64,000 nt of DNA. Source: Actinomycetota bacterium. GTDB lineage: Bacteria; Actinomycetota; Thermoleophilia; Solirubrobacterales; 70-9. Numbering within the stretch: position 1 is the stretch's first letter; each line of letters opens with the position of its first letter. The stretch spans positions 1-64,000 of the forward strand of contig VAYN01000014.1 of assembly GCA_005885405.1 (NCBI GenBank), read 5' to 3'. A program made the translations under genes and the position numbers. The notes beneath the pieces were generated by a model. That model was not told the origin of the DNA. It saw nothing but the letters and a program-made list of their open reading frames with translations, and searched no databases. Below, piece after piece: positions 1-64,000 of the stretch.

Positions 1-2
1 TC

Positions 3-554
3 ACCGTCCGCAACTCGAAGTTCTGGGGCAACTCGGTCTACGACATCTTCCTGCAGTCGAACAGCGGCCCGGTCTCCAACCTCCTGATTGAGAACAACTG
101 GTTCGCGGCACCGGTCGGAGAGGGGGGTACCGGCTCGGGTTCGAGCACGCTGGCGTTCTCGGGTGGCAGCTCGGACTTCGCCAACACCACCGTGCGCCAC
201 AACAGCGCCAACGGCTACTTCTCCTTCGACGACAACGGCCTCAACCCGGCCTACTCGAACTTCCGGGTGGTCGGCAACATCGGCCAGCCGACCTACGGCT
301 CCTGCTCACTTCGAGGCGTGGTCTTCCGGTACAACCTCTGGAAGGGGATGGCCTGCGGCACCGGCGACGTCAACCTCGGCGGCGCCTACCCCTACGCCAA
401 CGCCGTCAACGGGGTCGGGATGGATTACCACCTCACCGGCGGCGCCGCCCGCGACCTCGTCCCGAACGCCGAGAGCAACGACGCCACCGATATCGACGGC
501 CAGGCGCGCCCGATGGGGCTAGGACGCGACGCCGGCGCCGACGAGTCCGGCTGA
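3..554 (+). CDS. Secreted right-handed beta-helix protein, C-terminal part (5' end outside window)
   Basis: The open frame runs in from the left edge and ends at a TGA. It aligns along its whole visible length with the C-terminus of the 7123-8844 protein: both have an N-[LF]-x-V-R / DIFLQ stretch, an ENNWFA motif, a VVGNI motif, and the ending DYHLTGG ... DLVP ... DAGADE. That ending is typical of secreted parallel beta-helix proteins of the choice-of-anchor Q kind. Repeated short hydrophobic and Asn-rich strands fit a beta-helix that may bind or cleave polysaccharide. No catalytic residues can be named. It is convergent with the giant PKD/LamG gene, with only 5 bases between the stops. Confidence 0.75.
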   Translation, partial: TVRNSKFWGNSVYDIFLQSNSGPVSNLLIENNWFAAPVGEGGTGSGSSTLAFSGGSSDFANTTVRHNSANGYFSFDDNGLNPAYSNFRVVGNIGQPTYGSCSLRGVVFRYNLWKGMACGTGDVNLGGAYPYANAVNGVGMDYHLTGGAARDLVPNAESNDATDIDGQARPMGLGRDAGADESG

Positions 555-559
555 GGCGC

Positions 560-3500
560 TCAGTCCGCGTTGGCGGCGAAGTGGGCGGCGATCTGGCTGG
601 CGCTCAGCGCCTGGTCGTAGATCGCGACCTCGTCCAGGGTCCCGGCGCCGAACAAGTTCGCTCCCGCGCGTGACATCAGGTATAGGGTGCTGTTGGCGAA
701 GGCTCCGGCGCCGCTGCCGCTGGCGCCCTTGCTGAAGGTGGCGGGTTTGCCGTCGACGTAGGGGACGATCTGCTGGGCGGCCGGGGCCGCGGTGTCGAGG
801 ACGAAGGCGTAGTGGTGCCAGGCGCCGGCGCTGGGGCGGGCGAAGAAGGCGTTGTTGCGAGATTCGCCTTCCCCGATCGCAACACCGAATTCTTCCTGGC
901 TCGAGTTCGGGTCGATCAGGAAGCCACCCGAGTTGGCGTTGAAGTTTTCGGTCAGCTCCATTGCCAGACGGTCGTCGTCGGCGTATCCGTTCCACTTGAG
1001 CCAGAACTCGACCGTGAGGTCGGTCGTCGCCGAGAGGTTGACCGCTGCCGCGGCGGCATCGTCGACTCCATCGAAGCCGACAGCGGTACCGCCGAGCGGT
1101 CCGGTCGATCCCAGCGTCGGGCCGCCGAGGAGCGTGGCGGGAGCGCTGCCGGCGCTGTCGGCGAGGGTGGCGCCGCCGCTGTCGCCAAGGCGCCAGTAGT
1201 GAATTAGGCCGGGAGTTTCGGACACCGCTTTCGAGTAGCTGACGGTCGGCGGTGGCGGAGGCGGTTCCTCTTTGTTCGCGACGGTGAGCACGACGGTTTC
1301 GGTGTCTGTCGCCGCTTCGTTGTCGCGCGCCCTTACCGTTACCGTGACTTTGCCCTCCTGCGAGTAGGTGGCTTTCGCGGTCGCGACATTGCCGGTGTCG
1401 GTCTCAAAGCTGCCGTTGCCGTCGAGGTCCCACTGATAGCTGACGATCGAGCCGTCAGGGTCGGTCGAGCCGGACGCGTCGAAGCTGACCTGCGTCCCCG
1501 TTTCGACCGGGTTCGGGGTGGCGGAGAGAACCGCGTGGGGGCGCCGGTTGACGCCGTGGCTCGCCTTGTGCTCGGCGATTTCGGCCGGACTGAGGGCGCG
1601 GTTGTAGACAGCTACCTCGTCGACGGTGCCCGCCCCGAACAGGGACTGGCCGCCGCGCGACATCAGAAAGAGGGTCGAGTTGGCGAAGTTGCCGGCCCCG
1701 GTGCCATCGGCGGTCTTCGTGTAGGCGACCGGCTGACCGTCGACGTACGGGGTGATCTGTTGCGCCGCGGGGGCGGTGGTATCGAGGACCAGTGCGTAGT
1801 GGTGCCACTGACCGGCGCTCGGCCGGGCGAAGAAGGCGTTGTTGCGGGAGTCGGCGACCCCGATCCCGACCCCGAAGTTGCCCTGGCTGGAGTTCGGGTC
1901 GACGATGAAGCCGCCGCTGTTCTGGTTGAAGTTCGGGGTCAGCTCCATCGCCAGGTCGTCGTCGGTTTCATAAGCGCTCCAGTTGAGCCAGAACTCGACC
2001 GTGGCCTTGTTCGATCCGGAGAGGTTGAGCGGGACACTGGCGAAGTCGTCTTTGCCGTCGAAGCCGATCGCCGTGTTGGGATCGCCGAGGACGCCGCCGG
2101 GAAGGCCGAAGATGGCACCGCCGGAGGCGGTTCCGGTGGCGCTGCCCTTGCTGTCAGCGAGGCTTGGACCGGTGCTCTCACCGAGGCGCCAGTAGCCGAC
2201 CAGGCCGGGGGTGTCGAGCACCGCGTCGCCGTAGTTGCTGGCGCCGCTGGAGTTGATCGTGAGGGGGACGGTCGCGGTGTCGGTCATGCCGCTGTCGTCG
2301 GTGACCCGCAGGCGGGTCTGCACGGTGCCGGCGAAGCTGTAGTTGTGCTGGGTGGTTGCGGTCGAGCCGGTATTGGTCTCGTAGGTCCCGTTGCCGTCGA
2401 GGTCCCATTCGTATTTGACGATCGTGCCGTCAGTGTCTTTTGCCGCGGCAGCGTCGAACTGGACCGGTAGATCGGTGATCGCCGGGTTCGGCGTCGCGCT
2501 GAACGCCGCGACCGGCGGCTGGGGATCGGGGCCACCGACTTTCAGCGTCTTGGTTTCGGTGTCGACGGCGAGTTTGTCGTCGTAGACCCTGACCGAAATC
2601 GGGATTTGCGCTTCGGTCGTGTATTTAGCGCTGGCGGTCGGGGTCGAACCGGTGTTGGTCTCGTAGGTCCCGTTGCCGTCGAGGTCCCACTCGTATTTGG
2701 AGATCGTGCCGTCGGAATCGGTCGAGCCGGAGGCGTCGAAGGTGGCGTTGCCACCGATCGCTACCGGGTTCGGGGTGATCGTCAGCGCCGCCGTCGGTTT
2801 GTGGTTGGCGCCGTTGGCAGCTTTGTGGGCGGCGATCTCGTTGGCGCTGAGCGCTCGGTTGTAGATCGCGACCTCGTCGAGCGTGCCGCGGCCGAACAGC
2901 CCCTGTCCGTTCCGCGACATGAAGTTGAGCACGGAGTTGGCGAAGTTGCCGCCGCCGGTACCGCTGGCGGTCTTGGTGTAGCTGACCGCCTGGCCGTCGA
3001 CGTAGGGGATGATCTGTTGCGCCGGCGCGGCGGTGGTGTCGAGGACGAAGGCGTAGTGGTGCCAGGCGCCGGCGCTCGGCCGGGCGAAGAAGACGTTGTT
3101 GCGCGATGCGCCCTCGCCGATGCCGACGCCGAACTTGCCGTTTTCCTGGGGGGCGTTCGGGTCGACGATGAAGCCGCCGCTGTTCTGGTTGAAGTTTTCG
3201 GTCAGCTCGAGCGCGAGCGCGTCGTCATCGACGTAGCCATCCCACTTGAGCCAGAACTCGACCGTGGCTTTGCTCGTGCCCGAGAGGTTGAGAGGAGCTT
3301 TGGCGTAGTCGTCGCCGTCGAAACGGGCGGCGGTATTGGGGTCGCCGCCGACGGCGCCGGCCTGGCCGAACCCGACTCCGGCTGAAGCGGTCCCGGTTGC
3401 GGTTCCCTTGCTGTCGGCAATGCTCGGTCCGCTGCTCTCACCGAGCCGCCAGTAGCCGACCAGTCCTGAGGTTTCCAGCACGGCATCCCCGTAGTTGCTG

Positions 3501-6500
3501 ACGCCGCCGCTGTTGACCGTCACCGGCAGCGTTTTGGTCGCGCTGGTGCCGCTGTTGTCGGTCACTCGCAGGCCGACGTCGAAGGTGCCGGCGGCGCTGT
3601 AGACGCGATCGGCACTTGCGGTGGCGCCGGTGTCGGTCTCGAAGCTGCCGTTGCCGTCGAGGTCCCACTCGTATTTGACAACCGTCCCGTCCGGGTCTTT
3701 TGAGCCGGAGGCGTCGTAGTGAATCGAGCCACCGACCGTCGCCGGGTTGGGCGTAGCGGTGAACGATGCGCTCGGCGGCTGCGGGCCGACTTTGATCGCG
3801 CGGGTCGTGGTGTCGGTCCCGGTCAGGTTGTCGGTGACGCGGAGGCCTAGCGTGTATTCGCCGTTGGCGCTGAAGGTTTTCGAGGTGGTCGCGGAGGACC
3901 CGGTGTTCGTCTCGTAGGTCCCGTTGCCGTCGAGGTCCCATTCGTATTTGACGATCGAGCCGTCCGGATCGCTGGAGCCGGCGCCGTTGAGCGTCACCGG
4001 GACGCCGGTCAGGACCGGGGAGGGGGTCGGGGTGAAGGAGGCGACCGGTCGCCGGTTGGTGCCGAAGCTCGCCTGGTGTTCGGAGATCTGCGCGGCGGTG
4101 AGGGCGCGGTCGTAGATCGCCACGTCGTCGAGGGCGCCGCGCTCGAAGTAGGCGCTGCCGGCGCGCGACATGAAGTTGAGGGTCGCGTTGGCAAACGCCC
4201 CGGAGCCGGTGCCGGTCGCGCTCTTCGTGTAAGCCACCGCTTTGCCGTCCACGTAAGGGGTGATCTCCGAGGCGGCAGGCGCGGTCGCGTCGAGGACGAT
4301 CGCGTAGTGGTGCCACTGGCCGGCGCTGGGCCGTTCGAAGTAGGCGTCGTTGCGGGTGTCCGGCGTGCCGATCCCGATCCCGAACTTGCCACCGCCCTGG
4401 GGCGCGTTGGGGTCGATCAGGAAGCCGCCTTTGTTCTGGTTGAAGTTGCTGGTGTGCTCCAGCGTCATCGCGTCGTCGTTGGTGTAGCTGTCGACGTAGA
4501 GCCAGAACTCGACCGTGATCGTGCTCAGCCCGGAGAGGTCGACGGGTGCCTGGGCGGTGTCGTCGACGCCGTCGAAGCGGGCCGCCAGGTCCGGGTCGGC
4601 GGCGATGCCGCCGGAGACGCCGAGCGTGGGCCCGCCTTTGGTGGTCGCGTTGGCACTGCCGACGCTGTCGGCGAAGGAGGTGCCGGAGGTCTCGCCGAGG
4701 CGCCAGTAGTGGATCAAGCCTGGCGTGTCTTTGACGGCGTCGGAGTAGCTGCTGACCCCGGCGACGCTGACCGTGACCGGGATGGTCTGCGTGGCCTGTT
4801 TGCCGCCGTTGTCGGTGACGCGGACGCTGACCTGGACGGTTCCCGGCGTCGCGTAGGTGGTCGAGGTGGTGGGGGTGGTGCCGGTGTTGGTCTCGTAGGT
4901 CCCGTTGCCGTCGCGGTCCCATTCGTATTTGACGATCGAGCCGTCCGGGTCTTTCGATCCGGAGGCGTCGAGGCTGACCTGGAGGCCCTGAATCACCGGG
5001 TTCGGGCTCGCCGTCAGCGAGGCGACGGGGAACTGGTTGCCGATCACGGTGAGGGTTTTGATCGAGACGTCGGTCGCGCCTTTGTTGTCGGTCACCCGCA
5101 GGCGGACGTCGATCGAGGCGTCGGAGGTGTATTTGCGGGTCGTGCTCGAGCTGGTGGTCGAGCTCACCTCGTAGGTGCCGTTGCCGTCGAGGTCCCATTC
5201 CCATTTCGCGATCGAGCCGTCGGGGTCGTTCGAGGCGGAGCCGTTAAAGGTGACCGTGGTGTTGAACCCGACCGGGTTGGGGGTGAGCGTGAAGGAGGCG
5301 TTGGGGAGCTGGTTGGAGCCGGCGGGGTCGAGGGTGATCCCGCTCGGGGTAGCCGGCTGCGCGCCCATGTCGGAGAGGATGTTGTAGGTCGCTTGTTCGA
5401 TCCGGGGGTCGCTTTCGGACTCCAGGCCGCGGGACCAGCGCATCGTCCCGGAGGCGAAGACGAGGGCGCCGCTGGGCGCTTTGTACTTGACCGCATGCAC
5501 GGTTCCGTCGAGGCCGGCGGGCGGGAAGTTGGTGCGCTGGTGGCCCTCGTCGATCAGCCAGCTGTTCTGACTGCCGCCGAGCGCGTCGGCGTTGGTCGAG
5601 GTCAGCTTCTTCACCCCGGCCGGCTGCTGGGCGAGGTACTGGGGTTGGGTCGGCACCGAGTCCCACTCCCAGCCGACGATTTCGTCGCCGATCGTCGTCG
5701 TTTTGTTCTCCGAGATCCCGGTGTTTCGCCAGATCCGGTCGGAGGAGAATTCTTCGTTGGCGTTGCCCGCGGGGATGCTGAGCGGATAGCTCTGGGCGGC
5801 GTTGTCGCCGAAGTACATGACGCCCCAGAGCGAGTTCTCGGGCACGTTGGGACCAACGCGGCCGCCGGGAGGAGCGTTCGGGTCGCCTTTCGGCGCTCCG
5901 TCGTCGCGCCAGGTGGTGGTCGAGTTCTGCGGCTGGTCGTCGGCGGTTCCGGCGATGCCGTCGAGGCCGAGCGCGTCGTCGGCGGTGCCTTTGACGCCGT
6001 CCGGCCCCCAGTCGTTGTCGGAGATCGCGCCGCTGCCGCCCGAGCCGTCGCCCTGCACCGTCTTGTAACAGACGAGGGTGCGGCTGCCGTTCTCGTAGCG
6101 GACCTTCCAGTAGGAGGTGTTGGCGCTGAAGGAGGCGATGTCGACCCCGGCGTCGCGGGCGGCCTTGAAGCCTTTGAGCTCCTCTTCGGACCAGTACTCG
6201 GAGTGGCCGGGGACGATGACGATGCTGTGTTCTTTGAGCGAGGCCGGGTTCTGGTGGACCGCGACGTCATCGCTGTAGGAGACGTCGTAGCCCTCCTTCT
6301 CGAGCCAGTAGATCGTTTCCATCTCCGGCCCGAAGATGCGGTCGCGGTCCTCGTTGCCGTCGAACATCGGCCGGTCGAAGGAGACCTTGACCGCGCGCCC
6401 GGTGCCCGAGGCCTGGACCGTGTCGCCGCCGACGCGGTCGTAGTAGAGGTTCTTGCCGCCCCAGCTGTTGTAGGCCGCGTAGTCGGCGGTGGGGAGGACG

Positions 6501-7072
6501 ACGAGGATCTTCGATTTGACCGTCGCGCTGTCGTCGCGGACGACGAACGGGATCGTGTTTTCCAGCGCGGTGCCGCCGACCGTGGTCAGCTTCGCGATGT
6601 AGACGCCGGTTGCCGCCAGGGCGGAGGAGGGGACGGTGTAGGCGACGCTCCAGTTTGCGCAGCTGTATTCGCCGGTGACTGGATCCGGTTTTGCCGTTTT
6701 GCAAGTGAGGTTGTTGGGGACGGTGACGTTGCTGGCGGTGTTGACCAACCGGGCGCCTTCGCCGCCGTAGTAACCGAGGCGGAAGACCTCGATGTTGACT
6801 TTAGTGCTGCCCGGGGAAGCGTTGCGGGCGATCTTCAGCGGCACGCTCTGACCTCGGTTGAAGCTCGTCTGGGTGGCGAAGCCGGCGACGTTGTCGTCGT
6901 AGTTGCCGGTCAGCCAGTCCGAGCTGCCTTCGCCTTTGCAGTTGTTCTCGTTCAGCACCGGGTTCGCATTGGGGCAGCTGACGGCCGCGGAGGAGCCACC
7001 GCCGAGGAAAACGGCGACGGTGATGACGGCGGCGAGGACGGGCAGGCTGAGGCGAAGCAGGGGCGTGCGCAT
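560..7072 (-). CDS. Giant secreted protein: dimethylformamidase-like domain, seven PKD and four LamG modules
   Basis: This 2170-residue protein has an N-terminal signal peptide (a hydrophobic stretch from about residue 8 to 28, then SSAA). Residues about 40-590 resemble the N,N-dimethylformamidase beta-subunit-like domain (RLGYYGGEGARLV, a long SEYWSEEE region, and a C-terminal VFASGTMRWSRGL segment). After it come PKD domains centred near residues 627, 720, 1050, 1139, 1468, 1559 and 1885, each with a WDLDGNGTYE-type Asp-rich loop. LamG/concanavalin-like domains begin near 790, 1209, 1625 and 1960, each with a YWRLGE signature. The modules follow the order PKD-PKD-LamG, repeated three times, then PKD-LamG. 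Such architecture fits a cell-surface or matrix protein binding glycans, perhaps with calcium. An amidohydrolase activity is inferred from the domain only and is unproven. The gene is divergent from the beta-helix gene at 7123. Confidence 0.8.
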   Translation of the reverse strand: MRTPLLRLSLPVLAAVITVAVFLGGGSSAAVSCPNANPVLNENNCKGEGSSDWLTGNYDDNVAGFATQTSFNRGQSVPLKIARNASPGSTKVNIEVFRLGYYGGEGARLVNTASNVTVPNNLTCKTAKPDPVTGEYSCANWSVAYTVPSSALAATGVYIAKLTTVGGTALENTIPFVVRDDSATVKSKILVVLPTADYAAYNSWGGKNLYYDRVGGDTVQASGTGRAVKVSFDRPMFDGNEDRDRIFGPEMETIYWLEKEGYDVSYSDDVAVHQNPASLKEHSIVIVPGHSEYWSEEELKGFKAARDAGVDIASFSANTSYWKVRYENGSRTLVCYKTVQGDGSGGSGAISDNDWGPDGVKGTADDALGLDGIAGTADDQPQNSTTTWRDDGAPKGDPNAPPGGRVGPNVPENSLWGVMYFGDNAAQSYPLSIPAGNANEEFSSDRIWRNTGISENKTTTIGDEIVGWEWDSVPTQPQYLAQQPAGVKKLTSTNADALGGSQNSWLIDEGHQRTNFPPAGLDGTVHAVKYKAPSGALVFASGTMRWSRGLESESDPRIEQATYNILSDMGAQPATPSGITLDPAGSNQLPNASFTLTPNPVGFNTTVTFNGSASNDPDGSIAKWEWDLDGNGTYEVSSTTSSSTTRKYTSDASIDVRLRVTDNKGATDVSIKTLTVIGNQFPVASLTASPNPVIQGLQVSLDASGSKDPDGSIVKYEWDRDGNGTYETNTGTTPTTSTTYATPGTVQVSVRVTDNGGKQATQTIPVTVSVAGVSSYSDAVKDTPGLIHYWRLGETSGTSFADSVGSANATTKGGPTLGVSGGIAADPDLAARFDGVDDTAQAPVDLSGLSTITVEFWLYVDSYTNDDAMTLEHTSNFNQNKGGFLIDPNAPQGGGKFGIGIGTPDTRNDAYFERPSAGQWHHYAIVLDATAPAASEITPYVDGKAVAYTKSATGTGSGAFANATLNFMSRAGSAYFERGALDDVAIYDRALTAAQISEHQASFGTNRRPVASFTPTPSPVLTGVPVTLNGAGSSDPDGSIVKYEWDLDGNGTYETNTGSSATTSKTFSANGEYTLGLRVTDNLTGTDTTTRAIKVGPQPPSASFTATPNPATVGGSIHYDASGSKDPDGTVVKYEWDLDGNGSFETDTGATASADRVYSAAGTFDVGLRVTDNSGTSATKTLPVTVNSGGVSNYGDAVLETSGLVGYWRLGESSGPSIADSKGTATGTASAGVGFGQAGAVGGDPNTAARFDGDDYAKAPLNLSGTSKATVEFWLKWDGYVDDDALALELTENFNQNSGGFIVDPNAPQENGKFGVGIGEGASRNNVFFARPSAGAWHHYAFVLDTTAAPAQQIIPYVDGQAVSYTKTASGTGGGNFANSVLNFMSRNGQGLFGRGTLDEVAIYNRALSANEIAAHKAANGANHKPTAALTITPNPVAIGGNATFDASGSTDSDGTISKYEWDLDGNGTYETNTGSTPTASAKYTTEAQIPISVRVYDDKLAVDTETKTLKVGGPDPQPPVAAFSATPNPAITDLPVQFDAAAAKDTDGTIVKYEWDLDGNGTYETNTGSTATTQHNYSFAGTVQTRLRVTDDSGMTDTATVPLTINSSGASNYGDAVLDTPGLVGYWRLGESTGPSLADSKGSATGTASGGAIFGLPGGVLGDPNTAIGFDGKDDFASVPLNLSGSNKATVEFWLNWSAYETDDDLAMELTPNFNQNSGGFIVDPNSSQGNFGVGIGVADSRNNAFFARPSAGQWHHYALVLDTTAPAAQQITPYVDGQPVAYTKTADGTGAGNFANSTLFLMSRGGQSLFGAGTVDEVAVYNRALSPAEIAEHKASHGVNRRPHAVLSATPNPVETGTQVSFDASGSTDPDGSIVSYQWDLDGNGSFETDTGNVATAKATYSQEGKVTVTVRARDNEAATDTETVVLTVANKEEPPPPPPTVSYSKAVSETPGLIHYWRLGDSGGATLADSAGSAPATLLGGPTLGSTGPLGGTAVGFDGVDDAAAAAVNLSATTDLTVEFWLKWNGYADDDRLAMELTENFNANSGGFLIDPNSSQEEFGVAIGEGESRNNAFFARPSAGAWHHYAFVLDTAAPAAQQIVPYVDGKPATFSKGASGSGAGAFANSTLYLMSRAGANLFGAGTLDEVAIYDQALSASQIAAHFAANAD

Positions 7073-7122
7073 GTACCCAGTAAACCTCTCGAAAACAGCT
7101 CCACTTGCGGCCTCTGGGACCT

Positions 7123-8844
7123 ATGTCCAAAAACGGTACTTTTCGGCTCGCCGAGGTCAGCCGCTCTGGAACAATCGTTCGCATCTCCAAGCTTGGGAAG
7201 ACCTGGATTGGGGCGTTGGCGCTGCTCTGCGCCCTCGCCGTCTGCGCTTTCGTCGCGCTCGCCAGCGGCGGCGACCAAGGCGATGAACGGCCGCGCCTGA
7301 CCGCTCTGAAAGCCAGTATCGACGCCAGCGGCGCCAATCTCATCGCCACCGGCAACGTGCGCGGCGCCCGCAACGTGCTCGTCGCCTACCGAAAGAGCTG
7401 CGCGGTGCGTCGGCTCTCGCATGCCGCCCAGGTCGGCGGCGGTCGCTTCCGGCTCCAGGTGCGGCTTAAGGCTTCACGCTCGAAGGCCCGGCACTGCCGG
7501 TCCGCGGTCGCCAAGCGCCAGCGGACCAGTGTCAAGCGATCTGCCAAGGGAAGCGGGAGGGTGCGCGTCTTAGCCTGCGGGGGTGGGGTCTGCATCGAGC
7601 GCAAGCTAACCCTCGACCAGAGCCTTAGGGATGCCGGTTTAACCGCCGTGCCCGGAGGCGGCCGGGTACCGGTCGCTCCCGGGGTCACGGTCCGGGTGCC
7701 GACGGCGCCTCCGGTCGCCCCCGACGTGCCGGCGACGCGCTTCGTCGCGACCAACGGCTCCGACTCCAGCGATTGCCTCGCGGGGAGCCCGTGCCAGACC
7801 TTCAACCGCGCCTATGAGGTCGCCAATCCCGGCGAGGTGGTCGACGTCGCCGGGGGCACCTATCCCGAACAGCGGGTCGAATACGACTCCGACAAGACCT
7901 CGACCAACGACGTCTACTTCCGACCCGCCGCCGGCTCCTTCGTCAGCGTCGGCGACATCGAGGCCTACGGCTCCCACGCCACCTTCATGGCGATGCAGGC
8001 GCGCGATACCAACATCCCCTACGACGGCCCCGCCGACGTCAGCGACGTCACCTTCTGGGGCATGGACGCCCGCAACTTCACGATCGACTCCGGCCGCCAG
8101 GTGAACGTGATCGGCGGCGACTACGGCCCGGCCAGCGACTGCGGAGGAAGCTACGGGGGCAGCAACAACGGCATCCGGATGAACCGGCCCGGGGCGATGC
8201 CGACCGACGTCCTGATCTGGGGTGTCGACATTCACGACGTCCAGTCCTACGACCTCGAGGCCTGCCACATCGAGTGCCTGATCGTCGGCGCGGCGGAGAA
8301 CCTGACCGTCCGCAGCACCGCCTTCTGGAACTGCTCGATCTTCGACATCTTCCTGCAGCCCTTCAACGGCGACATCTCCGGCGTCACCCTGGAGAACAAC
8401 TGGTTTGCGACCCCGACCGATCCCGACGGGCGCCCGAACAGCGGCCGAGCCGTCGAGTTCTCCGGGGGCGGGCCCTGGCGCGACGTCCTGATTCGCCACA
8501 ACTCGGTCGACACGGCGATCAACCTCAACGACGGCGCCCCGAACCCGCAGTACGAAAACGTCAGCGTGGTCGGCAACATCGCCGAACGGGCGACCGCTTG
8601 TTACAACGGTGTCGACTACAGCTACAACGTCTGGTTCGGGGGCGGCCTCTGCGGCCCGACGGACATCCCCGTCTCCGTGCCGCCTTTCGTCAACGCAAGC
8701 GATCGCGCCGGCCTCGACTATCACCTCACGGGGGGCCCGGCGGTCGATCTGGTCCCCGACGCGGCCAGCAACCTGGCCGACGACTTCGACAACGAATTGC
8801 GGCCGCAGGGAAGCGCCCGCGACGCCGGCGCCGACGAGCGCTGA
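7123..8844 (+). CDS. Secreted right-handed parallel beta-helix protein
   Basis: A 573-residue protein with an N-terminal membrane or signal segment (KTWIGALALLCALAVCAFVAL) after a short basic region. A linker follows, then a beta-helix domain from the FVATNGSDSSDC motif onward and a C-terminal DYHLTGG ... DAGADER tail. The motif SPCQTFNRAYEVANPGE...VDVAGGTY matches the DUF1565-like start of many pectate-lyase-like beta-helix proteins. I chose the ATG at 7123; an in-frame TTG at 7105 lies 18 bases upstream. It is a paralog of the partial gene at the left edge, and the two flank the giant PKD/LamG gene. A substrate cannot be read from the sequence; a polysaccharide is likely. Confidence 0.75.
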   Translation: MSKNGTFRLAEVSRSGTIVRISKLGKTWIGALALLCALAVCAFVALASGGDQGDERPRLTALKASIDASGANLIATGNVRGARNVLVAYRKSCAVRRLSHAAQVGGGRFRLQVRLKASRSKARHCRSAVAKRQRTSVKRSAKGSGRVRVLACGGGVCIERKLTLDQSLRDAGLTAVPGGGRVPVAPGVTVRVPTAPPVAPDVPATRFVATNGSDSSDCLAGSPCQTFNRAYEVANPGEVVDVAGGTYPEQRVEYDSDKTSTNDVYFRPAAGSFVSVGDIEAYGSHATFMAMQARDTNIPYDGPADVSDVTFWGMDARNFTIDSGRQVNVIGGDYGPASDCGGSYGGSNNGIRMNRPGAMPTDVLIWGVDIHDVQSYDLEACHIECLIVGAAENLTVRSTAFWNCSIFDIFLQPFNGDISGVTLENNWFATPTDPDGRPNSGRAVEFSGGGPWRDVLIRHNSVDTAINLNDGAPNPQYENVSVVGNIAERATACYNGVDYSYNVWFGGGLCGPTDIPVSVPPFVNASDRAGLDYHLTGGPAVDLVPDAASNLADDFDNELRPQGSARDAGADER

Positions 8845-8889
8845 AAACGCCCGCGCGAGCGCGGCGGGGTCTCGTGCGTTGATCTTGGG

Positions 8890-10746
8890 ATGGCAACCGC
8901 TGTTCCCGAGCAACCCCTCGCCGAGAAACCACTCCTGGTTCCGGAGGCGAAAGCCGCTGTCCGGCAGCGGCGGCTGGCGCGAGCCGACGTTCTCGCGCTC
9001 GCCGGCCTCGCGCTCGGCTTCCTCCTGTTCCTCGTCTTCACCTGGAAGAAATGGGGCAACCCCGCCCTCGACGCCGGCGCCGAGCTGACCACGGCCGAAC
9101 GGGTCGCTGACGGGGCGCTGCCCTATCGCGATGTCCGCTACTTCTACGGCCCGCTCGGCCTCTACGGGCTGGCGGGCTCCTTCGAGCTCTTCGGCGCCAG
9201 CCTCACCACCGCCTTCGCCTTCGGGATCGCGCTCAGCGCCGCGATCGTCACGAGCTTCTACGCGCTCGCGCGCCAATGGCTGCGGCCGAACGTCGCCGCG
9301 GTCTGCGCGGCGATGACGATGGCGATCGGGTTCTCGGGCACCGCCTTCAACTTCGTCCTGCCGCACTCGAACTCGGCCACGGTCGGCCTGCTCTGCCTCA
9401 TCCTCGCCCTGCTCGCCCTCTGTCGAGAGCGGCCATGGGCGGCCGGGGTCGCGATCGGCGCCGCCGGGCTCACCCGGCCCGAGTTCTTCGGCGTCGCGGC
9501 CGCTGCGGCGCTGGTCTGGCTGCTGGCCGGCCTCGCTCAGCGCCCCCGCCGCGAGGTCCTCACCGACGCGCTGCGGATCGGTTTGCCGGCGCTGGCGATC
9601 CCGGTCGCCGTGCTCGGGGTCTTCGCCGCTGCAGTCGGCGCCGATCGCCTGCTCTGGGAGAACCTCTGGCCGGTTGACTTCATCCGCGTCGCCGGCTTCC
9701 GCTCGCAGGAAGATTGGGCTCCGCTGACCGCCGCCAGCGCCGTCTCGACCCTCGGGCGCCTCGCCCTCTACGGCGGGCTGCTGGGAGCCCTGGTTTGGGG
9801 GACGTTGATCTGGCGAGGACGCAAGGGCACGGAAAAACTCTGGGGGATCGTGCCACCGCTCCTGGTCCTGCTCGGGCTCGGGCTGCTCGACGCGGCGTTG
9901 CGCCGCCTCGGTCTCTTCGAAGTGGCGCGGGAAGCGGTGGAGGGAGAGGCGACGAACCTGACCCTCGGGATGACCTGGTTGCCGGCGCTGGCGATCGTCG
10001 CGGGGCTGGTGACCGCAGTTGCGGTTTGGCGCCGCGACCCGCCACCGCTCGGCCGCAGTTGGCCCGACGATGCCGCTCTGGTCGCAGTCGCGCTCCTGCT
10101 CGGCCTGCGCGCCTATGACGCCTTCAACGGTGAGGCCTCCTACGCGCCCTACTACGCGGCGCCGCTGGTGCTGCTGGCGGGCATCCTCCACCAACGGATC
10201 GGCGCCCGATGGCCGCAGGCGCGCGCCGTGGCGACGGCGGCGCTCGCGTTCGCCGCAGCCGGCTTGGTGATCTACCCACTCGCAGGTCTCTACAGCGACA
10301 ACAACACCGAGGTCCACACCGCCCGGGGCACCTTTGTCGCCAACGACGCCTCGGCGCCGGCGCTGCAGCGGACCCTCGATCTGATCGATGCTCGCACCGA
10401 GCCGGGGGAGCCGATCTTCGCCCTGCCCTCTGACGGCGGTATCTACTTCATGGCCGACCGACCACCGGCGACCTACGAGGTGATGTTCCTGCCGGGCCTG
10501 ATCGACTCGAAGGCCGACGAGCGGCAGACGATCGCCCGCCTCGAAGGCGAGGACGTCAAGCTGACCGTGCTCAGCGCCCGCGACTTTTCCGCCTTCGGGT
10601 TTCGCAGCTTCGGCGAGGACTACGACCAGCTGCTCGGCCGCTGGATCCGCACCGGATCGCGGCCGATCGCCCGCTTCGGCGACGTCACGGCCCCGGTCTC
10701 GGGCAGCTATCCCTCGGCGGCGTTCACGATCTACGAACGCCGCTAG
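8890..10746 (+). CDS. Polytopic membrane protein, probable GT-C fold glycosyltransferase
   Basis: A 618-residue protein with about ten to twelve hydrophobic segments (for example VLALAGLALGFLLFLVF). The first external loop reads DAGAELTTAERVADGALPYRD followed by YFYGPLGLY. This acidic loop after the first membrane helix, followed by GALPYRD, is characteristic of PMT/ArnT-type (GT39/GT83) lipid-phosphate-sugar glycosyltransferases. The C-terminal ~150 residues are a soluble extracytoplasmic domain. It would transfer a sugar from a lipid carrier outside the membrane, consistent with the glycan genes around it. Its stop abuts that of the convergent glycosyltransferase gene with no spacer. The exact donor and acceptor are unknown. 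Confidence 0.6.
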   Translation: MATAVPEQPLAEKPLLVPEAKAAVRQRRLARADVLALAGLALGFLLFLVFTWKKWGNPALDAGAELTTAERVADGALPYRDVRYFYGPLGLYGLAGSFELFGASLTTAFAFGIALSAAIVTSFYALARQWLRPNVAAVCAAMTMAIGFSGTAFNFVLPHSNSATVGLLCLILALLALCRERPWAAGVAIGAAGLTRPEFFGVAAAAALVWLLAGLAQRPRREVLTDALRIGLPALAIPVAVLGVFAAAVGADRLLWENLWPVDFIRVAGFRSQEDWAPLTAASAVSTLGRLALYGGLLGALVWGTLIWRGRKGTEKLWGIVPPLLVLLGLGLLDAALRRLGLFEVAREAVEGEATNLTLGMTWLPALAIVAGLVTAVAVWRRDPPPLGRSWPDDAALVAVALLLGLRAYDAFNGEASYAPYYAAPLVLLAGILHQRIGARWPQARAVATAALAFAAAGLVIYPLAGLYSDNNTEVHTARGTFVANDASAPALQRTLDLIDARTEPGEPIFALPSDGGIYFMADRPPATYEVMFLPGLIDSKADERQTIARLEGEDVKLTVLSARDFSAFGFRSFGEDYDQLLGRWIRTGSRPIARFGDVTAPVSGSYPSAAFTIYERR

Positions 10747-11860
10747 TTAGTCGTCAAGCGCAAGGGCGAGGATCTCGTCCGTGCGTTGCGACCAGGAATT
10801 GTCGGCGACGAAGCGCGCCCGCTCGGCTTCCGTCATCGGCCCACGGGCAAGCGCCGCCCGGACCGCGGCGACGAAGTCGCCACCGGGTGGGACCAGCTCC
10901 AGTGGCCCCTCGATCCCGCGCAGGGGGGGCAGGTCGGTCGCCGCAACCGGGCCGCCGCCGGCCAGGTACTCGTAGATCTTCAGCGGGCTCATCGCCTCGG
11001 TCAGCGGCAGCCGCCGGTGCGGGACGAGGCAGGCGTCGGCGGCGTGGGCGAGCGCAGCGACTTCCTGGCGCGGCAAGGGGCCGGGAAAGTGGACGTTCGG
11101 CTCTTCGTGCAGCCTGACCAGGTAGTCGGGGTCGGCGCTCGGGCCGGCGAGGACGACCGAGCCCTCGCGCCAGGCACGGGCGACGGCGAGCACTGCGGCG
11201 ACGTCGAGACAGGCGGGGACCGGGCAGCTCGGCGAACCAGGCGGGCCGCGGCGGAATCGTCGACCACTCCTCCGGGTCGACCCCGTTGGGGACGACCGCC
11301 GCCGGCCCCTGCGGCTCGATCCGCTCGACGATCGTCCTCGTCACCGCGCAGACCCGCAGGCGGCGCTCGGCCACCCGCTCGTAGGCGGCGAGGTAGGCCT
11401 GATGCCAGCGCTCGTAGGCCGGGTGCGCGGCCCAGTCGTCGCTGGCGAGGAGCGTGACCGGTCCGGCCCAGTCGAGGTCGGCGAAGGCGGCAACGAAGGG
11501 GTGGGCGGTGACAACGGCGGGACGGGTGAGGCCGCGCCGCGCGGCGGCTCGGCGCAGGCGCTGCCCGTAGCGGGCGTAGGAGCGTTCGAGAGCCGCTGGC
11601 GAGACGGGATCACGGCGGCGCAGGCGCAGCGGCTCGTAGAGGCTGACGCGGTCGGTGGCCGGGAACGCGATCGGCTTCCGCAGCGCGTCTTTGACCAGCT
11701 TGACCGGGGCGCTGCGCGGCTGGTTGCAGATCAAGAGGCTCCCGACCCGAGGGTCGGCGGCGAGGGCGAGGGCGACGCGATCGGTCGGGAAGCACATGCC
11801 GCGGCGCTGGGCCGCGTCCCAGGTGATCTCGTCGAAGGTGAAGATCGCGTCCTTGGGCAT
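10747..11860 (-). pseudogene. Family 4-type glycosyltransferase, internal deletion with frameshift
   Basis: The N-terminal part (from MPKDAIFTFDEITWDA at 11860) and the C-terminal part (DVAAVLAVARAW ... MSPLKIYEYLAGG ... ALDD, stop at 10747) clearly belong to one GT-B protein. The second half carries the SPLKIYEYLA donor-binding motif of family 4-like enzymes. The frame changes near 11204-11214, between WFAELPGPRL and DVAAVLAVAR. At this point relatives have a strand such as VYAGTLDxRL, so roughly ten residues and the frame are lost. The gene is either inactivated or mis-assembled. The role would have been adding a sugar to the surface glycan made by this locus. Confidence 0.7.
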
Positions 11861-11965
11861 CGGCAGAGGATCAACGATCGGGCCGTCATCCCGCTTGCGG
11901 AGCGCAAGTCAGCCCCCGGCCGAGGCGTTGATTCCCGGAGGACCTATGTCCCGGACCCGAACCGC

Positions 11966-13501
11966 ATGAACAAGCACCACGAGCGCACCGAGCTTTCCTC
12001 GCACGACCTCAAGCAGGCCGCGGTCTCCGGCGTGCGCTGGACGATGATCGCCCGCGTCGCCTCCGAGTTGACGACGTTGATCTCGGCGGTGGTTCTGGCC
12101 CGCCTGATCGCCCCCTCGGAGTTCGGTGAGGCGGTGGTGCCGTTGATCTTCGTGCCGCTAGCGGTGATCTTCACCTTCGAGGGCCTGGGCAGCGCCCTGG
12201 TCCAGCGCAAGGAGATCGACCACACCCACGTCGAGGCGGCGATGCTGGCCAGCCTCCTCACCGGCGGTCTGCTCAGCCTTGCCACCCTGGTCCTCGCCGG
12301 GCCGGTCGGCGGCCAGCTCTTCGGTAAGGCCTCAGCCGAGCTGCTGCGGATGATCTCACCGGTCTTCCTGCTGGCCGGACTCGGCGCCGTCTCCCGCGCC
12401 CTGCTCTGGCGCCACCTCGACTTCCGCCGGGTCAGCCTGATCGAACTGGCCTCGCTCGCCCTCGGCTCGGTCTCGGCGATCGCGATGGCGGTGGCCGGGC
12501 TCGCCGCCGAGGCGATCGTGCTCGGCGCCCTGATCGCGACCCTGACCACGGCCGTGCTGCTGCTGGTATCGGTGCCGCCGCCGATGCCGCGCTTCCACCG
12601 CCAGGCGCTGCGCGACGTCACCGGGTTCGGCCTGCCGGCCTCCGCCGCCGGCCTCACCTACGTCGCCGTAAGCAACGCGACGATCGCGGTTGCCGCGGTG
12701 CGGCTCAGCGCCACCCAGGTCGGCCTCTACTGGCGCGCCTTCCAGCTCGGCGTCGTCTACCAGGACAAGATCAGCGGGATCATGATGCGGCTCGCCTTCC
12801 CGATCTACTCGCGGACCAGCGACCTCGACGAGCTGCGCCGCTTCCACGAGCGCGCTACCCGGATCCACGCCGCCGCCCTGCTGCCGCTGCTCTCGCTGCT
12901 GATCGTGCTGGCACCGGACATCGTCCCCTGGGTCTTCGGCCAGCGCTGGGCGCCGGCTGCCGAGGCTGTGCAGATCCTCGCCGTGGCGGGGATGATCGCC
13001 GCGATCCTCACCGGCTACCCGCAGATCCTGCTCGCCGCCGGCAAGCCGCGGGCCCTGCTCTATTTCAACTTGGTGCTCCTCGTCCTCTACGTGGCGACCT
13101 CCTGGGTTGCCGCGCCGCATGGCCTGATGGCGCTCGCGGTCAGCGTCGTCGCCGTCCACGTGGTGATGATGGTCGCCGTCTATGGCGTCCTCTTCCGGCT
13201 GCTGCTGAAGATCCCGATCCAGCGCCTGGTAACCGACCTGCTGCCGGCGGTCGCCTGCAGCCTCGCCCTTGCCGCGGCGGCGGTGCCGCTCGCGGGAGCA
13301 CTGCGCGGCGCCGGCGCTCCGGTGCCCGTGCTCGCAGCAGTCGTCGGCCTCGCCGGGGCGCTCGTCTACGTCAGCGCCCTGCGCAGCTTCTTCCCCGTCG
13401 TCTGGAACGACATCGTGCAGCTGACCGCGCGGGTGCTGCCCGATGGAGCGCGGACGGTGCGGTTCCAGCGTTTCGCGATGCGCAGGGTCGGCGAGGTCTG
13501 A
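11966..13501 (+). CDS. MOP-superfamily polysaccharide flippase
   Basis: A 511-residue membrane protein. Starting at ATG 11966 gives MNKHHERTELSSHDLKQAAV, followed by GVRWTMIARVASELTTLISAVVLARLIAPSEFG, the classic N-terminus of the Wzx/MOP oligosaccharide exporters (PF13440 type). About twelve to fourteen hydrophobic helices follow. It would move lipid-linked repeat units across the cytoplasmic membrane. The open frame continues upstream, but that part lacks hydrophobic character and overlaps the divergent glycosyltransferase, so it was excluded. The asnB gene begins immediately after its stop, suggesting co-transcription. A second, different flippase lies at 21514. Confidence 0.8.
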   Translation: MNKHHERTELSSHDLKQAAVSGVRWTMIARVASELTTLISAVVLARLIAPSEFGEAVVPLIFVPLAVIFTFEGLGSALVQRKEIDHTHVEAAMLASLLTGGLLSLATLVLAGPVGGQLFGKASAELLRMISPVFLLAGLGAVSRALLWRHLDFRRVSLIELASLALGSVSAIAMAVAGLAAEAIVLGALIATLTTAVLLLVSVPPPMPRFHRQALRDVTGFGLPASAAGLTYVAVSNATIAVAAVRLSATQVGLYWRAFQLGVVYQDKISGIMMRLAFPIYSRTSDLDELRRFHERATRIHAAALLPLLSLLIVLAPDIVPWVFGQRWAPAAEAVQILAVAGMIAAILTGYPQILLAAGKPRALLYFNLVLLVLYVATSWVAAPHGLMALAVSVVAVHVVMMVAVYGVLFRLLLKIPIQRLVTDLLPAVACSLALAAAAVPLAGALRGAGAPVPVLAAVVGLAGALVYVSALRSFFPVVWNDIVQLTARVLPDGARTVRFQRFAMRRVGEV

Positions 13502-13502
13502 G

Positions 13503-15404
13503 ATGTGCGGGATTGCCGGCATCGTCCACAGCGACGGTCGCGAGGCCGATCCGGCCCTGGTCGAGCGGATGTGCGCGGCGATCGAGCATCGCGGTCCAGA
13601 CGCGCGCGGAATCCACGCCGAGGGACCGGCCGGGCTCGGCATCCAGCGCCTCCGCGTCGTCGACCTCGAGGGCGGCGACCAGCCGATCTACAACGAGGAC
13701 CGCTCCGTCGCCGTCGTCCTCAACGGCGAGATCTACAACTTCCGCGAGCTCCGACGCCGGCTTGAAGCATCCGGCCACCGCTTCCGCAGCGACGGCGATA
13801 CCGAGGTGATCGTCCACCTTTACGAGGAGGAGGGCGTCGACTGCGTGCGCTCGCTCGACGGGATGTTCGCCTTCGCCCTCTGGGACGAGCCGCGCCGCCG
13901 GCTCCTCGTCGCCCGCGACAGGGTCGGCAAGAAGCCGCTCTTCTACTCCCTGCGCGGCGGCGCCCTCAGCTTCGCCTCGGAGCTGCGGGCCCTGCTCGAG
14001 GACGAGGAGGTGCCGCGAGACCTCGATGAGGCGGCGCTGGACTGCTACCTCGCCTACGGCTACGTGCCGGCGCCGCTCAGCGCCTTCGCCGCGGTTCGCA
14101 AGCTGCCGCCGGCGACGACGATGGTCTACGAGGGCGGCCGGGTCGCGCTCGAGCGCTACTGGCAGCTCGACTACAGCCGCAAGCACGCGGTCAGCGACCC
14201 GCGGGAGCTGCACGAGCCGCTGCTGGAGCAGTTGCGGGAGGCGACGCGCCGCCGCCTTGTCGCCGATGTGCCGCTCGGCGCCTTCCTCTCCGGCGGCATC
14301 GACTCTTCGGCTGTCGTCGCGGCGATGGCGCGGGAGATGAGTGAGCCGGTCAAGACCTTCTCAATCGGATTCGGCGGCGGCCGCTTCGACGAGCTCGAGC
14401 ACGCGCGTGCGGTCGCGGAGTTGTTCGGGACCGAGCACGAGGAGCTGCATGTGCGCCCCGACGCGATCGAGATCGCTCCGAAAATCGCCCGCCACTACGG
14501 CGAGCCGTTCGCCGACTCCTCGGCGATCCCGAGCTTCTACCTGGCTGAGATGACGCGCCGCCACGTCACCGTCGCGCTCAACGGCGACGGCGGCGACGAG
14601 TCCTTCGCCGGCTACACGCGCTACGCGGCAAACGCACTTGCCGGCCGCCTCGAGCGGATCCCGGCGCCGCTGCGCCGCGCCGCCTCATCGCTTGCCGGAC
14701 GGCTGCCGGAGGGCGGGGAGGAGCAGAGCGCCCGCAACCGGCTGCGACGGCTCGGCGGCTCGCTCGGGCTTGAGGGGCCGGCGCGCTACGAGCGCTACGT
14801 GTCGCTGTTCGACGCCGAGCAGCGGGCCTGGCTCTACTCCGACGAGCACCGCCTCGCGCTCGGCGAGGGCGGCATTGCCGCCGAGGCGATCGCCGAACCC
14901 TGGCGCGAGGCCTCGGGCCACGACCGCCTCGATGTCCTGCTCGAGGTCGACGTCCGCACCTACCTTCCCGGCGACCTCCTGACCAAGATCGACATCGCGA
15001 CCATGGCCCATTCGCTGGAGGCCCGCTCGCCCTTCCTCGATCCGGCGCTGATGCAGTTCGCCGCCTCGATTCCGGCGCCGATGAAGCTGCGCGGGATGGA
15101 GAAGAAGGTGATCCTCCGCGACGCCCTCCGCAGCTGGCTTCCCGAGACGATCCTCGACCGGCCCAAGCAGGGCTTCTCGGTCCCGCTCGCCGAGTGGCTG
15201 CGCACCGACCTGCGCGAGTACTCCCGCGACCTCCTGCTCGACCCGGCCGGGCTCTGCCGCCGACGCTTCCGCCCGGCAGCCGTCGAAACCCTGCTCGCCG
15301 AGCACGAGGCGGGCAGCGAACACGCGCACCGGATCTGGGCGCTGATGATGCTCGAGCTCTGGCGCACCGAGGTGCTCGAGCCTCGCGCCGTTGCGACCGC
15401 TTAG
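13503..15404 (+). CDS. asnB: Glutamine-hydrolysing asparagine synthetase-type amidotransferase (first copy)
   Basis: Start ATG at 13503 gives MCGIAGIV, placing the catalytic Cys at position 2, as class II glutamine amidotransferases require. The glutaminase domain (RLRVVDLEGGDQPIYNED, LNGEIYNF) is followed by the synthetase domain with the PP-loop SGGIDSS and the NGDGGDESFAGYTRY motif. At 633 residues it is full length. In free-living roles AsnB makes asparagine from aspartate. Inside a polysaccharide locus such enzymes often amidate a sugar acid or another glycan carboxylate; that is an inference here, strengthened by a second copy at 19602 and a sugar-nucleotide dehydrogenase at 27270. The start lies 1 base after the flippase stop. 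Confidence 0.85.
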   Translation: MCGIAGIVHSDGREADPALVERMCAAIEHRGPDARGIHAEGPAGLGIQRLRVVDLEGGDQPIYNEDRSVAVVLNGEIYNFRELRRRLEASGHRFRSDGDTEVIVHLYEEEGVDCVRSLDGMFAFALWDEPRRRLLVARDRVGKKPLFYSLRGGALSFASELRALLEDEEVPRDLDEAALDCYLAYGYVPAPLSAFAAVRKLPPATTMVYEGGRVALERYWQLDYSRKHAVSDPRELHEPLLEQLREATRRRLVADVPLGAFLSGGIDSSAVVAAMAREMSEPVKTFSIGFGGGRFDELEHARAVAELFGTEHEELHVRPDAIEIAPKIARHYGEPFADSSAIPSFYLAEMTRRHVTVALNGDGGDESFAGYTRYAANALAGRLERIPAPLRRAASSLAGRLPEGGEEQSARNRLRRLGGSLGLEGPARYERYVSLFDAEQRAWLYSDEHRLALGEGGIAAEAIAEPWREASGHDRLDVLLEVDVRTYLPGDLLTKIDIATMAHSLEARSPFLDPALMQFAASIPAPMKLRGMEKKVILRDALRSWLPETILDRPKQGFSVPLAEWLRTDLREYSRDLLLDPAGLCRRRFRPAAVETLLAEHEAGSEHAHRIWALMMLELWRTEVLEPRAVATA

Positions 15405-16367
15405 CTAGCCGAAGGGGGGCGTGGCGCGGCCGAGCAGGGTGAGCAGCGCCTGCCGGTGGGCGGCGGCGCGGTCGGGACGGCTGCGGGAGAAGGCGGCCCA
15501 GCGGAGGCCGTGGCGGAGCGCGATCGCGGCGACGAAGGCGCGGCGGCGAAGCGGGCCGAAGTGCTTGGCTGCGTACTGGCTGCGGGCGTAGGCCATCTGC
15601 GCCTCCATCCGCGGGCTGGCCTCGGTGGTGCCGCCGTAGTGGGCGATCGTTAGCTGCGGCAGGTGGTGGATCTGCCAGCCGGCGCGCTTGATCCGCAGGC
15701 AGAGGTCGACCTCCTCGGAATAGAAAAAGAAGCGCTCGTCGAGCGGGCCGGCGGCTGCCAGGGCCTCGCGGCGGACGAGCATGAACGAGCCCGCGGTCCA
15801 GTCGCAGGGCAGCTCATCTTCGTAGCGGGAGAGGTCGAGCTCCGATTCGCCGAGGCGCCGGGCGAACCGAAAGCGCTCCGGCCCGAGCGCCTCGCCCCAG
15901 GCGCGGGCGACGCTTGGAAAGCGACGGGCGGTGGGGCAGAGCCGACCCTCGGCGTCGAGCTGGCGGCAGCCGGCGAGGCCAATTTCCGGGTGGGAGTCGA
16001 GGTGGGCGACCAGGTCGGCGAGGGTGCCGTCGAGGACCTCCGTATCGGGGTTGAGGAAGAGGACGTAGCGGGCGTCGGCCTCCTCCAGGGCCCGGTTGTT
16101 GGCGTGGGCAAAGCCGCGGTTGGCGCAGTGGATGCCGCGCGCAGCCGGGAAGCGCTCGGCGGCGAACTCGGCCGACCCGTCGCTGCCGTTGTCGACGACG
16201 ATGACGTCGAGGTCGACGGGGCCGGCGTGGGCAAAGAGGCTGGCGAGCGCGGGCTCAAGCCAGCGCCTGCTTTCGTGGGCGACGACGATCGCGCAGACGT
16301 CGTGAGCCGTCCTGCCCGCGGAACCGGCAGGCGCGGACGCGGGAGCGCCGGCGGGCGGTGCCGCCAT
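15405..16367 (-). CDS. Family 2 glycosyltransferase (rhamnosyltransferase-like)
   Basis: A 320-residue cytoplasmic enzyme. From ATG 16367 the sequence shows CAIVVAHESRRWLEPALASL, then VIVVDNGSDGS (nucleotide binding), a FLNPDTEV DxD-type motif, and DERFFFYSEEVDLCLR with an acidic catalytic region. This pattern is typical of GT2 rhamnosyl/galactofuranosyl-type transferases. The open frame extends in phase far upstream to 17801, but that region is the shadow of the O-antigen-ligase gene. Start and stop of the two genes overlap (ATGA), so they form one operon with the Wzz-like gene. The donor sugar is unknown. Confidence 0.8.
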   Translation of the reverse strand: MAAPPAGAPASAPAGSAGRTAHDVCAIVVAHESRRWLEPALASLFAHAGPVDLDVIVVDNGSDGSAEFAAERFPAARGIHCANRGFAHANNRALEEADARYVLFLNPDTEVLDGTLADLVAHLDSHPEIGLAGCRQLDAEGRLCPTARRFPSVARAWGEALGPERFRFARRLGESELDLSRYEDELPCDWTAGSFMLVRREALAAAGPLDERFFFYSEEVDLCLRIKRAGWQIHHLPQLTIAHYGGTTEASPRMEAQMAYARSQYAAKHFGPLRRRAFVAAIALRHGLRWAAFSRSRPDRAAAHRQALLTLLGRATPPFG

Positions 16368-17719
16368 CAGCCCTCGTTCCTCCGCGCCGGAGCCGGGGCC
16401 AGCCGCAGCCGTGCCGCGGTGCGGGCGAACGCTTCGGATTGAGGCGGCGCGCAGGCGGTGGCAAGTCCGAGGAAGAGGCAGAGCGTGTATGGCACAACCG
16501 CGAAGGCGATCGTGTCGAAGGTAGCGCTGGCGACAGCCATCATCGCCACCGCGCCGGCCGTGGCCAGGGCGGGCGGAGCGCGGGCGGGGTCGTCGGTGCG
16601 GATCGCCCGCGTGCAGACGGCGAAGCCGGCGATGAGGACGAGGATGAAAGCCCCGACCCCGAGCCAACCGTTGCCGATCAGGATCGAGAGGTACTGGTTG
16701 TCGAGCACCCGATATCGCTCCGGGTCGTAGGTCTGCCAGCCGCGCCCGATCGCCGGGTGGTTGAGCACCTCGGGGCCGATCGCTTCGTAGTCGGAGGTCC
16801 GGTCTCGCGTCGACAGCGTCGAGGTGGCGGCGCTGGGCTTGAGCTGGTCGCGGACCGACCCGAGCGCCGAGGGAGCGATCAGCGGGATCGCGAGCAGTAG
16901 AGCGACGCCGGCCGGCGCCATCCGCAGCATCTCGCGGGGCTTGAAGGCGACGAGGGTGAGGACCCCGGCGGCGAGCACGAGCGGACCGGTTTTGCGCTGG
17001 GTCGCGAAGACGCCGGCGAGGAGGATCAGCGTCGCGAAGAAGTAGAGGGCCTGCCGCCTTTTGGTTTCCGCGTACATCCCGCCGACGATCCCGAAGGGAA
17101 CGACCATCGCGACCAGCTGCGCCGCCGCCAGGGGGTGGATCGTCGGCCCGAGCACGGGGATCCGGCCGGTCGCGTCTTTTTCGGTTGCAACCGAGGGCAG
17201 GTCGAGACCGCCGGGGAACAGTTTCCCGCCCCATTCGTAGAAGGGGTTGAAGCCGGTGCGGTACTCCCAGATGCAGCCGAGCGCAGCGACGCAGCCGAGG
17301 CCGACGATCAGCGGGATGAAGTTGCGCGCCTCGCGCGGCCGCAGCGAGGAGGCGACGATCGCGAAGAGGCTGACGAAGAAGATCAGGACCAACAGCTTCT
17401 TCATCCCCAGGCCGAGCTCGCCGTGGAGGCGCAGCGTCTCGGCGTTGAGGAGGACGCTGAGTACCGCGGTGACGACGAAGAAGAGCAGCGCCGCGTGCAG
17501 GACCGTGCCGTTCAGCCGCGGCCGCTGTTTGCCGCCGATTACCGCCAGCGAGAGCAACCAGAGCGCGGCGATCCCGATCAGCAGCGGCCGGTCGGGTTTC
17601 GCCCCCGTGATCGTGGTTGAGTCGAAGGGGAAGAGGAAGAGCATCGCCAGGAAGGTGGCGATGCTCCAAGGCAGGAGCCGCGAGGTGCGCGGCCAGAGGT
17701 CGAGGCCGGCGGGGGCCAT
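16367..17719 (-). CDS. O-antigen ligase / polymerase-like membrane protein
   Basis: A 450-residue protein with about ten to twelve membrane helices. A large periplasmic loop ends in GRGWQTYDPERYRVLDNQYLSILIGNGWLGVGAF. The H/RGWQTY...DNQYL segment is the usual signature of Wzy/WaaL-type O-antigen polymerases and ligases (PF04932). It would polymerise lipid-linked repeat units or ligate glycan to an acceptor outside the membrane. It sits between the Wzz-like gene upstream and a GT2 downstream, all on the minus strand with 5-base spacing or overlap. Polymerase and ligase roles cannot be separated from sequence alone. Confidence 0.75.
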   Translation of the reverse strand: MAPAGLDLWPRTSRLLPWSIATFLAMLFLFPFDSTTITGAKPDRPLLIGIAALWLLSLAVIGGKQRPRLNGTVLHAALLFFVVTAVLSVLLNAETLRLHGELGLGMKKLLVLIFFVSLFAIVASSLRPREARNFIPLIVGLGCVAALGCIWEYRTGFNPFYEWGGKLFPGGLDLPSVATEKDATGRIPVLGPTIHPLAAAQLVAMVVPFGIVGGMYAETKRRQALYFFATLILLAGVFATQRKTGPLVLAAGVLTLVAFKPREMLRMAPAGVALLLAIPLIAPSALGSVRDQLKPSAATSTLSTRDRTSDYEAIGPEVLNHPAIGRGWQTYDPERYRVLDNQYLSILIGNGWLGVGAFILVLIAGFAVCTRAIRTDDPARAPPALATAGAVAMMAVASATFDTIAFAVVPYTLCLFLGLATACAPPQSEAFARTAARLRLAPAPARRNEG

Positions 17720-17724
17720 CGAAC

Positions 17725-18588
17725 CTAGTTGTATTGCCGGGGCGGCTCCACGCGCACGCCGCGGCGCTCGGCCGGCCGCGGATGACGGAGCAGCTCGTCA
17801 TCGGGAATCCGCGGGATCTCCGCCGAATCCTGGGGACGCCTGCGGCCGCGCTCGCTGTGTTCGGACTCTTTCGTCTCCTGCCACTGGCGCGCCAGCCCGG
17901 AGCCGAGCACGATCAACGTGCAGAGGACGACGAGGACGCCGAGGAAGGCGAGGAGCGCGAGGGCGGGGTTGGCGCCGTCGTTGACCGTGCCGCCCTCGGG
18001 GGCGCCGAGACTGCTGACCGTGATCTGCCGTTCTGGTGGGATGCCCTCGTCGAGCTGTTTGACGTACTCGCGGAGGACGTCGGTTGCGGCGCCGGCGAGG
18101 CCGACTGCGCTCTCGGCGTCCGGCGCCTGGGTGTAGATCGAGACGATCGGAAGTTCGAGCTGGGCGTCGAAGACGAGCCGGTAGACCGCGTTCTCTTCGG
18201 TCAGCTGGTTGGCTCGCGGGCCCGCCGGGGTCGCCTGGTAGGTCGACCGGTTGGTGAGCGAGCTGAACGGCCCGTCGGCGGCGATCTGCGTCGGTTCGAG
18301 GCTCATCCGCTTGGCGATTTCCGTCCGCGCCTCGGCGCTGCTCATGTACTGGGCGAGGACGACCGCCCGGTTGGCGAGGGGAGCCGGGTCCTTTTCGACG
18401 TCGCCGATCACCGACGTCGCGGAGTCGATCAGGACCTGGGAGCTGGCGGCTCCGACCAGCTCGCTGCGCTTTTCGAAGGAGGGGAGTTTGTAGGCGGTCG
18501 AGAGGCCGATCAAGCCCGCGATCGCGACGGCCGCCAGCACCCAGAGGCGGCGGCTCCACAGCTCGTTGAGGATTCTGATCAGGTCCAT
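17725..18588 (-). CDS. Wzz/YveK-type chain-length determinant
   Basis: A 287-residue protein with one N-terminal membrane helix (LWVLAAVAIAGLIGLSTAYKLP) and one C-terminal helix (ALALLAFLGVLVVLCTLIVLG). They bracket an extracytoplasmic domain, the topology of polysaccharide co-polymerases. The opening MDLIRILNELWSRRLWV matches the Wzz-domain start. There is no Walker A or tyrosine-rich kinase part, so any partner kinase would be encoded elsewhere. A basic, Arg/Pro-rich cytoplasmic tail ends the protein. It likely sets glycan chain length together with the Wzy-like gene that follows it by 5 bases. Confidence 0.7.
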   Translation of the reverse strand: MDLIRILNELWSRRLWVLAAVAIAGLIGLSTAYKLPSFEKRSELVGAASSQVLIDSATSVIGDVEKDPAPLANRAVVLAQYMSSAEARTEIAKRMSLEPTQIAADGPFSSLTNRSTYQATPAGPRANQLTEENAVYRLVFDAQLELPIVSIYTQAPDAESAVGLAGAATDVLREYVKQLDEGIPPERQITVSSLGAPEGGTVNDGANPALALLAFLGVLVVLCTLIVLGSGLARQWQETKESEHSERGRRRPQDSAEIPRIPDDELLRHPRPAERRGVRVEPPRQYN

Positions 18589-18703
18589 TCGTCCCAGTCG
18601 GTCGGAAGTGTCGTCGGGGATTCAACGGCTGGGCCGACCCGTACTTTCATGGAACTTTCAGATCCCTGGAAGCAAGTCCATCCCTGAACCGTTTTCCAAG
18701 GAG

Positions 18704-19597
18704 ATGAGCGGATCAAAAGAGCAGCGGCTTCTCGTCATCACCCCGGTTCGAAACGAGGCCGCCCATCTCGAGCGGGTGGTGACGGCGATGGCGGCCCAGA
18801 CCCGTCCCCCGGACGAATGGATCGTTGTCGACGACTTCTCCGAGGATGGCACCGGCGAGCTGCTTTCGGCGCTCGCCCGGGAAGTCCCGTTCATGCGGGT
18901 CGTCTCGCCCGAGCCCGGCCCGCAGCCGAGCGGGGTCGACCGGCTGGCGCTGGCGGCAGCGCCACGCGCCTTCAACGCCGGCCTCGCCCGCGGCCTCGAC
19001 GGCTATACGCACGTTGGCAAGCTCGACGGCGACGTCGAGCTGCCGCCCGAGTACTACGAAGCGCTGCTCGAGCGCTTCGCCGCCGACAAGCGGCTTGGGA
19101 TCGCCTGCGGCGACCTGATCGAGCCGCTCGACGGTGAGTGGGTGCGGCTGGCGATACCCCCGCACCACGTCCATGGTGCCCTCAAGCTCTACTCGCGCGA
19201 GTGCCTGGAAGCGATCGGCGGCGTCCAGGAGCGCCTCGGCTGGGACACGATCGACGAGACCTACGCCCGTATGCGGTCCTTCCGAACCCGCTCCTACCCC
19301 GACCTGGTCGCGCGCCATCATCGCCCCGTGGCGACTGCCAGCGGCGCCCTGCGCGGCCGCGCCCGCCACGGCCGCTGCGCCTGGATCGCCCACTTCGGGC
19401 TCGCCTGGGTGTTCTTGCGTGCCTTCAAGGTCGGGCTGCGGATGCACCCGCGGGGGATCTCCGGGCTCGCCTTCCTCTACGGGTACCTGGAGGCGGCGCT
19501 GCGCAGGGTTCCGCGGGTCGAAGACGCCGAGTTCCGCCGCTTCGTCCGGACCGAGCTGCGCGGCCGCATTCGCGCCGCGCTGCCGGGGGTGGGGTAG
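18704..19597 (+). CDS. Family 2 glycosyltransferase
   Basis: A 297-residue GT-A enzyme. LLVITPVRNEAAHLERVV and WIVVDDFSEDGT form the nucleotide-binding half, and KLDGDVELPPEYYE contains the DxD metal-binding motif. ATG 18704 was chosen because the homologous region starts right after it. An AAGGAG sequence touches it, which is unusually close, so initiation may differ. The stop is 4 bases before the second asnB, suggesting one transcript with asnB and the flippase that follows. The donor sugar is unknown. The 115-base region upstream is shared with the divergent Wzz-like gene and must hold both promoters. Confidence 0.75.
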   Translation: MSGSKEQRLLVITPVRNEAAHLERVVTAMAAQTRPPDEWIVVDDFSEDGTGELLSALAREVPFMRVVSPEPGPQPSGVDRLALAAAPRAFNAGLARGLDGYTHVGKLDGDVELPPEYYEALLERFAADKRLGIACGDLIEPLDGEWVRLAIPPHHVHGALKLYSRECLEAIGGVQERLGWDTIDETYARMRSFRTRSYPDLVARHHRPVATASGALRGRARHGRCAWIAHFGLAWVFLRAFKVGLRMHPRGISGLAFLYGYLEAALRRVPRVEDAEFRRFVRTELRGRIRAALPGVG

Positions 19598-19601
19598 GGG
19601 C

Positions 19602-21509
19602 ATGTGCGGAATCGCCGGAATCGTCGCGGCCGACCCGCGCCGCACGCCGCTCGAGCCCGAGGCCCTGACGGCGATGACCGCCGCGATTGAGCACCGCGGC
19701 CCCGACGAGGACGGACACCTGCTCGAGCCGGGGGTCGCCCTCGGGATGCGCCGGCTCAGCGTCATCGACCCGGCCGGGAGCCCGCAGCCGGTGGCCAGCG
19801 AGGACGGCGAGGTGACCGCCGTCTTCAACGGCGAGATCTACAACTTCCGCGAGCTGCGGGCCGAGCTCGAAGGGCGCGGGCACCGCTTTGCAACCCGCGG
19901 CGACGGCGAGACGATCGTCCACCTCTACGAGGAGCTCGGACCCCGTTTCGTCGAGCGCCTGCGCGGGATGTTCGCGATCGCGCTCTGGGACCGGCCGCGG
20001 CGCCGGCTCGTCCTCGCCCGCGACCGGATGGGGGTAAAGCCGCTCTATGTCGCCGAGAGCGAGGCGGGGATCGGTTTCGCCTCCGAGGTCAAGTCCCTGC
20101 TCGCCGGCGGCCTGATCCAGCCGCGACTCGACCCCGCCGCAGCCGAGCTCTTCATGGCTTGGGGCTACGTGCCTGGACCGCTGACCCTGTTTGAGGGCGT
20201 GCGCAAGCTCGACCCCGCTACCTACCTCGTCTACGAGGACGGCCGGGTCACCGAGAGCCGCTGCTACTGGAACCCGTGGGACAACGCCCCGGAAGGGGTC
20301 GGCAGCTCTTGGGACGAGGACGGCGAGCGCCTGCTCGAGCTGCTGCGCACCTCGACCCGGGCGCGGATGGTCAGCGATGTGCCGCTGGGCGTAATGCTCA
20401 GCGGCGGACTCGACTCGAGCCTGATCGCAGCTCTGATGACCGAGGCCTCCGACCGGCCGATCCAGACCTTCTCGGTGGGGTTCGTCGAGGACGCCGCCGC
20501 CAACGAGCTGGCCGAGGCGCGCCAGGTCGCCGAACGGCTTGGCGCCGACCACCACGAGCTCGAAACCTCGGCGCTTGATCACCCCGACCTGCTCGACGAC
20601 GCGCTTGGCCACCTCGAGGAGCCGATCGCCGACCTCTCCTGCGTCGGCATGCTGCTGCTCAGCCGACTTGCCCGCGAGACGGTCACCGTGGCCCTCTCCG
20701 GCCAGGGCGCCGACGAGATCCTCGGCGGCTACCGCAAGCACCAGATCGCCCGTCTCGCCGACCAACTCGGCCGCGTGCCCGGGGGGCGGGCGGCGGCTGG
20801 GCTGGCGGCGCGGGCGGGGGCGCCCGAGTCGACCCGCGCCCGCGGCCTGCAGGCGCTCGCGACCGAGGATCCGGTCGAGCGGATGCTGGCGATGAGCAGG
20901 GTCGTGCAGCCGCGTCAGCGGCTCGATCTGTTCACGCCGGAGTTCCTCACTGCGACCGACGTCGGTGCCCCAGTGCGGCATCACCTCGACGGCCTCGCCG
21001 GTCGCTCGGCCCTGACCCAGACGCTGTACCTCGACCTCCGGCTCGCTCTCGTCGACAACATGCTTCTCTACTTCGACAAGATGTCGATGGCGACTTCGCT
21101 TGAGGTGCGGGTGCCTTTCCTCGACCACGACGTCGTCTCCTTCTGCCTCGCTCTGCCGGATTCGCGCAAGGTCCGGCGCGGCAACCGCAAGGAGCTGCTG
21201 AAGCGGATCTCCCGCGGCCTCGTCGCCGACGAGATCATCGACAAGCCGAAGCGGGGGTTCTTCCGCTCGGCGCTCGGCAGCTGGCTGCAGGCGCAGCAGG
21301 GCGGGCTGCTCGAGCAGACCCTGCTCGACCCCGGCACCCAGGCCCGCGGCCTCTACCGCGCCGACGAGGTGCGGCGGCTGCTGCGAAGTTCCGGCGCGGG
21401 CGACATCAAGGCCGACCAGCGCCTCTTCTGCCTGTTCCTGCTGGAGCGCTGGCAACGACAGTGGGTGGATGCGCCGGCGAAGAAATCGACTCCGCTGACC
21501 GTTGCTTAA
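19602..21509 (+). CDS. asnB: Glutamine-hydrolysing asparagine synthetase-type amidotransferase (second copy)
   Basis: A 635-residue protein starting MCGIAGIV with the catalytic Cys at position 2 after start-Met removal. The glutaminase domain includes RLSVIDPAGSPQPV and FNGEIYNF, the synthetase PP-loop is SGGLDSS, and SGQGADEILGGYRKH is the aspartate/adenylate region. It differs clearly from the first copy, so this is not a recent duplication. In the first copy the corresponding motif is NGDGGDESFAG; here it is SGQGADEILGG, which may mean another acceptor. It lies between a GT2 and a flippase, so a role in amidating a glycan component is likely but not proven. Confidence 0.83.
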   Translation: MCGIAGIVAADPRRTPLEPEALTAMTAAIEHRGPDEDGHLLEPGVALGMRRLSVIDPAGSPQPVASEDGEVTAVFNGEIYNFRELRAELEGRGHRFATRGDGETIVHLYEELGPRFVERLRGMFAIALWDRPRRRLVLARDRMGVKPLYVAESEAGIGFASEVKSLLAGGLIQPRLDPAAAELFMAWGYVPGPLTLFEGVRKLDPATYLVYEDGRVTESRCYWNPWDNAPEGVGSSWDEDGERLLELLRTSTRARMVSDVPLGVMLSGGLDSSLIAALMTEASDRPIQTFSVGFVEDAAANELAEARQVAERLGADHHELETSALDHPDLLDDALGHLEEPIADLSCVGMLLLSRLARETVTVALSGQGADEILGGYRKHQIARLADQLGRVPGGRAAAGLAARAGAPESTRARGLQALATEDPVERMLAMSRVVQPRQRLDLFTPEFLTATDVGAPVRHHLDGLAGRSALTQTLYLDLRLALVDNMLLYFDKMSMATSLEVRVPFLDHDVVSFCLALPDSRKVRRGNRKELLKRISRGLVADEIIDKPKRGFFRSALGSWLQAQQGGLLEQTLLDPGTQARGLYRADEVRRLLRSSGAGDIKADQRLFCLFLLERWQRQWVDAPAKKSTPLTVA

Positions 21510-21513
21510 TTAG

Positions 21514-23088
21514 ATGAGCACCGCTGCCACCGACAGCATGCAGGCAAAGCACGCCAGCGCGGGCGTCGCGATGTCGCTGGCGACCCTCTCGATGGCCGCC
21601 GCCTCCGGGCTACAGGCGCTGCTCTATCTCAACTCTTTCGGCGTCGACGGCCGCACCGATGGCTTCTTCGTCGCCTTCGCGCTCTACACGATCGTCGGCG
21701 TCTTCAGCCAGAGCATCCGGATGACCTCGGCCAACCTCTTGATCGGAGAACGGCCGCGGCTGTTGACCGTCGAGTACGGCGTCTGCCTCGGCCTGATCGC
21801 GATTCCGATCCTGATCCTGAGCATTCCCTTCGCCGACCAATTCGCCCACCTGCTCGCGCCTGGGCTCGACGCCGCCGACCGCGCCGTCACTGCCGACGCG
21901 CTGCCCCTGCTCGGCCTCGCCGCGGCGCTGCAGCTCTGGGCCGCCGGTGGGGCGACCCTGCTCGCCGTTCGTGACCGCTTCAACACGATCGCCGCCGCCT
22001 ACATCTTCGGAGCTGCGTTCGGGCTCGTCGTCTACCTCGTCGTCTCACCGCTGGCCAAGGAGCTGACTCTCGGCTGGTCGATGCTGGCGATGGCGGCCGG
22101 AACCCTGGCGGTGATGCTGGTCGGGCTCCGCGCCGCCCGCCCGGAGCCGACCGCCACGAAGCCCTCGTTCGCCCCCGCCCGACTGGTCTCGATGGCGGGC
22201 TTGATCCTCGCCCGGACCGCGATCTACCTGGCCTTCAACGCTCTCTACATGGTCACCCTCGCCTTTGCGTCCGGCTACGCCGAAGGCGACGCAACGGTCC
22301 TCTCCTACGCCTACCTCTTCGCCAGCTACCTGGTCGCCGGCACCGCGTTCGCCCTAGGCCTCTCGCGGATCGCCGACATGCGCCGCGGCGCCCTCGGCGA
22401 GTGGCGCGAGGTGCTCGCCGACACGGTGCCCTCCGGGTTTCGCTACTCGATGCTGATCGCGGCGCCGGCGATGGCGGCGCTGATCGTCGCGGGGGCGCCG
22501 TTGATCGGTGAGCTGCTCCCACATAGCTTCGACCCCGCCGACGTCGAAACCCTGCGCGTCTTCGCGGCGCTGCTCGCCCCCTGGGTGGTGGCGGCGCTGC
22601 TGGTCAACCTGCTGCTGCCGGCGCTGCTGGCGCTCGGGCGCGGCCGGCTCGTCAACGCCTTGGCGCCGCCGCTCCTGGTGCTGCACATCGGCGCCACCGC
22701 GCTCGGCGGCTCCCTCTTCGGCTCTGAGGGCGTCGTCGGAGCCGCCTGCGTCGCCCCGGCCGCCTTCGCCGCGGTCCTCTTCTTCGCCGGTGCCAGGGAG
22801 GGACGACGGGCGCTGGCCGGCACCCTTGCCGGCGATGGCGCCCGTCTCGCGGCCTTCGCCGCCGCCAGTTTCGGCGGCGCTGCCCTGCTCGCGGAGCTGG
22901 TCGCCGAAGGCCTGGCCGAGGCGCTCCTCGCCGGGGCCCTCGGGTCGGCCCTTTACGTCGGCTGCGTCCTGCTGACGACGCCGCGGCTGCTGAGCGTCCT
23001 CCTCGGCGCGATCAGGAAAGCGCCGCTGGTAGATCAGGCGACGGAAGCGCCGCGGCCTGCCGCGAGCTCGTCGATCAGCGCCAGGTAG
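21514..23088 (+). CDS. MurJ/MOP-like lipid-linked glycan flippase
   Basis: A 524-residue membrane protein with about fourteen helices. Its N-terminal region, ALLYLNSFGVDGRTDGFFVAFALYTIVGVFSQSIR, resembles MurJ/MviN family members (a helix carrying a charged GxDGRTD loop). It starts 4 bases after the asnB stop. Its last 55 bases overlap the 3' end of the convergent glycosyltransferase gene. It could flip a lipid-linked oligosaccharide for this locus. A true lipid II flippase role is less likely in this setting but cannot be excluded. Confidence 0.65.
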   Translation: MSTAATDSMQAKHASAGVAMSLATLSMAAASGLQALLYLNSFGVDGRTDGFFVAFALYTIVGVFSQSIRMTSANLLIGERPRLLTVEYGVCLGLIAIPILILSIPFADQFAHLLAPGLDAADRAVTADALPLLGLAAALQLWAAGGATLLAVRDRFNTIAAAYIFGAAFGLVVYLVVSPLAKELTLGWSMLAMAAGTLAVMLVGLRAARPEPTATKPSFAPARLVSMAGLILARTAIYLAFNALYMVTLAFASGYAEGDATVLSYAYLFASYLVAGTAFALGLSRIADMRRGALGEWREVLADTVPSGFRYSMLIAAPAMAALIVAGAPLIGELLPHSFDPADVETLRVFAALLAPWVVAALLVNLLLPALLALGRGRLVNALAPPLLVLHIGATALGGSLFGSEGVVGAACVAPAAFAAVLFFAGAREGRRALAGTLAGDGARLAAFAAASFGGAALLAELVAEGLAEALLAGALGSALYVGCVLLTTPRLLSVLLGAIRKAPLVDQATEAPRPAASSSISAR

Positions 23089-24272
23089 CCGTCGCGCTGG
23101 CGGCGCCACTCGATCTCGGCCAAGCGTAGGGAGGCGCGCACGGCGCGCTGGCGGGCCAGCACCGGGTCGGCCCGCACGCCTTCGATCGCAGCGGCGACCG
23201 AGGCCGGGTCACCGGGCTCTGCCAGCAGCACGTCGTCGCCAAAGTAGCTCTCGATCACGGGCAGCCGCGAGGCGATCGTCGGCATCCCCATGTGGACGTA
23301 CTCGAGCAACTTGACGGGAAGCAGCAGCTCGGTGAAGTCGTCGCGCAGGGTCGGGACGACCCCAAGGTGCGCGGCCGCGAGGCGGTCGGGGATCTCCTCA
23401 ACCGGGGTCGGCTGCGGTGCAATCCGGACCCCGACCGGGGCAATCTCGGCCGCCTTCTGGGCCAGGCTCCGGGCTGCCTCGGCGTCGGAGCCGTAGACGT
23501 CGAGCTCGACCTCGGCGCCATCGGCGCGCAGCATTGCTACCGCGCGGACCAGGGTCTCGACCCCGAAGCGCTCCGCGAGGCCACCGTGGTAGACGATCCT
23601 CAGCGGCCCCTCCTGGGGCAGCGCCAGCGGGTCGCGGCGGGCGCCGAAGATGCGTTCGTCGGGGGTGTTCATCACGACCTGGGTGCGCGTTGCGGCGACG
23701 CCGCGGGCGGCCAGCAGGTCGCGGGCCTCCCCGGTGACGAAGATGTGGCAGTCGGCGAGGGCGGCGCTGATCCGCTCCTCGGCACGAATCAGGCGCACCA
23801 GCGGATGACCCGGCGAGCGATCAAACAGGGTCGCGAACAGCTCCGGGAAGGTGTCGTGGAAGTTGAGGATCAGCGGCGTTCCGCGCAGCTTCGGCCGCAG
23901 CGCCGTGAAGACCAGCGCGTCGGGCATGTTGTGGATCTCGACGAGATCGAAGCGGTGGCGCCGGTCGAGCGCGGTGACGCGCCGTGCGGCGCCTGAGAAG
24001 AAGCGCGCGTTGCCCTCGAGGTAGGCCCGCTTGCCCCCGCGCGGCTTCCCAGCGGCGGCGCGGTGGAGGACGATCTTGCCGGCCCCGACCGGGATCTCCT
24101 CGTGGTCGTTGAGGCAGACGCAGTGGACCTCGTCGCCGCGTTCGGCGAGGGCTCGAGCCTGGCGCTGGATCCGCGAGTCGACGACGAAGTCGGAGTAGTG
24201 GACCATGCAGATCCGCAGGCCGCCGCCGCCGGCGCTGCGGGCACGGTCTTCAGCTAACGGCTGCGGTTTCAA
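23034..24272 (-). CDS. Family 4 glycosyltransferase
   Basis: A 412-residue GT-B fold enzyme. The N-terminal half has RICMVHYSDFVVDSRIQRQARALAERGDEV, and the C-terminal half has IVYHGGLAERFGVETLVRA and VKLLEYVHMGMPTIASRLPVIESYF followed by VLLAEPGD. The glycine-rich acceptor loop and the E-x7-E-like donor motif are those of GT4 (GT1-superfamily) retaining transferases. It would act in the cytoplasm on the lipid-linked glycan. Its start overlaps the end of the DegT-type aminotransferase gene by 23 bases, implying co-transcription with it. The next in-frame Met (MVHYSDF) would delete part of the first strand, so the upstream start is preferred. Confidence 0.8.
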   Translation of the reverse strand: MKPQPLAEDRARSAGGGGLRICMVHYSDFVVDSRIQRQARALAERGDEVHCVCLNDHEEIPVGAGKIVLHRAAAGKPRGGKRAYLEGNARFFSGAARRVTALDRRHRFDLVEIHNMPDALVFTALRPKLRGTPLILNFHDTFPELFATLFDRSPGHPLVRLIRAEERISAALADCHIFVTGEARDLLAARGVAATRTQVVMNTPDERIFGARRDPLALPQEGPLRIVYHGGLAERFGVETLVRAVAMLRADGAEVELDVYGSDAEAARSLAQKAAEIAPVGVRIAPQPTPVEEIPDRLAAAHLGVVPTLRDDFTELLLPVKLLEYVHMGMPTIASRLPVIESYFGDDVLLAEPGDPASVAAAIEGVRADPVLARQRAVRASLRLAEIEWRRQRDGYLALIDELAAGRGASVA

Positions 24273-25413
24273 AGCTCTCCACCGCGGCGACGATCTCGGC
24301 GATCTGCTCGTCGGTGATCGCCGGGAAGATCGGCAGCGAGCAGTTTTCCCCGGCCAGTCGCTCTGCCACCGGCAGGGATCCGGGCCGCAGCTTCTGTCCG
24401 GCGTAGGCCGGCTGCAGGTGGATCGGAGTCGGGTAGTGGACGGCGCTGGCGATGCCGCGCGCGTCGAGGTGGTCGCGCAGGGCGTCGCGTTCGCCGCTGC
24501 GGACGACGAAGAGGTGGTAGACGTGGTCGCTGTCGGCAGCGGCCGGAGCGGGGGGGATCACGGCGGTCCCAGCGAGACCGGCGCGCAGCGCCTCGGCCGC
24601 CTCGCGGCGGCGCTGGTTCCAGTCCGGCAGGTAGCGCAGCTTCACCTCGAGGATCGCCGCCTGCAGCGTGTCGAGGCGGTGGGTCCCGGTCGCCAGCTCG
24701 TGGTTGTGGCGGACGGCCTCGCCGTGGGAGCGCAGCAACCGCACCTTGCGGTCGAGGTCAGGATCATTGGTCACCAGTGCGCCGCCATCGCCCCAGCCCC
24801 CGAGGTTCTTGGTCGGGTAGAAGCTGAAGCAGCCGGCGTCGCCGAAGGAGCCGACCGGGCGACCTTTGTAGAGGGCGCCATGAGCCTGGCAGGCGTCCTC
24901 GACGACGGCGATCCCGCGGGCACGGCAGAGGGCCAGTAGCGGGAGCATCTCGACCGGACGGCCGAAGAGGTGGACCGGAATCACGCAGCGGGTGCGCTCG
25001 GTCAGGGCCGCCTCAACGATCTCGGCGGTAATCAGCGCCGTCTCCGGGTCGACATCGACGATCACCGGCGTCGCGCCGACCGTGCTGACCGCCTCGGCGG
25101 TGGCGATGAAGCTGTAGGTGGGAACGATTACCTCGTCGCCGGGGCCGATCCCAAGCGCCCGCAGGGCGATCTCGAGTGCCGCGGTGCCGGAGCTGACCCC
25201 GGCCGCGTAACCGGTTCCGCAGAACTCCGCGAAAGCCGCCTCGAAGCTCTCCAGTTCGGGCCCGAGCGTGAAGGCGGACTGGCTGGCGATGCGCTCGACC
25301 GTCTCCATCAACTCCGCGAACAGCTCCGGGAAGGCGCTGTCGAGGCGGATGAAGGGGACGTTGGTGCCATCGGTGGCGGCAAGGGAGAGGGGGGCGGCGG
25401 TGGCGGGGTTCAT
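24250..25413 (-). CDS. DegT/DnrJ/EryC1/StrS sugar aminotransferase
   Basis: A 387-residue PLP enzyme that aminates a keto-sugar nucleotide. The fold-type I features are all present: GVSSGTAALEIALRALGIGPGDEVIVP, VEDACQAHGA, and the SFYPTKNLGGWGDGG segment with the PLP Lys at about 202. FIRLDSAFPEL near the N-terminus and HYPTPIHLQPAY near the C-terminus are typical of WecE/PerA/DesV-like members. A strong AGGAGG lies upstream of the ATG. The start overlaps the stop of the LuxR-type regulator (ATGA). With the two hexapeptide acyltransferases nearby, an N-acylated amino sugar is the likely product. Confidence 0.88.
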   Translation of the reverse strand: MNPATAAPLSLAATDGTNVPFIRLDSAFPELFAELMETVERIASQSAFTLGPELESFEAAFAEFCGTGYAAGVSSGTAALEIALRALGIGPGDEVIVPTYSFIATAEAVSTVGATPVIVDVDPETALITAEIVEAALTERTRCVIPVHLFGRPVEMLPLLALCRARGIAVVEDACQAHGALYKGRPVGSFGDAGCFSFYPTKNLGGWGDGGALVTNDPDLDRKVRLLRSHGEAVRHNHELATGTHRLDTLQAAILEVKLRYLPDWNQRRREAAEALRAGLAGTAVIPPAPAAADSDHVYHLFVVRSGERDALRDHLDARGIASAVHYPTPIHLQPAYAGQKLRPGSLPVAERLAGENCSLPIFPAITDEQIAEIVAAVESFETAAVS

Positions 25414-26075
25414 GCGGTGACTCCTCCTGGTGAGTTGGCCTGTTCGAGCTCGACGAAGAGCGCGGCGGCCTCACGGCGCGAGCGCACCCCGAACTTGGCG
25501 AAGGCCGAGGAGAGATGGCTCTTGATCGTGCTTTCGGAAAGGAAAAGCTGCTCCGCGATCTGGGCGTTGGTCAGACCCTGGGAAACCAAGGTGAGGACCT
25601 GGCGCTCACGGTGCGAGAAGGCGGGGCGCTCGACGCTTGCGCGCATTTTGCGGGGGACGACCGACTGACCCGATTCGACCGCGCTCACCGCGACGGCGAG
25701 AGTTTGCTCGAGTTCTGACTCAAAGACGATGGCGTCGGCGTCGGCGTCGAGGGCGCGGCGGACCCCGGTTGCGGTCGCCGCGGGGGAGACGACGACGATC
25801 GCGGGCTCGCGAAGTTCGCGCCGCAGGCAGCGGAGGGCCGCCATCTCGTGCGGGCGGTCGACGTCGCAGATCAGGATCACGATCGTCTCGGCGTCGAGGC
25901 CGAGCTCGATCGTCTCCTCAGGGCCATCGGTCAGGAGCAGTTCGACATTGGTGTCGTGCTCCTCAAGTGAGGCTTTGATCCGCGCCTGCGTTTCGGCGGC
26001 GCCGAGGCTTACGACCACGCAACAGCGCCCGGACGAGGTCCGTTCACGCACCGTTGGATCGCTGAGAACAGCCAT
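25410..26075 (-). CDS. LuxR-family response-regulator-like transcription factor
   Basis: A 221-residue protein with a receiver-like N-terminal domain (ILICDVDRP holds the candidate phospho-acceptor Asp) and a C-terminal LuxR/NarL helix-turn-helix (SHRERQVLTLVSQGLTNAQIAEQLFLSESTIKSHLSSAFAKF...). The N-terminal acidic pair expected after the first strand is replaced by SLGAAETQ, so phosphorylation by a histidine kinase is doubtful and this may be an atypical receiver. It is the first gene of an operon with the aminotransferase (ATGA overlap) and a GT4. It may therefore regulate the glycan locus, including itself. No kinase gene is in the window. Confidence 0.8.
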   Translation of the reverse strand: MAVLSDPTVRERTSSGRCCVVVSLGAAETQARIKASLEEHDTNVELLLTDGPEETIELGLDAETIVILICDVDRPHEMAALRCLRRELREPAIVVVSPAATATGVRRALDADADAIVFESELEQTLAVAVSAVESGQSVVPRKMRASVERPAFSHRERQVLTLVSQGLTNAQIAEQLFLSESTIKSHLSSAFAKFGVRSRREAAALFVELEQANSPGGVTA

Positions 26076-26156
26076 GACCTAGCAACGGCACGGCGACTCA
26101 AAAGCTTGCACGGATTTGCGCGCGGAAGTCCGTCGGCTGGGCGGCGTTGGTTCGGC

Positions 26157-26672
26157 ATGGACGACGCCGCAACGAACGCGCCCGTCAACGAGGCGCCGTA
26201 CCGCCTGCTCGACGAGGTCGATCTGGGGGAGGGGGTGGCGATCTACTCCTTCACCAACCTCTACGGCTGCCGGATCGGCGCCGGGACCCGGATCGGGACC
26301 TTCGTCGAGGTCCAGCGCGGCGCCTCGATCGGCGCCGCCTGCAAGATCCAGAGCCACAGCTTCATCTGCGACGGCGTCACGATCGAAGATGAGGTCTTCG
26401 TCGGGCACGGGGTGATGTTCGTCAACGACAAGCGGCCGCGGGCGACCGCCGGCGGTGAGCTGCAGACCGAGGAGGATTGGGAGCTGCTCGAGACCGTGGT
26501 CGAGCGCGGGGCGACCGTCGGCTCGGGCGCGACGATCCTCGGCGGAGTCCGGATCGGCGCCGGGGCGATGGTCGGCGCCGGCGCAGTGGTCAGCCGGGAC
26601 GTCGAGCCCGGCGCGACCGTGGCCGGCGTCCCAGCGCGGCCGCTTCGAGGTTCAGCGCCAGCGCTCCAGTAG
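26157..26672 (+). CDS. Hexapeptide-repeat acyltransferase (left-handed beta-helix)
   Basis: A 171-residue protein starting MDDAATNAP. It consists of hexapeptide repeats such as GCRIGAGTRIGTFVEVQRGASIGAAC and GATVGSGATILGGVRIGAGAMVGAGAVV. The closing motif AGVPARPLRG is typical of WlbB/PglD/WbbJ-like sugar O- or N-acetyltransferases. The loop VGHGVMFVNDKRPRAT carries the His and Asn-Asp residues usual for UDP-2,3-diacetamido-sugar acetyltransferases of the WlbB type. It is divergent from the regulator gene, and its last 21 bases overlap the end of the second acyltransferase. Acetylation of the DegT product is plausible. Confidence 0.8.
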   Translation: MDDAATNAPVNEAPYRLLDEVDLGEGVAIYSFTNLYGCRIGAGTRIGTFVEVQRGASIGAACKIQSHSFICDGVTIEDEVFVGHGVMFVNDKRPRATAGGELQTEEDWELLETVVERGATVGSGATILGGVRIGAGAMVGAGAVVSRDVEPGATVAGVPARPLRGSAPALQ

Positions 26673-27209
26673 ATCGTCGTCGGGCACTTCCCGCAGTTGG
26701 CGCGCGGGCACGCCGACGACAACGGCGCGCGGCGGGACGTCGGCGGCGACGACGGCGCCAGCGGCGACGAAGGCCTCCTCGCCGATTTCGACTCCAGGGC
26801 AGATCGTCGAGCCGCCGCCGACCCGGCAGGCGCGGCGCAGAACCGGACCTTCGAACTCCTTCTCGGGCCCGTGGCGGTTCATCGTGTTGTCGTTGGTCAA
26901 GGTGACGCCGGGACCGACGAAGACGTCGTCCTCGACCACCGTGCCGGCGGTGATGTAGCAGCGGGTCTGCACGCTGACCCGGGCCCCCACGGCGACGTCG
27001 GGGTCGACGCAGCTGTAGCTGCCGATCGTCGTCCCGGCCCCGATCCGGGCGCGGTCGCGGAGCTGGGCGTGGTCGCCGATTCGGGCCCCGTCGGCGATAT
27101 CGACCCCGGCATGGATCACCACGTGGCCGCCGAGCAGGACCCCCTCGCCGATCTTCACGTCCGGGCCGAGCAGCAGTCCGGGCGCGAGATCAGAGGCCTG
27201 TAGTCGCAT
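26652..27209 (-). CDS. Second hexapeptide-repeat acyltransferase
   Basis: A 185-residue protein. From ATG 27209, repeats run from LAPGLLLGPDVKIGEGVLLGGHVVIHAG to GVEIGEEAFVAAGAVVAADVPPRAVVVGVPARQLRE. DNTMNRHGPEKEF in the middle replaces the NDKRPRAT loop of its neighbour, so the two are related but not duplicates. The open frame extends upstream to 27464, but that extension has no family similarity and would overlap the dehydrogenase gene. It may acylate a second position of the same sugar. It lies tail to tail with the first acyltransferase gene, with overlapping ends. Confidence 0.78.
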   Translation of the reverse strand: MRLQASDLAPGLLLGPDVKIGEGVLLGGHVVIHAGVDIADGARIGDHAQLRDRARIGAGTTIGSYSCVDPDVAVGARVSVQTRCYITAGTVVEDDVFVGPGVTLTNDNTMNRHGPEKEFEGPVLRRACRVGGGSTICPGVEIGEEAFVAAGAVVAADVPPRAVVVGVPARQLREVPDDDLLERWR

Positions 27210-27269
27210 CGCGCAGATCCTAACCCTGCGGCGGCGGAAGTCCGGGGCGGCGGTCGGCGTTATCCAGGC

Positions 27270-28526
27270 ATGGCCCAGAACAAGATCGGCATCGTCGGGC
27301 TCGGCTACGTCGGGCTGCCCCTCGCCGTCGCCTTCGCCGAAGCGGGCCAGGCGGTCGTCGGCCTCGACTCGGACCGACGCAAGGTCGAGGGAATCCGCGA
27401 CGGCCGCAGTCACGTCGAGGACGTCTCCGACGAGACCCTGGCCGCGCTTGCGGAGCTGATGCACGCGACGTCGGACCCGGCGGAGCTCGCCGTCTGCGAG
27501 GCGGTTGTCATCTGCGTGCCGACCCCGCTGACCGGCTCACGCGAGCCCGATCTGACCTACCTGCTCGACTCCGCCACCGCCCTCTCCCGGGTCCTGCGCC
27601 CCGGCCAGCTGGTCGTGCTCGAGTCGACCACCTACCCTGGGACCACCCGCGAGCGCCTGCTGCCGATCCTCGAGGAGTCCGGCCTCGCGGCGGGTCGCGA
27701 TTTCCACCTCGCCTTCTCGCCGGAGCGGATCGATCCCGGCCGCACCGACTACACCGTGAAGACGACGCCGAAGCTGGTCGGGGGGCTGACGCCGGAGTGC
27801 GCCGAGCGTGCCCGCGACCTCTACTCGCGCGTCTGCGAGGAGGTCGTCGTCCTCAGCAGTCCCGAGGCGGCCGAGCTCTCGAAGCTGCTCGAGAACATCT
27901 TCCGCTCGGTCAACATCGCCTTGGTCAACGAGCTGGCGCGGCTCTGCGACCGGCTCAAGATCGACGTCTGGGAGGTAATCGACGCCGCCTCCACCAAGCC
28001 TTTCGGCTTCATGCGATTCGAGCCGGGCCCCGGTATGGGCGGCCACTGCCTTCCGGTTGACCCGTTCTACCTCGCCTTCAAGGCGCGCGAGCACGACTTC
28101 TACCCCGAGTTCGTCGAGCTCGCCGGAAAAATCAACCAGACTCAGCCCGACTTCTGCGTGGAACGAATCGAGCGGGCGCTGAACGAGGACGCCAAGGCGG
28201 TCAACGGTTCCCGCATCCTCATCCTCGGCGTCAGCTACAAGGCAGGCGTGGGGGACATCCGGGAGTCGCCGGCGCTGAAGATCATCCGCCGGCTGGTCGA
28301 GCTCGGTGCCGAGGTCGCCTACCACGACCCGCACGTCCCGACCCTTTCTGAGTTCGGGCTCGAGTCGGTTGACCTCGAGGAGGGTCTCGGCGATGCCGAC
28401 CTCGCCACGATCGTCACTGCCCATCCGGGGATCGATTACACCGAAGTGGTCGCTGCGGCGCCGCGCGTGATCGACTTCCGCGGCGTCACCCGCGGGATCG
28501 AGGCGCGCAGCCTGGTCCGTCTCTGA
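27270..28526 (+). CDS. UDP-sugar 6-dehydrogenase (UDP-ManNAc/UDP-GlcNAc/UDP-Glc dehydrogenase family)
   Basis: A 418-residue NAD-dependent enzyme that oxidises the C6 hydroxyl of a nucleotide sugar to a uronic acid. The Rossmann motif GIVGLGYVGLPLAV starts at residue 7, FSPERIDPG and LENIFRSVNIALVNELA mark the central domain, and GMGGHCLPVDP holds the catalytic Cys at about 260. The closing domain includes LGVSYKAGVGDIRESP. The FSPERIDPG and GHCLPVDP form matches the WecC/TviB-like branch better than classical UDP-glucose dehydrogenase. A uronic acid made here could be the substrate of the AsnB-like amidotransferases, by inference. Confidence 0.87.
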   Translation: MAQNKIGIVGLGYVGLPLAVAFAEAGQAVVGLDSDRRKVEGIRDGRSHVEDVSDETLAALAELMHATSDPAELAVCEAVVICVPTPLTGSREPDLTYLLDSATALSRVLRPGQLVVLESTTYPGTTRERLLPILEESGLAAGRDFHLAFSPERIDPGRTDYTVKTTPKLVGGLTPECAERARDLYSRVCEEVVVLSSPEAAELSKLLENIFRSVNIALVNELARLCDRLKIDVWEVIDAASTKPFGFMRFEPGPGMGGHCLPVDPFYLAFKAREHDFYPEFVELAGKINQTQPDFCVERIERALNEDAKAVNGSRILILGVSYKAGVGDIRESPALKIIRRLVELGAEVAYHDPHVPTLSEFGLESVDLEEGLGDADLATIVTAHPGIDYTEVVAAAPRVIDFRGVTRGIEARSLVRL

Positions 28527-28533
28527 GCGGCGC

Positions 28534-29514
28534 TCAGGCGACGACCGTCAGCGCGCCGGGGACTACCCGCAGCTCGATTCTGTCCCGCTCGCCGATGTAG
28601 TCGCCGTCGACCTGGAGCGGGAACGGACGCGGCCTGCCGTCCTTGCCGGTCGAGGCCGTCTCCACGACCGCGTGGGTGACGTCGTCGAAGTGGGTGACCT
28701 GCTTGTGGCGGGCAGCGGGTTTCGTCGCGCTGAAGAGGCGGGTGATCAGGGTCGGCATGTCCCGCTGTGCCGCCCGCTTCAGGACCGCGATCGAGAGGGT
28801 GCCGTCGTCGATCGCGATCCCCTCGCAGACACGGATCGGGTGGGTCGTGAAGTAGGTGAAGGGGTCGGAGTTCTGGACGATCGTGGTGATCCCCTCGACC
28901 GGCTCGGCACCATCAACCGTCGTCCGCACCCGAACCGGGTTGAGGAGGTACTTGCGGTAGAAGCTGGAGACACCCGCCCAGCTGTAGTAGTAGGGCCCGG
29001 CGTTCCCCTTCAGAGTGGGGTTGCGGTCGACCCGCTTGACGACGCTGGCGTCGATGCCGACCCCGCAGGAGAAGACGAAGTAGCGGTCGTCGACCGTCCC
29101 GAGGTCGATCTTGCGCGGCTGCCAGTCGTCAGCGAGCGTCAGCAGGTGCTCGGTGGCGTCGACGACGTCGTTCGGCATCCCCAGGGTCCGGGCGACGACG
29201 TTGGTCGAGCCGCCCGGCAGGACCGCCACCGGCAGGTCGGACCCCGCCAGCCCGTTGGCGACCTCGTTCAGCGTCCCGTCGCCACCGAAGGCGACGACGA
29301 CGTCGTAGCCGCCGTCCCGCGCCTCGCGCCCGATCTCCGTCGCGTGGTTCTGCGCCTGGGTCGAGACCGCTTCGACGTCGAACCGCCCCTGCAGCGCGTA
29401 GATCACGAGGTTTTTCAGCCGATCGGAGACCGTCGTCGCGTAAGGGTTGACGATCAGCAGCATCCGCTTCTTGTGCGGCTTGCGGCGGCGGAGGGAGCGG
29501 AGCTGGGCGGTCAC
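28534..29514 (-). CDS. Diacylglycerol/sphingosine kinase family lipid kinase
   Basis: A 326-residue protein of the DAGK catalytic-domain family. It has an N-terminal basic stretch, RMLLIVNPYATTVSDRL, then VVVAFGGDGTLNEVANGL with the GGDGT nucleotide-binding motif at about residues 77-81, and LPGGSTNVVARTLGMP. The C-terminal beta domain ends IGERDRIELRVVP, the usual YegS/DgkB end. It phosphorylates diacylglycerol or a related lipid at the membrane and may recycle lipids used in glycan assembly. It is convergent with the dehydrogenase gene (7-base gap) and divergent from the fluoride-channel pair. Confidence 0.85.
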   Translation of the reverse strand: MTAQLRSLRRRKPHKKRMLLIVNPYATTVSDRLKNLVIYALQGRFDVEAVSTQAQNHATEIGREARDGGYDVVVAFGGDGTLNEVANGLAGSDLPVAVLPGGSTNVVARTLGMPNDVVDATEHLLTLADDWQPRKIDLGTVDDRYFVFSCGVGIDASVVKRVDRNPTLKGNAGPYYYSWAGVSSFYRKYLLNPVRVRTTVDGAEPVEGITTIVQNSDPFTYFTTHPIRVCEGIAIDDGTLSIAVLKRAAQRDMPTLITRLFSATKPAARHKQVTHFDDVTHAVVETASTGKDGRPRPFPLQVDGDYIGERDRIELRVVPGALTVVA

Positions 29515-29548
29515 GCAGGCATCACCCTAATGCCGCCCAGCCTGCGAC

Positions 29549-29554
29549 TACGCT
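29549..29554 (+). promoter_or_regulatory. Probable -10 box (TACGCT) of a leaderless crcB transcript
   Basis: TACGCT ends 7 bases before the ATG at 29562, and no Shine-Dalgarno sequence lies between. This is one of a set of similar sites in the window. Confidence 0.4.
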
Positions 29555-29561
29555 GCCGCCG

Positions 29562-29939
29562 ATGGTCGACCGACGCGAGCTGGGCGCGATCTTCATCGGC
29601 GGGGCGCTGGGGGCGCTGCTGCGGGCGGGGCTGGCGGAAGCGCTGCCTGCCGGTGGGCCGGGTTGGCCGTGGGCGACCCTGCTGGTCAACGTCGCCGGCG
29701 CGGCGCTGCTCGGGTACTGGTTCACGGTCCTCCCGCACACCAGCTACCGGCGGCCGCTGCTGACCACCGGGTTCTGTGGCGCCCTCACCACCTTCTCGAC
29801 CGTGCAGCTGGAGGTAATCGAGATGATCGACGCGGGTCGGGTTGGATTGGCGGCGGCCTATCTCGGCCTCAGCCTCGTGGCAGGCCTGGCGGGGGCGCAG
29901 GCGGCCACCGTCGTAGCACGCAGGGTGGGAGCGGTATGA
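29562..29939 (+). CDS. crcB: Fluoride channel subunit, CrcB/FluC family (first)
   Basis: A 125-residue protein with four hydrophobic helices. It begins ELGAIFIGGALGALLRAGL, then WATLLVNVAGAALLGYW and TGFCGALTTFSTVQLEV. The N-V-A/S-G and GFCGALTTFST motifs are those of the fluoride-selective channel family. It would export fluoride down its gradient. Its stop overlaps the start of the second crcB gene (ATGA), so the two subunits probably form a heterodimer, as is common in Actinobacteria. Confidence 0.88.
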   Translation: MVDRRELGAIFIGGALGALLRAGLAEALPAGGPGWPWATLLVNVAGAALLGYWFTVLPHTSYRRPLLTTGFCGALTTFSTVQLEVIEMIDAGRVGLAAAYLGLSLVAGLAGAQAATVVARRVGAV

Positions 29940-30301
29940 GCGTGTTGGTCTGGGTCGGCGTCGCCTTGCTCGGTGGCCTAGGGGCGCTCGCCCGTTTCGG
30001 GTTGACGCTGCTGGTTGCCGACCGCCTGCACCCACACCTGCCGCTCGGCACGATGGCGGTCAACGTCAGCGGCGCCTTCCTGCTCGGGTTGCTGGCGGGA
30101 GCCTCGGTGGACGGAGACGCGCGGCTCCTCTTCGGCGTTGGGCTACTCGGCGCCTATACGACCTTCTCAACCTGGATGGTGGAGACGCAGCGGATCGACA
30201 AGGCGGGAAAACGCCGAATCGCAATCCTCAACATCGTCCTCAGCGTCGCCTTCGGCCTGGCGGCGGCGGCCCTCGGCCGCTGGCTCGGCGGCGAGCTCTA
30301 G
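29936..30301 (+). CDS. crcB: Fluoride channel subunit, CrcB/FluC family (second)
   Basis: A 121-residue partner of the preceding gene. It shows VALLGGLGALARFGLTLLV, LGTMAVNVSGAFLLGLLAG and GVGLLGAYTTFSTWMVET. The first copy has Cys in G-F-C-G, here G-L-L-G, so the two chains have diverged. ATG 29936 is inside the ATGA overlap; the longer upstream frame is a shadow of the first gene. A hairpin at 30306-30340 follows immediately. Confidence 0.88.
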   Translation: MSVLVWVGVALLGGLGALARFGLTLLVADRLHPHLPLGTMAVNVSGAFLLGLLAGASVDGDARLLFGVGLLGAYTTFSTWMVETQRIDKAGKRRIAILNIVLSVAFGLAAAALGRWLGGEL

Positions 30302-30305
30302 GCGT

Positions 30306-30340
30306 GTCGAGTTTGTTCGGCCATCCCGAACAAAGTCGAC
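30306..30340. terminator. Inverted repeat between convergent genes, possible bidirectional terminator
   Basis: Two arms, GTCGA-g-TTTGTTCGG and CCGAACAAA-g-TCGAC, pair perfectly except for one G opposite G. They surround a 5-base loop. The repeat fills the whole gap between the stop of crcB and the stop of the metallo-hydrolase. It has no long T-tract, so termination efficiency is uncertain. Confidence 0.5.
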
Positions 30341-30341
30341 A

Positions 30342-31343
30342 TCAGGTCGCCTCGTAGCGGATCACGGCGCCGTCATCGACTTCCCGCACCCGCCCCCCAT
30401 TGACTAACAGGTCGGTGTGGCCGATCACCTCGGAAAGGGTGAGGTAGGCCTGGGTGACGGCGACGTTGCCCCAGAGTGCCTGCGCCAGCTCGTAGCCAGT
30501 GCGGGGGCGCTCGGCGATCAGCCGGTAGATCTTCTCCTTGCGGCGCTCGCTACCGGCGAAGCGGGAGTCGATCAGCGCCACGTGGTCGGTGATCGGCTCG
30601 CCATGGCCGGGGAGGACGATCTCGGCCGGCATCTCCCTCGTCTTCTTCAGCGACTCGATGTAGGTGGCGAGCGCCTGCGGACGCTCGGAGGAGCCGTCGA
30701 GCGGGCGGGCCAGCAGCGGGTTTGAGGAGATGTTGGGGAGGAGGTGGTCGGCGGCGATCAGGATCCGCCGCTCGGCGTCCCAGAAGATCGTGTCCGACGG
30801 GCTGTGGCCGGGACGGTGGAGAACCTCCAGCCGCCGCTCGCCGAGCTCGAGGACGCCGCCGTCCTCCAGCGGCTTCGTCACCGTCACGTGCGAGCCCCAG
30901 CTGCGGAAGCTGCGGGAGACGCTGCGCAGGGCGACGGTCACGTCCTCGGGGATGCCGTTGCGCAGCATCACCTCGACCGCGAACTGGTCTTCGAGCTCGG
31001 CGTCCTCCTCGAAGGCCGCCAGCCGCCGCGCCGCCGCGCCCAGCGCCGCCACCTCGGCCCCGGAGTGCTCGACCAGGATCTCGACCAGACCGAGGTGGTC
31101 GATGTGCTGATGGGTGACGACGATCTGCTCGAGATCGGCGAGGGCATGGCCGCGTTCGGCCAGCTTCGCCGTCAGCTCGTCGAGCGCCTTGCCCGAGTTC
31201 GGCCCGGTGTCGACCAGCGTCAGCGGCTCGTCCTCGATCAGGTAGCAGTTGACCCGCCCGACCGCGAACGGGGTCGGGATCGCGAAGCGGTGGATGCCGG
31301 CGAGCGCCGCCTGCTCGAGCGCTTGCTCCGGCGTCGCAGTCAC
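30342..31343 (-). CDS. Metallo-beta-lactamase-fold hydrolase
   Basis: A 333-residue protein. The MBL core includes LVDTGPNSGKALDEL, VVTHQHIDHLGLVE (metal-binding HxHxDH variant HQHIDH), LHRPGHSPSDTIFW, ILIAADHLL and VLPGHGEPI. The C-terminal ~80 residues contain a winged-helix-like segment (RPRTGYELAQALWG...AYLTLSEVIGHTDLLVNGGRV). This layout resembles LACTB2/glyoxalase-II-like enzymes. The substrate is unknown. Its start overlaps the stop of the phosphomannomutase gene by 4 bases, so it ends a three-gene operon with HIT and phosphomannomutase. Confidence 0.8.
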   Translation of the reverse strand: MTATPEQALEQAALAGIHRFAIPTPFAVGRVNCYLIEDEPLTLVDTGPNSGKALDELTAKLAERGHALADLEQIVVTHQHIDHLGLVEILVEHSGAEVAALGAAARRLAAFEEDAELEDQFAVEVMLRNGIPEDVTVALRSVSRSFRSWGSHVTVTKPLEDGGVLELGERRLEVLHRPGHSPSDTIFWDAERRILIAADHLLPNISSNPLLARPLDGSSERPQALATYIESLKKTREMPAEIVLPGHGEPITDHVALIDSRFAGSERRKEKIYRLIAERPRTGYELAQALWGNVAVTQAYLTLSEVIGHTDLLVNGGRVREVDDGAVIRYEAT

Positions 31344-32725
31344 GCTCGGATCAGGCCGAGGACCTCGTCGCGGCGGCGTTCCATGTCCTCCCGCGAGACC
31401 AGCGACTCCAGGTTCAGTCGCAGCAGCGGCTCGGTGTTGGAGGGACGGACGTTGAAGTGCCAGTCCTCGAAGTCGATCGAGACGCCGTCGAGGTGGGTCA
31501 CTTTTGCGCCCTCGGAGTAGCGCTCCTCGATCTCGGCCATCTTCGCCTGCGCGTCGGCGACCTCGGAGTTGATCTCGCCGGAGATGAAGTAGCGCGAGCG
31601 GAACTCCTCCATCAGCTCGGCCAGCGTGCGGCCGTCGAGCGAGAGCAGCTCCAGCACCAGCAGCGCCGGGATCGTCCCCGAGTCGGCATTCCAGAAGTCG
31701 CGAAAGTAGTAGTGGCCGGAGACCTCGCCGCCGAATGCCGCTTCCTCCTCGCGCATCCGCGCCTTGAAGAAGGCGTGGCCGACGCGGGAGAGGTCCGAGC
31801 GGCCGCCCTCGGCGGCGACCAGGTCCGGCACCGCCCGGCTCGAGCGGGGGTCGTAGAGAATCGTCGCGCCCGGGTTCTTCTGCAGAACTGAGCGGGCCAG
31901 CAGGGCGCAGATAAAGTCGCCGTCGCAGAAGCTGCCGTTGCCGTCGATGAAAAAGCAGCGGTCGGCGTCGCCGTCCCAGGCGATCCCGAGCTCGGCGCCG
32001 CTCTGCTGAACCCGGTCGATGATCATCCGCCGGTTCTCCTCCAGCAGCGGGTTCGGCTCGTGGTCGGGGAACTCGCCGTTCGGGACGAAATACATCTCCT
32101 CCAGCTCCAGCGGCAGCCGCTCGAGGATCGGGCCGACCATTGGGCCGCCCATCCCGTTGCCGCCGTCGACGACGACCTTCATCGGCTTCACGTTGGCGGG
32201 GTCGATGAAGGAGAGGGCGTGAGCCTGGAACTCGCCCCAGATGTCAGCCCCCTCGCTCGATCCGCCGCCGGGAGCCTCACCGAGCCCGGCTTCGATCTCG
32301 GCTTTGACGTCGCCGATCCCGGCGTCGCCGGAGAGGGGGAGGGCGCCCTCGCGCACCAGCTTCACGCCGGTATATGCCTTCGGGTTGTGGGAGGCGGTGA
32401 CCATGGCGCCGCCGTCGAGCTCGCGCGAGCCGACCAGGTGGTAGAGCATCTCGGTCGCGACCTCCCCGGCGTCGATCACCGTCGTGCCCTCGGCGATCAG
32501 CCCTTCGCGGACCGCGCCCGCCATCGCCGGGGCGGTCAGCCGCATGTCGCGGCCGAGACCGACGGTCAGCTCGCCCGGCGCCTTGCCGCGCAGCCGTCCC
32601 AGTACCCGGGCGAAGGCGCGGCCGATCGCGGTCGCGGTCGTCTCGTCCATCTCCTCGCCGTAGAGGCCGCGGATGTCATACGCCTTGAAAATCCCAGGCG
32701 GGGCGAGGGGGGACTGGTCGTTCAA
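31340..32725 (-). CDS. manB: Phosphomannomutase / phosphoglucomutase
   Basis: A 461-residue alpha-D-phosphohexomutase that interconverts hexose 6- and 1-phosphates, feeding nucleotide sugars for the glycan genes nearby. It begins GIFKAYDIRGLYGEEMDE, and the catalytic Ser is in VTASHNP (about residue 112). The Mg site is DGDADR (Asp about 251, 253 and 255), GGEVSGHYYF is the sugar-binding loop, and RPSNTEPLLRLNLE is the C-terminal phosphate-binding loop. All four domains are complete. Four-base overlaps on both sides tie it to the HIT and metallo-hydrolase genes. Confidence 0.88.
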   Translation of the reverse strand: MNDQSPLAPPGIFKAYDIRGLYGEEMDETTATAIGRAFARVLGRLRGKAPGELTVGLGRDMRLTAPAMAGAVREGLIAEGTTVIDAGEVATEMLYHLVGSRELDGGAMVTASHNPKAYTGVKLVREGALPLSGDAGIGDVKAEIEAGLGEAPGGGSSEGADIWGEFQAHALSFIDPANVKPMKVVVDGGNGMGGPMVGPILERLPLELEEMYFVPNGEFPDHEPNPLLEENRRMIIDRVQQSGAELGIAWDGDADRCFFIDGNGSFCDGDFICALLARSVLQKNPGATILYDPRSSRAVPDLVAAEGGRSDLSRVGHAFFKARMREEEAAFGGEVSGHYYFRDFWNADSGTIPALLVLELLSLDGRTLAELMEEFRSRYFISGEINSEVADAQAKMAEIEERYSEGAKVTHLDGVSIDFEDWHFNVRPSNTEPLLRLNLESLVSREDMERRRDEVLGLIRA

Positions 32726-33210
32726 AACGCTCCTTTCAGAGCCTCGTAGCTCTGCTCGATCGACTGCGGCATCACTTTCGTATCGGCGATCACCGGCATG
32801 AAGTTGTTGTCGCCTGCCCAGCGGGGGACGACGTGCATGTGGATGTGGTGCTCGACGCCGGCGCCGGCGACCCGGCCCTGGTTGAAGCCGACGTTGTAGC
32901 CGTGCGGCTGGTAGACCCGCTCGAGCCGGTCCATCGCCCGCTGCGCCAGCGCCATCATCTCCGCCAGAGTCTCGCCGGGGATCTCCTGCAGCCGCCCGAC
33001 GTGGTCGTAAGGAGCCACCATCAGGTGCCCGTTCGTGTACGGGAAGAGGTTGAGGATGAGAAAACAGCGCTCACCGCGGTGGACGATCAGGTTCGCCTCG
33101 TCATCGTCCGCCGCCGGCTTGGCGCAGAAGATGCACTCCTCCTCGATGTCCTTGGACGCGTCCTTCACGTAAGCGAGGCGCCAGGGCGCCCAGATGCGGA
33201 AATTTGCCAC
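32722..33210 (-). CDS. HIT-family nucleotide hydrolase/phosphorylase
   Basis: A 162-residue protein with GTG start at 33210. ECIFC near residue 25 gives a Zn-type Cys pair. FPYTNGHLMVAPYDHVGRLQEI and the HIT triad region HHIHMHVVPRW (His 122, 124, 126) follow. The close match to actinobacterial AP4A phosphorylase-like HIT proteins suggests hydrolysis or phosphorolysis of dinucleoside polyphosphates. It is first in the operon with manB. TAGGAT sits 9 bases upstream of the GTG. Confidence 0.87.
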   Translation of the reverse strand: MANFRIWAPWRLAYVKDASKDIEEECIFCAKPAADDDEANLIVHRGERCFLILNLFPYTNGHLMVAPYDHVGRLQEIPGETLAEMMALAQRAMDRLERVYQPHGYNVGFNQGRVAGAGVEHHIHMHVVPRWAGDNNFMPVIADTKVMPQSIEQSYEALKGAF

Positions 33211-33267
33211 GGGCGCTCCATCCTATGGAAGCCGGCGCCTAGCCGAAGGGGTTTGCCGCAGGCGCCT

Positions 33268-34281
33268 CTAAAGCCACTTGCGGCGGCGGAAGTAGGCGAC
33301 CATGCCGACGAGGACGACGGCCATGATCCCCAGCACGGTGAAGAAACCCGCCTCGTGGCCTTCGCTCGGGACCCAGGTGTTCATCCCCATCACGCTGGCG
33401 ATCAGCGTCAGCGGCAGGATCACGACGCTGATTGCGGTCAGCACCCGGAGGATGTCGTTGAGGCGGTGGGAGATCACCGACTCGTTGGTCTCCTCCAGCG
33501 CCTCGGCGACCTCCTTGTAGTTTTCGAGCATGTCCCAGATCCGCTCGTGGGCATCGACGATGTCGTCGAAGTAGATCTCGAGGTCGAGGTCGGAGGCGAG
33601 GTAGCGCTGCTTCACCCTCTCCAGTTCGCGCAGGACCGGGCGCTGCGGCCGGATCACTTTGCGGAAGTTGATGATCTCCTGCTTGACGTTGGAGATGTCG
33701 CGGACGACTTCCTCGGCCCGCTCTTCGAAGATCTGGTCCTCGAGCGCGTCGAGCTTGTTGCCGATCTTGCGCAGCATCGGGAAGCAGTAATCAAAGGAGT
33801 CATCTACTAGCCGGTAGAGCAGGTAGCCGGAGCCGCGGGAGAAGAGCTGTTCGCGCAGCTCCTCTTTCGCCCGGCAGCGCTCGAACAGGTACTCGACCGG
33901 CTGCAGAGGCAGGTTCGGGATCGTGACCACGTAATCGGGGCCGACGAAGACGTCGAGCTCGCCGGTGCCGAGCCGGCCCGCCTGGGGGTCGAAGACGGGG
34001 AGGTGGAGAACGATGAAGAGGTAGTCGTCGTAGACGTCGATCTTCGGCCGCTGGTTGCGGGAGAGGACGTCCTCGAGGTCAAGCGCGTGGAAATCGAAGT
34101 GCTCCTCCAGCCACGTCCGCTCCAGCGAGCCCGGCCACTCGATGTTGACCCAACGCAGGCCGTCGGAGTCGATCTGCTCGACGTTTGGCTGCTGGGGCTC
34201 AGGCGCCGCCGGCTGAGAGACGAGCTCGCCGCGACGGCCGCGAGGCCGAGGCAGCCTCGGTTTCGGAAGGTTCGGCATCAT
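33268..34281 (-). CDS. corA: CorA-family magnesium/divalent-cation transporter
   Basis: A 337-residue protein. It has a long cytoplasmic domain with coiled-coil helices (LFSRGSGYLLYRLVDDSFDYCFPMLRK...). Two C-terminal membrane helices follow, with the pore signature GMN at about residues 300-302, and the chain ends FRRRKWL. The N-terminus MMPNLPKPRLPRPRGRRGE is basic. It forms a homopentameric channel for Mg2+ or Co2+/Ni2+. It is divergent from the SAM-riboswitch operon. The gap between the corA and HIT genes holds a GGCGCCT/AGGCGCC inverted repeat without a T-tract. Confidence 0.88.
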   Translation of the reverse strand: MMPNLPKPRLPRPRGRRGELVSQPAAPEPQQPNVEQIDSDGLRWVNIEWPGSLERTWLEEHFDFHALDLEDVLSRNQRPKIDVYDDYLFIVLHLPVFDPQAGRLGTGELDVFVGPDYVVTIPNLPLQPVEYLFERCRAKEELREQLFSRGSGYLLYRLVDDSFDYCFPMLRKIGNKLDALEDQIFEERAEEVVRDISNVKQEIINFRKVIRPQRPVLRELERVKQRYLASDLDLEIYFDDIVDAHERIWDMLENYKEVAEALEETNESVISHRLNDILRVLTAISVVILPLTLIASVMGMNTWVPSEGHEAGFFTVLGIMAVVLVGMVAYFRRRKWL

Positions 34282-34369
34282 TTAGTCCGATCGTCTCTTG
34301 CTGCAGCGGGCTCATCGCGTGCCTAGGTTAGCCACCTTGCAGGCGCTGGAAAGCCAGGTAGCCACTTGG

Positions 34370-34375
34370 TATGGT
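34370..34375 (+). promoter_or_regulatory. Candidate -10 box (TATGGT) for the riboswitch operon
   Basis: TATGGT lies 15 bases upstream of the first base of the riboswitch P1 stem, the right distance for transcription to start just before the aptamer. No good -35 box is visible. Confidence 0.35.
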
Positions 34376-34390
34376 TTCGCCCACATAAGC

Positions 34391-34510
34391 GCCACATCTA
34401 GAGGGGTGGAGGGACTGGCCCATTGAAGCCCCGGCAACCATCGCGACCGCAAGGTCGAGACAGGTGCCAAATCCAGCAGGTCTCCTGAAGATCGGGACCT
34501 GAAAGATGTG
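34391..34510 (+). promoter_or_regulatory. SAM-I (S-box) riboswitch aptamer
   Basis: The arms CCACATCT (34391-34398) and AGATGTGG (34503-34510) form an 8-bp P1 helix. Between them are the conserved core blocks GAGGGACTGGCCC, GCCCCGGCAACC, the P3 hairpin CGACC-GCAA-GGTCG, GGTGCCAAATCCAGCA and the final GAAAGAT. These match the SAM-I consensus in order and spacing. The expression platform follows directly: TGTGGGG (34506-34512) can pair with CCCCACA (34533-34539), which breaks the terminator described next. SAM binding would keep P1 closed and turn the operon off. Confidence 0.93.
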
Positions 34511-34527
34511 GGGGATGTCCGATCCGG

Positions 34528-34554
34528 ACCTCGCCCCACAAATGGCGAGGTTTT
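34528..34554 (+). terminator. Riboswitch-controlled intrinsic terminator
   Basis: CCTCGCC (34528-34534) and GGCGAGG (34543-34549) form a 7-bp stem with an 8-base loop, followed by TTTTT (34550-34554). The 5' arm and loop overlap the antiterminator partner CCCCACA, so the two structures exclude each other. It stands 24 bases before the start codon of the PLP enzyme. Confidence 0.9.
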
Positions 34555-34578
34555 TACGTAAGTGGAAACGAGGATCGG

Positions 34579-35811
34579 ATGTCAGTAGAGAGCTTGAAGT
34601 GCAAGGAGTGCGGAACCAGCTACGAGCTGGACGCAAGCTACGTGTGCGAAAACTGCTTCGGACCGCTGGAGGTCGCCTACGACTTCAGCGGGCTCGACGC
34701 CGCCGAGGTGAAGCGGCGGATCCAGGCTGGGTCGCAGGGGATCTGGCGCTACCGCGACTTCCTCCCCTTCGAGGGGAGGGCGAGCGACCCGCTGGAGCCC
34801 GGCTTCACGCCGCTGCTGAAGGCCGATCGCCTGGCCGAGCGGCTCGGGGTCGGCGCCGAGATCTGGATCAAGAACGACGCCGCCAACCCGACCCACTCCT
34901 TCAAGGACCGGGTCGTCGCCGTCGCGGTGGCGAAAGCGAAGGAGCTCGGCTTCGAGACCGTCGCCTGCGCTTCGACCGGCAACCTCGCCAATGCCGTCGC
35001 CGCCCATGCCGCCGCAGCAGGGCTTGACTCATACGTCTTCGTCCCCGCCAACCTCGAGGAGCAGAAGCTGCTCGCTACCGGTGTCTACGGGACCAATCTG
35101 GTCGGCGTCCGCGGCAACTACGACGACGTCAACCGCCTCTGCACCCAGCTCGCCGAGACGCACCCGTGGGCCTTCGTCAACGTCAACCTGCGGCCCTACT
35201 ACGCCGAGGGCTCGAAGACGCTCGCCTACGAGACCGTCGAGCAGCTCGGCTGGAAGCTGCCCGACCGGGTGGTCAGCCCGATCGCCTCGGGTTCGCTCTT
35301 CACCAAGCTCGGGCGCGGCTTCCAGGAGTGGCTGGACATCGGCCTCGTCGAGGGCGTCCAGCCGGTCTTTAACGGCGCCCAGGCGGAGGGATGCAGCCCG
35401 GTCGCGACGGCGTTTGCCGAAGGCTGGGAAGTCTGCAAGCCACAGCGGCCGGAGACGATCGCCAAAAGCCTCGCGATCGGCGATCCCGCCGACGGGCCCT
35501 ACGCGGTCGAGCAGGCGCGTCGCACCGGCGGCGGCGTCGACTCGGTCACCGACCAGGAGATCCGCGAGGGGATCAAGCTGCTGGCGGAGACGACCGGGAT
35601 CTTCACCGAGACCGCCGGCGGGGTCACCGTCGGCGTCCTCCGCAAGCTGGCCGAACGCGGCGAGCTCGCCGATGGCGAGCGCGTGGTCGTCTACATCACC
35701 GGCGAGGGCCTGAAGACGCTGGACGCGACCCGCGATACGTTCCAGATGCACGAGATCGACCCCGCCCTCGAGAGCTTCGAGGCCGAGTTCCCGCAGGAGG
35801 TAGCCGTCTAG
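34579..35811 (+). CDS. thrC: Threonine-synthase-family PLP enzyme under SAM-riboswitch control
   Basis: A 410-residue fold-type II PLP enzyme. An N-terminal zinc ribbon has two CxxC pairs (Cys 8/11 and 23/26). The PLP Lys is in HSFKDR (about residue 109), ASTGNLANAVAAHAAAAGL is the substrate and phosphate-binding loop, and ITGEGLKTLDA is the C-terminal threonine-synthase signature. The family makes threonine from O-phosphohomoserine. Repression by SAM and an immediately adjacent CysO-type sulfur carrier (0-base gap) suggest methionine metabolism instead. A reaction of O-phosphohomoserine with carrier-bound sulfide to give homocysteine is a possible alternative, by analogy with CysM and CysO. 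This is inference; ordinary threonine synthase remains possible. Confidence 0.85.
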   Translation: MSVESLKCKECGTSYELDASYVCENCFGPLEVAYDFSGLDAAEVKRRIQAGSQGIWRYRDFLPFEGRASDPLEPGFTPLLKADRLAERLGVGAEIWIKNDAANPTHSFKDRVVAVAVAKAKELGFETVACASTGNLANAVAAHAAAAGLDSYVFVPANLEEQKLLATGVYGTNLVGVRGNYDDVNRLCTQLAETHPWAFVNVNLRPYYAEGSKTLAYETVEQLGWKLPDRVVSPIASGSLFTKLGRGFQEWLDIGLVEGVQPVFNGAQAEGCSPVATAFAEGWEVCKPQRPETIAKSLAIGDPADGPYAVEQARRTGGGVDSVTDQEIREGIKLLAETTGIFTETAGGVTVGVLRKLAERGELADGERVVVYITGEGLKTLDATRDTFQMHEIDPALESFEAEFPQEVAV

Positions 35812-36084
35812 ATGTCAGTCACCGTGAAGATCCCGACCCAGCTGCGCGCCGCGACCGGCGGCGAGGCAGCGCTCGAGGTGGAGGGCAACACCGTCGGCGA
35901 GGTGCTCGACGCCGTCTTCGACGCCCACAACGGCCTCAAGGACAGGATCACCCAAGACGGCGACCTGCGCCGCTTCGTCAACGTCTACGTCAGCGGCGAG
36001 GACATCCGCTTCCAACAGGGATTGGAGACGTCCATAAACGACGGCGACGAGGTAACCATCCTGCCGGCGGTGGCGGGCGGCTGA
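35812..36084 (+). CDS. CysO-like MoaD/ThiS-family sulfur carrier protein
   Basis: A 90-residue ubiquitin-fold protein ending ILPAVAGG. The free C-terminal Gly-Gly is what an E1-like enzyme adenylates and converts to a thiocarboxylate. By memory it resembles mycobacterial CysO over its whole length, with the shared pattern VTVxIPTxLR, RFVNxYV, D[IV]RFxxGL and the same last eight residues. CysO donates sulfide to the PLP enzyme CysM acting on O-phosphoserine. Here the partner is a threonine-synthase-like enzyme. The ATG follows the stop of that gene without a gap. No MoeB-like or Mec-like gene is in the window. Confidence 0.88.
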   Translation: MSVTVKIPTQLRAATGGEAALEVEGNTVGEVLDAVFDAHNGLKDRITQDGDLRRFVNVYVSGEDIRFQQGLETSINDGDEVTILPAVAGG

Positions 36085-36108
36085 GGCCCCTTCCGAACTT
36101 CGGGGGGC

Positions 36109-36114
36109 TATAAC
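36109..36114 (+). promoter_or_regulatory. Probable -10 box (TATAAC), leaderless, inside a G6/C6 hairpin
   Basis: TATAAC ends 7 bases before ATG 36122 with no Shine-Dalgarno sequence. It lies mostly in the loop of an inverted repeat formed by six G (36102-36107) and six C (36114-36119). Confidence 0.4.
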
Positions 36115-36121
36115 CCCCCAG

Positions 36122-36865
36122 ATGTCGGAAACGATGAAGCCACCGGTCGTGATCCTCTGCGGCGGCCGCGGCACGCGGCTGCGCGAGCGGACCGAGTCGG
36201 TGCCGAAGGCGCTGGTCGAGATCGGCGGCCGGCCGATCCTCTGGCACGTGGTGCAGATCTACGCCGCCCAGGGGTTTGACCGCTTCCTGCTTGCGACCGG
36301 ATACATGGGCGAAGCCGTCAAGGAGTTCGCGGCGGGTGAGCGCTGGCCGGAGGGAGTGCAGGTGGAGTGTGTGGATACCGGCCTCGACACTCCGACCGGC
36401 GGGCGGGTCGAGGCCCTTGCGGAGCGGCTCGCAGGAGGAACCTTCTGCGTCACCTACGCCGACGGCGTCGCCGACGTCGACCTCGAGGCGCTGCTTGATT
36501 TCCACGCGGGCCACGGCGCTCATGCCACCGTCACCGTCGTGCGGCCGAACCTGCAATGGGGAGTGGCGGAGCTGGACGGGGACGAAGTCGCCGGCTTCGT
36601 CGAGAAGCCCCGCAGCGAGCACTGGATCAACGGCGGCTTCCTCTGCTTCGAGCCGGAGGCGCTCGATTACCTCGATCCGGAGAGCGTGCTGGAGCGGGAG
36701 CCGCTGGAGCGGCTGGCGGCCGAAGGGCAGCTGCGCGCCTACCGCCACGAGGGTTTCTGGGACTGCATGGACACCTACAAGGACGCGGTCGTCCTCAACG
36801 ACCTCTGGAGCGCCGGCCGGGCGCCGTGGCGGATCTGGGACGCCGCCTCGGTGGACGCCTCGTGA
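36122..36865 (+). CDS. rfbF: Glucose-1-phosphate cytidylyltransferase-like nucleotidyltransferase
   Basis: A 247-residue enzyme that would activate a sugar 1-phosphate to an NDP-sugar. VVILCGGRGTRLRERTESVPKAL is the nucleotide-binding signature with the catalytic Arg, and YADGVADVDL is the metal-binding region. HWINGGFLCFEPEALDYLD and GFWDCMDTYKDAVVL match the RfbF (CDP-glucose pyrophosphorylase) subfamily. The next gene, overlapping by 4 bases, is a 4,6-dehydratase-like SDR, the usual RfbG partner. Together they begin a CDP-deoxysugar pathway. The later steps are not here. Confidence 0.8.
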   Translation: MSETMKPPVVILCGGRGTRLRERTESVPKALVEIGGRPILWHVVQIYAAQGFDRFLLATGYMGEAVKEFAAGERWPEGVQVECVDTGLDTPTGGRVEALAERLAGGTFCVTYADGVADVDLEALLDFHAGHGAHATVTVVRPNLQWGVAELDGDEVAGFVEKPRSEHWINGGFLCFEPEALDYLDPESVLEREPLERLAAEGQLRAYRHEGFWDCMDTYKDAVVLNDLWSAGRAPWRIWDAASVDAS

Positions 36866-37836
36866 AGCGCTCGCTCGTCACCGGCGGCCATGGCTTCGTC
36901 GCCTCGAATCTGGTCCGGGCGCTGCTCGAACGCGGCGACGCAGTCAGCGTCCTCGACCTGGCGCCGCCTCCGCGCTCGGGGCTGGTGCTGCAGGGGATCG
37001 CCTCAGAAGTCGAGCTGCTCGAAGTGGACCTTCGCGACGTCGCCGCGGTCGAGGCCGCAATCGGGGCCGGCGAGTTCGACGTCGTCTTCCACCTCGCCGC
37101 CCAGACCCTCGTCGGACCGGCGATGGCCGACCCGACCCAAACCTTCGAAATCAACGTCCGCGGCACCTGGGGGCTGCTCGAGGCCTGCCGCCGCGCCGAC
37201 GTTCCGGCGGTCATCGTCGCCTCCTCCGACAAGGCCTACGGGCCGAGCGAGGAGCTGCCTTACCGGGAGGAGATGCGGCTGCAGCCGGCCTCCCCATACG
37301 AGGCGAGCAAGGCGGCGGCGGACGCGATCGCGCTCAGCTATCGCCCCGCCTACGACCTGCCGGTGGCGGTAACCCGCTTCGCCAACATCTACGGCGGCGG
37401 CGACCCCAACTTCTCGCGCCTGATCCCGGAGGCGATCGCCGCCGTGCTCGACGGCCGCCGGCCCCAAATCCGCTCCGACGGCAGCCCCGAGCGGGACTTC
37501 CTCTACGTTGCCGACGCCGTCTCCGCTTACTTGGCGGTCGAGAGCGCGGTCGGCGCCGGCGGCCCGGGAGCGGGGGAGGCCTTCAACGCCGGCGGCGAGC
37601 GCCCGTTCTCGGTCGCCGAGGTCCTGAGGACGATCGTCGAGGTCTCGGGAACCGACCTGCAGCCGGAATTCCTCGGCACCGGCAACCCTGACGGCGAGAT
37701 CGACCGCCAGTTTGTCGACTCGACCAAGCTGCGGGAGATGACTGGCTGGCGCCCGGAGGTCGAGCTCCGCGACGGCCTGATCCGGACCCTGGACTGGTAC
37801 CGCGACCACGCCGAGCTCCGCCCGCTCGTGGCCTAA
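36862..37836 (+). CDS. SDR-family NDP-sugar 4,6-dehydratase/epimerase (RfbG-like)
   Basis: A 324-residue extended short-chain dehydrogenase starting with GTG inside the GTGA overlap with rfbF. TGGHGFVASNLVRALLERG is the NAD-binding motif. FHLAAQTLVGPAMADPTQTFEINV resembles CDP-glucose dehydratase, and SDKAYG...PYEASKAAAD supplies the YxxxK catalytic pair (Y in SPYEASK). RFANIYGGGDPNFSRLIPE and DFLYVADAV complete the fold. The QTLV...P-x-x-T-F/Y-x-x-N form favours RfbG over GalE. The longer in-phase upstream frame is a shadow of rfbF. Confidence 0.8.
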   Translation: MKRSLVTGGHGFVASNLVRALLERGDAVSVLDLAPPPRSGLVLQGIASEVELLEVDLRDVAAVEAAIGAGEFDVVFHLAAQTLVGPAMADPTQTFEINVRGTWGLLEACRRADVPAVIVASSDKAYGPSEELPYREEMRLQPASPYEASKAAADAIALSYRPAYDLPVAVTRFANIYGGGDPNFSRLIPEAIAAVLDGRRPQIRSDGSPERDFLYVADAVSAYLAVESAVGAGGPGAGEAFNAGGERPFSVAEVLRTIVEVSGTDLQPEFLGTGNPDGEIDRQFVDSTKLREMTGWRPEVELRDGLIRTLDWYRDHAELRPLVA

Positions 37837-37842
37837 GTAGGA

Positions 37843-37872
37843 AGTAAGAGTAAGACTTGTAATACTCTTACT
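37843..37872 (+). promoter_or_regulatory. Perfect 10-bp inverted repeat, probable operator/promoter of the toxin-antitoxin pair
   Basis: AGTAAGAGTA (37843-37852) and TACTCTTACT (37863-37872) are exact inverse complements separated by 10 bases. The repeat ends 2 bases before the antitoxin ATG. A TAATAC -10 candidate (37860-37865) lies in it, which would give a nearly leaderless mRNA. The stretch is strikingly AT-rich. AbrB-type antitoxins bind such palindromes to repress their own operon. Confidence 0.7.
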
Positions 37873-37874
37873 CC

Positions 37875-38153
37875 ATGAGAATCACCAGCAAAGGGCAGGT
37901 AACGATTCCCAAGGGAATTCGGGACCAGTTTGGGCTTCTGCCCGGGACCGAGGTCGAGTTCGTCGCCGACGAGGGCCAAGTAAAGGTCCGCAAGTTGGAG
38001 GGTGACCGCGATCGCGGTAAGGAGATCGTCGATCACCTCCGCAGGGCGAGCGGCGGCGATATCCCCCTAAGCACCGAGGAGATCATGCGCCTGACCCGGG
38101 GAGAGGATTGGGGCACCGGCCACTTGGAAGAGGATGAAGGGCACTCTCGTTGA
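37875..38153 (+). CDS. AbrB/MazE/SpoVT-type antitoxin (VapB-like)
   Basis: A 92-residue protein. MRITSKGQVTIPKGIRDQFGLLPGTEVEFV is the swapped-hairpin AbrB DNA-binding domain. The C-terminal half (EEIMRLTRGEDWGTG) is the flexible part that would wrap the toxin. It overlaps the PIN-domain gene by 20 bases, as usual for VapBC operons. It should neutralise the toxin and repress its own promoter through the inverted repeat directly upstream. Confidence 0.85.
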   Translation: MRITSKGQVTIPKGIRDQFGLLPGTEVEFVADEGQVKVRKLEGDRDRGKEIVDHLRRASGGDIPLSTEEIMRLTRGEDWGTGHLEEDEGHSR

Positions 38154-38541
38154 CTCGAACGTCCTGATCGACGTTCTCTCCGGCGACCCGGTCTGGGCAG
38201 GGTGGTCGGAGGAGGCTCTGGCGCGGCTCGCCTCGGAGGGGCCGCTGTTCATCAACGGGGTCATCTACGCCGAGGTCTCGCAGCGGTACTCGCGCAAAGA
38301 GCTCCTCGACCACGAGCTGCCCGAAGAGGTGTTCATTCGCGAGCACCTACCGTGGTCGGCGGCCTTTCTCGCCGGAAAGGCGTATCTCGGCTATCGCCGC
38401 CGGGGCGGCCACCGGCGCTCCCCGCTACCGGACTTCTTCATCGGCGCCCATGCCGCGGTTGCGGATCTCCGCCTGCTCACCCGTGATGCGGCGCGTTACC
38501 GGACGTATTTCCCGGGCCTGGATCTCATCGCTCCGACCTGA
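38134..38541 (+). CDS. vapC: PIN-domain ribonuclease toxin (VapC-like)
   Basis: A 135-residue PIN domain. The first catalytic acid is in TLVDSNVLIDVL, a conserved Glu is in NGVIYAEVSQ, and the later acids are in LPDFFIGAHAAV and LLTRDAARYRTYFPGLDLIAP. The ending ARYRxYFPxLxLIxP is a very common VapC end. It would cleave tRNA or rRNA when free of the antitoxin. It starts inside the antitoxin gene. All acidic residues appear present, so the toxin looks intact. Confidence 0.87.
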   Translation: MKGTLVDSNVLIDVLSGDPVWAGWSEEALARLASEGPLFINGVIYAEVSQRYSRKELLDHELPEEVFIREHLPWSAAFLAGKAYLGYRRRGGHRRSPLPDFFIGAHAAVADLRLLTRDAARYRTYFPGLDLIAPT

Positions 38542-38560
38542 GCCCACCCGGGAGCCCGGC

Positions 38561-38566
38561 TAGTCT
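38561..38566 (+). promoter_or_regulatory. Probable -10 box (TAGTCT) of a leaderless SRAP transcript
   Basis: TAGTCT ends 7 bases before ATG 38574 and no ribosome-binding site lies between. Confidence 0.4.
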
Positions 38567-38573
38567 GCAGCCC

Positions 38574-39356
38574 ATGTGCGGGCGCTTCACGGTCACCACC
38601 AAGGACACGAAGAAGGTCGCGGACCGCTTCCAGGTCGAGCTCGAGAAAGCGCTCGAACGCAGCGAGAAAGCGAAAGAGGCGCCTGGCATGGGCCGCTTCA
38701 ACGTCGCCCCCACGCAGGAGGTGCTCGTCGTCCGCGCCTCGCCTGAGCCCGAGGAGGCCGAACAAGGCGAGCGCGAGGCGCGGCTGATGCGCTGGGGCCT
38801 CGTCCCGGTCTGGGCGAAGGACCTCAAAGTCGGCTACCGGATGATCAACGCAAAAAAAGAGAACCTGATGAAAAGCCGTGCCTACGGGCCGCTGCTCGGC
38901 AAGTACCGGCACCGCTGCCTAATCGTCGCCGACGGCTTCTACGAGTGGATGAAGGCCGAGGACCCGAAGCAACCGCGCCAGCCCTGGCATTTCCAGGTCG
39001 ACGGCGGCGAGCCCTTCGCCTTCGCCGGCCTCTGCACTCGCAAGGAGTGGGCCGACCCCGAGGACCGCGGCTACGACGACGGCTACCTCTACACCTGCAC
39101 CCTGGTGACGACGACTCCGAACGAGGTGGTCGCGCCCGTCCACAACCGGATGCCGGCGATCCTCCCGAGCCCAGAGGCGGAGGCAGCCTGGCTCGACCCG
39201 AAGCTGAGCGCCGAGGACGCGGTCGAGATGTGCGGTCCGCTCGAGGCGCGGCGGATGTCGAGCGCTCCCGCCAACCCGGCGCTGAACAAAGTCGGCAAAG
39301 GGATGGCCGAAGGGCCGGAGCTGCTGGTGGCGCCACAGGAGACCCTGGACGTCTAA
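38574..39356 (+). CDS. SOS-response-associated (SRAP) protein, HMCES/YedK family
   Basis: A 260-residue protein that cross-links to abasic sites in single-stranded DNA. It starts MCGRFTVT, so Cys2 becomes the N-terminal nucleophile after Met removal. FNVAPTQEV, RMINAKKENL (the Asn active-site region), CLIVADGFYEWMK (catalytic Glu) and VAPVHNRMPAIL (catalytic His) are all present. It would protect abasic sites during replication. It stands alone between the toxin gene and a convergent membrane-protein gene, from whose stop it is separated by only 5 bases. Confidence 0.9.
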   Translation: MCGRFTVTTKDTKKVADRFQVELEKALERSEKAKEAPGMGRFNVAPTQEVLVVRASPEPEEAEQGEREARLMRWGLVPVWAKDLKVGYRMINAKKENLMKSRAYGPLLGKYRHRCLIVADGFYEWMKAEDPKQPRQPWHFQVDGGEPFAFAGLCTRKEWADPEDRGYDDGYLYTCTLVTTTPNEVVAPVHNRMPAILPSPEAEAAWLDPKLSAEDAVEMCGPLEARRMSSAPANPALNKVGKGMAEGPELLVAPQETLDV

Positions 39357-39361
39357 GGGCG

Positions 39362-40189
39362 CTAGCCCTCGTCGTCTGCTTCGGCTTCCTTTTCCTCTTC
39401 GGCTTCTTCGCGTTCTTCGGCTTTCAGTTCTTCGGCCTCTTCGTCGATCGGCGGCGAGCGGTCGGGTAGCGCCGCCTCGGTCGTCGTCGTCGCCTTGCCG
39501 GCGCTCGTTTCAAGCGTGCAGCCGATCTGCGCTGAGGGGACGTCGGTCGTCCGCCAGACGGTGAAGAAGGGGAGGACAAGGTCTTTCTTCGGCTTGCCAG
39601 CGATGAAGTACTTGATCCGCTCTTCGCCGATCACGAACTCCGGCCATTCGACCTTGACGCCCTTTTCCGTGGTGAAGCGCCGCGGCCTGTCCGGCACTTC
39701 CAGCGAGGCGAGTTCGCCGCCGTGGGAGCTGAAGTCCATTAGCACCGTTTCCGGCACTTCCTGGCTGTAGATGCCGTCTTCGGAGGAGCGCGGGTAGGTG
39801 GCGCGAAGGTCGCCGCCGCTCTGGGCGACTTCGGCGCCTTTCGGGGCTTTGATCCGGCAGAGGACGCGGCCGCCGCCGACCGGCGATCCGGCGGAGACGG
39901 TCAACGAGGAGCCGACGATGTAAAGCGAGTAGCCGCTGACGTTGGTGCCGGTGGCACGGATATTGGTGTCGGCCAGTTGCATCGTCCCCTGCCCGCCCGG
40001 CACGGGGACCGCTTTGGAGTCGGCGCCTTCGGCGCTCTGCACCCATTCCAGATTCGCCGCTTCGCCCTCGCCCTTGCCGGTGCTGGCGAGCGCGGCGACG
40101 ACGCAGGCGACGAGCCCGATCGCGATCACGATCAGGGCTCCGCGCGGGGGCCGGCCGGCGTCGGCGGGTCCTTGGGGGGCGTCTGCCAC
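39362..40189 (-). CDS. Membrane-anchored protein of unknown function with acidic tail
   Basis: I do not recognise this 275-residue protein. It has a short Pro/Gly-rich N-terminus, one hydrophobic helix (ALIVIAIGLVACVVAALAST), then an extracytoplasmic domain of about 190 residues rich in beta strands. The domain has Cys in RVLCRIKAP and IGCTLET that could form a disulfide. The last ~40 residues are almost all Glu, Ala, Asp and Lys (EEAEELKAEEREEAEEEKEAEADDEG region), probably a disordered or helical acidic tail. No enzyme motif is seen. It is divergent from the broken hydrolase gene. Confidence 0.6.
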   Translation of the reverse strand: MADAPQGPADAGRPPRGALIVIAIGLVACVVAALASTGKGEGEAANLEWVQSAEGADSKAVPVPGGQGTMQLADTNIRATGTNVSGYSLYIVGSSLTVSAGSPVGGGRVLCRIKAPKGAEVAQSGGDLRATYPRSSEDGIYSQEVPETVLMDFSSHGGELASLEVPDRPRRFTTEKGVKVEWPEFVIGEERIKYFIAGKPKKDLVLPFFTVWRTTDVPSAQIGCTLETSAGKATTTTEAALPDRSPPIDEEAEELKAEEREEAEEEKEAEADDEG

Positions 40190-40254
40190 AGCGCGACAGT
40201 ATTGGAATCAGGCGCGGATTCGCCGCGCTGCGATACCTCGACCGCCTTCGTGGG

Positions 40255-40260
40255 TACGTT
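40255..40260 (+). promoter_or_regulatory. Probable -10 box (TACGTT) upstream of the hydrolase gene
   Basis: TACGTT ends 6 bases before ATG 40267, with no Shine-Dalgarno sequence between. Confidence 0.35.
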
Positions 40261-40266
40261 CCCTCC

Positions 40267-41158
40267 ATGGCAGGCAAAGTGACGCGACTGAACAGGGCCG
40301 CGCCGAAGCCGCGAGCGGTCGAGGTTCACGGGCAGCCGATGAACTTCATCGAAGCCGGGTCGGGCCCGGTTCTGCTGCTGATCCACGGCATGGCCGGGAC
40401 CTGCGCCAACTGGGAAGCGGTGATCGAGCCGCTGGCGATCAACCACACCGTGATCGCCCCAGACTTCCCGGGCCACGGCTCCTCGGCGCCGGGCGGCGGC
40501 GATTACTCGGTCGGCGCCCTGGCAAGCGTCCTCCGCGACCTGATGCTGACCCTCGGCCATGAGCGGGCGACCCTGGTCGGCCACTCGCTCGGCGGCGGTG
40601 TCGCGATGCAGTTCACCTACCAGTTCCCGGAGATGGTCGAGCGCCTGGTCCTCGTCTCCAGCGGCGGCCTCGGCCCGGACGTCAGCCCGATCCTGCGGGC
40701 GGCCGCCCTGCCTGGCGCCGAGCTCTTCATCTCGGCGACCGCCGGCGTCGGCACCCGCATCGGCTCCATCGTCGGCCGCGGGCTCGGCCTCGTCGGCCTC
40801 CGTCCCAACGCTGACGTCGCCGAAGTCACCCGCGGCTACGCGACCTTGACCGACCCTGAGCGCCGCAAGGCCTTCCCAGCGTGTCGCCGCCCTCGACAAG
40901 CTCTACCTAGCCGACGCCCTGCCGGTCCTCATCGTCTGGGGCGAGAACGACCCGATCATCCCGGTCGACCACGGCCGCGAGGCCCACGCCGCCCTCGCCG
41001 GCAGTCATCTAGAGATCTTCGAGGACACCGGCCACATCCCCCAGCAAGAGCGCCCAGGCCGCTTCATCGCCGTCCTCGAACGCTTTCTCGCCGAAACCGA
41101 CCCGGCAGAGTTCGACCGCGACGAATGGCTAGCCCGGTTCAAGGCCGCCGAGAACTAA
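40267..41158 (+). pseudogene. Alpha/beta hydrolase, internal deletion with frameshift
   Basis: The first ~200 residues form a normal alpha/beta-hydrolase core: LLLIHGMAGTCANWE (oxyanion region), APDFPGHGSSAPG and the nucleophile elbow LVGHSLGGGVAMQF. After DPERRKAF the frame changes near 40871-40879. The C-terminal part continues in the next frame with QRVAALDKLYLADALPVLIVWGENDPIIP (catalytic Asp) and EDTGHIPQQERP (catalytic His), ending at TAA 41156-41158. About ten residues normally found before GQRV are missing. So all three catalytic residues exist but in two frames. It is an inactivated gene or an assembly error. Confidence 0.78.
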
Positions 41159-41160
41159 GA

Positions 41161-41234
41161 CGCGCCCGACAGGATTCGAACCTGTGGCCTCTTCCTCCGG
41201 AGGGAAGCGCTCTATCCAGCTGAGCTACGGGCGC
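41161..41234 (-). tRNA. tRNA-Arg (anticodon CCG)
   Basis: Read on the minus strand, the cloverleaf is complete: acceptor arms GCGCCCG and CGGGCGC, D-arm GCTCAGCTGGATAGAGC, anticodon stem CTTCC/GGAAG with loop CTCCGGA (anticodon CCG, reading CGG), and T-arm ACAGGTTCGAATCCTGT. The discriminator base is G, and CCA is not encoded. Codon CGG is used in the neighbouring genes. A TAATCT -10 candidate lies about 10 bases upstream on the same strand. Confidence 0.96.
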
Positions 41235-41263
41235 TCACTCGGCAGATTAACCCGTAACTGACG

Positions 41264-41269
41264 TAGGCT
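41264..41269 (+). promoter_or_regulatory. Probable -10 box (TAGGCT) of a leaderless rnz transcript
   Basis: TAGGCT ends 8 bases before ATG 41278, with only CGCCGCCG between. The region is shared with the divergent tRNA promoter. Confidence 0.4.
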
Positions 41270-41277
41270 CGCCGCCG

Positions 41278-42249
41278 ATGGATTTGGCGGTTACTTTTCT
41301 TGGCACCGGCGGCTCCGTGCCCTCGGCGCGGCGCTCTACGGCGAGCGTGTTGGTGGCGCGTGGGGGAGAGCGGTTGCTGTTCGACTGCGGGGAAGGGACG
41401 CAGCGGCAGATGCAGCGGTCGCTGGGGCTGGTGCAGGCCGACGCGATCTTCCTCACTCACTTCCATGCCGACCACGTCTTGGGACTGCCGGGGTTGCTGA
41501 AGACCTATGACCTCACCGACCGGCGGGTGCCGCTGAAGGTCTACGGGCCGCCTGGCCTGACCGACCTCTTTCAGGTTTTCTCGCCCTTCCTCGGCCGCCT
41601 CAAGTACACGCTCGACCTGATCGAGCTGGCTCCTGGCGAAACCGTCGAGCACGACGAATACGAGGTGCGGCCATTCGAAGCCAAACACGGCTCCCGCGCC
41701 AATGGCTACGCCCTCGTCGAGGCCGAGCGGCCTGGGCGCTTCGATCCCGCCGCTGCCGCCGCGGCTGGCGTTCCCGAAGGGCCCGCTTACGCGGCGCTTC
41801 AGCGAGGAGAGACCGTCGAGGGCGACGCCGGGGCGGTGACGCCGGACCAGGTGATGGGACCGAGCCGCCAAGGCCGCACGATCGTCATCACCGGCGACAC
41901 CGCCCCGAGTCCCGCCACCGTCTCCGCCGCAGCCGACGCCGACCTGCTGATCCACGACGCCTCCTTTGCCGAGGAAGAGGCCCAGCGCGGCGCCGAAACC
42001 GGCCACTCGACCCTCGGTCAGGCTGCTGCCGTCGCCGCCGAGGCCCACGTGAAGCTACTCGCGCTCGTCCACATCTCCTCCCGCTACCACGTCGGCAAGG
42101 TGATCGAGGAGGCAAAAGCGGTCTTCGAGCCGGTGGTAGCCCCCAAAGACTTCGACCAGATCGAGCTGCCTTTCCCGGAGCGGGGCGAGCCGCGCCTGGT
42201 TCCGAACGGAGCCCGCGAGGTGCGGCAAGATCAGGAGGTCGAGGGCTAG
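41278..42249 (+). CDS. rnz: Ribonuclease Z (tRNA 3'-end processing)
   Basis: A 323-residue member of the ELAC branch of the metallo-beta-lactamase superfamily. LAVTFLGTGGSVPSARR is the typical RNase Z start, and FLTHFHADHVLGLPGLL holds the zinc ligands (His 61, 63, 66 and Asp 65). ITGDTAPSPATV, DLLIHDASF and ALVHISSRYHVGK supply the later ligands. It removes the 3' trailer from tRNA precursors lacking encoded CCA. The divergent tRNA-Arg gene next door is such a substrate. Confidence 0.92.
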   Translation: MDLAVTFLGTGGSVPSARRSTASVLVARGGERLLFDCGEGTQRQMQRSLGLVQADAIFLTHFHADHVLGLPGLLKTYDLTDRRVPLKVYGPPGLTDLFQVFSPFLGRLKYTLDLIELAPGETVEHDEYEVRPFEAKHGSRANGYALVEAERPGRFDPAAAAAAGVPEGPAYAALQRGETVEGDAGAVTPDQVMGPSRQGRTIVITGDTAPSPATVSAAADADLLIHDASFAEEEAQRGAETGHSTLGQAAAVAAEAHVKLLALVHISSRYHVGKVIEEAKAVFEPVVAPKDFDQIELPFPERGEPRLVPNGAREVRQDQEVEG

Positions 42250-42270
42250 CAAAGCGTCAACACGCGCTGC

Positions 42271-42276
42271 TACGCT
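42271..42276 (+). promoter_or_regulatory. Probable -10 box (TACGCT) of the pyr operon
   Basis: TACGCT ends 7 bases before the first base of the PyrR-binding hairpin, so the mRNA would begin with that hairpin. Confidence 0.4.
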
Positions 42277-42283
42277 GGGCGCG

Positions 42284-42316
42284 TCCTTTAACCAGGTCCC
42301 GCGAGGCCAGGAAGGA
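42284..42316 (+). promoter_or_regulatory. PyrR-binding RNA hairpin overlapping the Shine-Dalgarno sequence
   Basis: TCCTT (42284-42288) pairs with AAGGA (42312-42316). Between them lie TTAACCAGG and the loop core GTCCCGCGAGGCC, which fits the PyrR consensus (GTCC-N-G-N-GAGGC). The 3' arm is itself the ribosome-binding site (AGGAAGGA) 10 bases before the GTG of pyrR. No terminator follows, so PyrR with UMP/UTP would block translation rather than cause attenuation. This is known for mycobacterial pyrR leaders. Confidence 0.85.
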
Positions 42317-42326
42317 AGCAACCGAA

Positions 42327-42887
42327 GTGAACGAGAAGGTCGTGCTGGAGCACGACGATCTGAGGCGAACGCTGCGGCGGATCGCCCACGAGATTGCCGA
42401 GAAGAACCCCGATTCCGATCGTCTCGCGGTCGTCGGCATCCACACCCGCGGCGCCGTCCTGGCCCGCCGCCTCCACGTCTTCCTCGGCGAGCTGACCGGC
42501 TCCGAGCTGCCGATCGGCGACCTCGACATCTCCTTCTACCGCGACGACGTCGGCGCCAAGGCGCCCGAGGCGCAGCCGGTCGTCCACTCCTCCCACATCG
42601 ACTTCGACCTCAGCGACCGCACCGTGATCCTGGTCGACGACGTGCTCTACACCGGTCGCACCGTCCGCGCCGCGATCGAGGCCCTCTTCGACTACGGCCG
42701 CCCGCAGCGGGTCCAGCTCGCGGTCCTCTGCGACCGCGGCCACCGCGAGCTTCCCTTCCGCCCCGACTACGTCGGCAAGAACCTGCCGACCGCCCGCGAG
42801 GAGCGGGTCAACGTCCGCCTCGAGGAGACGGACGGAACAGACGAGGTAACGATCTCCGAGCCCAGCCCCGTGGAGGTGAAAAATTGA
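42327..42887 (+). CDS. pyrR: Bifunctional pyrimidine regulator PyrR / uracil phosphoribosyltransferase
   Basis: A 186-residue RNA-binding regulator with UPRTase fold. RRIAHEIAEKN, VVGIHTRGAVLARRL and the PRPP-binding loop VILVDDVLYTGRTVRAAIEAL are diagnostic. It starts at GTG 42327. It senses UMP/UTP and represses the operon through the leader hairpin just upstream. Its stop overlaps the TTG start of pyrB. Confidence 0.94.
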   Translation: MNEKVVLEHDDLRRTLRRIAHEIAEKNPDSDRLAVVGIHTRGAVLARRLHVFLGELTGSELPIGDLDISFYRDDVGAKAPEAQPVVHSSHIDFDLSDRTVILVDDVLYTGRTVRAAIEALFDYGRPQRVQLAVLCDRGHRELPFRPDYVGKNLPTAREERVNVRLEETDGTDEVTISEPSPVEVKN

Positions 42888-43843
42888 AGCACTTGCTCTC
42901 AATTGAGCAACTCTCGCGCGAGGAAATCGAGGCGATCCTCGACCGCGCCGAGAGCTTCGCCGAGGTCGGACGCCGCGACATCAAAAAGGTGCCGACGCTG
43001 CGCGGCCGCACCGTCGTTTCGCTCTTCTACGAGTCGAGCACCCGCACCTCGAGCTCCTTCGACCTGGCGGCGAAGCGGCTTTCAGCCGATCTGGTTTCGG
43101 TCAAGGCGGCGGGCAGCTCGGTGGACAAGGGCGAGTCGCTGAAGGACACGATCGCGACCCTCTCCGCCTACGACCCGGCGGCGATCGTGATCCGCCACCC
43201 CTACGCGGGTGCCGCGCAGATGGTCGCCGGCTGGACCGCGGCCGCCGTCGTCAACGCCGGCGACGGCAAGCACGAGCACCCGAGCCAGGCCCTGCTCGAC
43301 GTCTACACGCTGCGGCGCCGCCTCGGCTCCCTGGAGGGGGTCCGGATCTGGATCGTCGGCGACGTCCTCCACAGCCGCGTCGCCCGCTCCAACCTGATCG
43401 CCTTCAACCGGATGGGCGCCGAGGTCACCGTCTGTGGCCCGCCGACCCTGATCCCACGCGGGATCGAGGAGCTCGGCTGCGAGGTCTCCTACAGCCTCAA
43501 CGGGGTCGAGGAGGCCGAGGTCGTCTACGCGCTGCGGATGCAGAAGGAGCGGATGAGCGAGAGCTTCGTCCCCTCGCTGCGCGAGTACGCCGCCAACTTC
43601 CAGATCGACACGCGCCGCCTCAACCCGCGCCAGCTGCTGATGCACCCCGGCCCGGTCAACCGCGGGGTAGAGCTCTCCGGCGAGGCGATCGACTCGCCGC
43701 AGTCGCTGATCACCGAGCAGGTCGCAGCCGGGCTGGTCGTGCGGATGGCGATCCTCTACGAGCTCCTCGCCGGCAGCGAAGGACAGACCCCCGCCGGAGA
43801 GGGCGAAGGCAGCAAACCGACCCCGATCGGAACCCCGGCATGA
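42884..43843 (+). CDS. pyrB: Aspartate carbamoyltransferase, catalytic subunit
   Basis: A 319-residue enzyme making [18 protein letters not shown]. The carbamoyl-phosphate loop is FYESSTRTSSSF (Ser52-Thr53-Arg54-Thr55). KGESLKDT supplies the mobile Lys loop, HPSQALLDVYTL the carbamoyl-binding His region, and HPGPVNRGVE the [16 protein letters not shown] end. It starts with TTG inside a TTGA overlap with pyrR. The last ~20 residues (Gly/Glu/Thr/Pro-rich) extend beyond the usual end. No regulatory pyrI subunit is present. Confidence 0.94.
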   Translation: MKHLLSIEQLSREEIEAILDRAESFAEVGRRDIKKVPTLRGRTVVSLFYESSTRTSSSFDLAAKRLSADLVSVKAAGSSVDKGESLKDTIATLSAYDPAAIVIRHPYAGAAQMVAGWTAAAVVNAGDGKHEHPSQALLDVYTLRRRLGSLEGVRIWIVGDVLHSRVARSNLIAFNRMGAEVTVCGPPTLIPRGIEELGCEVSYSLNGVEEAEVVYALRMQKERMSESFVPSLREYAANFQIDTRRLNPRQLLMHPGPVNRGVELSGEAIDSPQSLITEQVAAGLVVRMAILYELLAGSEGQTPAGEGEGSKPTPIGTPA

Positions 43844-45189
43844 GCCTGATCGACGCACTCGACGTCCGCGCTGGCGAGGCCGCGCACCTGATCCTGCGAC
43901 GGGCGACCGTCCTTGACCCGGTCGCGGGCATCGACTCGGTCCACGACGTCGTCGTCCGCGACGGCAGGATTGCCGAGCTCGCCTCCCCCGGCGAGGCCGA
44001 CGCCGACGGCGCCGAGGTGGTCGAGGCCGAGGGCCTGCACGCCTTCCCGGCCTTCTTCGATCCCCATGTCCACCTCCGCACCCCTGGGCACGAGCACAAA
44101 GAGGACGTCGAGACGGGGACCCGCGCGGCCGCGGCCGGCGGCTACTGCGGGATCCTGGCGATGGCCAACACCCAGCCTCCGGTCTCGACCGCGGCCGACA
44201 TCACCGCCCTGCGCGAGCAGGCGCAGGCGAGCGCCTCGGTCCCCGTCGGCTTCCTCGCCACGGTGACCAAGGGGATGAAGGGCGAGGAGCTGACCGAGAT
44301 GGTCGAACTGCGCGAAGCCGGCGCCATCGGCTTCACCGATGACGGCCTGCCGATCACCAGCGCCGGGGTCATGCGCCGCGCCCTCCAGTACCAGCACCTC
44401 TGCGGTGGCAACATCGCCCTTCACGAGGAGGACCCTGCCCTCTCCAGGGAGGGGGCGATGCACGAGGGGGCGGTCTCGGCCGCGCTCGGGCTCGCTGGCG
44501 TCCCCTCGGTCTCGGAGTCAACGATGGTCGCCCGCGACGCCGCCCTGGCCGGGTACGAGCGCGCCTGCATCCACGTCCAGCACCTCTCCGCCGCCGAGTC
44601 GGTCGAGGTCGTCCGCGCCGCCAAGGCCGCCGGCGTCCAGATCAGCGCCGAGGCGAGCCCGCACCACCTCTGCCTCACCGACGAGGCAGTCCGCAGCCTC
44701 GACCCGCACCGGCACAGAATGAACCCGCCGCTGCGCGAAGAGCGCGACCGCCAGGCGCTGATCGAGGGCCTCCGCGACGGCACGATCGAGTGCATCGCCA
44801 CCGACCACGCGCCGCACCAGCCGGAGGAAAAGGACGTCCCCTTCGAGCAGGCGGCGATGGGGGTGACCGGTCTCGAGACCGCCTTCGCTGCCCTACACAC
44901 CGAGCTGGTCCTGCCCGGGGTGATCGACCTAGCCCTGTTGGTTGAGCGGCTGGGGGGCGGTGCCGCGCCCTTCGACCTCGAGCGCCCGACCCTCGCGCCC
45001 GGCTCGGAGGCCAACGTCGCCCTCTGCGACCTCGGCGCCGAGTGGACTGTCGGCGAGGACGGCTACGAGAGCCGCTCGGCCAACTCCTGGTGCGCGGGGG
45101 AGACTCTCACCGGCCGCGTCCTGATGACCGTCGCCGCCGGCCAGGTCGCCTACCGCCTGCGCAGCTTCAGCCTCGGAGTCGCGGCATGA
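43840..45189 (+). CDS. pyrC: Dihydroorotase
   Basis: A 449-residue amidohydrolase of the type I dihydroorotase class. The metal site HVHLRTPG has His 76 and 78, SEASPHHLCLTDE gives the third His pair, and IATDHAPHQPEEK gives the catalytic Asp. PRLQ-like adenine deaminase or allantoinase motifs are absent. It cyclises [18 protein letters not shown]. Starts and stops overlap on both sides (ATGA), so translation is probably coupled to pyrB and carA. Confidence 0.93.
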   Translation: MSLIDALDVRAGEAAHLILRRATVLDPVAGIDSVHDVVVRDGRIAELASPGEADADGAEVVEAEGLHAFPAFFDPHVHLRTPGHEHKEDVETGTRAAAAGGYCGILAMANTQPPVSTAADITALREQAQASASVPVGFLATVTKGMKGEELTEMVELREAGAIGFTDDGLPITSAGVMRRALQYQHLCGGNIALHEEDPALSREGAMHEGAVSAALGLAGVPSVSESTMVARDAALAGYERACIHVQHLSAAESVEVVRAAKAAGVQISAEASPHHLCLTDEAVRSLDPHRHRMNPPLREERDRQALIEGLRDGTIECIATDHAPHQPEEKDVPFEQAAMGVTGLETAFAALHTELVLPGVIDLALLVERLGGGAAPFDLERPTLAPGSEANVALCDLGAEWTVGEDGYESRSANSWCAGETLTGRVLMTVAAGQVAYRLRSFSLGVAA

Positions 45190-46295
45190 GCGCCTACCTG
45201 CTGCTCGAGGACGGGACCCGGCTCGACGGGCTCGCCTGTGGCGCCGATGGTGCCGTCACCGGCGAGGTCGTCTTCAACACCGGGATGACCGGCTATCAGG
45301 AGTCCGTCACCGACCCCTCCTATGCGGGGCAGATCATCGTCTTCACCTACCCCCTGATCGGCAACTACGGCGTCTCGGCGGCGGCGATGGAGTCCGACCG
45401 GGTCCACGCCCGCGGCGTCGTCATGCGCGACGCCAAGAACCGCGAAGACGTCGCCACGGCCGAGGGCGGCTGGCTCGACTGGCTCGGCGACTGTGGCGTG
45501 CCGGCGCTCAGCGGCGTCGACACCAGGGCGCTGGTCCGCCACCTGCGCGACCAAGGCTCGATGCGCGGCGGCATCTTCCCGGCCGAGATGCCGGAAGCCG
45601 AGGCGCGCGAGCGGATCAACGCCGAGCCCTCGATGGCCGGCGCCGACTTCGCCCGCCAGGTGACTCCGACCGAGCCGGTCCGCTTCGAGGGCGAGGGCCC
45701 GCACGTGGTCGGGATCGACACCGGGGTCAAGCTCAGCATCGTCCGCCAGCTGCGCGAGCACGGCTGCCAGCTGACGCTGCTGCCCTGCACGAGCAGCCCG
45801 GAGGAGGTCCTCGCTGAGGACCCCGACGTGGTCTTCCTCGCCAACGGCCCCGGCGACCCCGCGGCGCTCGACTATGTCGTCGACACCGTCCGCGGCGTCC
45901 TCGGCCAAAAGCCGGTTTTCGGGATCTGCCTCGGCCACCAGCTGCTCTGCCGCGCTGTCGGCCTGGAGACCTACAAGCTCCCCTTCGGCCACCGCGGCGC
46001 CAACCACCCGGTCAAGGACCTGGAGACGGGGCGGATCGACATCACCTCCCAGAACCACGGCTTCGCCGTCGTCGGCCCCGGCGGCGAGCCGAAGATCGAG
46101 GGTGACGATCCGGTCCGCTGGGACACCGACTTCGGCGTCGCCGAGCTCTCGCAGCTGAACCTCTATGACCGCACGGTCGAGGGCCTCGTCCTCCGCGACG
46201 TCGCCGGCGCCACCGTCCAGTACCACCCGGAGGCCGGCCCCGGCCCGCGCGACGCAAGGCACCTCTTCGACCGCTTCTTGGAGCTCGCCGCGTGA
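45186..46295 (+). CDS. carA: Carbamoyl-phosphate synthase, small (glutaminase) subunit
   Basis: A 369-residue protein. VVFNTGMTGYQESVTDPSYAGQI is the N-terminal CPSase signature. FGICLGHQLL contains the glutaminase nucleophile Cys (about 248), SQNHGFAV is the usual loop, and VQYHPEAGPGP carries the catalytic His and Glu. It supplies ammonia from glutamine to CarB. ATG 45186 lies in an overlap with pyrC; the longer in-phase frame upstream is a shadow. Unusually, the next gene is a GNAT protein and not carB. Confidence 0.94.
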   Translation: MSAYLLLEDGTRLDGLACGADGAVTGEVVFNTGMTGYQESVTDPSYAGQIIVFTYPLIGNYGVSAAAMESDRVHARGVVMRDAKNREDVATAEGGWLDWLGDCGVPALSGVDTRALVRHLRDQGSMRGGIFPAEMPEAEARERINAEPSMAGADFARQVTPTEPVRFEGEGPHVVGIDTGVKLSIVRQLREHGCQLTLLPCTSSPEEVLAEDPDVVFLANGPGDPAALDYVVDTVRGVLGQKPVFGICLGHQLLCRAVGLETYKLPFGHRGANHPVKDLETGRIDITSQNHGFAVVGPGGEPKIEGDDPVRWDTDFGVAELSQLNLYDRTVEGLVLRDVAGATVQYHPEAGPGPRDARHLFDRFLELAA

Positions 46296-46895
46296 TCTGG
46301 CCGCCGCCGGAGGTCCCGCTCGAGGGCAACATCGTCCGCCTCGAGCCGCTGGTCGAGGAGCACCGCGAGCCGCTCCGCTCGGTCGCCGGCCATCCGGAGA
46401 TCTGGCAGTGGATGGACCGCCGGGTGAGCGAAACCAACGAGGGCTTCGACACATGGTTCGACGGCCGCCTGCTCGCCCGCAAGATGGGCGACGAGCACGC
46501 CTTTGCCACCTTGACCGCCGCCGGCGAGCCGCTCGGCAGCTCCTCTTACCTAGCCCCGCGACCGATCCACGCCGGCGTCGAGATCGGCTGGACCTGGCTG
46601 ACGCCCTCGGCCTGGCGCAGCGGCGCCAACGTCGAGGCGAAGCTGCTGATGCTCGGCTTCGCCTTCGATGAGCTTGGTTGCATGCGGGTCGAGCTGAAGA
46701 CCGATGCCCGCAACGAGCGCAGCCGCGGCGCGATGGAAGCGCTGCCGGCGAGGTTCGAGGGGATCTTCCGCAAGCACATGCTGATGCCGGTCACCGGCGT
46801 CCGCGATTCGGCCTACTTCTCCGTCGTCGACGACGAGTGGCCATCCGTCCGTGAAAACCTGGAGCAGCGCCTGGCAGGGGCGCGGGAGGTAGGCA

Positions 46896-46903
<8 letters not shown>
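46292..46903 (+). CDS. GNAT acetyltransferase (RimJ/RimL type) inside the pyr operon
   Basis: A 203-residue protein starting with GTG in a GTGA overlap with carA and overlapping carB by 8 bases. [18 protein letters not shown] is the RimJ/RimL N-terminus. [25 protein letters not shown] contains the acetyl-CoA loop region, and [36 protein letters not shown] is the closing half. Its substrate is unknown. The tight overlaps mean it is translated together with carA and carB, which suggests a function tied to pyrimidine or arginine precursor supply, or simple hitch-hiking. Confidence 0.8.
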
Positions 46904-50008
<3,105 letters not shown>

Positions 50009-50012
<4 letters not shown>

Positions 50013-50851
50013 GCGCGCCGTTCGGCCGCCGCGCCTGCGAGGTCACGGCGAACGTGTCTTCCGGCGGCTACCGGATCTTCTCCCTGCGCGACCGCGAAGG
50101 GCCAAACCCGGCTCCGGGCCAGTTCTACATGCTCGCCAGCGAGCGGGAGTGGGGGGAGGGCGGCGGCCGGCCCTACCTGCCGCGGGCGATCTCGGTCGCC
50201 GAGGCCATCCCGGCCAAAGACGGCGTCAGGCTCGACTTCCTCGTCGAGGGCGTCGGCCCCGGCACCGATCGACTCTGCGAGCTGGAGGCGGGCGAGCGGG
50301 TCTGGGTCACCGGCCCGCTCGGCAACTCCTTCTCGACTCCGAGGGAGGTCAACCCCGAATCCGCCGGGGCGATCCTTATCGGCGGCGGCATCGGCATCGC
50401 CCCGATGGCGATCTGGCGCCGCTACCTGGTCGAGCGAGGCATTCCCCTCCGTGTCCTTCTCGGCTTCCGCAACGAGGCTCACTCCGGAGGGCTGAACGAG
50501 CTCTTCTGCGCCGGCGGCAGCCTCTGCCCGGACGTCCGCCTCGCCAGCGAGGACGGCCACGCCGGCCACCAGGGCTACGTCACCGATCTGTTGGCGACGA
50601 TGCTCGCCGGCGACGACGCCACCTCCGCCGTCGTCTACTCCTGCGGCCCGCCGGCGATGCTGGAGGCGGTCCGCGCCCTCTGCGCCGAGCACGACGTCGC
50701 CTGCGAGTTGGCGATGGAGTCGCCGATGGCCTGCGGCTTCGGCGCCTGCTTCGGCTGCGCGGTGCCGAAGCCCGACGGCGGCTACATGCGGCTCTGCGTC
50801 GACGGCCCGGTGGTCAGGGGAGACGCGGTGGCGGAGGTGGCGCATGCCTGA
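50009..50851 (+). CDS. pyrK: Dihydroorotate dehydrogenase, electron-transfer subunit
   Basis: A 280-residue FAD/[2Fe-2S] protein passing electrons from PyrD to [11 protein letters not shown]...YLPRAISVA is the FAD domain, [15 protein letters not shown] the NAD domain, and YSCGPPAML the nucleotide-binding end. The iron-sulfur ligands are Cys 242, 247, 250 and 263 ([10 protein letters not shown] ... RLCVDGP). It overlaps carB by 4 bases and pyrD by 8, so it belongs to a type 1B dihydroorotate dehydrogenase. Confidence 0.93.
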
Positions 50852-51740
50852 GTTCTGCGGCATCGAGCTCGACCACCCGGTCATCAACGCCTCCGGGACC
50901 TACGACGCGATTGCCGCCCGCCGCATCTTCGGCGACGCGCTCCTTGCCGACTTCCCCTTCTCGGCCTTTGTCTCGAAGACGATCACCCCCGAGCCCCGCG
51001 CCGGCAACGCGCCGCGGCGGATCTGGGAGACGCCGGCGGGGATGATCAACTCGATCGGCCTCCCGAACAAGGGCCTGGACGGTTTCCTGGCGGAGGACCT
51101 GCCCCAGCTGGCGCAGCTGCCGGTGCCGCTGATCGTCTCGGTGATGGCGACCAACCGGGAGGAGTTCTCGCGCCTGGTTCGCGAGGTGGGGGAGCGGGAC
51201 GAGGTGGCGGCGCTCGAGCTCAACGTCTCTTGCCCCAACGTCCACTCCGGCCTCATCGTCGGTGAGCAGCCGACCGAGACCGAGGCGTTGCTGGAAGCCC
51301 TGCGGCCGCTGACCGAGAAGCCGCTGATCGTCAAGCTGACGCCCAACGTCGCCAACCCCGAGGCGGTCGCGGTTGCCGCCGAAGAGGGCGGCGCCGACGC
51401 GGTTTCCCTGATCAACACGCTGAAGGCGAGCGCGATCGACCCGGCGACGGGCGAGCCGGCGATCGCCGCGGGCCACGGTGGACTTTCGGGACCCGCGGTG
51501 CGACCGATCGCCCTCCAGCAGCTGCGCGCCGTCAGGGCCGCGGTCGAGCTGCCCTTGGTCGGAATGGGGGGGATTGCGAGCGGAGCCGACGCCCTCGAAT
51601 TCCTGGCCAGCGGGGCGGCGGTTGTAGCCGTCGGGACCGAGAGTTTCCGCGACCCGCGGGCGGGGGCGCGGATCGCGAATGACCTGGAAACTGCCGTGTC
51701 GCGATCCCCTTCACGCGTGGAGGCCCTGCACCTCGAGTAG
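50844..51740 (+). CDS. pyrD: Dihydroorotate dehydrogenase, catalytic subunit (type 1B)
   Basis: A 298-residue TIM-barrel FMN enzyme. INASGTYDAIAARRIFG, SKTITPEPRAGNAPRRIWETPAGMINSIGLPN and the active-site loop NVSCPNVHSG with Cys 130 are typical of the class 1B enzyme that works with PyrK. GLSGPAVRPIALQQL and GMGGIASGADALEFL bind FMN. It ends the operon as seen here. pyrF (OMP decarboxylase), often found after pyrD in Actinobacteria, is absent. Confidence 0.94.
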   Translation: MPEFCGIELDHPVINASGTYDAIAARRIFGDALLADFPFSAFVSKTITPEPRAGNAPRRIWETPAGMINSIGLPNKGLDGFLAEDLPQLAQLPVPLIVSVMATNREEFSRLVREVGERDEVAALELNVSCPNVHSGLIVGEQPTETEALLEALRPLTEKPLIVKLTPNVANPEAVAVAAEEGGADAVSLINTLKASAIDPATGEPAIAAGHGGLSGPAVRPIALQQLRAVRAAVELPLVGMGGIASGADALEFLASGAAVVAVGTESFRDPRAGARIANDLETAVSRSPSRVEALHLE

Positions 51741-51779
51741 AGGTTGAGACGAATTTTGGGGCTTTTCGCGATAGTCACC

Positions 51780-51807
51780 TTGCACGGCCCCGAGGCGCGG
51801 CTATACT
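51780..51807 (+). promoter_or_regulatory. Promoter of the mIHF gene (TTGCAC / TATACT)
   Basis: TTGCAC (51780-51785) and TATACT (51802-51807) are separated by 16 bases, the best -35/-10 pair in the window. The ATG at 51818 lies 10 bases after the -10 box with no Shine-Dalgarno sequence, so a leaderless or very short-leader mRNA is expected. Confidence 0.65.
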
Positions 51808-51817
51808 CGCCGCCGAC

Positions 51818-52153
51818 ATGACGGCCCCTCCAGTCAAATCCTCGCTTGCGGCCCCCGAACGGTCGCTCGACCAGAGGATGGATGCGCTCAGGCGAGCCAA
51901 CGACATCCGCACCGCGCGGGCCAAACTGAAGAAGGACCTGAAGGCAAATCGGGCGAGCATCCAGGCGATCCTGCTGGACCCGCCGGAGTACGTCCTCACC
52001 GCCAAGGTCTTCGACATGCTGCTCGCGGTCCCGAAGTACGGGCGGGTGAAGACGAACCGGATCCTCAACCAGTGCCGGATCTCGCCTTCGAAGACGATCG
52101 GCGGCCTCTCCGAGCGCCAGCGTGCCGAGCTCATCTCTCAGCTCCGCCGCTAG
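51818..52153 (+). CDS. mihF: Actinobacterial integration host factor (mIHF)
   Basis: A 111-residue nucleoid protein unrelated to the HU/IHF fold. After a variable N-terminus come RRANDIRTARAKLKKDLKANRASIQAILLDPPEYVLTAKVFDMLLAVPKYGRVKTNRILNQCRIS and an ending SERQRAELISQL, the helix-two-turn-helix region of mIHF/sIHF. It bends DNA and is usually essential. Its place before gmk is the classic actinobacterial order. It has its own promoter. Confidence 0.92.
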   Translation: MTAPPVKSSLAAPERSLDQRMDALRRANDIRTARAKLKKDLKANRASIQAILLDPPEYVLTAKVFDMLLAVPKYGRVKTNRILNQCRISPSKTIGGLSERQRAELISQLRR

Positions 52154-52190
52154 TTAGCCGACCGCACCGGCGGTCATTATCTCCGGCCGC

Positions 52191-52763
52191 ATGGCCAGCA
52201 AAGTCTTCGTCATCACCGGGCCCTCGGGTGTCGGCAAGGGCACCTTGATCAAGGAGCTGCTCAAGGCCGTCCCGGATCTGGAGCTGTCCGTCTCCGCCAC
52301 CACGCGAGAGCCGCGAGAGGGGGAGGAAGACGGCCGCGATTACCACTTCCTCACCGCCGAGCAGTTCGACCAGCGCAAAGAGGAAGACGACTTCCTCGAG
52401 TTCGCGACCTACAGCGGCAACCGCTACGGGACCCTGCGCAGCGAGGTCGAACGGAGGCTGGCGGCGGGCCACTCCGTCGTCCTCGAGATCGAGGTCCAGG
52501 GGGCCCAACAGGTGCGGGCAGCGGAGCTCGACTCGGTCCAGATCTTCATCGCCCCGCCCGATCCGGCCGTCCTGCGCGAGCGCCTCGCCGGCCGCGGCAC
52601 CGATTCCGCCGAGGCGATCGCCCGGCGGCTCGAGGTCGCCGAGCAGGAGCTGGCGGTGCAGGGAGATTTCGACCACTGCGTCGTCAACGACGAGGTCGAG
52701 CGGGCCGCATCAGAGCTGGTGGGCATCGTCCGCTCCGAGCTCGGACAGGCACCGGCGGCCTGA
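52191..52763 (+). CDS. gmk: Guanylate kinase
   Basis: A 190-residue GMP kinase. The P-loop is ITGPSGVGKGTLI, and SVSATTREPREGEEDGRDYHFL is the GMP-binding region. FLEFATYSGNRYGT and VVLEIEVQGAQQV complete the core, and the lid region follows. It makes GDP from GMP. In the 37-base gap upstream, GACCGC/GCGGTC form a small hairpin, and a TTATCT sequence lies 8 bases before the ATG. Confidence 0.94.
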   Translation: MASKVFVITGPSGVGKGTLIKELLKAVPDLELSVSATTREPREGEEDGRDYHFLTAEQFDQRKEEDDFLEFATYSGNRYGTLRSEVERRLAAGHSVVLEIEVQGAQQVRAAELDSVQIFIAPPDPAVLRERLAGRGTDSAEAIARRLEVAEQELAVQGDFDHCVVNDEVERAASELVGIVRSELGQAPAA

Positions 52764-52768
52764 TCCTC

Positions 52769-52774
52769 TAGACT
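52769..52774 (+). promoter_or_regulatory. Probable -10 box (TAGACT) of a leaderless rpoZ transcript
   Basis: TAGACT ends 9 bases before ATG 52784, with no Shine-Dalgarno sequence between. Confidence 0.35.
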
Positions 52775-52783
52775 CGGCCGCCG

Positions 52784-53017
52784 ATGATCAAACCACGCGT
52801 AGACAAGCTTCTGGACCACGCCGATTCTCATTACGCCGCAGTCGTCGTCGCGGCGAAGCGCGCCCGCCAGATCAACAGCTACTTCCACAACCTCGGAGAG
52901 GGCGGCTTCGGTGAGTACCCGCCGCCGATGGTCGAGACCAACGCCGAGAGGAATTACCTCTCGATGTCGCTCGAAGAGCTCGCCGAGGGCAAACTGAAAT
53001 ACGAGTACCGGACCTAG
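52784..53017 (+). CDS. rpoZ: RNA polymerase omega subunit
   Basis: A 77-residue protein. VDKLLDHADSHYAAVVVAAKRARQINSYF is the omega core helix that braces the beta-prime subunit, and LSMSLEELAEGKLKYEY is the conserved end. The order gmk-rpoZ-coaBC supports the call. A strong hairpin terminator follows 7 bases after the stop. Confidence 0.93.
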   Translation: MIKPRVDKLLDHADSHYAAVVVAAKRARQINSYFHNLGEGGFGEYPPPMVETNAERNYLSMSLEELAEGKLKYEYRT

Positions 53018-53024
53018 CAGTCTC

Positions 53025-53051
53025 AGCGCCCCGCCTCTCGCGGGGCGCTTT
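53025..53051 (+). terminator. Intrinsic terminator after rpoZ
   Basis: AGCGCCCCG (53025-53033) pairs exactly with CGGGGCGCT (53041-53049) around a 7-base loop and is followed by a short T run. It separates the gmk-rpoZ unit from coaBC. Confidence 0.8.
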
Positions 53052-53062
53052 CATTAGAGGCC

Positions 53063-54310
53063 ATGGCCCGGCTTCTCCTAGGTGTTAGCGGCGGCATCGC
53101 TGCATACAAGGCGCTCGAGCTGGCGCGGCTGGCGACGCTGGCTGGCCACGGCGTCCGCGTGCTGATGACCGAGACGGCGACTCGCTTCGTCGGCGCCGCC
53201 TCCTTTGAGGGGATCGTCGGCGCCCCCGTCCTGATCTCCGAGTTCGAGCGCGACCCGATGCGCGGCGCCTTCCCCGGCGAAGAGCAGGCGGGCCACGACC
53301 CGATCGGCCACCTCGAGCTCGCCGGCCGCTGCGACGCCTACCTCGTCGCCCCCGCCTCGGCCAACACCGTCGCCAAGCTGGCGGCGGGCGCTGCGGACTC
53401 GATGCTGACCACGTCCTTCCTCGCCTGCACGGCGCCGCGGCTCCTTGCCCCGGCGATGAACGACCGCATGTACGCCGACGCCGCGACCCAGGCCAACCTG
53501 GCGACCCTGCGCGAGCGTGGGGTGGAGGTGATCGAGCCCGACGAGGGCAAGCTCGCCTCCCGCGGCGAGTATGGACGGGGTCGCCTTCCCGACCCCGAGC
53601 AGCTGCTGGCGCGGGTCGAGGCCGCACTGCCCGCCGGCGACCGCCCCTGGGACGGGCTGCGGGTCCTGGTCACCGCCGGCGGCACCCGCGAGCCGATCGA
53701 CCCGGTGCGCTTCATCGGCAACCGCTCCAGCGGCCGGATGGGAATCGCGCTTGCCGCTGCCGCGGCCAAACGCGGGGCGGAGGTGACCCTGATCGCCGCC
53801 AACGTCGACTTGCCGGCGCCGGCCGGGGTGCGCCGCCTCGATGTCGAGACCGCCGCCCAGCTCGCCGAGGTCGCCGAGCGGGAGTTCGCCACGACGCACG
53901 TGTTGTTGATGGCCGCCGCCCCCGCCGACTTCCGCCCCGTCGGTGTGGCCTCAGGCAAGTTGCAGCGCTCAGAGGGGCTCGAGCTCTTGCTGCACCCCAC
54001 GCAGGACATCCTCGCTTCGCTCTCGGCCAAGCGCCGACCCGAGCAGACCGTCGTGGGCTTCGCCGCCGAGCACGGGGGAGAGGCGGTCGAGCGGGCGCGC
54101 GGGAAGCTGCGGCGCAAGGGAGCCGACCTGATCGTCTTGAACGACGTCTCCAACCCGGAGATCGGTTTCGAGAGCGAGCGCAACGCCGTCACCCTGATCG
54201 GCGCGGAGACCGAGAAGGAGGTCCCGATCGACTCCAAGGACGCCGTCGCCGAGGCGATCCTGGACGAAGTCGGCCGCTTGCGGGAGAAACGGGGTCAGCC
54301 CGCAAGCTGA
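53063..54310 (+). CDS. coaBC: Bifunctional phosphopantothenoylcysteine decarboxylase / synthetase
   Basis: A 415-residue coenzyme A biosynthesis enzyme. The CoaC flavin domain begins RLLLGVSGGIAAYKALELARL; PASANTVAKLAAG and the APAMNDRMY substrate clamp follow. The CoaB domain contains VLVTAGGTREPIDPVRFIGNRSSGRMG and ends with FAAEHGG and LIVLNDVSNPEIGF. Both halves are complete. It follows the rpoZ terminator closely, and ATTAGAGG just before the ATG may serve as promoter or ribosome-binding site. Confidence 0.94.
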   Translation: MARLLLGVSGGIAAYKALELARLATLAGHGVRVLMTETATRFVGAASFEGIVGAPVLISEFERDPMRGAFPGEEQAGHDPIGHLELAGRCDAYLVAPASANTVAKLAAGAADSMLTTSFLACTAPRLLAPAMNDRMYADAATQANLATLRERGVEVIEPDEGKLASRGEYGRGRLPDPEQLLARVEAALPAGDRPWDGLRVLVTAGGTREPIDPVRFIGNRSSGRMGIALAAAAAKRGAEVTLIAANVDLPAPAGVRRLDVETAAQLAEVAEREFATTHVLLMAAAPADFRPVGVASGKLQRSEGLELLLHPTQDILASLSAKRRPEQTVVGFAAEHGGEAVERARGKLRRKGADLIVLNDVSNPEIGFESERNAVTLIGAETEKEVPIDSKDAVAEAILDEVGRLREKRGQPAS

Positions 54311-54316
54311 GCGGGC

Positions 54317-54322
54317 TATACT
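54317..54322 (+). promoter_or_regulatory. Candidate -10 box (TATACT) upstream of rimP-nusA
   Basis: TATACT occurs 6 bases after the coaBC stop. A transcript starting about 8 bases later would run into the terminator-like hairpin at 54358 before rimP. No clear -35 box is visible. Confidence 0.4.
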
Positions 54323-54357
54323 GATTTCAAGCTTTTCTGTCCCCTATGCGTGTCGAG

Positions 54358-54381
54358 AAGTGGGCCTGGCCCACTTTTTTT
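54358..54381 (+). terminator. Terminator-like hairpin in the rimP-nusA leader
   Basis: AAGTGGGC (54358-54365) and GCCCACTT (54369-54376) form an 8-bp stem with a 3-base loop, running into seven T. It lies only 25 bases before the rimP ATG. It either terminates coaBC or acts as an attenuator for the nusA operon; the TATACT box upstream of it favours attenuation. Confidence 0.75.
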
Positions 54382-54406
54382 ACGCCTCCACCCCAACGAA
54401 CCAGGC

Positions 54407-54663
54407 ATGAACGACCCCACCGAGCAAGACCTTCAGCACGAGCTGACCGAGCTCGATTCCGATATCGACCTCGTCGCCCTCGAGAAACCGAGGGGCGACG
54501 CTCTGCGGCTCTTCATCGACCATCCGGGGGGCGTCGACCTCGCACTTTGCGAAAGAGTCAGCAAGCACCTGCAGCACCTGCTGGTCCGCTCGAGGTCTCT
54601 TCGCCTGGCCCCAAGTACCGCCGCACCGACACCGCTTCCGAAACCAAGGAGTCCCTTCAGTGA
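54407..54663 (+). pseudogene. rimP: Ribosome maturation factor RimP, frameshifted and lacking most of its C-terminal domain
   Basis: From ATG 54407 the N-terminal RimP domain is clear (ELDSDIDLVALEKPRGDALRLF then IDHPGGVDLALCERVSKHLQHLL). The family motif LEVSSPG follows, but in another frame and a few residues too early. It is then joined directly to [17 protein letters not shown] and a TGA that overlaps the nusA GTG, the normal rimP end position. So about 10 bases before LEVSSPG and roughly 70-80 residues after it are missing. A complete RimP has about 150 residues. The gene is either decayed or damaged by assembly. Confidence 0.78.
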
Positions 54664-56234
54664 CCAAAGAGATCGTCGACGCCGTCAAAGCACTGGAGCA
54701 GGAGAAGGGAATCTCCGCCGACACGCTGATGGACGCCCTCGAGGACGCCCTCCTCTCGGCCTACAAGAAGACCCCCGGCGCGGCCAAATACGCGCGGGTC
54801 GACCTTGATCACGAGACCGGCGACTTCCGCGTCTTCGAGCTGATCCTGCCGCCGGAGCTGGAGGAGAAGCTGCTGGCCGAAGCCGCCGAGCAGCAGGAGG
54901 AGCCCGAAGTCGACCCGGAGACCGGCGAACTGAAAGAGCCGGAGGATCCCGAGCTCGACCCGGAGATGATCGCCCCTTACGAGGACCAGATCACGACCAA
55001 AGACGTTACCCCTGAGGACTTCGGCCGGATCGCCGCCCAGACCGCCAAGCAGGTGATCCTGCAACGGATCCGCGAGGCCGAGCGGCAGATGATGTACGAC
55101 GAGTACCAGGACCGGGTCGGCGAGCTGATCACCGGGATCATCCAGCAGTCCGACAAGCGCTACACGCTGGTCCAGCTGCGCGAGCGGGTCGAGGCGTTGC
55201 TGCCGAAGTCCGAGCAGGTCTACAACGAGCGCTACGACCACGGCGCCCGGGTCAAGGCCGTGATCACCGACGTCTCCGATTCGACCAAAGGGCCGGCGAT
55301 CGTCGTCTCCCGGCGCAGCCCGGAGCTGATCAAAAGCCTGTTCGAGCTTGAGGTGCCGGAGATCGCCGACAAGCTGGTCGAAATCGTCGGCGTCGCCCGC
55401 GAGCCCGGCTACCGCTCGAAGATCGCCGTCGTCTCCCACGCCGATGGCGTCGACCCGGTCGGCGCCTGCGTCGGACCGCGCGGCTCCCGCGTGCGGATGG
55501 TCGTCTCCGAGCTGCGCGGCGAGAAGATCGACATCATTCCTTACAACGAGGAGCCCGCCCGCTTCGTCGCCAAAGCGCTTTCGCCGGCGCGCGTGCGCGA
55601 GGTGATCGTCGATGACGAGGAGCGCCAGGCGACCGTGATCGTGCCCGACGACCAGCTCTCGCTGGCGATCGGCCGCGACGGCCAAAACGCCCGCCTCGCC
55701 GCCCGCCTCACCGGCTGGCGCGTCGACATCAAGTCCGAGACCGAGTTCGCCTCCGAAGAACACGAGGTCGAGGTCGAGGGCGAAGAAACCTTCGACGGCC
55801 GCTGCATGGCGCTGATGACCACCGGCCGCCGGTGCCCGAACGCGGCGCTCCCCGGCTCGACCTACTGCGGCTTGCCGCAGCACCAGGCGCTCTCCCGCTT
55901 CGAGACCAGCCAGGTAGCGATGCTGGCCAACGTCTCCGAGACCGAGGTGGCGATCCTCGCCGACCCCGACGCCGACGAAGGCCAGGTCGAAGAGATCGTC
56001 AACCGGGCAACCAGCGAATACGTCGAGCCGACCGAGGAGGCTCCCGCAGAGGAGGCTGCTGCCGAGGAGGCAGAGGCCCCGGCGGAGGAGACCGCCGACG
56101 AAGTTGCCACCGAGGAGGCGATCGAAGCGGACATCCAACAGGAGGCGACCGAAGCCGAGGAAGTCTCCGGTGAGACGCTTGACAATGATGATGAAGCGGC
56201 AGAGCCGATTGCCGAGGAGGCGGAGCAGGCTTAG
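54660..56234 (+). CDS. nusA: Transcription termination/antitermination factor NusA with a C-terminal Cys/His module
   Basis: A 524-residue protein starting with GTG. The RNA-polymerase-binding domain comes first ([35 protein letters not shown]), with an acidic insertion at residues 80-105. The S1 domain follows ([23 protein letters not shown]), then the KH domains with [15 protein letters not shown] and [19 protein letters not shown]. Unusually, residues 382-408 hold a C-x9-C-x10-C-x4-H motif ([12 protein letters not shown] ... YCGLPQH), resembling small zinc-binding motifs. A very acidic, Glu/Ala-rich tail follows. NusA modulates pausing, termination and rRNA antitermination. No ylxR lies between nusA and infB. 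Confidence 0.92.
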
Positions 56235-58409
56235 TGGCAAAGAAACGGGTTCACGAGATCGCCAAAGCGCAGGGCGTTAGCTCCAAGGAGCTGCTCGACG
56301 CGCTGAAGGTCGCTGGGGTAGAGGCGAAAGCGGCGGCATCCAGCGTCGAGGAGGCCGACGCCGTCAAAGCGATCTCCGCCGCGAAAGGGAACGGCGGTGC
56401 CGGAGCCAAACAGGCACCCCCGAAAGCCGCCCCCAAAGTCGAGGCCCCGGCCGCGAGCCCGAAAGCCGCGCCGAAACCGGCCGCCGCAAAAGCGCCGAAC
56501 ACTTCAACGAAACCGGTCCGCCCAGCAGCCCAGCAGCAAAGCGGCGGCGGGGGCGGCGGCGCGTCTTCGAAAAAACGTCGGGTCGTGATCGACTCGCAGG
56601 CGGCCCGCCGCGACCAGGGAGGTGGCCCGCCCCCGCAGCGCCCGCCCCGCCGCCGCGGCGGTCGTCGCCGCCGGCCCCTGCTCGAGGAGCCGCCGGCGAA
56701 ATCGGACACTCCGGACGAGCCGGCAGCCTCGAAGGTCAACTCCGGCGCGACCGTGCGCGAGGTCGCCGAATCGCTCGGCCTCGCCCCGGCTGAGGTGATC
56801 AAAAAACTGATGATGATGGGCGAGATGGCGACGCTGACGCAGACGCTTACGGATGATTCTGTGAAGGCGATCGCCGACGAGTACGACCGCAAAATCGAAA
56901 TCGTCCACGCCGCCGACGAGGAGCCCGAGGAGCCGGAGTTCTCCGACGCCGATGAGGACCTGCTCGACCGGCCGCCCGTGGTGACGATCATGGGTCACGT
57001 CGACCACGGCAAGACCTCGCTGCTGGACGCGATCCGCGAGACCGAGGTCGCCGCGGGCGAGGCCGGCGGCATCACCCAGCACATCGGCGCCTACCAGGTC
57101 CACCACGACGAGAAGACGATCACCTTCCTCGACACCCCGGGCCACGCCGCCTTCACGGCGATGCGCGCCCGCGGCGCCAAGGTCACCGACGTCGTCGTCG
57201 TGGTTGTCGCCGCCGACGACGGCGTCATGCCGCAGACGCGGGAGGCGATCGACCACGCCCGCGCCGCCGACGTGCCGATGCTGATCGCCGTCAACAAGAT
57301 CGACAAAGAGGGCGCCAACCCCGAAAAAGTCCGCGGTGAGCTCGCCCAGATGGAGATCACCTCCGAGGAGTGGGGTGGAGACACCGTCTTCTGCGAGGTC
57401 TCGGCGAAGACCAAGGAGGGGCTCGACAACCTGCTTGACATGATCCTCCTGGTCACCGAGCTCGAGGAACTCGCCGCCAACCCCAACGCCCCCGCCTCGG
57501 GTCACGTGATCGAGTCCCAGCTCGACCCCGGTCGCGGCCCGGTTGTCACCGTCCTCGTCGCCCGCGGCACCCTGCGCGTCGGCGACTCGCTCGTCGCCGG
57601 TCCCCAGTGGGGCCGGGTGCGGGCGATGCAGGACTTCACCGGCAAAGCGGTCGAGGAGGCGGTGCCGGGGATGCCGGTCGAGGTGCTCGGCTTCGACGGC
57701 GTCGCCGATGCCGGCGAGTTCGTCCAGACCGTCGACGGCGACCGCCAGGCGCGTCAGATGGCCGGCGAGCGCGCCCACCGACTCAAAACCGAGGCACTGG
57801 CCCGCCGACAGGGCCGCAAGGTCAGCCTCGACGAGGTCTTTGCGCGGGCCCAGGAGGGCGAGATCAAGGAGCTCAACATCGTCCTCAAGGCCGACGTCGC
57901 CGGCTCGCTTGAGGCGCTCCAGGACGAGCTTGCAAAGGTGCCGCAGGAACGGGTCGCGATCAACATCATCCACTCGCAGACCGGTGGCATCAACGAGTCC
58001 GACGTGATGCTCGCCTCCGCCTCCGACGCGATCATCATCGGCTTCAATGTGCGCCCGCTGCTCGACGCCAAACGCGCCGCCGCGCGTGAGGGCGTCGACG
58101 TCCGCACCTACTCGGTCATCTACAAAATCACCGAAGACCTGCGCAACGCGATGGAGGGCCTGCTGGACTCCGTTGCGGTTGAGGAGACGGTCGGCGAGGC
58201 GCTGGTCAAACAGACCTTCTCGCCTGATTCGCGAGGGAACGGTGATCTGGACCGGGCAGCTCGGCTCCCTGCGCCGCTTCAAAGACAACGTCCAGGAAGT
58301 CGAGGAGGGCCAGGAGTGCGGCATCGTCCTCGACGGGTACGCCGACGTCAAGGAGGACGACGTGCTCGAGTTCTTCCAGACCAAACAGGTCGAGCAGACC
58401 CTGGAGTAG
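56234..58409 (+). CDS. infB: Translation initiation factor IF-2, frameshifted near the C-terminus
   Basis: GTG start at 56234 shares a base with the nusA stop. The IF2_N domain ([21 protein letters not shown]) is followed by a basic Ala/Pro/Lys linker, a second IF2_N-like helix, and the G domain: [21 protein letters not shown]. Domains II and III follow. After ALVKQTF the frame changes near 58217-58222, and the C2 domain resumes with [30 protein letters not shown] to a TAG at 58407-58409. Compared with E. coli IF2, about 24-26 residues of the initiator-tRNA-binding domain (the V-G-T-[VI]-A-G-C segment) are missing. Read as given, the natural frame runs on to 58486 with an unrelated tail. An inactive IF-2 should be lethal, so an assembly error is likely. 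Confidence 0.88.
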
Positions 58410-58410
58410 C

Positions 58411-58758
58411 ATGGCCGGCTCCCGCATGCGGCGCATCAACGAGGTGCTCCGCGAGGTCGTGGGCGCCGCAATCTCAGGTGAATTAAGTGATCCCCGTATC
58501 GGCTTCGTGACCGTGACCGCCGTAGAGACCAGCCCCGACCTGCGCACCGCCAAGGTGTTCGTCAGCGTGCTCGGATCCGAGGAGGAGCGGGAGGCGACGT
58601 TCGAGGGTCTGCGCTCGTCCCACGGGGTGATCCAGTCGCGGATCGCCGCCGAGACGCGGATGAAGCGGACGCCGACGTTGACCTTCCATTACGACGACAC
58701 GATCGAGAAGGGCGTTCGCATCTCCGAGCTGTTGGGGGAGGGAGAGGACGAAGAATGA
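58411..58758 (+). CDS. rbfA: Ribosome-binding factor A
   Basis: A 115-residue KH-like protein for 16S rRNA maturation. RMRRINEVLREVVGAAISGELSDPRIGFVTVTAVETSPDLRTAKVFVSVLG is the complete RbfA signature, followed by FEGLRSSHGVIQSRIAAETRMKRTPTLTF. ATG 58411 lies 1 base after the infB stop. The stop overlaps the nrnA start (ATGA). Confidence 0.93.
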   Translation: MAGSRMRRINEVLREVVGAAISGELSDPRIGFVTVTAVETSPDLRTAKVFVSVLGSEEEREATFEGLRSSHGVIQSRIAAETRMKRTPTLTFHYDDTIEKGVRISELLGEGEDEE

Positions 58759-59759
58759 GCTCCGTTCCCGAGATCGCGACTTCAGACCTCGAGCGCACCG
58801 CCGCCGAGCTGCGAACACGCGACCGCTTCCTGCTGACCGCGCACGAGGGCCCCGACGGCGACGCCCTCGGCTCGCTGCTGGGCCTGCACAAAGTCCTTAC
58901 CGGGCTCGGCAAGGACTCAGTGATGTTCATGGCGGCGAAGGAGTTCCCGCTGCCGATCGAGTACCGCTTCCTGCCGCTGGAGGAGGTCTTCCACGAGCCC
59001 CCGGCCGACATGGCCGACCGCACCGTTGTCTTCCTCGACTGCGGCAACATCGACCGGATGCCGGTCGAGTGGCTGACCGCGGGCGGCAATGACGTCATCA
59101 ACATCGACCACCACCACGACAACACCCGCTTCGGCGACGTCAACCTGGTCCAGGTCGATGCCTCGTGTACGGCGGAGATCGTCTATGACCTGGCGCTGCT
59201 TCTGGGGGCGAAGATCACGCCAGAGATCGCCTCGGCGCTCTACGTCGGGCTGATCACCGACACCGGCAAATTCATGTACGAGAACACCAACGCCCACACC
59301 CACCGGGTGGCGGCGGACCTGATCGAGGCCGGGGTCGACGTCGACGACACCTACCGCCGCCTCTACGAGAACGTGCCGCTGCCGAAGCTTCGCCTCGTCT
59401 CGCGCGCCCTCGACGGTATCTCCAGTCACTGCGACGGCGCCCTGGCGATCAGCTACATCACCACCGCCGACTACGAAGCGACCGGGGCCGGCGAGGAGAT
59501 GACCGAGGGCCTGATCGACAACCTGCGCTCGATCGACGGCGTCCGCGTCGCCGCCGTTATCCGCGACCTCGGCGACCGCGGCCGTGCCGCTCGCAAGGTC
59601 AGCCTCCGCTCCAGCGCCGGCGAGGTCGACGTCTCCGCGATCGCACGCCTCAACGGCGGCGGTGGCCACAAACGCGCCGCCGGCTTCTCCACCGACTTGG
59701 AGTACGAGCAGCTGGTCGAGTTCCTGACCGACGAGGTCTCCAGGCAACTCGGCTCCTGA
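58755..59759 (+). CDS. nrnA: DHH-family phosphoesterase, oligoribonuclease/pAp phosphatase NrnA
   Basis: A 334-residue protein. TAHEGPDGDALGSLLGL is the first metal motif, VVFLDCGNIDRM the second, and INIDHHHDNTRFGDVNLV the DHH motif. AALYVGL-type and GGGHKRAAGFS motifs of the DHHA1 substrate domain close it. It degrades nano-RNA and 3'-phosphoadenosine 5'-phosphate. The position between rbfA and truB is the standard one. The stop is 2 bases before truB. Confidence 0.92.
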   Translation: MSSVPEIATSDLERTAAELRTRDRFLLTAHEGPDGDALGSLLGLHKVLTGLGKDSVMFMAAKEFPLPIEYRFLPLEEVFHEPPADMADRTVVFLDCGNIDRMPVEWLTAGGNDVINIDHHHDNTRFGDVNLVQVDASCTAEIVYDLALLLGAKITPEIASALYVGLITDTGKFMYENTNAHTHRVAADLIEAGVDVDDTYRRLYENVPLPKLRLVSRALDGISSHCDGALAISYITTADYEATGAGEEMTEGLIDNLRSIDGVRVAAVIRDLGDRGRAARKVSLRSSAGEVDVSAIARLNGGGGHKRAAGFSTDLEYEQLVEFLTDEVSRQLGS

Positions 59760-59761
59760 GC

Positions 59762-60409
59762 ATGGCGGTAGATTCCGGCACGGTGCTGCTCTACGACAAG
59801 CCGGCCGGCGTCACCTCGCACGACGTCGTCGCCCAGGTCCGCCGCGAGCGCGGCGAGAAAACGGGCCACGCCGGCACCCTCGACCCCTTCGCCACCGGGC
59901 TGCTGCTGATCCTGCTCGGCCGCGCCACCCGCCTGCAGCGCTTCCTCGTCGCCCTGCCGAAGACTTACCTTGCGACCGCCCGCCTGGGCTGGCGCTCCAG
60001 CACCGGCGACTCCGATGGCGAGCTGACCGAAACCGGACGCGTGCCCGAGGTCCTGGAGCTGCCGACCGGCACGGTGCGCCAGCGGGTGCCGATGACCTCG
60101 GCGGTCAGGGTCGGCGGCGAGCGCCTCTACAAGAAGGCCCACCGCGGCGAAGTAGTGGAGACGCCTGCCCGCGACGTCCAGGTCCACCGCGCCGAGCTGC
60201 TCTCCGGCGACGGGGAGTACGCCCACTTCGAGATCGAATGCTCGGCGGGGACCTACGTGCGCACCCTGGTCGAGACGCTTGACGACGCCTACTGCTCGGA
60301 CCTGCGCCGAACCGCCGTCGGCCCCTTCCGGGTCGAGGACGCGGGCGAAGAGCTGAGCGTCGAACGGGTCGGCGAGCTGGTGCCGGCGGTGGGGGAGGCG
60401 CTGCGGTGA
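59762..60409 (+). CDS. truB: tRNA pseudouridine-55 synthase
   Basis: A 215-residue enzyme. LLYDKPAGVTSHDVV is the family start. The catalytic Asp is Asp 41 in HAGTLDPFATGLL, and LGWRSSTGDSDGEL, VPMTSAVRVGGERLYKKAHRGE and SAGTYVRTLVETL follow in order. The catalytic core is complete, but the C-terminal region is short: there is no PUA-like domain, and the protein ends soon after FRVEDA. Many actinobacterial TruB proteins are longer. Its stop overlaps the GTG of ribF. Confidence 0.9.
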   Translation: MAVDSGTVLLYDKPAGVTSHDVVAQVRRERGEKTGHAGTLDPFATGLLLILLGRATRLQRFLVALPKTYLATARLGWRSSTGDSDGELTETGRVPEVLELPTGTVRQRVPMTSAVRVGGERLYKKAHRGEVVETPARDVQVHRAELLSGDGEYAHFEIECSAGTYVRTLVETLDDAYCSDLRRTAVGPFRVEDAGEELSVERVGELVPAVGEALR

Positions 60410-61287
60410 AGGTCACCTCGCTGCCGGACGTAGAGCGGCGGCCGCGTAAGGTCGCGATCGGCACCTTCGATGGCGTCCACCTCGGCCACCAAGCGGTGAT
60501 CAAGGGCGCCGACACCGTGCTCACCTTCGATCCCCACCCGCTCGAAGTCCTGCACCCAGCCGCGACCCCGAAATTGATCATGCCTTTCGAGGTCAAGCGC
60601 GACGTGATCGCCGGCCTCGGGGTCGAGGAGCTGGTCGTGATCCCGTTCGACAAAGAGTTCGCCAGCCACAGCGCCGAGGACTTCGTCGAGCACGTTCTGG
60701 AGGAGAAGCTTGACGCCAAGGAGGTCTCAGTCGGAGAGAACTTCCGCTTCGGCGCCAAAGCCAAAGGCGACCCGGCGATGCTGGAAGCCCACCCGGAGTT
60801 CGAGACCCGGGTGGTGCCGCTGATCGAGGTCGACGGCGAGACCGTCTCCTCGACCCGGATCAGGGCCCTGGTCGCCGCCGGCGACATGACCGCCGCCAGG
60901 CGCTGCCTCGGCGCTCCCTTCATGGTCGAGGGCACGGTGGTCAAAGGTGACCAGCGCGGCCGCGAGCTCGGCTTCCCGACCGCCAACATCGTCCCCGACG
61001 ACCGCCTCGCGATCCCCGGCCACGGCGTCTATGCCGCCTTCGCCGACGGCGTCCCAGCCGCGGTCAACGTCGGCGTCCGCCCGACCTTCGAGAGCGGTAG
61101 GGGAGTCCTGATCGAGACCTACCTGATCGACCGCAGCGAAGACCTCTACGGCAGAACCCTCCGCGTCGCCTTCGTCGAGCGCCTCCGCGGCGAGCGCGCC
61201 TACCACGAGGTCGACGAGCTGATCGCCCAGATGCACCGTGACGTCGAGGACGCCAAGCGCGTCTGCGCCGAGTTCACCGGCGCGTAA
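60406..61287 (+). CDS. ribF: Bifunctional riboflavin kinase / FAD synthetase
   Basis: A 293-residue enzyme starting with GTG. IGTFDGVHLGHQAVI is the adenylyltransferase nucleotide-binding motif, TFDPHPLEVLHP and STRIRALVAAGDM complete that domain. The kinase domain has GTVVKGDQRGRELGFPTANI (the PTAN motif) and VNVGVRPTF, with YLIDRSEDLYGR near the end. It converts riboflavin to FMN and FAD. It ends the truB-ribF pair, and a structured rpsO leader follows. Confidence 0.93.
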   Translation: MKVTSLPDVERRPRKVAIGTFDGVHLGHQAVIKGADTVLTFDPHPLEVLHPAATPKLIMPFEVKRDVIAGLGVEELVVIPFDKEFASHSAEDFVEHVLEEKLDAKEVSVGENFRFGAKAKGDPAMLEAHPEFETRVVPLIEVDGETVSSTRIRALVAAGDMTAARRCLGAPFMVEGTVVKGDQRGRELGFPTANIVPDDRLAIPGHGVYAAFADGVPAAVNVGVRPTFESGRGVLIETYLIDRSEDLYGRTLRVAFVERLRGERAYHEVDELIAQMHRDVEDAKRVCAEFTGA

Positions 61288-61290
61288 GTA

Positions 61291-61341
61291 GGTGCTTCTG
61301 CTAGCTTCCAGCACCCGTCGCACCTCTGTGTGCGACGTTTT
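61291..61341 (+). promoter_or_regulatory. Two tandem hairpins in the rpsO leader, the second terminator-like
   Basis: GGTGCT (61291-61296) pairs with AGCACC (61310-61315). Directly adjoining, CGTCGCAC (61316-61323) pairs with GTGCGACG (61330-61337) around a 6-base loop and is followed by TTTT. The second hairpin ends 6 bases before ATG 61348. It may terminate the upstream operon, or serve as an S15-binding autoregulatory element. A TAGCTT -10 candidate lies inside the first hairpin. Confidence 0.65.
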
Positions 61342-61347
61342 CACGAG

Positions 61348-61617
61348 ATGAGCCTGACCAAAGAGAAAAAGAGCGAGCTGATCGGCAAATACGGCCGCGG
61401 CGATAAGGACACTGGCTCGGCCGAGGTCCAGATCGCGCTGCTGACCGAGCGGATCAACGAACTCACCGAGCACCTGCGCGCCCACGCCAAGGATCACCAC
61501 TCGCGTCGCGGCCTGCTGATGCTCGTCGGTAAGCGCCGCCGGATGCTGCGCTACCTCGAGAAGACCGACCTCGAGCGCTACCGCGCCCTGGTCAAAGAAC
61601 TCGGCCTGCGGCGATGA
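61348..61617 (+). CDS. rpsO: 30S ribosomal protein S15
   Basis: An 89-residue protein with all S15 features: [65 protein letters not shown] and a final [12 protein letters not shown] 61348 is preferred over an in-phase upstream GTG/TTG region because it matches the family start MSLTKEKK. It binds 16S rRNA helix 22. Its stop overlaps the peroxiredoxin ATG, so the two are probably co-translated. Confidence 0.95.
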
Positions 61618-62063
61618 TCGCGGTCGGGGAGCAAGCCCCCGACTTCACCCTCCGCAACCAGGACGGGGAGAAGGTGTCCTTGGCCGACTTCCGGGGCCGC
61701 AAAGTGATGCTGGTCTTCTACCCCGGCGACTTCAGCCCCGTCTGCGGCGACCAGCTCTCGATCTACCAGGAGGTCAAGCCGGAGATCGAGGAGAAGGGCG
61801 TCGAGTTGATTGGCGTCAGCGTCGACAGCTTCTTCGCCCACAAGGCCTTTCAGGAAAAGCTCGGGATCGACACGGTGCTGCTCTCCGACTTCGAGCCCAA
61901 GGGCGAGGTTGCCCGCGCCTACGACTCCTACGTAGAGAAGATGGGCTTCGCCAACCGCACCCTTGTCCTCGTCGACGAGGATGGCAAGGTCGCCTGGACC
62001 TACGAATCGCCCAACCCGGGCGAGTTCCCCGGCGCCAACGTCATCTTCGACGCGCTCTCCTAG
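61614..62063 (+). CDS. Peroxiredoxin, AhpC/TSA family, one-Cys type
   Basis: A 149-residue thioredoxin-fold peroxidase. [19 protein letters not shown] is the common start, and [17 protein letters not shown] holds the peroxidatic Cys 44. [20 protein letters not shown] follows. No second Cys is present, so it depends on an external thiol, as AhpE-like enzymes do. It reduces peroxides in the cytoplasm. Its ATGA overlap with rpsO is unusual for an antioxidant gene. Confidence 0.87.
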
Positions 62064-62066
62064 CCC

Positions 62067-62546
62067 GTGCCCGACCTCGGCTCGGCCCCGGTCCCGCCAG
62101 CCGGGCCGGACGATCACGTCCGCGGCGAGGGGGAGGAGGGGCTGATCGTCTACGCCGACCTCGGTTGCCCCCGCTGCGCGGCCGCCTGGCTGCGGCTGCG
62201 GGAGGAGCCGGGACGGCTCGTCTTTCGCCACTTCCCGGTTGCCGCCAAGCACCCGCGCTCGCCGGCCCTCCACGCGGCCGCCGAGGCGGCGGGCCGCCAG
62301 GGACGGTTCTTCGAGATGGTCGACTCGCTCTACGGCGACCGCGGCCGCGTCGACGACCCCCATCTTTGGCGGCGGGCGGAGCGGCTCGGACTCGATCTCG
62401 ACCGTTTCGAGGCCGATCGCCGCAGCGAGGAGACCGGGGCGCGAATCAAGCGCGATTTTCGCTCTGGGATCCGCGGCGGCGTGGCTGGCACTCCGGCGGT
62501 TTTCGATGCCTGTACCCTTGTCGCAGTTAGAGAACGAGAGTTCTGA
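62067..62546 (+). CDS. DsbA-like thioredoxin-fold protein with abrupt C-terminus
   Basis: A 159-residue protein starting with GTG, 3 bases after the peroxiredoxin stop. IVYADLGCPRCAAAWLRLRE carries a CPRC active site (Cys 34 and 37), and FRHFPVAAKHPRSPALHAAAEAAGRQGRFFEM is the helical insertion of DsbA/FrnE-like proteins. GGVAGTPAVF contains the cis-Pro loop. Immediately afterwards family members normally continue VDG..., but here an unrelated 13-residue tail ends the protein at the pnp leader. The end may be naturally short or lost through another deletion. No signal peptide is seen, so it is probably cytoplasmic; it might recycle the one-Cys peroxiredoxin. Confidence 0.75.
   Translation: MPDLGSAPVPPAGPDDHVRGEGEEGLIVYADLGCPRCAAAWLRLREEPGRLVFRHFPVAAKHPRSPALHAAAEAAGRQGRFFEMVDSLYGDRGRVDDPHLWRRAERLGLDLDRFEADRRSEETGARIKRDFRSGIRGGVAGTPAVFDACTLVAVREREF
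62513..62518 (+). promoter_or_regulatory. Candidate -10 box (TACCCT) of pnp
   Basis: TACCCT overlaps the end of the DsbA-like gene. It would give a leader of about 60 bases containing the two hairpins at 62531-62573. Confidence 0.3.
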
Positions 62547-62580
62547 AAGCGAATGCGCCGCCAACCGGGCGGCCGGAGGT
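62531..62580 (+). promoter_or_regulatory. pnp leader: two hairpins and Shine-Dalgarno sequence
   Basis: AGAAC/GTTCT (62531-62535 with 62540-62544) and GCCGCC/GGCGGC (62557-62562 with 62568-62573) form two small hairpins. GGAGGT (62575-62580) then gives a strong ribosome-binding site 8 bases before ATG 62589. Structured pnp leaders are commonly used for autoregulation by the protein. Confidence 0.5.
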
Positions 62581-62588
62581 ACAACTAA

Positions 62589-64000
62589 ATGAGCATGTTT
62601 GACGTTACCCGCGTCTCGGCGGATATCGGCGATGGCCAGATTTCCTTTGAGACCGGCAAACTCGCGAAGCAGGCGGGGGGCGCGGTCGTCGTCCGCAGCG
62701 GCGACACGATGGTCCTCTGCACCGCCACCGTCGGCAGCCTGCGCGACGTGGACTTTCTTCCCCTCACCGTCGACATCGAGGAGCGGATGTACGCCGCGGG
62801 CAAAATCCCCGGCTCGTTCTTCCGTCGCGAGGGCAAATCGAGCGAGAAGGCGACGCTGACCGCGCGCATGATCGACCGTCCGATCCGCCCGCTCTTCCCC
62901 AAGGGCTGGCACTACGAGACGCAGCTGGTCGCGATCCCGATGTCGGTTGACCAAGTCAACCCTTACGACATCCTGGCGATGAACGGCGCCTCCGCGGCGC
63001 TGGCGATCTCGCCGGTCCCGGTCGCCGATCACGTTGGTGCCGTCCGCATCGGCAAACACGAGGGTGACTTCGTTGTCAACCCGCCCGAGGAGACGCACGA
63101 GGAGCTCGAACTCGACCTCATCGTCGCCGGCACCAGCGAGGCGATCCTGATGGTCGAGGCCGGCGCCAGCGGCGTCACCGAGGCCGAGATCCTCGACGCC
63201 CTCGACATCGCCCACGCCGAGATCAAGAAGCTCTGCGCCGTGATGGAGGAACTGCAGCAGAAGGTCGGCAAGGAGAAGATCCAGGTCGAGGCTCCCAGCA
63301 TCGACGAGAACCTGCTCGCCGAGATCCGCGCTTCGCACGGCCAGGCGCTGGTCGACGCGATCGCGACCGAGGGCAAGCTTGAGCGCTACGAGGCGATTGA
63401 CAAAGTCAAGGACGAGGTCGTCGGCCACTACGCCGCCGCCCATGAGGACGGCGAGGTTGACGCCGAGCGCGTCGCCGAGGTCAAGGCCGCGATCAACTCG
63501 ATCGAGAAGGACACGATCCGCAAAGCGATCGCCGTCGAAAAGAAGCGCCCCGACGGCCGCGCTCAGGACGAGATCCGTCCGATCGAGACCGAGGTCGACA
63601 TCTCCCCGCGCGTCCACGGCTCCGCCCTGTTCACCCGCGGCGAGACCCAGATCCTCTCCAATGTGGCCCTCGGCACGACCCGGATGGACATGCGGATCGA
63701 CACCCTCGGCCTACAGACCACGAAACGGTTCTGGCACCACTACAACTTCCCGCCCTTCTCGGTCGGGGAGGCGGGCTTCATGCGCGGCCCGAAGCGCCGT
63801 GACATCGGCCACGGTGCCCTCGCCGAGCGCGCCCTGGTGGCGACGATCCCCGACGAAGAGTCGTTCCCGTACGTAATCCGGGTGGTCTCCGAGACCCTCG
63901 AGTCCAACGGTTCCTCCTCGATGGGCTCGGTCTGCGCCTCCTCGATGGCCCTCCAGGCCGCGGGCGTCCCGGTTACCGCACCGGTCGCCGGCGTCGCCAT
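62589..64000 (+). CDS. pnp: Polyribonucleotide nucleotidyltransferase (PNPase), 3' end outside window
   Basis: The first 470 residues of PNPase, running off the right edge. The first RNase PH domain has [27 protein letters not shown] and [31 protein letters not shown]. The helical linker follows, then the second RNase PH domain with [26 protein letters not shown] and [30 protein letters not shown], ending in [24 protein letters not shown]. It degrades RNA 3' to 5' with phosphate. Two in-frame ATG codons (62589 and 62595) are possible starts; the first has the better spacing to GGAGGT. Confidence 0.95.

What the first reader, a model, noticed from the sequence alone, without database searches (positions are those of the whole stretch)
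34391..36084. SAM-I riboswitch controls a threonine-synthase-like enzyme paired with a CysO-type sulfur carrier: possible carrier-dependent homocysteine synthesis
Seen: a full SAM-I aptamer with 8-bp P1, a mutually exclusive antiterminator (TGTGGGG/CCCCACA) and terminator, then a fold-type II PLP enzyme with zinc ribbon, then with zero gap a 90-residue ubiquitin-fold protein ending in Gly-Gly and close to CysO. Known: SAM-I riboswitches almost always shut off methionine/SAM genes; CysO thiocarboxylate feeds CysM acting on O-phosphoserine; threonine synthase acts on O-phosphohomoserine. Inference: the pair may convert O-phosphohomoserine plus carrier-bound sulfide to homocysteine, a route parallel to CysM/CysO. 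Alternatively SAM may simply tune flux at the threonine/methionine branch point.
Basis: partly seen in the sequence, partly recalled or inferred. Interest (0 to 1): 0.85.

Follow-up and report, generated by a model that had tools for sequence, protein, structure and literature searches.

The report
SAM-riboswitch MetM/MetO methionine-precursor operon
A soil-type actinobacterium has a SAM-sensing RNA switch in front of two genes that very probably make homocysteine, the precursor of methionine, from the threonine intermediate O-phosphohomoserine with sulfur held on a ubiquitin-like carrier; this route was published in 2024 as MetM/MetO, so this is a well-supported new member and not a new system.

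Summary
The genome has a separate hom-thrC-thrB operon and a separate CysM/CysO/MoeZ/JAB cluster. It has no MetB/C/Y/Z-family protein, no MetX and no HcyBio homocysteine route. In the order (Solirubrobacterales), 200 of 232 genomes carry the enzyme and 203 of 232 the riboswitch, 42-95 bp apart in all 113 pairs compared; 81 genomes with the enzyme, including single-contig ones, lack any MetB/C/Y/Z protein. Elsewhere in the phylum the gene is often SAM-I-regulated and once carries a T-box whose specifier reads as Met. However, the pathway is already known: MetM and MetO of Streptomyces albulus (Hasebe et al. 2024, Appl Environ Microbiol 90:e01247-24), also under a SAM riboswitch, seen here through PMC12172450 because the paper itself is not held. 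Verdict: an ordinary but clean member of a known, recent system. Interest is moderate to low. Enzyme activity cannot be tested here.

The parts
34391..34512 (+). SAM-I riboswitch aptamer (S box); P1 34392-34399 / 34504-34511
   Evidence: RF00162, 83.8 bits, model 1-108; P1 located
34507..34540 (+). antiterminator: TGTGGGG 34507-34513 with CCCCACA 34534-34540, overlapping both P1 3' strand and terminator 5' arm
   Evidence: GTGGGG/CCCCAC pairing present in 17 of 17 sequences
34529..34555 (+). intrinsic terminator: CCTCGCC / GGCGAGG stem, 8-nt loop, U5 tail
   Evidence: stem of at least 7 bp in 17 of 17 sequences with compensatory changes; not reported by the simple scan
34579..35811 (+). metM-like gene: 410-aa PLP fold-type II, zinc-ribbon threonine-synthase-like enzyme (predicted homocysteine synthase)
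   Evidence: PALP 242 bits; TIGR00260 283 bits; 56-58% identical to the presumed Streptomyces MetM
35812..36084 (+). metO-like gene: 90-aa ubiquitin-fold sulfur-carrier protein ending in Gly-Gly
   Evidence: ThiS 61 bits; SAMP1/MoaD; CysO structures 3dwg, 4n6e; 55.6% identical to the carrier downstream of the presumed Streptomyces MetM

Best explanation
This is a metM-metO operon. MetO is activated at its C-terminal Gly-Gly by a ThiF/MoeZ-type enzyme and carries sulfur as a thiocarboxylate. MetM, a threonine-synthase relative, binds O-phosphohomoserine made by Hom and ThrB, eliminates the phosphate on PLP, and accepts sulfur from MetO-COSH in place of water, giving homocysteine instead of threonine. 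MetH methylates it to methionine. When SAM is plentiful the SAM-I aptamer stabilises P1, which takes the antiterminator strand, so the terminator forms and transcription stops before metM. Shown here: the RNA parts and their conservation, the gene families, the arrangement, and the absence of the usual routes. Known from the literature: the MetM/MetO reaction in Streptomyces. Inferred: catalysis, carrier activation and SAM response in this organism.
For: SAM-I only here in the genome, with a conserved terminator/antiterminator switch. A separate hom-thrC-thrB operon supplies O-phosphohomoserine and threonine. MetB/C/Y/Z, MetX and HcyBio are absent, while the homocysteine methyltransferase domain of MetH is present in own and 20 of 20 relatives. 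CysM/CysO/MoeZ/JAB are encoded elsewhere, so this carrier is a second one. Order-wide, MetM is in 200 of 232 genomes, SAM-I in 203 of 232, 113 of 113 compared pairs are on the same strand 42-95 bp apart, and 81 genomes have MetM without any PF01053 protein. All 30 sampled riboswitch loci lead into MetM, and 28 also show the carrier (the other two end within MetM). Phylum-wide, 31 of 40 MetM loci carry SAM-I, and one carries a T-box with specifier read as AUG and T-box base U, fitting tRNA-Met. A ThiS-type carrier follows MetM in 78 of 80 named loci, and in Nitrospira-type, Chloroflexi and some other loci MoeZ, CysM or JAB genes lie around the pair. MetM of S. albulus is reported as an O-phosphohomoserine-using homocysteine synthase beside carrier gene metO under a SAM riboswitch (PMC12172450).
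Against: No enzyme activity can be tested here. A relative in Microcystis showed threonine synthase and threonine deaminase activity in vitro (PMC12172450), so family membership does not fix the reaction. The genome is a 93%-complete assembly. Its metH reads in two overlapping frames.
Confidence: 0.88

Rival explanations
1. An ordinary threonine synthase whose expression SAM tunes at the threonine/methionine branch point, with the carrier gene incidental.
For: Best named family is threonine synthase. A Microcystis relative makes threonine in vitro (PMC12172450).
Against: A canonical ThrC lies in hom-thrC-thrB. The carrier is adjacent in 78 of 80 named loci. One homologue has a Met-type T-box. 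Without this enzyme no homocysteine route was found. The ThrC motif VNSVNPHRIEGQKT is replaced by a conserved VNVNLRPYYAEGSKT-type motif.
Confidence: 0.06
2. A second cysteine synthase (O-phosphoserine plus carrier-bound sulfur), a paralogue of the CysM/CysO route.
For: The carrier is as close to CysO (52-56%) as to the presumed Streptomyces MetO (56%). Chloroflexi and Nitrospira-type loci have CysM nearby.
Against: A dedicated CysM/CysO/MoeZ/JAB cluster is present. The enzyme is ThrC-like, not CysM-like. SAM-I and Met T-box control are signs of methionine genes.
Confidence: 0.03
3. A bifunctional enzyme that makes both threonine and homocysteine depending on carrier supply (overlaps with the best explanation).
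For: Threonine synthase activity seen in a cyanobacterial relative (PMC12172450).
Against: A separate ThrC exists, so there is no need for it; no direct evidence.
Confidence: 0.1

Closest known systems
MetM/MetO of Streptomyces albulus (Hasebe, Adachi, Maruyama, Hamano 2024, Appl Environ Microbiol 90:e01247-24; read through PMC12172450)
   Same: ThrC-like enzyme with a neighbouring sulfur-carrier gene, SAM riboswitch upstream, O-phosphohomoserine to homocysteine (inferred here); presumed Streptomyces copies are 56-58% identical
   Different: Another class of Actinomycetota (Thermoleophilia); sequence of the characterised protein itself not compared; activity untested
CysM/CysO/Mec+ of Mycobacterium tuberculosis
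   Same: Fold-type II PLP enzyme using a Gly-Gly carrier thiocarboxylate; carrier 52% identical to CysO
   Different: Enzyme is ThrC-like, substrate predicted to be O-phosphohomoserine; the genome has a separate CysM/CysO set
HcyS-dependent MetY of Wolinella succinogenes (known to me from the literature, not looked up)
   Same: Carrier-bound sulfur used for homocysteine
   Different: Uses a PF01053 sulfhydrylase and O-acetylhomoserine; PF01053 is absent here
Threonine synthase ThrC
   Same: Fold, PLP lysine motif SFKDR, about 39% identity to the genome's own ThrC
   Different: Zinc ribbon, changed pocket-region motif, carrier gene, SAM-I control

Membership tests
MetM/MetO homocysteine synthase system | ThrC-like fold-type II PLP enzyme orthologous to MetM | tested here: inconclusive
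   S. albulus MetM not held; 56-58% identity to genomes presumed to be Streptomyces; that group is 52-57% identical to a Microcystis homologue where the paper reports 51.6% between S. albulus MetM and a Microcystis ThrC
MetM/MetO homocysteine synthase system | metO-type carrier with C-terminal Gly-Gly next to metM | tested here: met
   35812-36084, no gap; conserved in the order and in 78 of 80 named loci
MetM/MetO homocysteine synthase system | SAM riboswitch upstream (as reported for S. albulus) | tested here: met
   also upstream of the presumed Streptomyces copies
MetM/MetO homocysteine synthase system | canonical homocysteine genes missing, separate threonine synthase present | tested here: met
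MetM/MetO homocysteine synthase system | converts O-phosphohomoserine plus thiocarboxylated carrier to homocysteine | not testable with these tools
   needs an enzyme assay
SAM-I riboswitch (RF00162) | covariance model match above gathering score | tested here: met
   83.8 bits against 44.4
SAM-I riboswitch (RF00162) | SAM binding and transcription attenuation | not testable with these tools
   switching elements present and conserved
Threonine synthase (ThrC) as the cell's threonine enzyme | only or main ThrC in the genome | tested here: not met
   canonical ThrC in hom-thrC-thrB
CysM/CysO cysteine synthase pair | CysM-type enzyme with the carrier | tested here: not met
   cysKM model only 41 bits against cut-off 344; own CysM/CysO on C23

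The most novel reading that the evidence does not exclude
Across Solirubrobacterales, MetM/MetO is the ancestral and in many species the only route to homocysteine, so methionine branches from threonine at O-phosphohomoserine instead of homoserine, under SAM-I control (or a Met T-box in an outlying lineage), while classical transsulfuration and sulfhydrylation were lost or never present.
Probability: 0.7. Interest if true: 0.4.

Novelty: new member of a known kind. Interest (0 to 1): 0.33.

Why it matters
Family-model annotation calls this gene threonine synthase, and with no classical homocysteine genes these bacteria would be scored as methionine auxotrophs. The locus shows that much of an order very probably makes methionine through a carrier-dependent branch from the threonine pathway. 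It also gives a large comparative set (SAM-I, T-box, two carrier systems side by side) for testing how MetM tells MetO from CysO.

Tried and rejected
Papers on threonine synthase with ThiS/MoaD and on CysO with homocysteine gave nothing useful. The Hasebe 2024 paper is not held, and the only paper held that cites it is PMC12172450. The carrier sequence alone cannot tell MetO from CysO: identities are 50-56% to both. The plasmid collection gave only a Nonomuraea record. The simple terminator scan missed the terminator. A structure prediction was not run, because the fold is clear from sequence and the tool gives no interface. HcyBio (DUF39) was considered as the missing homocysteine route and rejected: 0 of 31 genomes. 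MetA (homoserine succinyltransferase) was not searched; without a PF01053 partner it would not give homocysteine.

Full report
What is there. A SAM-I aptamer lies at 34391-34512 (83.8 bits) and is the only one in the genome. Its P1 3' strand can instead pair TGTGGGG with CCCCACA (34507-34513 with 34534-34540), which overlaps the 5' arm and loop of a terminator at 34529-34555. In 17 of 17 sequences of the genus and family (own included) the antiterminator pairing can form (at least 6 Watson-Crick pairs) and a terminator stem of at least 7 bp can form, with the stem changing on both sides (CCTCGCC/GGCGAGG, CCTTCGCC/GGCGAAGG, CCTTCACC/GGTGAAGG) and a T-rich tail. The generic scan did not report it. 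The switch is therefore supported by comparison, not by that scan.

The genes. The enzyme at 34579-35811 is a PLP fold-type II protein of the threonine synthase group with an N-terminal zinc ribbon. The next codon after its stop starts a 90-aa ThiS-family carrier ending in Gly-Gly (35812-36084). Compared with the genome's own ThrC, the enzyme replaces the VNSVNPHRIEGQKT motif by VNVNLRPYYAEGSKT, much of which is nearly invariant among its relatives; an effect on substrate choice is inferred only.

The rest of the genome. Six PALP-family proteins exist: a CysK-like protein, CysM, TrpB, a canonical ThrC in hom-thrC-thrB (contig C16), this enzyme, and a third zinc-ribbon ThrC-like protein on C4 (about 40-43% identical to this one). 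CysM sits in a cluster with a JAB-domain protease, a CysO-like carrier ending GG-ACAA, and MoeZ (contig C23); these names are read from the translations and, for the carrier and MoeZ, from family searches. No true PF01053 enzyme (MetB, MetC, MetY, MetZ) is found in own or the 11 congeners. MetX is absent in own; in the 9 of 61 genomes that have it the genome also has a PF01053 protein, at adjoining coordinates where both were listed. HcyBio is absent in 31 of 31. The homocysteine methyltransferase domain of MetH is present in 21 of 21, although in own the gene reads in two overlapping frames.

The order. The named scan places the relatives in Solirubrobacterales. SAM-I is in 203 of 232 genomes of the order, the enzyme in 200 of 232 (109 of 112 of high quality), PF01053 in 142 of 232. 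By handle, 119 have both enzyme and PF01053, 81 the enzyme only, 23 PF01053 only, 9 neither. In 113 of 113 compared genomes the riboswitch lies 42-95 bp before the enzyme on the same strand; these are pairs that I transcribed from the two truncated lists. All 30 sampled riboswitch loci lead into the enzyme and 28 also show the carrier, the other two being cut off. The single-contig assemblies G014, G020 and G022 have SAM-I and MetM but no PF01053, MetX or HcyBio.

Beyond the order. Homologues occur in 139 of 397 genomes sampled in the phylum. Of 40 inspected, 31 have SAM-I upstream. One (L118) has a T-box of 102.9 bits whose specifier I read as AUG (GAA-C-AUG-C) and whose T-box variable base is U, fitting a tRNA with discriminator A such as tRNA-Met; this reading uses the usual T-box spacing known to me. 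In the named collection a carrier follows in 78 of 80 loci. Cyanobacteria dominate the rest of that list; the five cyanobacterial loci among the 15 named loci tested had no SAM-I, whereas two Chloroflexi, one Acidimicrobiales and one Verrucomicrobia-labelled locus did. In Nitrospira-type and other loci CysM, MoeZ and JAB genes lie around the pair.

What is known. PMC12172450 states that Hasebe et al. (2024, Appl Environ Microbiol 90:e01247-24) identified MetM, a homocysteine synthase that converts O-phosphohomoserine, in Streptomyces, mentions metO of S. albulus as a sulfur-carrier family gene, and says that metM there has an upstream SAM riboswitch. That paper is not held; I recall from its abstract that MetO thiocarboxylate is the sulfur donor, and that is my own knowledge. 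The same source reports threonine synthase and deaminase activity for a Microcystis homologue, so the family may not be uniform in function.

Verdict. The most likely account is a metM-metO operon under SAM-I attenuation that supplies homocysteine. Shown: RNA elements, gene families, arrangement, phyletic pattern, absence of other routes within a 93% complete genome and across single-contig relatives. Inferred: catalysis, carrier activation, SAM response. New member of a known kind.

Noticed in passing
G000 contig C4:77236-78147 (locus L006; L059:9108-10424): Third ThrC-like protein with a zinc ribbon, about 40% identical to the window enzyme, standing alone beside an alpha/beta hydrolase and a leucyl-tRNA-synthetase-like gene; function unknown.
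   Followed up: partly
L118:693-991: A T-box leader whose specifier reads as AUG precedes a MetM homologue where others have a SAM-I riboswitch.
   Followed up: partly
G000 contig C13:16762-20347 (L216): metH reads as two overlapping frames (476 and 765 aa): frameshift in the assembly or a split gene; in most relatives it is one open frame of about 1200 aa.
   Followed up: partly
L060:10761-11045: The genome's CysO-like carrier ends GG-ACAA, so it would need trimming, perhaps by the JAB-like protease encoded at L060:4380-4778.
   Followed up: no
window 37875-38541: AbrB-like protein followed by a PIN-domain-like protein, overlapping genes, looks like a toxin-antitoxin pair (by eye from the translations).
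   Followed up: no
window 36101-36118: GGGGGG-CTATAA-CCCCCC inverted repeat between metO and the downstream nucleotidyltransferase-like gene, without a T-run.
   Followed up: no
G012, G014, G031, G039, G047 and others in the family: Some relatives carry two or three SAM-I matches; the genes under the extra copies were not identified.
   Followed up: no
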